The notes beneath the pieces were generated by a model. The model was not told the DNA's origin, searched no databases, and saw only the letters and a list, made by a program, of their open reading frames with translations. 26,434 nucleotides of DNA from a virus: the IMG/VR virus record IMGVR_UViG_3300044617_000234, positions 1-26,434 of that record; one strand, written 5' to 3'. Made by a program: the position numbers and the translations under genes. Every line of letters begins with the position of its first letter. Within the stretch, counting starts at the first letter, position 1. Below, piece after piece: positions 1-26,434 of this stretch.

Positions 1-228
1 TACGAAGCCGTTGTGAATAAATCATTCACGCACGATGGAGATGAACGACTTGCACGCCATGTTGCAAACTGCGTAACAAAACAATCTAGCCGTGGTGTGA
101 TGGTTGCAAAGGCAAGTAGCCGCCGCAAGGTGGATGCCGCAGTTGCTTCAATCTTTGGCTATGATCGCGCTACTCAACCAGCCGAACCGCCAGCACCAGT
201 TGCAAGATTCTTTTCAATTCAGGTATAG
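1..228 (+). CDS. terL: Terminase large subunit, C-terminal end (partial)
   Basis: This frame is open from the first base of the window, so it is the tail end of a longer gene that begins upstream. The visible 75 residues include HDGDERLARHVANCV, then a segment with SSRRKVDAAVASIFGYDRA. In phage large terminases the nuclease domain ends with such a motif, and the Asp of KVDAAVA (codon at 133-135) fits the last metal ligand of the RNase H-like fold. The protein would cut and package concatemeric DNA into proheads. The neighbouring portal and protease genes support the call. The ATPase part lies outside the window. A Pro/Ala-rich tail closes the protein. Confidence 0.85.
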   Translation, partial: YEAVVNKSFTHDGDERLARHVANCVTKQSSRGVMVAKASSRRKVDAAVASIFGYDRATQPAEPPAPVARFFSIQV

Positions 229-236
229 GGAGCATA

Positions 237-377
237 ATGAAGAAGATTGATCTATCAATTGCAGTCGAAGTTGTGGGCGTAACGCTTGCAACAACTGGCC
301 TTGCAATGATTTCAGTGCCATTAGCTTTAATTGTTGCAGGTGTTTTTCTAGTATGGATTACAGAGAAGGCTAACTAA
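237..377 (+). CDS. Small membrane protein, 46 residues
   Basis: A short gene between terminase and portal, preceded by AGGGAGC a few bases before its ATG. Its stop shares one base with the portal start (TAATG), which is good evidence of translational coupling. The protein begins MKKIDLSIAVEVVGVTLATT and continues with a hydrophobic stretch to FLVWITEKAN, so it likely forms one or two membrane segments with a charged C-terminus. No family is recognised. Small membrane proteins between terminase and portal occur in other actinophages, but no function can be given. Confidence 0.65.
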   Translation: MKKIDLSIAVEVVGVTLATTGLAMISVPLALIVAGVFLVWITEKAN

Positions 378-1771
378 TGAGTTTATCAAAGCGTTTGGCG
401 GGGTCAGGTTCTAAGCGATCTGCCAACAATCAATATGTCGAGCCATTGATTCCAGGCCGCCCACAATTCCAATCTCTTGCTGGCGTAACTGTAGATTCAG
501 AAACTGCAATTCGTATGTCCACGGTTTATTCCTGCGTGCGCCTATTGTCAGATACAGTTTCATCATTGCCAGTTGGTGCTTATGTGCGCCGTGACCGCGA
601 GCGCCTTTCATACACAACAGTTTATGGCGATCAACCAGCGTGGGTTACACGCCCCAATCCTGAAACAACACGCCTTGAGTTTTACGAGCAGATTGTTACC
701 TCATTCAAACTTGAAGGCAACGCTTACATCTTGACAGTGCGCGATGATATGGGCGATGTTCAAGAGCTATATGTGCTTGACCCAATTGGTGTGCGCATTG
801 AACGCCCACGCGCAGGTGAGCCTTTAATCTATTATGTAAAGGTTAGAGACACACAAGGCGTATATGAAGAACGCCTAACCGACAAAGAACTTTTGCACAT
901 CCCTGATTTTCGCCTACCAGGTCAGCGCTACGGCCTTTCACCAATCGCCGCCTGCCGCACCACACTTGGCGCGGCAATGGCAGCCGATGTTTATGCCGCT
1001 TCATACTTTGGCAACGCTGCCAACCCTGGCGGTGTCATTGAAGTACCAGGTGAGTTAACCGAAGAACAGGCATCAGATATTGGCCGTGATTGGAACCTTA
1101 CCCATACTGGCCCATACCGCGCTGGCAAGATTGGTATTCTTTCAGGCGGTGCAGCTTTCAAGCCGTTACAGATTAACGCCCAAGATGCGCAGTTGCTAGA
1201 CACTCGCCGTTTTAGTGTTGAAGAAATTGCTCGCATTTACCGCGTTCCATTGGCACTTCTTGGCCATCCAGTAGCGGGTGCAATGTCATTTGCATCTGTT
1301 GAAGCACAAAACCTTTCATTCGTTCAGTATTCATTGCGCCCAATCTTGGAGCGAATTGAGCAATCACTTTCAACATTGCTACCTGAACCTGACGGTTTCA
1401 TTCGCTTTAACCTTGATGCACTGCTACGCGGTACAACAAACGAGCGCTACGATGCTTACACAAAGGGATTGCGTGAAGGATTCCTTTCACTCAACGATGT
1501 TCACGCTTACGAAGATATGGCACCAATTGAGGCTGGCGATCAGTACCGTGTGCCACTACAAAACATTGATGCTTCAGATGCTAAAGATGTTGGCCTCAAG
1601 CTACGCACCGAAATTGCTGCAGCATTGATTCAGGTTGGCTTTGACCCAGCAGCAGTAACACAGGCAGTTGGCTTGCCTGATATGAAGCACACTGGTTTGC
1701 CTTCAAGTCAGTTGCAACAGATTTCAACAATTGACCCTGAAAATCCTGAAGCAGTTTATGAGGTCAAATAA
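377..1771 (+). CDS. Portal protein, HK97 family
   Basis: 464 residues. The dodecameric portal forms the DNA channel at one capsid vertex and docks terminase and connector. Family features are the early segment TAIRMSTVYSCVRLLSDTVSSLP, the central stretch around GLSPIAACRTTLG followed by AASYFGNAANPGGVIEVPG, and RRFSVEEIARIYRVPLALLG, all typical of HK97-type portals. Length matches the family. It starts on an ATG overlapping the small upstream gene and its own stop overlaps the protease start (TAATG at 1769-1773), so it belongs to one coupled head operon. Confidence 0.93.
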   Translation: MSLSKRLAGSGSKRSANNQYVEPLIPGRPQFQSLAGVTVDSETAIRMSTVYSCVRLLSDTVSSLPVGAYVRRDRERLSYTTVYGDQPAWVTRPNPETTRLEFYEQIVTSFKLEGNAYILTVRDDMGDVQELYVLDPIGVRIERPRAGEPLIYYVKVRDTQGVYEERLTDKELLHIPDFRLPGQRYGLSPIAACRTTLGAAMAADVYAASYFGNAANPGGVIEVPGELTEEQASDIGRDWNLTHTGPYRAGKIGILSGGAAFKPLQINAQDAQLLDTRRFSVEEIARIYRVPLALLGHPVAGAMSFASVEAQNLSFVQYSLRPILERIEQSLSTLLPEPDGFIRFNLDALLRGTTNERYDAYTKGLREGFLSLNDVHAYEDMAPIEAGDQYRVPLQNIDASDAKDVGLKLRTEIAAALIQVGFDPAAVTQAVGLPDMKHTGLPSSQLQQISTIDPENPEAVYEVK

Positions 1772-2721
1772 TGCCTTACTTTGTTAGCAATAATCAATCC
1801 GATTGTTCAGGATGGGCAACGGTAAAACAAGAATCAGATGGTTCTTATACAACAGTTGCTTGCCACGATAACAAGCAAAATGCAATAGATCAAATGGTTG
1901 CAGTTTCAATTTCTGAAGATATTGAACCAGGCGGGGAAGTTAACTCAAGGAGCAAAATGAAAAAGATTGAACGCCGTACATTTACAGTGCGCGATGTTGA
2001 AGCAAGACAAGCCGAAGATGGCACAATGACACTTCGCGGATACGCTGCAGTGTTCAATGATGCCAGCGTTCCCCTACCATTTATTGAGACAATCGCCCCT
2101 GGCGCGTTTCGTAAGACCTTGAGCGAGACACCTGATGTGCGCTTGCTTATCAATCACGAAGGTTTGCCACTAGCTCGCACAAAGAACGGCACACTTACAC
2201 TAACTGAAGATGATCGCGGTTTGTATATGGATGCACAAATTGCAGACACCAACGAAGGCCGCGATCTTTACAAGTTAGTTGAGCGCGGAGATGTTGACCA
2301 AATGAGTTTTGCTTTTCGTGTCATTCGTCAAAAGTGGAGCGAAGATCGCACAACTCGCACACTAACTGAAGTTTCACTAGCAGATGGAGATGTTTCAGTG
2401 GTTACTTACCCTGCCTACCCAACAACAACAGTTGAAGCGCGTGAGGCATTGCGCACCGCAATTGAAGCAATCAAAGAAGGTCGTGAGATTACAGGGGAAT
2501 CCTTAGCGGTTCTCAATACAATCTTCCAAGATTTAAGCGAAGGCCACGATTACATTATGAAGGCCGTTGAAATGATGGCAATGCTTACAGGTGGAGAGCC
2601 TGAAGAAGAAATTGAAGTTGAAGAACCTGAAGTTGAAGAAGTGCCAGTTGAGCCTGTAGCAACTGCAGCGCGTTCAATTTCACTGCGCCTAGCGCAAGCA
2701 ATCGTTAACAACACAAAATAA
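1771..2721 (+). CDS. Prohead maturation protease with N-terminal extension
   Basis: 316 residues, HK97-type (U35) capsid protease that trims the capsid scaffold domain. The protease core starts near residue 63 (MKKIERRTFTVRDVEARQ) and shows LRGYAAVFND, LLINHEG with candidate catalytic His129, QMSFAFRV with candidate Ser179, and the VTYPAYPTTTVEAR signature. Residues 1-62 are an extra domain with SDCSGWATVKQ, CHDNKQNAIDQMVAVSISED and EPGGE, a segment I know from actinophage head proteins as a separate or fused piece. The C-terminus is very acidic (EEEIEVEEPEVEEV). An in-frame ATG at 1957 with its own strong ribosome-binding site could make a 254-residue protease without the extension. Confidence 0.9.
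   Translation: MPYFVSNNQSDCSGWATVKQESDGSYTTVACHDNKQNAIDQMVAVSISEDIEPGGEVNSRSKMKKIERRTFTVRDVEARQAEDGTMTLRGYAAVFNDASVPLPFIETIAPGAFRKTLSETPDVRLLINHEGLPLARTKNGTLTLTEDDRGLYMDAQIADTNEGRDLYKLVERGDVDQMSFAFRVIRQKWSEDRTTRTLTEVSLADGDVSVVTYPAYPTTTVEAREALRTAIEAIKEGREITGESLAVLNTIFQDLSEGHDYIMKAVEMMAMLTGGEPEEEIEVEEPEVEEVPVEPVATAARSISLRLAQAIVNNTK
1947..1959 (+). promoter_or_regulatory. Internal ribosome-binding site and second start in the protease gene
   Basis: AAGGAG (1947-1952) lies four bases before an in-frame ATG (1957-1959). The ATG opens exactly at the point where standard HK97-type proteases begin (KKIERRTFTVRD). The upstream start at 1771 is also credible because it overlaps the portal stop. Two products from one frame are therefore likely. 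Confidence 0.6.
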
Positions 2722-2832
2722 GTTTCTGCTGCACAAGTAGCAGATCGAAGTCGGAGCAAATCCCACACCCTAAAAGCGCCGTGGAGAGCATTGCCACCAC
2801 CTCAAACAATTACAAACACTCATTGGAGAATA
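2722..2832 (+). other. Leader between protease and capsid genes
   Basis: 111 bases without a convincing gene, the longest gap in the head block. It contains a 6-bp hairpin TCTGCT(8)AGCAGA at 2725-2744. The capsid ribosome-binding site is TTGGAG at 2824-2829. A TTG-initiated extension of the capsid frame from 2791 is possible but lacks support. No clear promoter was found; a leader of this length before the most strongly expressed gene may affect mRNA stability or initiation. Confidence 0.35.
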
Positions 2833-4185
2833 ATGTCAAAGTCATACCTTGATGTAGCTCTTGAGCGCCGTGATGCAGTTAAGGCAGAAATGGATGCAGT
2901 TCTTGAGGCAGTAGCCGCAGAATCTCGCACCGACTTAACTACAGAGGAAACCGATAAGGTTGATGCTCTCGTAGAAGAAGCACGCGCACTAGATGCAAAG
3001 ATCGAAAAGTTCACAACACAGGCAGCAGCAGATGCAAAGGTTGCAGAAATGCGCTCATCAGTTGCAGCAGTAATTACACCTCGCGTTGGTGGAACATCTA
3101 TCACACGCGAAGCACGCACATACGCACCTGAAGCAAATGTTTCATTCGTTAAGGATGTATTCAACGCTCAGGTTCGCGGAGATTACAACGCACAAGAGCG
3201 CCTAGCGCGCCACACAAAGGAAGAATCAATCGAGCGCCGTGATGTTGATACATCAAACTTCGCTGGTTTAGTTGTTCCTCAGTACCTAGTTGACCTCGCT
3301 GCACCTTTCGCACGCGCAGGCCGCCCAACTGCAGACTTTGCAACTGCAAAGCACACACTTCCAGTTTCAGGTATGTCACTAGAGATTTCTCGTATGACAA
3401 CTGGAACTTCAACTGCAGTTCAGGAAACACAGAACACTGCAGTATCAGAGACAGATGCTGATGACACACTGCTATCAATTCCAGTACGCACAATCGCTGG
3501 ACAACAGGACCTATCACGCCAGGCAATTGAGCGCGGAACAGGCATTGACACATTTGTTGTTGCTGACCTAATCCGTTCATGGCACACAACAGTTGATGCT
3601 CAGGTTCTAAACGGAACAGGCTCAAACGGCCAGTTCAAGGGAATCCGTAACTCAGGTGGAAACGCAGTAACATTTACTGCAACAACACCAACAGTTGCAC
3701 TTCTATATCCAAAGTTGGCTGATGCAATTCAGCAGATTCAGAGCAATGTCTTTGAGACACCAACACACTGGATTATGCACCCACGCCGCCTAGCATTTTT
3801 GCTAGCAGCAACAGATTCAACAGGCCGCCCATTGGTAGTGCCAAACGCACAAGGACCAATGAACGGTTCAGCCGCTGGCGCAGGCGCTGCAGCATATGCA
3901 AACTCAGGTTACTCAATGATGGGCTTGCCTATCATTTCTGATGCAAATGTTGGAACAACATACGGCGCAGCAACAAATCAGGATGAAATCTACTGCGTAG
4001 CAGCACCTGAAATGCACCTATGGGAGCAACCAGGTTCACCGTTTGCATTGTCATTTGATGCAACTGGTGCTTCATCACTCACAATCAAGTCTGTTGTGTA
4101 CGGCTTCGGTGCCTTCTCAGCAGAGCGCTATCCAAAGGCCGCTTCAATTATCAGCGGAACTGGTTTAGTAGCTCCAACTTTCTAA
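2833..4185 (+). CDS. Major capsid protein, HK97 fold, with scaffold domain
   Basis: 450 residues from the ATG at 2833, chosen because GGAG precedes it and MSKSYLDVALERRDAVKAEM is a natural N-terminus. Residues 1 to about 90 are highly charged and helical, as in the HK97 delta domain that acts as internal scaffold and is removed by the protease encoded just upstream. The HK97 fold follows: SNFAGLVVPQYLVDLAAPFA, IPVRTIAGQQDLSRQAIERG, NGTGSNGQFKGI, THWIMHPRRLAFLLAATDS and the final YGFGAFSAERYPKA. Codon use is strongly biased to a few codons (GCA, ACA, TCA, CGC), consistent with high expression. A stem-loop follows the stop. Confidence 0.93.
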   Translation: MSKSYLDVALERRDAVKAEMDAVLEAVAAESRTDLTTEETDKVDALVEEARALDAKIEKFTTQAAADAKVAEMRSSVAAVITPRVGGTSITREARTYAPEANVSFVKDVFNAQVRGDYNAQERLARHTKEESIERRDVDTSNFAGLVVPQYLVDLAAPFARAGRPTADFATAKHTLPVSGMSLEISRMTTGTSTAVQETQNTAVSETDADDTLLSIPVRTIAGQQDLSRQAIERGTGIDTFVVADLIRSWHTTVDAQVLNGTGSNGQFKGIRNSGGNAVTFTATTPTVALLYPKLADAIQQIQSNVFETPTHWIMHPRRLAFLLAATDSTGRPLVVPNAQGPMNGSAAGAGAAAYANSGYSMMGLPIISDANVGTTYGAATNQDEIYCVAAPEMHLWEQPGSPFALSFDATGASSLTIKSVVYGFGAFSAERYPKAASIISGTGLVAPTF

Positions 4186-4202
4186 TCGAAAGTTAACAAA
4201 TT

Positions 4203-4250
4203 GTAAGAGGCGGGTTTTTCTCCCCCGACTAACCCGCCTCTTACTTCTTA
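4203..4250 (+). terminator. Hairpin after the capsid gene
   Basis: A perfect 14-bp inverted repeat, GTAAGAGGCGGGTT (4203-4216) and AACCCGCCTCTTAC (4231-4244), with a 14-base loop, lies 17 bases past the capsid stop. It is followed only by TTCTTA, a weak U-tract. It may be a partial terminator or an mRNA-stabilising structure that lowers expression of the genes downstream relative to capsid. Confidence 0.7.
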
Positions 4251-4253
4251 AAT

Positions 4254-4267
4254 GATTCGGGGGAATC
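4254..4267 (+). promoter_or_regulatory. Ribosome-binding site inside a mini-hairpin (copy 1)
   Basis: GATTCGGGGGAATC ends one base before the ATG at 4269. GATTC and GAATC are reverse complements around GGGG, so the Shine-Dalgarno G-run sits in the loop of a 5-bp stem. The identical 14-mer with identical spacing precedes the glycosyltransferase at 19669. Confidence 0.55.
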
Positions 4268-4268
4268 T

Positions 4269-4946
4269 ATGAAGTCAGCACATAAAGTTTCAATCGGCAG
4301 TTGTGACCCAGGAACAGTCAATGGCGGGTTTGCATTTAGTTTGATTCAGGTTGCTCAATCACGATCATCACGACTTGGCCCATTTATTCGCATCAAGGGT
4401 TCAGGCTTGCTTTCAAAGCAACGCAATCGTTTGGTTAAGCAATTCTTAGAAACCAAATCTGACTGGTTGCTGATGATGGATTCAGATGAGCAACTATCTG
4501 TTGAGGCATTTGATAAGTTAGTTGAAACTGCCCACGATACAGAGCGCCCAGTTGTAGCAGGTTTGGTATTTGCTAGTTTTGAAACAGGCTATCCATATCC
4601 ACAACCAGTGCCAACAATTTTTCAAGATGCCCCTGAAGGCTTCTTGCCGTTAAACAAGTACGATAAAGATTCAGTTTTCCAAGTAGATGCAGCAGGCACT
4701 GGATGTTTGCTCATCCACCGCAGCGTTCTTGAAGCAATCAGAGCAGATGCCGACCCACACCAGGGGCAAGATTGGTGTTGGTTTTGGGATGGCCCAATCA
4801 ACGGCGAATGGATAGGCGAAGATTTACAGTTTTGCCGCCGAGTTCGCTCACTAGGTTTTCCAATCTATGTCAACACAGGCGCGATACTGCCTCACTCAAA
4901 GAGTTACTGGTTAGATGATAGGCAGCACGACATATGGAACGCATAA
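4269..4946 (+). CDS. GT-A fold (family 2-like) glycosyltransferase
   Basis: 225 residues. Glycosyltransferases of this fold move a sugar from a nucleotide donor to an acceptor. The sequence shows RNRLVKQFLETKSDWLLMMDSDEQL, in which D71-S-D73 fits the metal-binding DxD motif, then AGTGCLLIHRSVLE and a late GEDLQFCRRVRSLGFPIYV, where G183-E184-D185 matches the acidic acceptor-side motif. It sits directly between capsid and connector genes, so virion protein glycosylation is a reasonable guess; some mycobacteriophages carry glycosyltransferase genes in head or tail blocks. Donor and acceptor are unknown. It has the unusual hairpin ribosome-binding site at 4254-4267. Confidence 0.8.
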   Translation: MKSAHKVSIGSCDPGTVNGGFAFSLIQVAQSRSSRLGPFIRIKGSGLLSKQRNRLVKQFLETKSDWLLMMDSDEQLSVEAFDKLVETAHDTERPVVAGLVFASFETGYPYPQPVPTIFQDAPEGFLPLNKYDKDSVFQVDAAGTGCLLIHRSVLEAIRADADPHQGQDWCWFWDGPINGEWIGEDLQFCRRVRSLGFPIYVNTGAILPHSKSYWLDDRQHDIWNA

Positions 4947-5059
4947 AAAGAATTTTAAGAATTAAGGTAAAATCAAAGGAAACCGCTACCGCCGTTCCAC
5001 AACTGGAACGCGCAATGCTTCCCAAAGTAGAAACGAGAACCAAGCGTGGCGATCACTAA
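4934..5059 (+). CDS. Small basic protein, 41 residues
   Basis: An ATG frame overlapping the glycosyltransferase end by 13 bases and the connector start by 14 bases. The product starts MERIKRILRIKVKSKE and is rich in Lys and Arg throughout, ending KRGDH. It fills what would otherwise be a gap of about 100 bases, which favours it being real. The ribosome-binding site is weak (AGG well upstream), and no family is recognised. It could be a nucleic-acid-binding or assembly peptide, but nothing proves that. Confidence 0.45.
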   Translation: MERIKRILRIKVKSKETATAVPQLERAMLPKVETRTKRGDH

Positions 5060-5654
5060 CGGGTATGTAACCCTGAATGAAGTTAAGGATGCACTCAATC
5101 TTGAGGATTCAATTGACAATGCAGCTCTTGAGATGGCGATTGCAACCGCCTCACGCCAAATAGATGATTATTGTGGCCGTTTCTTTTACAAGGATGGCAC
5201 CGAATTATTGCCAGCCACCCGCTATTACACGCCAACGGATTATTACATTCAACCGATTGATGATTTTGTAAGCATCAGCGAGATCGCAACCGATGATAAC
5301 TTTGATCGTTTGTATCAAACAGTGTGGCAGGCAGATGATGCAATGTTTGAACCAGTCAATAATCCTTCTCGCGGTTGGCCAATGTCACGCCTATTAGCGG
5401 TTGGCTCTTATGTTTTCCCATTTAACTTACCTCAATCCATACGGGTTAGAGGCGTTTTTGGATGGTCAGCGGTGCCATATGAAGTAAAGACTGCAGCAAA
5501 GATTCAGGCATCACGCCTGTTTCTTCGTAACCAATCACCATTTGGCATTGCTGGCAACACAGATTTAGGAACAGTTCGCTTGGCTGCAAAGCTAGATGCC
5601 GATGTTGAGGCACTGCTGCGCCCCTTACGCAAGAACAATGGCTTGGCCGTATAA
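5046..5654 (+). CDS. Head-tail connector (gp6-like adaptor)
   Basis: 202 residues from a GTG start. The N-terminus reads VTLNEVKDALNLEDSIDNAALEMAIATASRQIDDYCGRFF, the classical opening of the phage connector family (HK97 gp6-like): a helical bundle that binds under the portal and forms the first neck ring. A beta-rich middle (RYYTPTDYYIQPIDDFVSISEI) and a C-terminal helix with AAKIQASRLFLRNQSPFG also fit. It comes after portal and capsid and runs into the next gene by TAATG. The GTG codon is the only well-placed start before the conserved region. Confidence 0.85.
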   Translation: MAITNGYVTLNEVKDALNLEDSIDNAALEMAIATASRQIDDYCGRFFYKDGTELLPATRYYTPTDYYIQPIDDFVSISEIATDDNFDRLYQTVWQADDAMFEPVNNPSRGWPMSRLLAVGSYVFPFNLPQSIRVRGVFGWSAVPYEVKTAAKIQASRLFLRNQSPFGIAGNTDLGTVRLAAKLDADVEALLRPLRKNNGLAV

Positions 5655-6052
5655 TGTTGCCAAGTGAGGTTAGAAATGGCTTAAAAGCCAACCTAGAGGC
5701 GATTAAAGGTATGCGTACCTATGAGTTAATCCCTACGGTGCCAGTTGCCCCTGCAGCCATTGTTGGCCAGTTGGACTTCACCTTTGATTTGAACAATGCC
5801 CGTGGACTTGACCAGGCAAACCTAGATGTTGTTGTTTTGGTTCAGCGCTTCACAGAGCGTTCAGGCCAAAACGAACTTGATAAGTACCTTGCAGGTAGCG
5901 GGGATTTCTCAATCAAGGCAGCAATTGAATCTGATCTAACTCTTGGCGGTGCTTGCAATACTTTGCGAGTTACTTCTGCAGAGGCTGGCGAATATGTCGC
6001 TGGCGATATTGTATTTCTTTCATACCGTTACCGTCTCACCGTTTGGGGATAA
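5654..6052 (+). CDS. Probable tail terminator protein
   Basis: 132 residues starting on an ATG that overlaps the connector stop. The C-terminal half, with SGDFSIKAAIESDLTLGGACNTLRVTSAEAG and final FLSYRYRLTVWG, resembles tail terminator proteins of actinophages, in which a segment of the type 'ALEADPTLGG...V' precedes a last beta strand. Position between connector and tail tube fits: the hexameric terminator caps the tube and joins it to the neck. Family assignment rests on this pattern and gene order. Confidence 0.6.
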   Translation: MLPSEVRNGLKANLEAIKGMRTYELIPTVPVAPAAIVGQLDFTFDLNNARGLDQANLDVVVLVQRFTERSGQNELDKYLAGSGDFSIKAAIESDLTLGGACNTLRVTSAEAGEYVAGDIVFLSYRYRLTVWG

Positions 6053-6060
6053 GGAGAAAA

Positions 6061-6228
6061 ATGAGCTACACAGTTACCTCGGACAATTTCGAGGCGAAGA
6101 AAAAAGGCGAAACAATTACAGAAAAAGAATTGCTTGAACTTGGGTTAAACATTGATGCCCTAGTTGCAAGTGAGCATCTCAAGAAAACCGTAACAACTAA
6201 ACCAGCAACAGTAGAGGAAACAAAATAA
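6061..6228 (+). CDS. Unknown small protein, 55 residues
   Basis: The ATG at 6061 is preceded by AAGGAG at a good distance (6052-6057), so this start is preferred over a longer reading that would run inside the previous gene. The product begins MSYTVTSDNFEAKKKGETITEKELLELG and is charged and largely helical, ending with KTVTTKPATVEETK. Its stop is immediately followed by the ATG of the first tail tube gene. No family recognised; a tail-assembly accessory role is only suggested by position. Confidence 0.7.
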   Translation: MSYTVTSDNFEAKKKGETITEKELLELGLNIDALVASEHLKKTVTTKPATVEETK

Positions 6229-6651
6229 ATGGCCCGTATCGTATTAACAGATGCCTCAGTTGTAATTAACGGCACAAATTTAAGCCAATATATTACGAGT
6301 GTGGCACTTTCAACAAGCGAAGATGTTGTTGACACTACAGGAATGGCAGCGGGCGGAGCGCGTACCCGTGTTGCTGGCCTTGCTGACAATTCAGTCACAT
6401 TTGAATTTAATCAAGATTTTGATGCTCTAGGAACTGAAGTAACAATCAATGCAGTTGGTTCATCACTTGTTGGAACAAATGTAACTTGTGTAGTAAAGCC
6501 AACATCAGGAGCAGTAGGTGTTTCAAATCCTAGTTATTCATTTTCAGCAGTTGTTGCAGAGTGGCAGCCACTATCAGGTGCGGTTGGAGAACTGGCAACA
6601 GTTTCTACAACTTGGCCGATCTCAGGCGTGATTACAAAGGCAGTTGCATAA
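6229..6651 (+). CDS. Tail tube protein, paralogue 1
   Basis: 140 residues of beta-rich sequence. It starts MARIVLTDASVVINGTNLSQYITSVALS, has DVVDTTGMAAGGARTRVAGLADNSVTFEFNQDFD in the middle, and ends AEWQPLSGAVGELATVSTTWPISG. This is the pattern of a siphovirus tail tube protein, which stacks in hexameric rings to form the DNA conduit. Position ahead of the tail assembly chaperone and tape measure supports this. It is clearly paralogous to the next gene; which of the two builds most of the tube cannot be told. Confidence 0.75.
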   Translation: MARIVLTDASVVINGTNLSQYITSVALSTSEDVVDTTGMAAGGARTRVAGLADNSVTFEFNQDFDALGTEVTINAVGSSLVGTNVTCVVKPTSGAVGVSNPSYSFSAVVAEWQPLSGAVGELATVSTTWPISGVITKAVA

Positions 6652-7107
6652 ATGGCACGCCTTGTACTAACAGATGCCAATGTTTTGTTTGCAACATCAC
6701 CTGGTAACGCTGCAACAAATGACATTTCAGCGTTTATTACATCACTTTCATTAAGCACATCTTATGATGTAATTGACACCACAGGAATTTCAACTACAGG
6801 TGCAGCTCGTACCCGTGTTGCTGGCCTTGCCGATAACTCAATCACCATTGAGTTTAACAATGATTATGCAGACAATTCACTTGAAGAACTTATTAACGGA
6901 ACGACAACCACAAACGGCACTGTTGGCTTAGTAGTTGCAATGCAGGTTAAGCCAACATCAGGTGCAACAAGTGCCAGCAATCCAAAGTATAATTTCAATG
7001 TGCTTGTTGCAGAATGGCAGCCACTATCAGGTGCAGTTGGTGAATTATCAACGGCATCTGTAACTTGGCCGATCTCAGGTCCAATTACAAAATCAATTAC
7101 ACCGTAA
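6652..7107 (+). CDS. Tail tube protein, paralogue 2
   Basis: 151 residues, starting one base after the stop of the previous gene. It shares MAR(I/L)VLTDA, the block ending GARTRVAGLADNS, and AEWQPLSGAVGEL with its neighbour, but has inserts after residue 12 and in the middle (LEELINGTTTTNGT). Both copies are intact. It may form part of the tube, a tube with alternating rings, or a specialised ring at one end. The next gene begins after AAGGGGGAAAAG, a strong ribosome-binding site. Confidence 0.75.
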   Translation: MARLVLTDANVLFATSPGNAATNDISAFITSLSLSTSYDVIDTTGISTTGAARTRVAGLADNSITIEFNNDYADNSLEELINGTTTTNGTVGLVVAMQVKPTSGATSASNPKYNFNVLVAEWQPLSGAVGELSTASVTWPISGPITKSITP

Positions 7108-7125
7108 TCTACTAAGGGGGAAAAG

Positions 7126-7419
7126 ATGGATGGATTATCAATTAAGGTAAAAACAACTGATGGTGTTGAGGCCTCTTACAAGTTAACGCCTCGCATCATT
7201 GTTGCATTTGAACAAAACTTTGGTAAGGGTATGCCTCATTTACTGGGGCAAGAACAAAGAGTTGAACATATCTATTGGCTTGCTTGGAAATGCCAGCAAG
7301 TTGATGCTCAAAATAATGGTGGAACACCAGTAAAACTTTTTGGTCCAGAGTATTTAGACAGTATTGTTTCGGCCGAATTGGATGCTGATAGTTCTTTCGA
7401 ATCCACCGCAACAGCCTAA
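7126..7419 (+). CDS. Tail assembly chaperone, short (G-like) product
   Basis: 97 residues, starting MDGLSIKVKTTDGVEASYKLTPRIIVAFEQNFGKGM. It lies between tail tube and tape measure, where siphoviruses encode the chaperone pair that coats the tape measure during tail assembly. The start follows GGGGG at a suitable distance. The reading frame ends just as a second open frame in the -1 register begins, which is the usual arrangement for a programmed frameshift in this gene pair. Confidence 0.75.
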   Translation: MDGLSIKVKTTDGVEASYKLTPRIIVAFEQNFGKGMPHLLGQEQRVEHIYWLAWKCQQVDAQNNGGTPVKLFGPEYLDSIVSAELDADSSFESTATA

Positions 7420-7544
7420 CCTACACGGTTGCTGCGGTGGCCTGCGAAACTGGTATTTCTCCAATTGATCTACTAGATGCACCCGAAGGTATTTTTGAAG
7501 CAATGACGATTTACTTAAAGGAACGAGCTAAGGCCAATGGCTGA
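7126..7544 (+). CDS. Tail assembly chaperone, frameshifted (G-T-like) product
   Basis: The -1 frame is closed by TGA at 7386-7388 and then open to the TGA at 7542-7544, so a shift must happen between 7389 and the zero-frame stop at 7417-7419. The downstream part reads CETGISPIDLLDAPEGIFEAMTIYLKERAKANG, which looks like real coding sequence and lacks its own ATG and ribosome-binding site. No classical X-XXY-YYZ heptamer is present in this short window; the best candidate is T-TTC at 7395-7398, where Phe tRNA could re-pair with TTT. A slip there would give about 139 residues. The stop overlaps the next gene's start at 7537. Confidence 0.6.
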
Positions 7545-8103
7545 TGATGTAATTGTTTTAACAGGCATCAAAGAAACATTGGATGCGCTTAAAGAGTTTG
7601 ATAAAGATGCCGTAAAGCGTTTCAACAAGGTTATCAATACTGAACTTGCTGGCGCTCAACGCGATGCCCGCAACATTATTACCGATGAACCACCTATGAG
7701 TGGCTGGCGTAAGACAGATGCTGCAAAAGGCCGCACTCGCGGTGGTCAGGGATGGCCAGGCTGGAACGCTGGCGAAATCAAAAGCAAGATTACAAAGACA
7801 AAGGCTCAGGGCAAGGTTCGCAAAGGCGATTACACAACCAGTGCTGGTGCTTTGCTCAATAAATCGGCAGCGGGTGCAATCTTTGAAATTGCAGGCAGGC
7901 AAGCATCAGGCACAAAAAAGATGTTTGCGCAAACATCTAGTGGCCAATTCTTACGCACGCTTGAAAACAGATTCAAAAAAGCCTCGCGTGTAGTATGGCG
8001 CGTTGTAGATAAAGATAGAGCAAGAATTGAAGCAAATGTAAATCGCGCTTTGGAAGATGCAAAAGCGCAATTGCAAAGGGTACTCAATAGAGAGCGAGCA
8101 TAA
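7537..8103 (+). CDS. HK97 gp10-like neck or tail protein (tentative)
   Basis: 188 residues, very basic. The opening, VLTGIKETLDALKEFDKDAVKRFNKVINTELAG, resembles the start of HK97 gp10-type proteins (Gly-x-x-x-Leu-x-x-Leu followed by helices), and DEPPMSGWRKT fits the loop region. Later parts (RKGDYTTSAGALLNKSAAGAIFEIAGR) are compatible with the beta core. Such proteins usually lie before the tail tube, so finding it between chaperone and tape measure is unusual. It could instead be another tail-assembly factor. The ATG overlaps the frameshifted chaperone end. Confidence 0.5.
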   Translation: MADDVIVLTGIKETLDALKEFDKDAVKRFNKVINTELAGAQRDARNIITDEPPMSGWRKTDAAKGRTRGGQGWPGWNAGEIKSKITKTKAQGKVRKGDYTTSAGALLNKSAAGAIFEIAGRQASGTKKMFAQTSSGQFLRTLENRFKKASRVVWRVVDKDRARIEANVNRALEDAKAQLQRVLNRERA

Positions 8104-8106
8104 CAA

Positions 8107-9684
8107 ATGGCAGTTGGCGCAATTGTAGCCCGCATCCTCACTCAGTATTCTGATAAAGGTTCAAAGGCTGCTCAAAAAGATATTGCCACACTTAGTAAAA
8201 GTTTTGATGCGTTTGGTAAAAAAAGCGCAAAAGCATTTGGAATTGCAGCAGCAGCATCTGCAGCTTTTGCAATTAAACTTGGCAAAGATGCCGTTCAAGG
8301 CGCAATGGAAGATCAAAAGCAACAGATTGCCCTTGCTACCGCTTTGCGCAACACAACAGGTGCCACCGATGAGGCTATTGCAGCAACGGTTACTTACCTT
8401 GACAAATTAGAATTACTCGTTGGCGTTGACAATAACCAGTTAATTCCTTCTTTGCAGATTTTGACACAGGCAACTAAAGATGTGACCGCGGCGCAACAAT
8501 TACAGGCTCTTGCCTTAGATATTTCTGCAGGCACAACAAAGGATTTAGGTGCCGTTTCAGTCGCGCTTGCTAAGGCCATTGGTGGCAATGTGGGCGCTTT
8601 AACTAAACTTGGCGTTCCGCTTGATGCAAATGCAGTAAAAGCAAAAGACCTCGATGCAATTTTGAAGTCTCTTGGGGCAACCTTTAAGGGGCAGGCAGAA
8701 AAGCGTGCTGAAACTTTAGAATTCAGGTTAATTAAACTTCAATTAGCATTTAATCAAATTCTTGATAAATTGGGCTATGCACTAATTCCTGTTCTTGAGA
8801 AATTTGCCGCAGTCGTAACAACAAAGATTTTGCCAGCAATCAATGATTTTGTTACAACAAATCAAGACAAACTTGTTGCCTCATTTACTCTTGCTGCAAA
8901 TGCTGCCGTTGTCTTATTGACTGCTTCAATTAACTTTGCCAACTGGATTTCAAACAATATGGGCCTTGTTAAAACAATGGGCATCTTGATCGCTGGAATG
9001 TTTGTTGTATCAAAGGTTTATGCGATGATTACCGCAGTCAATCTATTAACTGCCGCATTTGTCAGAATGAATGTTGCATTAGGTGCAGGCGCAATTGGTG
9101 CCATTACAAAAAGTGCAGCCAAAGGTGGCATATTTGCAACCCTTGCCGCTGCCCTTGCCGCTGGCAATCTCGGTGGCGATTTAGGTGTCAAAATTGCTGA
9201 AGCAATTCCTGGAACTAAGGCCAACAGAGCTAAAAATTCAGAGAGCATTTTAAAAAATCCGTCTTTGCTTCCAAAATCACCATCACCAAGCGATCTTTTA
9301 AGCGGTAAATTTTCAACAACTTCAACACCTTCAATTGGTGGCACCGATGCACTCTCGGCTTTTCTTGCCGCACTTGCAAAGAACACGGCTGCAATTAAGA
9401 AAAACACCAAAACCGAGCAAGACATAGCCACAGAAAACGCAATGAAGGAACTTGCAGCACGCCAAAAGGCGCTTTCAGGTTCAGCTTCAATTGCAATTGG
9501 CGGTGGCGGTAAGATTTATAGCACTCGCAACGATGCAGGAAAGATTGATGTAAATGTTTATGCAGGCAATGTGGTCGGCTCAGCCGATGCACTCATTGAG
9601 GCAGTTGAAACAGGGTTGCAAACTGCAAACCGCCGTAATGGTCGTGGCGGCGGCGGCGGCCCAGGATCAATGTTGATAGTCTGA
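8107..9684 (+). CDS. Tape measure protein
   Basis: 525 residues, large, Ala-rich and mostly helical, starting MAVGAIVARILTQYSDKGSKAAQKDIATLSKSFD. It has hydrophobic stretches near residues 40-60 and 290-340 (LVKTMGILIAGMFVVSKVYA), as tape measures usually do, and a glycine-rich end. Between them, QQIALATALRNTTGATDEAIAATVTYLDKLE is typical of actinophage tape measures. The protein sets tail length; at the usual 0.15 nm per residue it predicts a tail near 80 nm, short for a siphovirus. Gene order after the chaperone supports the call, and TGATG joins it to the next gene. Confidence 0.88.
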   Translation: MAVGAIVARILTQYSDKGSKAAQKDIATLSKSFDAFGKKSAKAFGIAAAASAAFAIKLGKDAVQGAMEDQKQQIALATALRNTTGATDEAIAATVTYLDKLELLVGVDNNQLIPSLQILTQATKDVTAAQQLQALALDISAGTTKDLGAVSVALAKAIGGNVGALTKLGVPLDANAVKAKDLDAILKSLGATFKGQAEKRAETLEFRLIKLQLAFNQILDKLGYALIPVLEKFAAVVTTKILPAINDFVTTNQDKLVASFTLAANAAVVLLTASINFANWISNNMGLVKTMGILIAGMFVVSKVYAMITAVNLLTAAFVRMNVALGAGAIGAITKSAAKGGIFATLAAALAAGNLGGDLGVKIAEAIPGTKANRAKNSESILKNPSLLPKSPSPSDLLSGKFSTTSTPSIGGTDALSAFLAALAKNTAAIKKNTKTEQDIATENAMKELAARQKALSGSASIAIGGGGKIYSTRNDAGKIDVNVYAGNVVGSADALIEAVETGLQTANRRNGRGGGGGPGSMLIV

Positions 9685-10832
9685 TGCCAGCATTTGACGG
9701 AGTAACCTCACCAAGTATTGCGGTGCAGTTCCTAAAAAGCGGAACTTGGACTTCAGTAACTACATCTGATGTTGTTCAGATTGATTTTCGCCGTGGCCGC
9801 GAGCGTGCAGATTTACGCGATCAGGCAGGTTTTGCCAGCATTATATTTAACAACACCAGCGGCATTTATGACCCTGACAATACAAGCGGTTCAAGTCCGT
9901 GGGTTGTTGGCGGTGTCAGCATCTTGCGCGATGGCTTGCAAATGCGCATTGTGGCTACTTGGAACTCAACGGCATATCCATTGTTTTATGGATTCCTTGA
10001 AAACAACTTTACCAATCAGGGCTTTTTGCCAAATGTCACAATGACTTTTTATGATGGCATTGGCTACATTGCCGATGGCTTCGCGCCAGCTTTGGCCGTT
10101 GCAGGTAACTCAGAAACTGCAGCAGTTCGAGCAGGCAGAATGTTGGACATTGCAGGCTGGACAACTGGCAACGGATTCTCACGCTCATTGTCAGGTTCAG
10201 TTACTATGCTTGCAACAGTTCAAAATCGCGGATGTATGCAGGCAATTACAGAGTGTGTTGATGCCATTGCTGGCCGTTTCTACATTTCAAAATCAGGCGT
10301 AGCAACATTGGTGCCATTGGCCGATAAGTTCAGCCGACCAACTCAGTTACTTTTCAGCGATTCCAACGCATCTAACACGGTTACATATTCTGACTTAATT
10401 ACAAACCCAGGCACAAAATATGTGGTCAATCAGGCAATCATTATGCGTGGCGATAACAACCAGGTCACATCAACATATAACCCAAGCAAAAATGCTTATG
10501 GTGTGGTGAAGAAAGAAATCTTTGCGCCTGTTAATACAGATACCAATGCAACAAACTTAGCTTTGTATGAATCTCGCAAGTTGGCAACACCTGATACCTA
10601 TGTTGAGCGTATTGAGTTTAACGGCCTTGTTGTGGCTAAAAATGGATTGCTTTACCCTGATTTCCTATCAACAGAGTTGGCAGATCAGGTAAGCGTTCAG
10701 CGCACAACCTATGATGGCCGACCTTTGCAATGGAACCTTGTAGTTGAAGGTATGAAGCACACCATTACTCAAACCAATTGGATTGTTACATTTAATACAT
10801 CCGATATAAACCCTTATAGCATTACCATCTAG
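9684..10832 (+). CDS. Minor tail protein, probable tail tip component
   Basis: 382 residues directly after the tape measure, where tail tip (distal tail or hub-associated) proteins are encoded. The sequence begins MPAFDGVTSPSIAVQFLKSGTWTSVTTSDVVQIDFRRGRERADL and has ASIIFNNTSGIYDPDN, LRDGLQMRIVATWNSTAYPLFYGFLENN and a late DQVSVQRTTYDGRPLQWNLVVEGM. These repeat the style of actinophage minor tail proteins with an OB-like front and a ring-forming back half. It likely forms the platform to which the fibres below are attached. Exact family not certain. Confidence 0.72.
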   Translation: MPAFDGVTSPSIAVQFLKSGTWTSVTTSDVVQIDFRRGRERADLRDQAGFASIIFNNTSGIYDPDNTSGSSPWVVGGVSILRDGLQMRIVATWNSTAYPLFYGFLENNFTNQGFLPNVTMTFYDGIGYIADGFAPALAVAGNSETAAVRAGRMLDIAGWTTGNGFSRSLSGSVTMLATVQNRGCMQAITECVDAIAGRFYISKSGVATLVPLADKFSRPTQLLFSDSNASNTVTYSDLITNPGTKYVVNQAIIMRGDNNQVTSTYNPSKNAYGVVKKEIFAPVNTDTNATNLALYESRKLATPDTYVERIEFNGLVVAKNGLLYPDFLSTELADQVSVQRTTYDGRPLQWNLVVEGMKHTITQTNWIVTFNTSDINPYSITI

Positions 10833-10840
10833 GGGGAACA

Positions 10841-12667
10841 ATGCCTTTATGCCCGCAAATCACTAACACGCCAGTTACGGTTACACAAACTGCAGACTTT
10901 ACAGTTTCCAGCGTATTGCCAGTTGTGGCTGCAACTACAACTCAGGTTGATGCGGCAGATGCTGCTGCGCAACAGGCGCTTATTGATGCAGCAATTGCAG
11001 AAGCCACCGCAGATGCAGCAGCAGCAGTAGCAGCATCATCTGCAGCGGCAGCAGCGGCAGCTCAAGCAAGTGCAACGGCTGCAAATGCAACGGCAGCATC
11101 GGCAGTAACAACTGCAAATTCAGCGGCAACGGCTGCAGGTACGGCCCAATCAACTGCAAATACTGCCCTTGCTAATGCTGCTACTGCAAATGCAAACGCA
11201 ATTGCAGCAAACACTGCAGCAGGCGTTGCACAATCAACTGCAAATGGCAAAAACAAAGTTACATATTCAACTTCTGCACCAGGCTCAACAGCAAATGCGG
11301 CTGGTGATATTTGGTTTCAATACGGTACGACTGCGCCCAATGTAGGTCGCATTATTGCTCAATTTACAGGTGATGGTGGAACAAGTTGGACACAAACAAC
11401 TATTTCAGGCCTTGTTATTGCAAACATTGATGCTGGAAACATTACTACTGGAACACTTACTGCAGCCGTTGGTATTTCAAATCCATCAGGCAATTTTTCG
11501 GTTAATGGTGCAACTGGCGCTCTTGTTGCAACAGGTGCAACCATTACTGGAAATGTGACTGCCACAAGTGGCACATTTACTGGAACAGTAAACGCAGGTT
11601 CAGGGTATTTTGGAACCCCGACAAACGGTTTTTCTATCAACTCAACTGGCCTTGTTGGTGTTGGAACTGGAACAATTGTCGGCGGAGTAATTTCAGGCGC
11701 GCAATTTACTAATGGCAGCACTTTTTCAGTATCTCCAACAGGTTTTCTTATTGCCAGCGCTGGAACTATCGGTGGTTTAACTCTTAGTGGAAGTTCAATT
11801 GCCTCAGCAACAGGTGGCTTTTCTGTAACATCTGCAGGTGTTTTAACTGCAATTTCAGGAACAATTGGTGGTCTAACTTTAGCTTCAAACTCAATTTCTT
11901 CGGCAACAGGTGGTTTTTCTGTTACATCTGCTGGTGCTTTGACTGCGATCTCAGGAACAATTGGTGGCTCAACCCTTGCTTCAGGTTCAATGACAGGTGG
12001 GTTGATTCAAACAAGCTCAGGTTCAGCATCTGTAAGCCTTGTTGGTTCAAGCAATTCCTTAACTTTCAAAACAAGTAATACAAATGTTGGGCATATTCTT
12101 CCTCTTTCATCATTTGGCGTTTTAACTCACTATGGCGCAACGGCTGACCCATCAGGCGGCACATTCCCACAAATGTTCGTTGGCTCAACAAATGTATCAA
12201 TTTCCGCTAGTGCAACAAGATCAATTGGTGTAGCAACTACTGGTATTGACCTTACTGGTCCTACATCACTTAATGGAACAGTAACTTACCCAGGCGTTGC
12301 AACAGGCGCTGGTACTACGATGGTAGTTGTTACTACTGGTTCAAGAGTTGCAATTGTTACATCATCTGAACGCTTCAAAGAGCAAATCCAATACATCAAC
12401 ACAACTGGATGGCTTGACAAAGTTCTAGCCATGAAGCCAATCACCTATAAGACAAGCGAAGATTTCACTACCGCTGGCGAACCTAACGAATCGCAAATTG
12501 GTTTCCTTGCTGAAGATATTTATGACATTGGCGGTGGTTTAGAAAAGGCAGTTGTTCTTGACCCGCTAGGTGACCCATTCTCACTTTCTTATGATCGCCT
12601 TACAGTATTTTTAACGCTTGCAATCAAGGAACTCAAAGCTGAAATAGACCAACTCAAGGGGGAATAA
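10841..12667 (+). CDS. Tail fibre with S74 self-cleaving chaperone domain
   Basis: 608 residues. Residues about 35-130 are an Ala-rich, probably coiled-coil, shaft. Then comes a Gly/Ser/Thr-rich beta repeat region including two full 32-residue repeats (GTIGGLTL...GGFSVTSAG.LTAIS) and a third partial one. The last 100 residues form an intramolecular chaperone of the peptidase S74 kind: S508-S-E-R-F-K513, P..YK, IGFLAEDIYDI, LSYDRLTVFLTLAIKELKAEIDQL. In this family the domain drives trimerisation of a fibre and is then cut off at the Ser, using a Ser-Lys pair spaced as here. The receptor-binding part is probably just before residue 508. Confidence 0.85.
   Translation: MPLCPQITNTPVTVTQTADFTVSSVLPVVAATTTQVDAADAAAQQALIDAAIAEATADAAAAVAASSAAAAAAAQASATAANATAASAVTTANSAATAAGTAQSTANTALANAATANANAIAANTAAGVAQSTANGKNKVTYSTSAPGSTANAAGDIWFQYGTTAPNVGRIIAQFTGDGGTSWTQTTISGLVIANIDAGNITTGTLTAAVGISNPSGNFSVNGATGALVATGATITGNVTATSGTFTGTVNAGSGYFGTPTNGFSINSTGLVGVGTGTIVGGVISGAQFTNGSTFSVSPTGFLIASAGTIGGLTLSGSSIASATGGFSVTSAGVLTAISGTIGGLTLASNSISSATGGFSVTSAGALTAISGTIGGSTLASGSMTGGLIQTSSGSASVSLVGSSNSLTFKTSNTNVGHILPLSSFGVLTHYGATADPSGGTFPQMFVGSTNVSISASATRSIGVATTGIDLTGPTSLNGTVTYPGVATGAGTTMVVVTTGSRVAIVTSSERFKEQIQYINTTGWLDKVLAMKPITYKTSEDFTTAGEPNESQIGFLAEDIYDIGGGLEKAVVLDPLGDPFSLSYDRLTVFLTLAIKELKAEIDQLKGE
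11762..11990 (+). repeat. 96-bp direct repeats in the S74 fibre
   Basis: Two full 96-bp units start at 11762 and 11858, and a third begins at 11954 and diverges after about 36 bases. Each encodes 32 residues starting GTIGG. The DNA copies differ mainly at third codon positions, so the repeat is not recent. Confidence 0.75.
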
Positions 12668-12780
12668 TGGAAAAAGAAGTAGATATTCAAGAAGTGTTAA
12701 AAAACTTGCGCGAAACTATCGGCGTACTCGCCCAAGAAAACGCAGTTCTAAAAGCACAAATCACATCACTTAACTCATAA
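12667..12780 (+). CDS. 37-residue coiled-coil protein
   Basis: The ATG overlaps the fibre stop (TAATG) and follows GGGGGAAT. The product, MEKEVDIQEVLKNLRETIGV followed by LAQENAVLKAQITSLNS, has a clear heptad pattern and should form a coiled coil. Its position right after an S74 fibre suggests a small partner of the fibre or simply a coupled accessory gene. No family recognised. Confidence 0.6.
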   Translation: MEKEVDIQEVLKNLRETIGVLAQENAVLKAQITSLNS

Positions 12781-12796
12781 CGGGAGAACCGCGCAA

Positions 12797-12991
12797 ATGA
12801 CACCAGCAAACTGGGCAGGCCTTATTGTTTCAATGATCGCAATTGTTTCTGCATTTGCAGGCTCGGTGCGATGGCTTGTAAAGCATTACCTGAACGAACT
12901 CAAGCCCAACGGTGGCAGTTCAATGCGCGATTCAATTAACCGCCTTGAAGCTCAAATGGAGTTAGTCCTAGAGTTAGTGAAGTCCAAGTGA
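12797..12991 (+). CDS. Small membrane protein, candidate holin 1
   Basis: 64 residues. The ATG follows GGGAGAACCGCGCAA. Residues 6-30 (WAGLIVSMIAIVSAFAGSVRW) form one membrane segment; the rest is a polar and helical tail with MRDSINRLEAQMELVLELVKSK. Small proteins with one membrane segment and a coiled tail next to an endolysin are common in actinophages and are often holins or holin-like. The last bases overlap the endolysin start by GTGA, supporting a lysis role. A single membrane segment alone does not prove holin function. Confidence 0.6.
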   Translation: MTPANWAGLIVSMIAIVSAFAGSVRWLVKHYLNELKPNGGSSMRDSINRLEAQMELVLELVKSK

Positions 12992-13485
12992 AGTTAGCAA
13001 AGAAGGCAACACCAGCGGCAGTGGCAGTGCTTCGCCAAGCCACCGCCCTGAAGCCATTGCGCAAGAAGGCATCTGACGGCTTACTGCCATCTGCAGCCCA
13101 CCAGGTTCAAAATCCAAAATCAGATCACAATACTGGCCTAGCCGTGGACCTAACCCACGACCCAAAGAACGGCATTGATTGTGTTGAAATCTTTGAAAAG
13201 CTAAAAGAGGACAAGCGCGTTGATTACTTGATTTTCAACGGCAAAATTTGGTCAAAGGCAAGAACCAAAGAAGGCAACCGCAAATACACGGGTTCAAACC
13301 AGCACACGAAGCATCTTCATATTTCTATTAAAGAAGAATTATCAACAGATACTTCACCCTGGTTTTGGTGGCTTAATCAGCCCAAAATAATTACACAAAT
13401 CGGTGCTAAAATCGTACCGATTCCTGCTAAAAAAGCATACAAAGCCGAAGTTTGCACTTGTTGCAAAGTCCACGGCAAGAAATAA
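12988..13485 (+). CDS. Endolysin, M15 zinc peptidase
   Basis: 165 residues from a GTG start in a GTGA overlap. It has the metal motif of the M15 (VanY/D-Ala-D-Ala carboxypeptidase-like) family: SDHNTGLAVDL with H47 and D54, then KHLHISIK with H109 and H111. Such enzymes cut peptide bonds in the peptidoglycan stem or cross-bridge to release phage. KARTKEGNRKYTGSNQHTKH is the usual loop before the second His pair. After the enzyme domain comes a short tail with VCTCCKVHGKK, four potential metal or disulphide residues (C156, C158, C159, H162), not part of the standard fold. Neighbours on both sides are holin-like. Confidence 0.88.
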   Translation: MKLAKKATPAAVAVLRQATALKPLRKKASDGLLPSAAHQVQNPKSDHNTGLAVDLTHDPKNGIDCVEIFEKLKEDKRVDYLIFNGKIWSKARTKEGNRKYTGSNQHTKHLHISIKEELSTDTSPWFWWLNQPKIITQIGAKIVPIPAKKAYKAEVCTCCKVHGKK

Positions 13486-13497
13486 GGGAGCAATCAA

Positions 13498-13683
13498 ATG
13501 GAACAATTCAAGCAAATCACACTTTCTTGGTTTCGCGCAGCGGCGGCAGCAAGCATTGCCTTGTATCTTGCGGGCGAGACTGATCTAAAGACTCTTGGAA
13601 TGGCTGCCCTTGCTGGCGCTGCTGGTCCAGTTCTCAAGTGGCTAGATTCATCAGCCGTAGATTTCGGCAGAGGCTCAAAGTAA
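13498..13683 (+). CDS. Small membrane protein, candidate holin 2 (r1t-like)
   Basis: 61 residues, start preceded by AAGGGAGCAATCAA. Two hydrophobic stretches, FRAAAAASIALYLAG and LGMAALAGAAGPVLKWL, are split by a short polar turn with ETDLKT, and the protein ends SSAVDFGRGSK. This layout resembles the small two-segment holins of the r1t kind, which make the membrane lesions that let the endolysin reach the wall. It lies directly after the endolysin. Confidence 0.65.
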   Translation: MEQFKQITLSWFRAAAAASIALYLAGETDLKTLGMAALAGAAGPVLKWLDSSAVDFGRGSK

Positions 13684-13710
13684 TCCACCCTTAATTTTTG
13701 GAGTAATTAA

Positions 13711-14054
13711 ATGGCAGCAGGTACCTTAGATTTTACGATTGAACAAGGGGCAACTTTCAATCTTTTGCTTACTTGGAAAATCAACAATGTTGCGGTTAAC
13801 CTAACTGGTTACACTGCTCGCCTAGCAGCACGCGTTGATGTTGAGGATACTGAAGTAATCCTTTCACTTACAACAAGCAATGGTGGAATTACTCTTGGTG
13901 GCGCACTTGGTACAATCAGCTTAGATCAAACCGCAGTTCAAACAACACTTTTGCCTGCAGGAACTTATGTTTATGACCTTGAATTGATCGCCTCAAATGC
14001 AACAGTTACCCGCTTGGTACAAGGTGAACTAAACATTAGTCCAGAGGTGACTCG

Positions 14055-14058
<4 letters not shown>
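13711..14058 (+). CDS. Fibre-associated beta protein, 115 residues
   Basis: It starts [22 protein letters not shown] and includes [20 protein letters not shown] and [13 protein letters not shown]. This pattern (an N-terminal 'IEQG.TF', then 'DLTGYTAR') occurs in small phage tail or baseplate proteins that sit next to fibres, similar in style to the N-terminal domain of BppU-type proteins. It overlaps the collagen-like fibre by ATGA, so it may attach or support that fibre. The start follows TTGGAGTAATTAA. Function is inferred from context. Confidence 0.6.
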
Positions 14059-16199
<2,141 letters not shown>

Positions 16200-16214
16200 A
16201 GAAAGTTGTAACTA

Positions 16215-16520
16215 ATGGCAACTATTTCAAAGGCGCTCTTTCGTGGAGCTGCAACTACTACTGTTGGCACCACACTTTACACAGTGCCAAGTGCAACAGT
16301 AACCGTGGTAACAAACATTGTTGTCACCAACACATCTGCAAGTTCACAGACATTTACATTGGCACTTGGCGGCATATTGTTTGCACCAACGATCACAGTT
16401 GGTGGCAATGACTCAACAGTTATTGACATCAAGCAACCTTTAACTGCCACCCAAACCATCACAGGTGGGGCATCTGTAACCTCAGTTAATTTTCACATTT
16501 CAGGCGTTGAGATTTCCTAA
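16215..16520 (+). CDS. Small beta-rich fibre-region protein, 101 residues
   Basis: It begins MATISKALFRGAATTTVGTTLYTVPSATVTVVTNIVVTN and ends with SVNFHISGVEIS, with few charged residues and strand-like alternation throughout. The style, 'LYTVP...TVVTNIVVTNTS', recurs in small phage decoration or fibre proteins. It follows the collagen-like fibre by 15 bases and touches the next gene without a gap. No specific function can be assigned. Confidence 0.6.
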   Translation: MATISKALFRGAATTTVGTTLYTVPSATVTVVTNIVVTNTSASSQTFTLALGGILFAPTITVGGNDSTVIDIKQPLTATQTITGGASVTSVNFHISGVEIS

Positions 16521-17126
16521 ATGGGCGTTTATGAGTTATCAGGGGCAGGTTCCTTAAAAACTGGGCGCACCCTTTACCCAACAATGAACGCCAACAATGG
16601 CAATAATTATGGTGCAATGGTGCCAATTGCCACGGCTACATTTACAGGTTCAACAAGCGAAGTAACATTTTCTTCAATTCCTCAAAACTTTCAAGATTTG
16701 CAGATTGTTCTTATGGGTCGTTCAACAAATGCAAGCACAACAGTTGACCCACACTTTGCGCTTAATGGTGATTCATCAACCATTTATTCTGCAACCCAGT
16801 TGATAGGCAACGGTTCAAGCGCTACAAGTGAGCGTTTAACTAATAGCAATGTTGGTTACTTTGGCAAAATGCCAGGTGCATCAACTACATCAGGAATTCT
16901 TGGTGCGGCTAATTTGTATTTTCTTAATTACGCATCAGCATCTACATTCAAAACAGGTTTAGTACGACTTGCCAATGATTACAACGGTTCAGGAACAACT
17001 GAATTAAGAGTTACATTATGGCGATCAACTGCGGCTATCAGTTCAATTACATTAAAGGCAACATCAGGCAACTGGACTGATACAACAACTGCAACCCTCT
17101 ACGGAATCAGGGCGGTGTCATCGTGA
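16521..17126 (+). CDS. Putative adhesin, tandem paralogue A
   Basis: 201 residues. After an N-terminal arm of about 40 residues (MGVYELSGAGSLKTGRTLYP and after) comes a domain with VTFSSIPQNFQDLQI, FALNG, IGNGSSATS, and a closing AISSITLKATSGNWTDTTTATLYGI. The same anchors recur in the next two genes, so the three are paralogues that differ strongly between anchors. The N-terminal arm is only in this copy and could link the protein to the tail. Position in the fibre block and the divergent loops suggest receptor binding or virion decoration. It ends in a GTGA overlap. Confidence 0.6.
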   Translation: MGVYELSGAGSLKTGRTLYPTMNANNGNNYGAMVPIATATFTGSTSEVTFSSIPQNFQDLQIVLMGRSTNASTTVDPHFALNGDSSTIYSATQLIGNGSSATSERLTNSNVGYFGKMPGASTTSGILGAANLYFLNYASASTFKTGLVRLANDYNGSGTTELRVTLWRSTAAISSITLKATSGNWTDTTTATLYGIRAVSS

Positions 17127-17644
17127 GTATGGTTTGGATTGCAGGGCTTAATCCTGGAAATGCTACTAATGTTACTTTTTCAAGTATTCCGCAGACATTT
17201 ACGCATTTGCAATTAAGAGCATTTGGTAGAACTGCATTTTCAACCGCTGATTGGGAACTTTGGATTCAACTTAACGGTGTCGGTGGCACTTCTTACACAT
17301 ATCATATTTTGTTTGGTAATGGCTCAAGTGCTTCAAGTGCAGGATTTATTTCACAAGGTTTTGCTCGTATAGGTTCAATTCCAGGGTCAACTGCAACTGC
17401 TAATGCTTTTGGAGTTTCAGTTTGCGATATTCTTGATTACACAAATACAAACAAAAATAAAACAATTCGTGCAATTGCTGGTTTTGATGTTAATGGTGCT
17501 GGAACCGCTGGTTTGTGGTCAAGCGTGTATCTAGACACTTCAGCCATCACATCAATCACAGTTGGCACTGCAAATAGTAATTTTGCAACAGGTTCTCGCC
17601 TTGACCTTTACGGCATCACCTCATCCCAAGTAACGGGGGCATAA
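17123..17644 (+). CDS. Putative adhesin, tandem paralogue B
   Basis: 173 residues from a GTG inside the previous stop overlap. Anchors shared with its neighbours are VTFSSIPQTFTHLQL, IQLNG, FGNGSSASS, GSIPGSTATANAFG, KTIRAIAGFD and AITSITVGTANSNF...LDLYGI. Sequence between anchors is quite different from copies A and C. No signal peptide or membrane segment. Role as copy A: likely a surface-exposed virion protein, inferred from context. Confidence 0.58.
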   Translation: MSMVWIAGLNPGNATNVTFSSIPQTFTHLQLRAFGRTAFSTADWELWIQLNGVGGTSYTYHILFGNGSSASSAGFISQGFARIGSIPGSTATANAFGVSVCDILDYTNTNKNKTIRAIAGFDVNGAGTAGLWSSVYLDTSAITSITVGTANSNFATGSRLDLYGITSSQVTGA

Positions 17645-18178
17645 ATGACAATTGCAATGCAACCAATCTATACACAGACTGTTGGCGCTGGTGGAGCTGC
17701 ATCTGTTATTTTTAACAATATTCCGCAAACATTTACTGATTTGAAAATTGTTTATTCGTTGCGTTCTACTGCAACAGGTTCGCTTACTGGTGGAATGATT
17801 GATTCTAGTTATGTTGCATTTAATGGTTCAAACACAAATGTATCTTGGACATTTATCTTTGGATTTAATGGTTCACCAACTTCAAGCCGTGGTTCAAGTC
17901 CAACAGTTATGTATCTTGGACCAATAAATGGCGCTGGCAGCACGGCTTCAACTTTTTCTAGTGGTGAAATTTACACTCCAAATTATGTCGGCAGCAATTT
18001 CAAATCTTCTACTGTTGATAGTGTTGCTGAAAATAACAGTTCAACAGGCTATTTTGTTTCTTCTTTAGCATTGCTTAATCGCAACACGACTGCAATTACT
18101 TCACTTGGAATTTATGCAGGTGAAGGAAATTGGGCGCAACATTCAACTGTAACTCTCTACGGAATCACGAAAGGCTAA
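17645..18178 (+). CDS. Putative adhesin, tandem paralogue C
   Basis: 177 residues, ATG directly after the stop of copy B. Shared anchors: VIFNNIPQTFTDLKIVYSLRS, AFNGSN, GFNGSPTSSRG, GEIYTPNYVGSNFKSS, and AITSLGIYAGEGNWAQHSTVTLYGI. It lacks the N-terminal arm of copy A. Codon use is somewhat richer in A/T than in the collagen-like gene. Function inferred only from the array and its location. Confidence 0.58.
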   Translation: MTIAMQPIYTQTVGAGGAASVIFNNIPQTFTDLKIVYSLRSTATGSLTGGMIDSSYVAFNGSNTNVSWTFIFGFNGSPTSSRGSSPTVMYLGPINGAGSTASTFSSGEIYTPNYVGSNFKSSTVDSVAENNSSTGYFVSSLALLNRNTTAITSLGIYAGEGNWAQHSTVTLYGITKG

Positions 18179-18181
18179 ACA

Positions 18182-18409
18182 ATGAGCAAAGTAATCGAGA
18201 TTGACTGTTCAACAGGTATCTCAATTGAACGCGATATGACACCTGCCGAACTAGAGGCGCAGGCAGCGATGCAGGCAGAGGCGGAAAGAAACCGCGCAGC
18301 CGAAGATGCAGCCAAAGCCGCATCAGATGCACTCAAGGCCAGCGCAAAGGCAAAGTTGGTTGCAGGTCAACCGCTAACTGCCGATGAAGCTGACACACTC
18401 GTTCTTTAA
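18182..18409 (+). CDS. Small helical protein, possible fibre-assembly factor
   Basis: 75 residues: MSKVIEIDCSTGISIERDMT, then PAELEAQAAMQAEAERN and an Ala/Lys/Asp-rich helix, ending ADEADTLVL. Short proteins with a beta start containing 'ERDMTPAE' and a long helix are found beside phage fibre genes and are often annotated as fibre-assembly or hypothetical proteins. It probably forms a coiled coil. The start is three bases after copy C ends. Confidence 0.55.
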   Translation: MSKVIEIDCSTGISIERDMTPAELEAQAAMQAEAERNRAAEDAAKAASDALKASAKAKLVAGQPLTADEADTLVL

Positions 18410-18431
18410 TTTTACCAAAGGAGCCTAGCCA

Positions 18432-19505
18432 ATGACTAGATCAAGAGATGTAGCCGATACCCAAGACAACCTGGGCGGGGCGGTGGCACCGTTTGTTGCG
18501 GGAAAGAACAAGATCATCAACGGTGACTTTGGCGTAAATCAAAGAGCATTTTCATCAGTTACTAACCCAAGTTCTGCGCCTTATAGTTTTGACCGTTGGC
18601 TTGTTTATGCAGGCACCAGCGGTTCATCAAATGCAGTTTTTAGCAATCAATCTTTCACGCCTGGTATCGCGCCAGTAACTGGCTATGAAAGCACAAATTT
18701 TCTTAGAGTTGTTACAACAAGCCAAGATGCCACAAATTCTATTGTGTTTCCTCAACAAAGAATTGAAGATGTAAGAACCCTTGCTGGTCAAACGGTGACC
18801 ATTTCATTTTGGGCCAAGGCAAACTCAGGAACACCAAAAGTATTTCTTGAACTATCACAAATTTTTGGCTCAGGTGGCTCGCCATCATCTGCCGTTGATG
18901 TAAATTGCGGTCAGGTAACATTATCGACATCTTGGGCAAGATATTCAACAACAGTATCAATGCCATCTATTACAGGAAAAACAATTGGCACTACCGCAGG
19001 AACTTCGTATGTATCGTTTCAGCCGTGGGTTTCTGCAGGAACAACATTTAATTCAAGAACTGGCTCACTTGGTGCGCAAAACAACACTTTTGATTTTTGG
19101 GGATTTCAAATTGAAGCGGGCAATGTAATGACCCCATTCACCACCGCATCAGGCTCAATCGGCGGGGAGTTGGCATTGTGTCAGCGGTATTACTATCGTA
19201 CAGTGGCAGCATCTACAAATACATATTTTGCAACAGGTAGTGGTTATAGTTCAACAATTGCTTTAATCTTGCTTTATCCACCAGTTCCATTTAGAGGAAG
19301 ACCATCAGTTTTAGAATATTCAACTCTTAATATGACAGATACAGTAACTTCATATTCAATTACTGGACTTACTTTTAATGAAGAATCAATAAACTCGGTT
19401 GGATTAACCGCAACAGTTTCAAGTGGTTTAACTGGTTATCGCCCTTATTTCTTAAAGGCTAACGCATCTCTTAACGCATATATTGGAGTGGGAGCAGAAC
19501 TTTAA
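18432..19505 (+). CDS. Tail protein with carbohydrate-binding-like domain
   Basis: 357 residues; AAAGGAG precedes the ATG. The N-terminus MTRSRDVADTQDNLGGAVAP looks like an attachment segment. Then KIINGDFGVNQR, FDRWLVYAG, QQRIEDVRTLAGQTVTISFW and FWGFQIEAGNVMTPFTTASG mark a jelly-roll, lectin-like module that is frequent in phage tail fibres and spikes. ELALCQRYYYRTV and the rest form the variable C-terminal part. It likely binds host surface sugars. The stop overlaps the next small gene (TAATG). Confidence 0.72.
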   Translation: MTRSRDVADTQDNLGGAVAPFVAGKNKIINGDFGVNQRAFSSVTNPSSAPYSFDRWLVYAGTSGSSNAVFSNQSFTPGIAPVTGYESTNFLRVVTTSQDATNSIVFPQQRIEDVRTLAGQTVTISFWAKANSGTPKVFLELSQIFGSGGSPSSAVDVNCGQVTLSTSWARYSTTVSMPSITGKTIGTTAGTSYVSFQPWVSAGTTFNSRTGSLGAQNNTFDFWGFQIEAGNVMTPFTTASGSIGGELALCQRYYYRTVAASTNTYFATGSGYSSTIALILLYPPVPFRGRPSVLEYSTLNMTDTVTSYSITGLTFNEESINSVGLTATVSSGLTGYRPYFLKANASLNAYIGVGAEL

Positions 19506-19648
19506 TGGAAAATGTAACATTTATTGTTGATGAAATTACTGGTAAAACCCACGCCATCATTGACCGTGGCAACGGGGAATTTACCTCAATGCTCAAAAGC
19601 ACCTATGATGAGATGATCGCAGCTCAAGCAAATCAACCAACGCTCTAA
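19505..19648 (+). CDS. Unknown protein, 47 residues
   Basis: ATG in a TAATG overlap with the lectin-like tail gene. The product starts MENVTFIVDEITGKTHAIID, continues with RGNGEFTSMLKSTYDEMIAA, and ends AQANQPTL. A beta hairpin followed by a helix is likely. It closes the fibre block; the next gene has the unusual hairpin ribosome-binding site. No family recognised. Confidence 0.6.
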   Translation: MENVTFIVDEITGKTHAIIDRGNGEFTSMLKSTYDEMIAAQANQPTL

Positions 19649-19653
19649 AGACA

Positions 19654-19667
19654 GATTCGGGGGAATC
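19654..19667 (+). promoter_or_regulatory. Ribosome-binding site inside a mini-hairpin (copy 2)
   Basis: GATTCGGGGGAATC, identical to 4254-4267, again one base before an ATG and again before a glycosyltransferase. The G-run is framed by GATTC and GAATC, which can pair. Confidence 0.55.
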
Positions 19668-19668
19668 A

Positions 19669-20733
19669 ATGCGTTTTCATATTGTGGCGTTGCCACACAC
19701 ACAGGTAACAAAAGAGTTCGCAGGGTGCGCCTTTACTGAAAAGGTCAGGCGCTTTTGTATAATGATGCACGATCTTGGCCACGAAGTATTCCTTTATGCT
19801 GGCGATGAGGTTGAGGCACCTGTCACCGAACTGATTACTTGTGTGTCAAAGAAGCAACAAGAGGCTGCACTTCACGGTGTAGCTCACTACACCCAGTTCC
19901 CGTTTAACGGGTGGCTTTGGGATTCTTTCAACGCAAAGGCCATTACTGAAATTGCAGATCGCATTGAAAAAGAAGATTTCATTTGCTTAATCGGCGGCAG
20001 CGCACAAAAGCCAATTGCCGATGCCTTTCCAGCCCATATGTCGGTGGAGTTTGGCGTTGGCTACGGCGGCGTGTTTGCCAAGTATCGGGTGTTTGAGTCT
20101 TATGCCTGGATGCACTCAATCTATGCAGGGTGGAAAAACCCAACAACGGCAGATGGCCAGTTTTACGATGCCGTGATTCCTGGTTATTTAGAACCTGAAA
20201 TGTTCCCATTGGGAGACGGGCAAGGTGATTACTACCTGTTCATTGGTCGGTTGATTGATCGCAAGGGTTACAGAATTGCCCAAGAAGTCTGCGAAAGATT
20301 AGGCAAACGGCTTATCTTGGCAGGGCCTGGTGAGCAATCAGGATATGGCGAGTTTGTTGGGTCAGTTGGACCCGAACAACGAGCTAAATTGATGGGTGGA
20401 GCAATAGCCACCTTTGCACCAACACTGTATGTAGAACCTTTTGGCAATGTAGTAATTGAATCACAGGCTTGTGGCACGCCAACAATCACAACTGATTGGG
20501 GCGCATTTACAGAGAACAATCCCGATGGGATTTCAGGGTTTAGATGCCGTACTTTGGCTGAATTTATGCAGGCAGCCGAAGGGGTCAAATACCTAGATCG
20601 CGCCAAAATCCGCAATCGTGCGGTATCGCTCTATAACCTTGATACTATCGGCCTTCAATACGAGGCTTACTTTAAGCGCCTGTTGACCCTTTGGGGCGAT
20701 GGCTGGTATGAAATGGGGGATGCAAATGGATAG
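19669..20733 (+). CDS. GT-B fold (GT4-like) glycosyltransferase
   Basis: 354 residues. The C-terminal half has the GT4 pattern: YYLFIGRLIDRKGYRIAQEV (residues 188-207), RLILAGPGEQSGYG, APTLYVEPFGNVVIESQACG with the E256-x7-E264 donor-binding pair, and PTITTDWGAFTEN. The N-terminal half has EKVRRFCIMMHDLGHEVFLYAGD, usual for this fold. It would transfer a sugar from a nucleotide donor; acceptor unknown. It lies after the fibre genes and overlaps a DUF6378-like gene, with a GT25-like gene beyond. The shared ribosome-binding-site hairpin links it to the gene at 4269. Confidence 0.85.
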   Translation: MRFHIVALPHTQVTKEFAGCAFTEKVRRFCIMMHDLGHEVFLYAGDEVEAPVTELITCVSKKQQEAALHGVAHYTQFPFNGWLWDSFNAKAITEIADRIEKEDFICLIGGSAQKPIADAFPAHMSVEFGVGYGGVFAKYRVFESYAWMHSIYAGWKNPTTADGQFYDAVIPGYLEPEMFPLGDGQGDYYLFIGRLIDRKGYRIAQEVCERLGKRLILAGPGEQSGYGEFVGSVGPEQRAKLMGGAIATFAPTLYVEPFGNVVIESQACGTPTITTDWGAFTENNPDGISGFRCRTLAEFMQAAEGVKYLDRAKIRNRAVSLYNLDTIGLQYEAYFKRLLTLWGDGWYEMGDANG

Positions 20734-20992
20734 AGGCGAAATACTAGATGAAGCCAAACGCCTTACTCACGGTGACAGAAACAAGAATTATGGCAAACCG
20801 CTTACCAATCACCAGCGCATTGCAGGTTTGTGGAGCATATTTTTAGAAACTGAAATTACACCTGCTCAGGCTGCAATGTGTTTGGCATTGGTCAAAGTTG
20901 CACGCCTGATTGAAACACCCGATCACCTTGATAGTTTCGTGGACTTGGCGGCCTACGCCAGCATTGCAGGCGAGATTGAAACCGACATTTAA
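20726..20992 (+). CDS. DUF6378-like protein, 88 residues
   Basis: From the ATG at 20726, chosen because GGGGG lies six bases before it; ATG at 20720 is an alternative. The sequence MDRGEILDEAKRLTHGDRNK, NYGKPLTNHQRIAGLWSIFL and ARLIETPDHLDSFVDLAAYA matches the phage domain I know as DUF6378 (pattern 'L.EA..L..GDR...YG.P..N..RIA.LW', ending 'D...DLA.YA'). Its biochemical role is not known to me. Enclosed by two glycosyltransferases and overlapping both. Confidence 0.72.
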   Translation: MDRGEILDEAKRLTHGDRNKNYGKPLTNHQRIAGLWSIFLETEITPAQAAMCLALVKVARLIETPDHLDSFVDLAAYASIAGEIETDI

Positions 20993-21563
20993 CGAGGTAT
21001 TTGAAAAAGTTATTGTTATCAATCTTGCTAAACGACCTGATCGAATGGCGCAGATTAAAGCGCAGTTAGATGCTCACAAAATTACCTTTGAACGCTTTGA
21101 AGCTATTGATGCTCAAGAATTAGGCATTACTGGTGTTCAGGCTTGTGCGCTTAGTCACCGTGGGGTAATTGAGCAATATAAAAATGCTGGCAATGTGTTC
21201 ATATTTGAAGATGATGCAGAATTTATTGAAGATTTTGAACAATTATGGGATGTGTTTATTGCCAACTTGCCCGATGATTGGCAGATGCTTTATCTTGGGT
21301 GCAACAAGATTGATTGGCAACCTATTGCAAAAGGTGTAGCTCGATTATCGGCTGGCATTGCAACCCACGCATACGGGGCAAAACAATCAGTTTTTGATTC
21401 TATGATTGATGCCAGCAAACGCGCTGAACCCATTGATTTATCGTATATGCAGTTGCAGGTGTCGGTGCCAACTTATGTTGCAGTTCCCAGTATGGTTGGG
21501 CAGGTTCCAGGGTTTTCAGATATTGAACACAGATTTACAGATTACAGAAATACATTAGGATAG
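20976..21563 (+). CDS. GT25-family glycosyltransferase
   Basis: 195 residues if it starts at the TTG at 20976, which has AGGCGAG just before it; there is no ATG or GTG near the conserved N-terminus, and a TTG at 20910 is an alternative. The body is typical of GT25: EKVIVINLAKRPDRMAQIKA, ITFERFEAIDAQELG, GVQACALSHRGVIEQYK, and NVFIFEDDAEF with the E78-D79-D80 acidic motif. Bacterial members build surface glycans; animal and giant-virus members glycosylate collagen. It ends just before an intrinsic terminator and overlaps the DUF6378-like gene. Confidence 0.8.
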   Translation: MKPTFNEVFEKVIVINLAKRPDRMAQIKAQLDAHKITFERFEAIDAQELGITGVQACALSHRGVIEQYKNAGNVFIFEDDAEFIEDFEQLWDVFIANLPDDWQMLYLGCNKIDWQPIAKGVARLSAGIATHAYGAKQSVFDSMIDASKRAEPIDLSYMQLQVSVPTYVAVPSMVGQVPGFSDIEHRFTDYRNTLG

Positions 21564-21588
21564 TTTTAGGCGCGAAATCGCCCCCATA

Positions 21589-21638
21589 ACGAAACCGCCA
21601 CCTGCAGCCGTTCCTGCAAGTGGCGGTTTCGTGCTTTT
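21589..21638 (+). terminator. Intrinsic terminator after the structural and glycosylation block
   Basis: A perfect 13-bp stem, ACGAAACCGCCAC (21589-21601) with GTGGCGGTTTCGT (21620-21632), and an 18-base loop, followed by GCTTTT. It is 25 bases past the last plus-strand stop. Genes on the opposite strand end at 21642, so it sits between converging transcripts; its U-tract favours the plus strand. Confidence 0.85.
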
Positions 21639-21641
21639 AAT

Positions 21642-21770
21642 CTAATCTTTCAAATAATCCTGCAACGCCATAATTACAATCTTTGTAACAGTAAAGTGAT
21701 TGGCCTTTGCCTTAACTTTTACTGCCAGCCAAAGTTCTTCAGGCACTCGAATTGATCTAAGTGGGGTCAT
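21642..21770 (-). CDS. Ribbon-helix-helix DNA-binding protein, 42 residues
   Basis: Last gene of the leftward cassette, overlapping its upstream neighbour by ATGA. It begins MTPLRSIRVPEELWLAVKVK, continues AKANHFTVTKIVIMALQDYL, and ends KD. This is the full minimal Arc/MetJ/CopG fold: strand RSIRVP, helix EELWLAVKVKAKA, turn, helix VTKIVIMALQDYL. Such proteins bind palindromic operators as dimers. It could control its own cassette, whose promoter region has a perfect 12-bp palindrome (22907-22918); that link is inference. Confidence 0.7.
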   Translation of the reverse strand: MTPLRSIRVPEELWLAVKVKAKANHFTVTKIVIMALQDYLKD

Positions 21771-21931
21771 AGAACCACGCACTCACTCATTGAACCCCAA
21801 CACCAGCCAAGAAACTCGGCACTCGGTGCATCAATGCCAACCCACCAAAGGTTGCTGGCAACTTGCCAAATGAGAATCAGGCCAACTGCAATTGCAACTG
21901 CTCGTACTTGCTTGCCACGCTTTGTAATCAT
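21767..21931 (-). CDS. Small membrane protein, 54 residues
   Basis: The ATG at 21931 follows GGAG at eight bases and lies one base past the previous stop; a TTG ten codons upstream would run into the preceding gene. MITKRGKQVR is a basic start, followed by a membrane segment AVAIAVGLILIWQVASNLWW, then a polar end with FLGWCWGSMSECVVL. The positive-inside rule puts the N-terminus in the cytoplasm. It overlaps the ribbon-helix-helix gene by ATGA. No family recognised. Confidence 0.65.
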   Translation of the reverse strand: MITKRGKQVRAVAIAVGLILIWQVASNLWWVGIDAPSAEFLGWCWGSMSECVVL

Positions 21932-21932
21932 C

Positions 21933-22106
21933 TTAACGCTCCAATTCTTCAATGTGGGCAATGGTTAGTGCAGAGTTCACAATTGCCCTGCGAAGTGATT
22001 GCTTCATCTCATCAAAATCGCCTGATTCGCTTGCTTCATTAAGATCACGGCTGATTTGATACATAGTGTCAGCAATATCAATTACCAAAGATTTCATAGC
22101 ACCCAT
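21933..22106 (-). CDS. Unknown helical protein, 57 residues
   Basis: Starts one base after the previous stop, with GGAGAAC upstream. MGAMKSLVIDIADTMYQISR is followed by an acidic link (DLNEASESGDFDE) and the helix MKQSLRRAIVNSALTIAHIE ending ELER. A second ATG three codons in is possible. Predicted to be all helical, perhaps dimeric. No family recognised. It sits in the middle of the tightly packed leftward cassette. Confidence 0.6.
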   Translation of the reverse strand: MGAMKSLVIDIADTMYQISRDLNEASESGDFDEMKQSLRRAIVNSALTIAHIEELER

Positions 22107-22107
22107 T

Positions 22108-22230
22108 TTAGTTGTTCTCCAAGTTCGCTAGGTATGCCTCAAAACAAGGCAGACATAAATTGACTTTCATAACTGATTCAAATGTTTCTTTACAGGCATT
22201 GCACTTGCAGGTGTAATTGGTGCTAAACAT
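22108..22230 (-). CDS. Zinc-ribbon-like mini-protein, 40 residues
   Basis: ATG in a TAATG overlap with the upstream gene. The protein starts MFSTNYTCKCNACKETFESV and continues MKVNLCLPCFEAYLANLENN. C8, C10, C13, C26 and C29 supply a probable zinc site (CxC..C and CxxC), followed by a short helix. Such tiny zinc ribbons are common in phages, but their partners are rarely known. The junction with the upstream gene contains one copy of a 17-base repeat (22228-22244). Confidence 0.65.
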   Translation of the reverse strand: MFSTNYTCKCNACKETFESVMKVNLCLPCFEAYLANLENN

Positions 22231-22244
22231 TATGCACCTGCCTT
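22228..22244 (-). repeat. 17-base gene-junction repeat, copy 1
   Basis: On the minus strand AAGGCAGGTGCATAATG ends the 69-residue gene (residues KAGA, stop) and starts the 40-residue gene. The same 17 bases occur at 22682-22698 at another junction of the cassette. The repeat includes an AGG-containing ribosome-binding stretch, the stop and the next start. Confidence 0.7.
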
Positions 22245-22439
22245 GTAATTAAGAAGATTAGCAAGGCGTGGGTCAGCCATATCAATTTGTGCTTCTTTGG
22301 CAAGTTTAACAATTTGCTTGGTTGTTGCTGAACCCCAGCGAAATCCGTCATACCAATTATTGATAAAATCTTGAATCTTGCTTGCTGATTCCATATCAAT
22401 TTGCAAGTTTCTAGCGATAATTTCGGTGTATAGATTCAT
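22230..22439 (-). CDS. Unknown protein, 69 residues
   Basis: Start at the ATG 22439, two bases past the previous stop, with GGGAG upstream at a longish spacing; a TTG at 22457 would overlap the neighbour. The product begins MNLYTEIIARNLQIDMESAS, has KIQDFINNWYDGFRWGSATT in the middle and ends NLLNYKAGA. Mixed charged helices with aromatic residues. No family recognised. The last four residues KAGA and the following ATG are shared with the junction at 22682-22698. Confidence 0.62.
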   Translation of the reverse strand: MNLYTEIIARNLQIDMESASKIQDFINNWYDGFRWGSATTKQIVKLAKEAQIDMADPRLANLLNYKAGA

Positions 22440-22441
22440 AA

Positions 22442-22684
22442 TTACTTTGGCTCCCAACCTGATACTTCACAAAGCATTTCTGAAATATCTAATGGGCAGG
22501 CATACTTAAAAACAGTTGGTGCATAAGTCTCATTAAGAACCTGCTGAACATCCTCATCACAATTTTCATAAATTTCTAGTAAATCGTGAAGAAATGATTG
22601 ATACTTGTTAATTGTTTCTTCCATTTGTGCAATTGCTTCAGCCTTTGTATAAGTCTGATCTGTTGAAATCCATTGTGCGTTCAT
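22442..22684 (-). CDS. Unknown acidic helical protein, 80 residues
   Basis: ATG in a TAATG overlap with the upstream zinc-binding gene. It begins MNAQWISTDQTYTKAEAIAQ, continues with a long acidic helix (MEETINKYQSFLHDLLEIYE), and ends EMLCEVSGWEPK. Strongly acidic small phage proteins are sometimes inhibitors or DNA mimics, but nothing here proves that. No family recognised. Second gene of the leftward cassette. Confidence 0.62.
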   Translation of the reverse strand: MNAQWISTDQTYTKAEAIAQMEETINKYQSFLHDLLEIYENCDEDVQQVLNETYAPTVFKYACPLDISEMLCEVSGWEPK

Positions 22685-22698
22685 TATGCACCTGCCTT
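22682..22698 (-). repeat. 17-base gene-junction repeat, copy 2
   Basis: Identical to 22228-22244: codes for the terminal KAGA of the 56-residue zinc-binding protein, its TAA, and the overlapping ATG of the 80-residue protein. The flanking coding sequences are unrelated. Confidence 0.7.
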
Positions 22699-22854
22699 TA
22701 CAAAGCCATTGACTGAAGATAAATTCTCACCAACGCATTGTGCGCAAAGGTCAAAGGCAAGAATTAATGAATCAAACTTAAAAACATCATTGCCTTTGTA
22801 TTCAATAGTGGTTTTGATTGTTTCTTTGTTTCTGTTACAGAAATCGCACTTCAT
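22684..22854 (-). CDS. CxxC/CxxC small zinc-binding protein, 56 residues
   Basis: First gene of the leftward cassette. MKCDFCNRNKETIKTTIEYK starts with a C3-x-x-C6 knuckle, and LAFDLCAQCVGENL supplies C37-x-x-C40, giving a classical four-Cys zinc ribbon with a beta hairpin between. It ends GFVKAGA, and the stop overlaps the next ATG. Upstream in its direction are a hairpin leader and promoter-like boxes. Function is unknown; DNA or RNA binding is typical for the fold. Confidence 0.65.
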   Translation of the reverse strand: MKCDFCNRNKETIKTTIEYKGNDVFKFDSLILAFDLCAQCVGENLSSVNGFVKAGA

Positions 22855-22869
22855 TTTGAACCCCGTCCT

Positions 22870-22926
22870 ATTGGGAGCCGTTCCCCCAATGAGATAAACT
22901 TAGCACCTGTATATACAGACAAGCAA
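22870..22926 (-). promoter_or_regulatory. Candidate promoter and leader of the leftward cassette, with operator palindrome
   Basis: Read on the minus strand: TTGCTT (22926-22921), 18 bases, TAAGTT (22902-22897), which fit -35 and -10 boxes. CTGTATATACAG (22907-22918), a perfect 12-bp palindrome, lies within the spacer, an ideal place for a repressor. An alternative pair is TTGGGT with TATATA. Just downstream, ATTGGG (22890-22885) and CCCAAT (22875-22870) can form a leader hairpin before the first gene at 22854. All boxes are by eye. Confidence 0.45.
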
Positions 22927-22963
22927 CATTTGACCCAAAATTGCCAAAAATGTTCATAACGAT

Positions 22964-22992
22964 TTGATAACAGGATTTGAGCGTGTTAGGGT
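22964..22992 (+). promoter_or_regulatory. Candidate rightward promoter
   Basis: TTGATA (22964-22969), 17 bases, TAGGGT (22987-22992). It lies in the divergent region and would transcribe the Ntn-hydrolase and genes beyond it. A second TAGGGT occurs at 23033-23038 without a clear -35 box. Confidence 0.4.
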
Positions 22993-23064
22993 CGGCTGAA
23001 AGCGTGGGAACCCGAAGAAATTGGGGAATTGCTAGGGTTTCCACGCCTTTCCACACCTTTGCCC

Positions 23065-23079
23065 TACACTTGGCCAATG
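23065..23079 (+). promoter_or_regulatory. Possible leaderless start of the Ntn-hydrolase gene
   Basis: TACACT (23065-23070) is followed by six bases and then ATG (23077-23079). This places a -10-like box at -12 to -7 if transcription starts on the A of the ATG. No Shine-Dalgarno sequence precedes the ATG. Leaderless mRNAs are common in Actinobacteria. The -35 region is weak. Confidence 0.4.
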
Positions 23080-23610
23080 ACCACGCTAATAGCCTTTCAG
23101 GGGCCTGATTTTGCCATTCTAGGGGCAGACTCTCAGGTGACCGATGGCGATAAGCGCATCATCTCACCCAGCACGCCCAAGATCGTAAAGCTGAAGAAGT
23201 ATTTGCTGGCAGTTAGCGGTGATTGCAGGCCAGGTGACATTCTCACTTACAACTGGACACCGCCCGCTTTTGATGGCACTAACCCAGTTACCTTTATGGG
23301 TCGAAAGATCATCCCAAGCATCATTGCGGCGTTTAAGTTGCAGGGATTTGATTACACCAAAGAAGGAATCAGTTATTCATACTTGTTGGCCTTTGCTGGC
23401 AATGTATTTGAAATTGGCGATGACTTGAGCGTTACCCAATCTGAAGATGGCCTGTATGGGGTCGGCTCAGGCAGTGCCTACGCGCTTGGCGCATTGGCGG
23501 AGCTGGTGCCCAATGTCGGCAAGGCTGAAATCCTCAAGGCACTTGCCATTGCCGCTAAATATGACATCAACACCGCCAAACCTTTTCAGATTGAAGTTCA
23601 GCGAGTCTAG
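23077..23610 (+). CDS. Proteasome beta/HslV-like Ntn-hydrolase
   Basis: 177 residues from the ATG at 23077, close to the length of HslV. After removal of Met the chain starts TTLIAFQGPDFAILGADSQV. Counting that Thr as 1, Asp is at 17 exactly as in proteasome beta subunits, and PKIV puts Lys at 34, one off the usual Lys33. AVSGDCRPGDIL matches the strand-turn after the active site, and LYGVGSGSAYALGALAEL is the family GSG(S)..ALGAL motif, followed by the helix AEILKALAIAAKYD. There is no propeptide, as in HslV. It would be a threonine peptidase, perhaps forming rings, but no ATPase partner is encoded here. Longer TTG starts at 23029 would hide the Thr and are unlikely. Confidence 0.82.
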   Translation: MTTLIAFQGPDFAILGADSQVTDGDKRIISPSTPKIVKLKKYLLAVSGDCRPGDILTYNWTPPAFDGTNPVTFMGRKIIPSIIAAFKLQGFDYTKEGISYSYLLAFAGNVFEIGDDLSVTQSEDGLYGVGSGSAYALGALAELVPNVGKAEILKALAIAAKYDINTAKPFQIEVQRV

Positions 23611-23621
23611 CGGCTTGCCCT

Positions 23622-23659
23622 GTTCAAAGGTGTGTAGTATGTGCGCACCTACTTTGAAC
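23622..23659 (+). promoter_or_regulatory. Inverted repeat around a -10-like box
   Basis: GTTCAAAG (23622-23629) and CTTTGAAC (23652-23659) form an 8-bp inverted repeat with a 22-base centre that contains TAGTAT (23635-23640). GTG/CAC pairs further in could extend it. It lies in the 64-base gap between the Ntn-hydrolase and the next gene, so it may be an operator or an mRNA hairpin. Confidence 0.35.
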
Positions 23660-23674
23660 GGAAAGGAAAAACAA

Positions 23675-23767
23675 ATGTTTTGGTTAGGCTTAGTGTGTGG
23701 ATTTATAGGCATCATTTGCCTTTATCTCATCATCATTGCAGCTTTTGAAATCGGTGAAGGCCGATGA
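23675..23767 (+). CDS. Mini membrane protein, 30 residues
   Basis: ATG with AAGGAAAAACAA before it; an upstream in-frame ATG at 23639 has no such site. MFWLGLVCGFIGIICLYLII followed by IAAFEIGEGR is one membrane segment with a short acidic cytoplasmic or outer end. Its stop overlaps the next start (ATGA at 23764). No family recognised; size and type resemble phage membrane micro-proteins. Confidence 0.55.
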   Translation: MFWLGLVCGFIGIICLYLIIIAAFEIGEGR

Positions 23768-24129
23768 ACTTAGAAAAGCAACCACGCGACCCACTATTTT
23801 CAATTCATAATCATTCAGACGGACACATTGCCCTTTATCTTGAAGAACAAGATGCAGTAAAGGATTTAGTGCAAGATGTTGTTGGTGCTTATGAATTAGA
23901 TGATTTGGACTTGTTGCGCCATTCTGCAGATCGCTCAGTTAAATCTGAAAACTACTTTGAACACCTTGATAATGCCCGCGATAACTTGGGCGAGAACGCA
24001 CCATTGCTTTGCAATATGACAGAGCAAGAAGCACTTATTTTGGCTGAAGATTTGATTCGAGCAGTTAAGTTTGCCCGCATCAGCCGTGAGGCTGGTACCA
24101 ACTACCCATCATTGAAGGCGGTTAAATAA
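23764..24129 (+). CDS. Unknown acidic protein, 121 residues
   Basis: Starts in an ATGA overlap. MNLEKQPRDPLFSIHNHSDG is followed by an acidic helical region (ALYLEEQDAVKDLVQDVVGA, then ELDDLDLLRHSADRSVKSEN) and ends NYPSLKAVK. The C-terminal part with EQEALILAEDLIRAVKFARI looks like a helix pair. No motif that I recognise. It precedes the nuclease gene by four bases and belongs to the same operon as WhiB and the recombination genes. Confidence 0.7.
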   Translation: MNLEKQPRDPLFSIHNHSDGHIALYLEEQDAVKDLVQDVVGAYELDDLDLLRHSADRSVKSENYFEHLDNARDNLGENAPLLCNMTEQEALILAEDLIRAVKFARISREAGTNYPSLKAVK

Positions 24130-24133
24130 CTCA

Positions 24134-24484
24134 ATGGCTAATCCAAACGGGCGCAAAGGCGCACAATTTGAAACCGATGTTATGCGTTGGCTTCGCGGTG
24201 CTGGTGCCTTATGTGAGCGTTTGGTAAAGGCAGGTAAGAACGATGAAGGCGATTTAGTCGCAATCATTGGTGGCAAGCAATACATTCTTGAACTCAAGAA
24301 TCGTAAAACAATAAGTTTGCCTGAATTTTGGCGTGAAGCCGAAGTTGAGGCAGAAAACTATGCAAAGGCTCGCGGATTAACCGAGGTGCCATTGCATTAC
24401 ATCATTCTCAAGCGCCGAAACGCTGGGATTGAAAAGGCTTGGGTAATCCAAGACTTAACTCAATGGTTGGCAGAAAAGCATTGA
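24134..24484 (+). CDS. Hjc-like PD-(D/E)XK nuclease, probable Holliday junction resolvase
   Basis: 116 residues. MANPNGRKGAQFETDVMRWL begins the usual first helix with E13; KNDEGDLVAIIGGKQYILEL provides D40 and then E53-L-K55, so the pattern E-xn-D-x12-ExK of the PD-(D/E)XK fold is complete. AEVEAENYAKARGLTEVPLH and the closing WVIQDLTQWL fit archaeal Hjc-type or related phage resolvases. It would cut branched DNA during replication or before packaging. The WhiB gene starts inside its 3' end. Confidence 0.78.
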   Translation: MANPNGRKGAQFETDVMRWLRGAGALCERLVKAGKNDEGDLVAIIGGKQYILELKNRKTISLPEFWREAEVEAENYAKARGLTEVPLHYIILKRRNAGIEKAWVIQDLTQWLAEKH

Positions 24485-24933
24485 ATCAATTTGAATTCTT
24501 TGTTGATCTACCACGATTTGATAAGGCTAAGTGTGCAGATGTTGAGGACAAGGATTTATTCTTTCCCGATAACCGCACACAAGAGGCAGAAAGACTGCAC
24601 CAACTTAAAGCTATTTGCTCAAGTTGTATTCACGAAAAGGAGTGTTTGGAGTACGCACTAGAAAAACAGATTCCCTACGGTATTTGGGGTGGCTCAACGC
24701 CAGCCGATAGAGATACCGTTGCAATTGCTAAGGGTAAGAGTTATGCGTTCAAAGGAATTGCATTAACGATTACCAAATTGCATAAAAAAGGGGTTTCTGC
24801 CAACGAAATTGCAGCACAACTTAATACTTCGCCTGGTTATGTCAGTCGTGTATTGCGTAAGTTGATTGCAACTGAACAAGGAGCAGCACCATTACACCAA
24901 CAGATAAAAGACTCATCCGAAGGCTTGCACTAA
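24463..24933 (+). CDS. WhiB-family regulator with extra helix-turn-helix
   Basis: 156 residues from the ATG at 24463; TTG at 24481, in a TTGA overlap with the nuclease stop, is an alternative. The four iron-sulphur Cys are C24, C52, C55 and C61 (KCADVEDKDLFFP, ICSSCIHEKEC), followed by the G-I-W-G-G turn at 73-77, so the WhiB domain is complete. Residues about 99-135 (TKLHKKGVSANEIAAQLNTS, then PGYVSRVLRKLI) form a second DNA-binding unit of the helix-turn-helix type, which host WhiB proteins normally lack. WhiB proteins bind the main sigma factor; phage copies can alter host transcription. Confidence 0.85.
   Translation: MVGRKALNQFEFFVDLPRFDKAKCADVEDKDLFFPDNRTQEAERLHQLKAICSSCIHEKECLEYALEKQIPYGIWGGSTPADRDTVAIAKGKSYAFKGIALTITKLHKKGVSANEIAAQLNTSPGYVSRVLRKLIATEQGAAPLHQQIKDSSEGLH
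24878..24893 (+). promoter_or_regulatory. Strong ribosome-binding site leading to an ATT start
   Basis: AAGGAG (24878-24883), seven bases, then ATT (24891-24893). The frame is closed upstream at TGA 24873-24875, and no ATG, GTG or TTG occurs in it until GTG 24939, which would remove the charged part of the signal peptide. Confidence 0.55.
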
Positions 24934-25322
24934 TCGTTGTGGTTAGCGTAGGAACTTCATTAACAGTTCAAGCAATAATGGCACAACCTGCAATACCTGA
25001 AGTGGTTATCTACAAAGATCGGCCACATCTAATGCAGGTGAATCCAAAAGAAGTGGCTCGCGAGCTACTTACAACTGAACAGTTCAAGTGCTTTTCATTC
25101 ATAATGGGAAAAGAAAGCGCTTGGCAAGATAAGGACAATCCGACCAGCACCGCATCAGGTGTGGGTCAATTATTGGATGGCACTTATCGCAATCTTGGAA
25201 TGAAGCGCAGTAAATCAACTGTTGCCCAAACGATTGCAGCATTGGCCTACATAGGCCGCAGATATGGCTCAGGTGGCCCGTGTGCTGCCAAAGCCTTTTG
25301 GTTAAAAAACTCATACTATTGA
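24891..25322 (+). CDS. Secreted lytic transglycosylase-like protein
   Basis: 143 residues if it starts at ATT 24891. The N-terminus MTPTDKRLIRRLALIVVVSV then GTSLTVQA is a classical signal peptide: basic region, hydrophobic core and small residues at the cut site. The mature part has FSFIMGKESAWQDKDNPTST with candidate catalytic E75, ASGVGQLLDGTYRNLG, and IAALAYIGRRYGSGGPCAAK, the order of an SLT (goose-lysozyme-like) domain. C67 and C131 could form a disulphide. It would cut glycan strands outside the membrane, perhaps for late lysis or wall remodelling. It overlaps the WhiB end and lies far from the endolysin. Confidence 0.72.
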   Translation: MTPTDKRLIRRLALIVVVSVGTSLTVQAIMAQPAIPEVVIYKDRPHLMQVNPKEVARELLTTEQFKCFSFIMGKESAWQDKDNPTSTASGVGQLLDGTYRNLGMKRSKSTVAQTIAALAYIGRRYGSGGPCAAKAFWLKNSYY

Positions 25323-25333
25323 TGGGGGTCAAT

Positions 25334-25651
25334 ATGAGCGTAGAAATAGAAACAGGCGTGGTGGACTTTGATGCCAACACTGCCGCTTGGCTGGAGCAGT
25401 ATAAATCTGCCGTTGCCAAGATCAAAGAACTGCAAGAAGTTGCAGATGTAGCTCGCGCACACATTGAGCGAGCATTAGGCGATAACGAAACTGGGATGTT
25501 CTTGAACCGCCCAGTTGTTCGTTATTCATTTGTTGAATCCAAGCGCTTTGACACCAAACGCGCCCGTGAAATCCTGCCTTCGCAGGTTATAGAGGCTCTT
25601 GAGGTAGTATCTACTTCCCGCAGATTCTCTATTGTGAACGAGGACAATTAA
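25334..25651 (+). CDS. Recombination-associated small protein, 105 residues (tentative)
   Basis: Start at ATG 25334 with GGGGG upstream; a longer frame to 25280 overlaps the previous gene. MSVEIETGVVDFDANTAAWL begins a coiled coil (residues about 15-50), then MFLNRPVVRYSFVESKRFDT, KRAREILPSQ and VVSTSRRFSIV. The C-terminal half resembles the end of YqaJ-type phage exonucleases, where 'G...V.W...T..R.DT...' precedes 'TSRRF'. Here it is a separate protein three bases before a Cas4-like nuclease, so the two may form one complex. The family link is my reading of motifs only. Confidence 0.5.
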   Translation: MSVEIETGVVDFDANTAAWLEQYKSAVAKIKELQEVADVARAHIERALGDNETGMFLNRPVVRYSFVESKRFDTKRAREILPSQVIEALEVVSTSRRFSIVNEDN

Positions 25652-25654
25652 CAA

Positions 25655-26395
25655 ATGAATTTCACGCCTTTGAACTCGCCAGCACAACAGTTAGCCGTTG
25701 AACTCGGCGGCATAATTAGCGAAGCAAGTAAGTGGTCTCCACGAAGCCAACAGGTTTATATCGGACCAAGTGAAGTTGGCCAAGAGTGTGTTCGCAGACT
25801 TGCCTACAAGTTGCTGGATTGGGATAAGGCAAATGAATCGGGTGGCGGTTCCTGGGCTGCCAATGTCGGCACCGCCATCCATTCATTTCTTGAAGAAATC
25901 TTTGCCAAGATGCCTGAACGATATGAGGTTGAGCAGAAAGTAAAGATTCGAGCAAATCTTTCAGGCACCATTGACCTTTACGATATTGAAAAAGGTTATG
26001 TATTGGACTGGAAAACTACATCACCTGCAGGTGTTAAAGCCAAACGCAGTGAAGGTGCCACCGCACAACAGATTACCCAGGTTCAGCTTTACGGTTACGG
26101 CAAAGCACAATTAGGTGTAACCGTGAACAAGGTTGGCCTTGTTTTCTTGCCGACAGGCGGTTCCATTGATGATATGCACATTGAGTTGTTTGATTACGAC
26201 GAGCAGGCAGCACTTGATGCACTTGCTCGCCTTGATTCAGTTTATTCATTGCTATCTACCATTGATGTTGAGACAACACCTGCTATGTGGCCGTTGATTC
26301 CAGCAACACCAAGCCGAATGTGTATGTATTGCCCTTATTACCGACCTTTTAGCACTGATCTATCAGTTGCTTGCAATGGTGATACCGATGTGTGA
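25655..26395 (+). CDS. Cas4-like [4Fe-4S] PD-(D/E)XK exonuclease
   Basis: 246 residues. The first Cys of the cluster is C45 (GQECVRRLAY), then GTAIHSFLEEIF with H76, GTIDLYD with D107, VLDWKTTS with D118-x-K120, and the QVQLYGYGKAQ motif. The other three cluster Cys are C223, C226 and C240 (RMCMYCPYYRPF and VAC). This matches the RecB-nuclease/Cas4 layout of phage 5'-3' exonucleases used in recombination. There is no cas1, cas2 or CRISPR repeat in the window, so a role in phage recombination or replication is more likely than CRISPR adaptation. The next gene overlaps its end. Confidence 0.82.
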   Translation: MNFTPLNSPAQQLAVELGGIISEASKWSPRSQQVYIGPSEVGQECVRRLAYKLLDWDKANESGGGSWAANVGTAIHSFLEEIFAKMPERYEVEQKVKIRANLSGTIDLYDIEKGYVLDWKTTSPAGVKAKRSEGATAQQITQVQLYGYGKAQLGVTVNKVGLVFLPTGGSIDDMHIELFDYDEQAALDALARLDSVYSLLSTIDVETTPAMWPLIPATPSRMCMYCPYYRPFSTDLSVACNGDTDV

Positions 26396-26434
26396 GCGTG
26401 ACGGTTGCGGTTGTGGAATACCTGCCAAAACAAT
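26388..26434 (+). CDS. Start of a Cys-rich protein (partial)
   Basis: An ATG overlapping the nuclease stop opens MCERDGCGCGIPAKT and is cut by the window edge. Three Cys in the first nine residues suggest a metal-binding start. Too short for a family call; the overlap and the frame support a real gene. Confidence 0.4.
   Translation, partial: MCERDGCGCGIPAKT

Follow-up and report, generated by a model that had tools for sequence, protein, structure and literature searches.

A combinatorial cassette of tiny opposite-strand genes, with neighbours switching at a start-associated linker, in phages of probable freshwater actinobacteria

We analysed a virus record of 26,434 bases (hereafter the window). 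Between positions 22854 and 21642, its minus strand is filled from end to end by seven open reading frames (ORFs) of 40-80 aa, which we number g1 to g7 in the direction of reading (Table 1). The spacings between successive genes are -1, +2, -1, +1, +1 and -4 nt. On both sides of this cassette the main genes lie on the plus strand, with glycosyltransferases and a DUF6378 protein to the left, and a proteasome-like hydrolase, WhiB and a PD-(D/E)XK nuclease to the right. An initial annotation had proposed just such an inverted run of seven tiny, touching genes, two of them Cys-rich, one membrane-bound and the last encoding a ribbon-helix-helix (RHH) protein. All of this held, including the coordinates and spacings: g1 and g4 each carry two CxxC pairs, g6 has a single hydrophobic stretch, and g7 matches RHH repressor profiles. 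The remark that most of the frames are shorter than usual gene-calling limits was overstated, as ORFs of about 90 nt are within reach of common gene callers. The g7 frame might also start at an upstream GTG (21782), giving 46 aa instead of the 42 aa from the ATG at 21770; we prefer the latter because most relatives begin at the ATG. In an alignment of 12 relatives, all four Cys residues of g4 are invariant.

Two further genes of the window deserve mention. The proteasome-like hydrolase (23029-23610, plus strand; Pfam Proteasome, 1.3e-6) adjoins the cassette promoter, and a protein related to it in Actinomycetia phage DSL-LC01 carries the annotation ATP-dependent protease subunit. In the structural region, a large collagen-like protein of 714 aa with G-x-y repeats is encoded at 14055-16199 (plus strand).

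Table 1. Features of the cassette in the window, and positions of module m16 in relatives.
Feature	Position	Strand	Properties
Predicted promoter	22897-22926	-	-35 TTGCTT (22926-22921), 18-nt spacer, -10 TAAGTT (22902-22897)
Palindrome CTGTATATACAG in promoter spacer	22907-22918	-	Candidate g7 operator
5' leader hairpin	22870-22890	-	Hexaloop GAACGG (22883-22878); -10.8 kcal/mol, z -2.75
g1	22684-22854	-	56 aa; CxxC...CxxC; swappable, 6/63 cassettes; pN/pS 0.19
Linker AAGGCAGGTGCATAATG, g1-g2 junction	22682-22698	-	Core absent outside cassettes
g2	22442-22684	-	80 aa; swappable, 6/63 cassettes, plus second lineage; pN/pS 0.28
g3	22230-22439	-	69 aa; swappable, 8/63 cassettes; pN/pS 0.41
Linker AAGGCAGGTGCATAATG, g3-g4 junction	22228-22244	-	Same linker sequence as g1-g2
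g4	22108-22230	-	40 aa; CxxC...CxxC; near-constant, 52/63 cassettes; pN/pS 0.18
g5	21933-22106	-	57 aa; predicted helical hairpin; near-constant, 58/63 cassettes; pN/pS 0.29
g6	21767-21931	-	54 aa; one hydrophobic helix; near-constant, 58/63 cassettes; pN/pS 0.28
g7	21642-21770	-	42 aa; RHH; 63/63 cassettes; ATGA overlap with g6; pN/pS 0.27
Terminator hairpin (predicted)	21589-21632	-	19 bp; hexaloop GAACGG (21613-21608); -37 kcal/mol, z -7.7
m16 in relatives	L022:4174-4332; L039:3820-3978; L056:2234-2392; L061:1852-2010; L076:3594-3752; L078:3810-3968	-	52 aa

Searching with g2, g1 and the hydrolase next to the cassette led to 79 loci, and removal of duplicates left 63 non-identical cassettes, the window counted, all at the same place. 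Since a locus entered the set through its similarity to g1, g2, g6 or the hydrolase, the frequencies given here are conditional on those genes. Genes in the relatives were called with a mechanical gene chain, and module families were clustered after leader trimming. Neither megablast with the right half of the window nor tblastn with g2, g5 and g6 returned a match among 50,697 phage records. The best portal match, Pontimonas phage phiPsal1, is without a GAACGG hairpin of at least 5 bp and without such an array in its annotation. Since WhiB, the GC content of about 45% and the glycosyltransferase genes resemble those of isolated Ca. Planktophila phages (WhiB, glycosyltransferase, GC 44.8%; PMC10202952), the host is probably a freshwater actinobacterium. 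A second phage lineage (L010-L012, L215, L217, L228, L230, L233, L234, L242, L245, L246, L249, L252, L265, L266, L268, L269 and L272) draws on the same pool of modules, namely m5, m6, m8, m9, m10, m15, m16, m48 and g2. It has also retained g6 and the GAACGG leader; its g7 and operator differ, and two further overlapping genes follow its g7.

The 63 cassettes together contain 430 ORFs with a median length of 54 aa, falling into 60 families (24 of them singletons; Chao1 about 108). Each cassette consists of 5-9 tiny genes, arranged in 58 distinct architectures with 121 distinct neighbour pairs. More than one neighbour context was found for 26 of the 32 recurrent swappable families, g2 and g3 occur in both orders among the relatives, and extra genes also enter between g5, g6 and g7. 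The gene for the RHH protein, found in every cassette, is the last one in 57. As this comparison of cassettes shows, both content and order are combinatorial, the same operon having apparently been rebuilt from a pool of at least 60 small genes.

Recurrent DNA, AAGG[C/T]AGGTGCATA-ATG, lies at junctions between otherwise unrelated modules. This linker encodes the C-terminus K-A/V-G-A and the stop of the upstream gene, and carries a Shine-Dalgarno-like AGGTG and the start for the next. Indeed, K-A-G-A or K-V-G-A is the commonest C-terminus in 18 of the 60 families, and the codon choice within the linker is fixed to a degree that the amino acids alone would not require. The core of the linker, GGTGCATA(A)ATG, occurred 69 times in 89 kb of cassette sequence and not once on either strand in 391 kb of flanks; a hold-out set of 30 further contigs gave 21 occurrences inside cassettes and 0 outside. 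When shared modules with unrelated upstream neighbours were aligned, identity was 0.92 in the module, 0.71 in the linker (measured over the 13 nt before the stop codon, with ten families contributing) and 0.26 beyond, the similarity around the linker ending sharply at -16. These alignments show that the switch between unrelated neighbours falls at a linker of 15-17 nt. Such an identity profile would be expected if exchange occurs at the linker, and selection for translational coupling could contribute to it. A linker-like sequence, AAAGGCAGTTGCATAAATG, similar to the KAVA variant of the linker, is also present elsewhere in the window (6632-6654, plus strand), where it joins two tandem paralogous plus-strand genes (6229-6651 and 6652-7107).

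Translational coupling might account for the linker entirely. The linker would then be a coupling signal kept by selection only, and modules joined by illegitimate recombination would survive when they happened to carry a good ribosome site. The Shine-Dalgarno-like AGGTG and the TAATG overlap within the linker are consistent with this idea, as is the fact that the junctions g4-g5, g5-g6 and g6-g7 function with other sequences. However, no other gene in the 391 kb of flanks uses the linker, its conservation extends past the Shine-Dalgarno part to AAGG and GCATA and fixes codons, and the similarity breaks off abruptly at -16. We therefore regard coupling alone as an unlikely explanation, albeit one that retains appreciable weight, and favour recombination at the linker.

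The cassette is also framed by two hairpins that have the loop GAACGG in common but not the stem, and both stems show covariation among relatives. The 5' hairpin is placed just after the predicted transcription start. Its GAACGG loop occurs in 62 of the 63 leaders, a count conditional on the motif GAAC[CG]G by which leaders were located, and the hairpin exists in 36 sequence variants; the second lineage keeps the leader loop despite a different promoter. In 44 of the 63 leaders another GAACGG stands ahead of the first start codon; at this place the window has GGACGG. The 3' hairpin is a predicted terminator that probably works in both directions. Among relatives, 12 of its 13 stem pairs show changes on both sides, and its covariation score was 0.73, against 0.20 for shuffles and at most 0.22 for slid controls. 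Almost all phage loci tested with the corresponding covariance model contained a single strong copy. Among 296 genomes from a single actinobacterial class, with 24 candidates scored per genome, the model gave only 3 matches at E<=0.001, so that within this sample the hairpin does not look like a general host terminator. The exact terminator core, GCAGGAACGGCTGCAGG, when sought in genome contigs, appeared among the matches listed in unrelated taxa and mostly with short stems, and we attribute these matches to chance. In two relatives (L025 and L071) the gene m33, whose Cys-rich product of 146 aa looks HNH-like by eye, sits between g7 and the left neighbour and has its own GAACGG-loop hairpin behind it.

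A search of the region against Rfam gave no match near gathering score. Tentatively, and at rather long odds, the paired hairpins may represent a new regulatory RNA element, with some factor recognising the invariant hexaloop at both the 5' leader and the 3' end. A reading of the loop as a CsrA-type GGA site was dropped because of a C-G closed variant without GGA. The element might even work without a protein: a bidirectional terminator would give the convergent transcript a 3' hairpin whose loop (CCGUUC) is complementary both to that of the leader hairpin and to the other GAACGG, ahead of the first start codon, so that late convergent RNA could silence the operon through loop-loop pairing. 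We consider this protein-free variant highly improbable.

Upstream of the leader hairpin, the pattern TGNTANNNT of the predicted promoter is retained across most leaders, and the promoter spacer accommodates a palindrome. Within the loci, TGTATATACA is restricted to leaders, with 48 occurrences, and GTAT[AGT]TACA is found in 59 of 63 leaders; the other four carry diverged g7 types. Three relatives (L032, L034 and L036) are near-identical apart from the number of copies of a tandem repeat of about 50 bp, containing GGCGGTGGTGGCGGTGGT, in the spacer between hydrolase and promoter.

By its profile matches, g7 is a minimal RHH (Arc-like) protein. It matches PHROG 6506 ('Arc-like repressor') at 5e-9 and, among solved RHH repressors, AvtR (7.3e-5) and omega (0.013); residues R8, L13, W14 and A21 are invariant. 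The g7 of the second lineage (MVGKK[VI]RSVRV) is accompanied by a repeat around GTATGGAT at the same promoter position (for example in L011, L215, L217, L242, L245, L265, L266, L269 and L272). A diverged g7 is thus paired with a diverged candidate operator both in the second lineage and in four clade-A relatives, while g7 types 1 and 2 have the same candidate operator despite an identity of about 50%. This co-occurrence, which reflects few independent changes, lends some support to g7 being an autorepressor of the cassette operon.

An RHH gene that overlaps a membrane-protein gene by ATGA is also reminiscent of a toxin-antitoxin pair, with g6 as the membrane toxin and g7 as the RHH antitoxin, and Pfam CopG_antitoxin indeed gave a weak match (0.039, under the cut-off). 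Yet other genes (m11, m31) come between g6 and g7 in relatives, g6 can be exchanged with g7 left in place, and g6 matches no toxin family. Nor does the cassette look like a lysogeny module with an RHH repressor, as eight relatives of 30-35 kb, whose records are possibly incomplete, yielded no Phage_integrase. Both possibilities strike us as improbable, and we retain the autorepressor reading.

A few leads bear on what the modules might do. Small, putatively zinc-binding folds seem frequent among them, since g1, g4 and eight other families carry two or more CxxC motifs. An AlphaFold2 model of g5 consists of two helices (pLDDT 92.6). Another lead is m16, absent from the window and inserted between g5 and g6 in relatives (Table 1). 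Four of its six members matched PHROG 1307 (RNA polymerase inhibitor; 0.0014), Pfam RNA_pol_inhib was matched at 0.0058, and Foldseek returned weak matches to YkzG (0.5) and T7 gp2 (0.83), with fold E-values of 0.4-1. Weakly but repeatedly, m16 thus resembles T7 gp2 and the RNA polymerase-binding YkzG, a hint at host takeover. None of the remaining families tested by sequence search gave a usable match.

The initial annotation had interpreted the cassette as an early host-takeover or regulatory module. Its own predicted promoter, the palindrome in the core promoter and the terminal RHH gene speak for a regulatory or accessory module, as do its divergence from the replication-side genes and the predicted terminator that it shares with the convergent genes. 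Host takeover is plausible only, from the likeness of m16 to RNA polymerase-binding proteins. The modules may act early on the host. Were they late or virion-related instead, a predicted promoter of their own and a direction opposite to the structural genes would be surprising, as would small size, high turnover and an RHH gene; no structural family was matched, and we think a late role very improbable. That the ORFs are chance open frames without function, as their shortness and the few database matches might suggest, is practically excluded because every frame is conserved, with pN/pS far under 1 in all seven (0.18-0.41, calculated from sequence pairs with pS<0.5 only), and 356 of 367 gene junctions in the 63 cassettes fall within -4 to +2 nt. 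This comparison with relatives was the check proposed at the outset, for broken frames or missing synonymous bias, and purifying selection was evident in each frame.

The closest published parallel to the linker is provided by the SAS/ESAS of Cluster K mycobacteriophages, also phages of Actinomycetota, in which the SAS is a short, start-proximal sequence common to unrelated non-structural genes and of unknown function (PMC3203893). Like the SAS, the linker is an asymmetric repeat right before the starts of unrelated small genes, in one orientation; it overlaps preceding stop codons, has a Shine-Dalgarno part and is absent elsewhere. In contrast, the linker, AAGG[CT]AGGTGCATAATG, does not conform to the 13-bp SAS consensus GGGATAGGAGCCC, and it is confined to one operon, whereas the SAS is spread over the right half of the genome. 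Unlike the SAS, the linker doubles as coding sequence for a common C-terminus, and the modules next to it have visibly been swapped. The inverted repeats of the ESAS differ from the GAACGG hairpins of the cassette.

Lambdoid phages show boundary-sequence mosaicism, for example in the nin region, where small genes, densely arranged and with stops that overlap starts, are mosaic gene by gene. The cassette is similar in that a short conserved sequence borders the swapped modules (identity of 0.71 between 0.92 and 0.26). However, the borders in lambda are specific to gene pairs, whereas in the cassette a single linker recurs at many unrelated borders, and a module can be followed by any other. Short boundary sequences have been put forward as sites of recombination in phages, but such sequences are reportedly missing from most mosaic borders (PMC3029335).

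With regard to its regulation, the cassette resembles acr-aca operons, in which the repressor binds to inverted repeats located in the core promoter (PMC9410906): variable tiny genes come first and a DNA-binding regulator last (g7 in 57/63 cassettes), and the inverted repeat CTGTATATACAG lies inside the core promoter, between the predicted -35 and -10. It differs in that g7 is an RHH protein rather than a member of the HTH Aca family, and in that it contains no known Acr. In archaeal viruses, early anti-defence regulons likewise unify unrelated tiny genes by one regulatory sequence, with a promoter copy per gene (PMC11065993) as opposed to one operon with a translational linker. As a minimal RHH protein, g7 is akin to repressors of the Arc/CopG/omega type, from which it is set apart by a length of only 42 aa, a new candidate operator and a position at the fixed end of an exchangeable array. 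We did not find the combination of array and linker described in the open-licence papers searched, and two papers on freshwater actinophages make no mention of such an array.

In conclusion, we favour, with a probability of roughly 0.58, the view that the cassette is a self-repressed accessory operon of the acr-aca-like kind, which acts on the host or its defences and has been diversified by recombination at a start-associated linker. One predicted promoter would drive a compact message bounded by the two GAACGG-loop hairpins, on which variable small genes (here g1-g3) would be followed by the near-constant core g4-g6 and by g7. Once made, g7 would bind the palindrome between -35 and -10 and shut the operon down. 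During co-infection, modules would be exchanged by homologous recombination at the linker and the shared core genes, and exchange at these places would keep each swap in frame with a working start signal. In the least certain step, the modules would act on the host early in infection, either taking over its machinery or blunting its defences, which would account for their small size and fast turnover. While the modularity of the cassette is plain from the relatives, the function of the modules and the timing of their expression are inferred.

The cassette offers a natural test case of the way in which genes with a probable action on the host are shuffled by phages. With the repeated sequence present at dozens of junctions in common freshwater phages, and with natural recombinants in plenty, this question becomes open to direct test. 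Furthermore, the cassette points to a reservoir of at least 60 families of tiny proteins as candidates for host-directed or anti-defence functions in freshwater phages.

Follow-up and report, generated by a model that had tools for sequence, protein, structure and literature searches.

A conserved proteasome-fold peptidase gene heading a WhiB operon in phages that probably infect freshwater actinobacteria

The peptidase gene and its operon

The window analysed here, meaning the whole 26,434-nt stretch of IMG/VR record IMGVR_UViG_3300044617_000234, carries on its plus strand, at 23077-23610, a gene for a proteasome-like N-terminal threonine peptidase of 177 amino acids. The translated open reading frame is MTTLIAFQGPDFAILGADSQVT...GVGSGSAYALGAL...DINTAKPFQIEVQRV, and the N-terminus of the protein is MTTLIAFQGPDFAILGADSQ. 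The mechanically called frame reaches an in-frame TTG at 23029, 48 bases 5' of the ATG. Since Met-Thr-Thr is kept among 57 full-length IMG/VR relatives (68-99% identical) while the frame 5' of the ATG diverges, the ATG at 23077 is the real start, with Thr directly after Met, and the longer start at the TTG is ruled out. This agrees with an earlier sequence-only reading of the same DNA, which had described an enzyme lacking a propeptide. In mature numbering (Met removed, Thr = 1), the protein has Thr1, Asp17, Lys34, Gly47, a GSG motif at 129-131 (Ser130), Asp162 and Thr165. The residue set of the proteasome/HslV-like family (PF00227), Thr/Ser1, Asp17, Lys33 and Gly47, is thus present as T1, D17, K34 and G47, so that the proteasome-like spacing proposed earlier holds, with the Lys one position beyond Lys33 of proteasomes.

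The peptidase gene is the first of a co-directional run, all on the plus strand. It is followed by a conserved gene for a 121-aa protein (23764-24129; 56 clade loci) that matches no Pfam or PHROG family, a gene for a RusA-like Holliday junction resolvase family protein (24134-24484; phrog_244, E 3e-19; 53 clade loci), a gene for a WhiB-like transcription factor with an HTH-like C-terminal region (24439-24933; PF02467, E 7e-16; 47 clade loci) and a gene for a PD-(D/E)XK exonuclease-like protein (25655-26395; PF12705, E 3e-8; phrog_1674, E 4e-59). The order of the peptidase, 121-aa, RusA-like and WhiB genes is conserved across the clade of close relatives to which the window belongs (clade W, the window clade). 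The co-directional run and this conserved order bear out the view that the gene is promoter-proximal and first in an operon with WhiB and nuclease genes. The WhiB product appears to be a WhiB-HTH fusion, with the WhiB domain at residues 28-92 followed by the HTH-like region at about 110-155. Elsewhere in the window, two glycosyltransferase-like genes (19669-20733 and 20910-21563) lie between the fibre genes and the WhiB operon, and the adjacent genes at 6229-6651 and 6652-7107 both match the major tail protein family phrog_4574.

At 23065-23070 on the plus strand, 6 nt before the ATG, stands the hexamer TACACT, a candidate promoter -10 element of the form TANNNT, and no Shine-Dalgarno motif is present. 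Of 67 window-clade genes, 63 have such a hexamer 4-7 nt ahead of the start codon, as against 7.7% in shuffled sequences, these genes being related rather than independent of each other. A Shine-Dalgarno-like motif precedes none of the 67 window-clade peptidase genes vs 67 of 68 genes in clade C, a second phage clade described below. A generic sigma-70 scan did not report the hexamer at 23065-23070. Because the conserved TANNNT hexamer is so close to an ATG without a Shine-Dalgarno motif, the window-clade peptidase mRNA is probably leaderless and transcribed from its own promoter.

Predicted fold and nearest families

The Pfam Proteasome model matches residues 2-48 of the peptidase (E 1e-6, 29 bits vs a cutoff of 22.4), and phrog_1040, named 'peptidase HslV family', matches it over its full length (residues 1-175, E 2.8e-24). 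An AlphaFold model built from a 70-sequence alignment reached a pLDDT of 95.3 and a pTM of 0.90, with the helix pairs 50-59/70-88 and 133-143/149-162 around both sheets and the helices 50-59 and 70-88 standing between S6 and S7. The best solved match of this model in Foldseek was the beta-proteobacterial proteasome homologue BPH (PDB 5ovs, E 1e-10), and VIA-align gave Z scores of 19.1 for BPH, 18.8 for HslV, 18.3 for yeast beta5 and 17.9 for Anbu; across BPH, HslV, 20S beta subunits and Anbu the range was 17.5-19.1. The predicted structure is thus the proteasome-type Ntn-hydrolase sandwich (the PF00227 fold), as the sequence-only reading had expected, and the alternative fold that it had named as grounds for dropping the idea was not seen in the comparison with HslV and Anbu. 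By sequence and by model, the window gene product is confirmed as a real and conserved protein of the proteasome fold, and a chance match is excluded.

Within this fold, a profile of the phage peptidase family scored BPH 5ovs at 104.6 bits (E 5e-29), HslV at 71 bits and 20S beta subunits at about 45 bits, and the NCBIfam HslV models gave the window peptidase 30.9 bits vs a cutoff of 137 and 26.9 bits vs 157.75. Based on these scores, we consider the peptidase a group I proteasome homologue nearest to BPH rather than an HslV proper. It shares with HslV (ClpQ) the fold and the active site, but the phage has no HslU gene and the Lys stands at 34 rather than 33; together with scores so far under the cutoffs, the missing HslU gene rules out an HslV equivalog, and the name of phrog_1040 therefore overstates the relationship for the window peptidase. 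Phages DSL-LC01, LanE43AprF5 and Pseudoalteromonas J2-1 and Vibrio and Pantoea phages also match that family.

The likeness to BPH (5ovs/5ovt/5ovu) goes beyond these best profile and fold matches and includes a TT start without a propeptide, Thr1, Asp17 and the Lys, a GSG-x-x-YALGA motif, a D-x-x-S/T motif near the C-terminus and the lack of a partner ATPase. The two nevertheless differ in several respects: they are only about 20% identical, the phage protein is phage-borne and sits on a separate tree branch, and the H2-S7 pore loop, long and acidic in BPH (PMC5777263), has 11 residues in the phage peptidase and is not acidic (QGFDYTKEGIS). In BPH the start Met is removed, epoxomicin binds covalently at Thr1 and the subunits form a 14-mer double ring, for which no unfoldase is known (PMC5777263).

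As BPH itself is inactive on model substrates (PMC5777263), peptidase activity of the phage protein cannot be assumed, and the protein could instead be a specialised Ntn enzyme rather than a general protease, either a connectase-like peptide ligase or an amidase with a single substrate. Connectase shows that ligation is possible in this fold (PMC8665760), and the peptidase-type residues of the phage protein are conserved. The model, however, has both helix pairs, the first of which connectase lacks (PMC8665760), shows no large S3-S4 insertion and gives no pointer to a ligation substrate, so we regard a specialised enzyme of this kind as unlikely and favour a threonine peptidase.

Phage homologues of the proteasome are a known kind, since Fuchs et al. 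2021 (PMC8665760) described two groups in phages, PPH and AAH, both lacking propeptides and AAA+ partners, and phrog_1040 also catalogues members. The window peptidase resembles both as a phage-borne group I homologue with no propeptide and no identified AAA+ partner. PPH are about 140 aa long and lack helix H2, and the 177-aa length and the presence of H2 in the model rule out that identity here. The possible relation to AAH is taken up with the tree below.

Relatives, hosts and gene neighbourhoods

Scans of IMG/VR gave relatives of the peptidase on at least 547 viral contigs, and a scan of 84,980 prokaryote genomes gave only 14 distant relatives, with best segments 26-49% identical. Among named phages, relatives occur in Actinomycetia phage DSL-LC01, several gammaproteobacterial phages, Microbacterium phage Pumpernickel, and Klebsiella and Vibrio phages, some of them annotated as HslV, proteasome subunit or protease. 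Relatives about 31-34% identical to a protein of a third phage clade, clade D, are also encoded on plasmids of Rhizobium, Sinorhizobium, Mesorhizobium and Streptomyces. The tree, from a quick search and with some long branches, resolved the three phage clades W (SH-aLRT 100), C (99) and D (88), which join a group of plasmid and gammaproteobacterial phage sequences (94) apart from HslV and from the branch containing BPH (98). The Rhizobium and Streptomyces plasmid relatives may be AAH, and in this tree the window clade falls outside their branch.

None of the 198 distinct sequences from clades W, C and D departs from Thr1, Asp17 or Lys34, although part of the constancy of Thr1 and Lys34 reflects how the hits were selected, as Thr1 was in the pattern of one profile scan and Lys34 in those of two more; none of the profile-scan patterns contained Asp17. 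Gly47 and Ser/Thr130 are also kept. Homologues without the N-terminal Thr, which would have spoken against the sequence-only reading, were not seen among these 198. The accessory residues vary, as clade C mostly has Asn at the position of Asp162. With dN/dS values of 0.03-0.23 relative to the window gene, the peptidase gene is shown to be under purifying selection. Outside the phages, 'Ca. Parabeggiatoa' carries two BPH-like genes in tandem (L297, 5818-6393 and 6483-7052), both with Ser1, and in the second Glu replaces Asp17, as might be expected of an inactive subunit.

WhiB is an actinophage marker (PMC10202952, PMC6802176) and was present in 42 of the 48 phage records searched, including 14 of 14 window-clade records. 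Clade C includes the cultured lytic actinophages LanE43-AprE7 and LanE43-AprF5 (OX376640 and OX376641), which were isolated on 'Ca. Planktophila' LanE-43 (PMC10202952) and encode a full-length homologue about 36% identical to the window peptidase. An actinobacterial host, as proposed from the sequence, is thereby borne out. As the carrier phages mostly encode WhiB, they probably infect freshwater actinobacteria, and this branch of peptidases occurs widely among the phages of abundant lake bacteria.

The neighbourhoods in clades C and D bring up a different role, in which the peptidase would cleave scaffold, portal or internal head proteins as the capsid matures. Unlike in the window clade, the gene in clade C stands outside a WhiB operon and directly 3' of the portal gene in 68 of 69 loci, with TerL upstream, and in clade D the portal lies about 1 kb downstream of the peptidase gene in 19 loci. 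The 34 clade C and D records gave no match to the phrog_80 head protease, and where the gene neighbours portal, as in clade C and part of clade D, a late or head role is a better fit than early action. The window clade offers the opposite picture: the peptidase gene lies inside the WhiB operon, well away from the head genes, and 13 of 13 near-complete contigs have a dedicated phrog_80 head maturation protease, which in the window lies at 1771-2721 on the plus strand (213 bits). Because of this separate enzyme, a head role of the gene at 23077, and with it a prohead protease identity, is disfavoured in the window clade, and we rate head assembly as an improbable function, though the peptidase may have a head role in clade C. 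A search with the T4-type prohead protease model (PF03420) gave no match, and no signal from the control either. In clade D, WhiB is near the peptidase gene in 22 loci. A 390-aa metallophosphoesterase-like gene, named by eye, precedes the peptidase gene in 33 clade D loci, for example about 1.2 kb upstream in locus L167 (6826-7998).

Proposed role in the phage

The sequence-only reading noted no ATPase gene in the window, and profile searches for AAA (PF00004) and AAA_2 (PF07724) found none there. In the wider set of phage records, AAA_2 (HslU/ClpX-type) was absent from 47 of 48, including every window-clade record, and PF00004 was absent from 14 of 14 window-clade records, so the window clade has no HslU/ClpX- or Mpa-type AAA gene, and an HslU partner encoded alongside, as expected of HslV, is not found there. 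Five clade D records (L303-L307) have an AAA ATPase of about 540 aa located 8-10 kb from the peptidase gene, with a conserved gene block between the two. These proteins were set aside as partners, being non-adjacent and absent from the window clade.

Proteasomes occur within the phylum Actinobacteria. With actinobacterial hosts and no phage ATPase in the window clade, the peptidase could join, block or be fed by a host machine, either in mixed rings with PrcB or HslV or by using the host ClpX, ClpC or Mpa unfoldase. The sequence, however, is nearer to BPH and then HslV than to 20S beta subunits, and TIGR03690, the model for bacterial 20S beta, is not among the matches of the peptidase at E up to 1. 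The earlier suggestion that it mixes into the host PrcAB proteasome is therefore unlikely, a PrcB mimic is likewise disfavoured, and we consider a dependence on host machinery in any of these forms doubtful.

Our preferred reading, to which we give a probability of roughly 55%, is that the window gene encodes an N-terminal threonine peptidase with a competent active site, from group I of the proteasome family (the HslV/BPH branch), which self-assembles, needs no ATPase and probably acts early. Following the BPH precedent, host methionine aminopeptidase would remove the Met and free Thr1 with no propeptide to process, and the subunits would then self-assemble as a closed pair of homo-oligomeric rings, as in BPH (14-mer) or HslV (12-mer). 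With no dedicated ATPase, such a particle might cut proteins that are unfolded, or specific small ones, probably with narrow specificity by analogy with BPH, and its targets may be host or phage regulatory proteins. Transcription from a promoter of its own at the head of the WhiB/nuclease operon, probably into a leaderless mRNA, would fit early action, which gene position makes probable in the window clade. Far more tentatively, the window clade could be a distinct, unnamed viral subfamily of self-compartmentalizing peptidases in freshwater actinophages, leaderless and first in the WhiB operon, whose ATPase-free ring clears a defined host protein early.

While phage members of the group are already published (PPH and AAH; PMC8665760) and catalogued (phrog_1040), their number in viral contigs, the three clades of mostly WhiB-encoding phages, one of them with cultured Planktophila phages, and the window-clade gene heading a RusA-like/WhiB operon behind a conserved TANNNT hexamer without a Shine-Dalgarno motif are new. 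In our literature search, no study turned up that had tested what a phage HslV-like peptidase or proteasome homologue does, nor any joining Nanopelagicales and the proteasome. Fuchs et al. 2021 found no Actinobacteria-specific phages encoding AAH (PMC8665760); if the family is AAH, these actinophages fill that gap, and if it is not, clade W is an unnamed subfamily. Because two lytic phages in culture carry a clade C relative, the role of a viral proteasome subunit is directly testable, and this would show whether the proteasome fold can act as a protease without an unfoldase. The records of these two phages, OX376641 and OX376640 (loci L065 and L067), bear the organism name 'Caudovirales sp. 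ct2KA10' and are unannotated, with the peptidase gene directly 3' of the portal gene.
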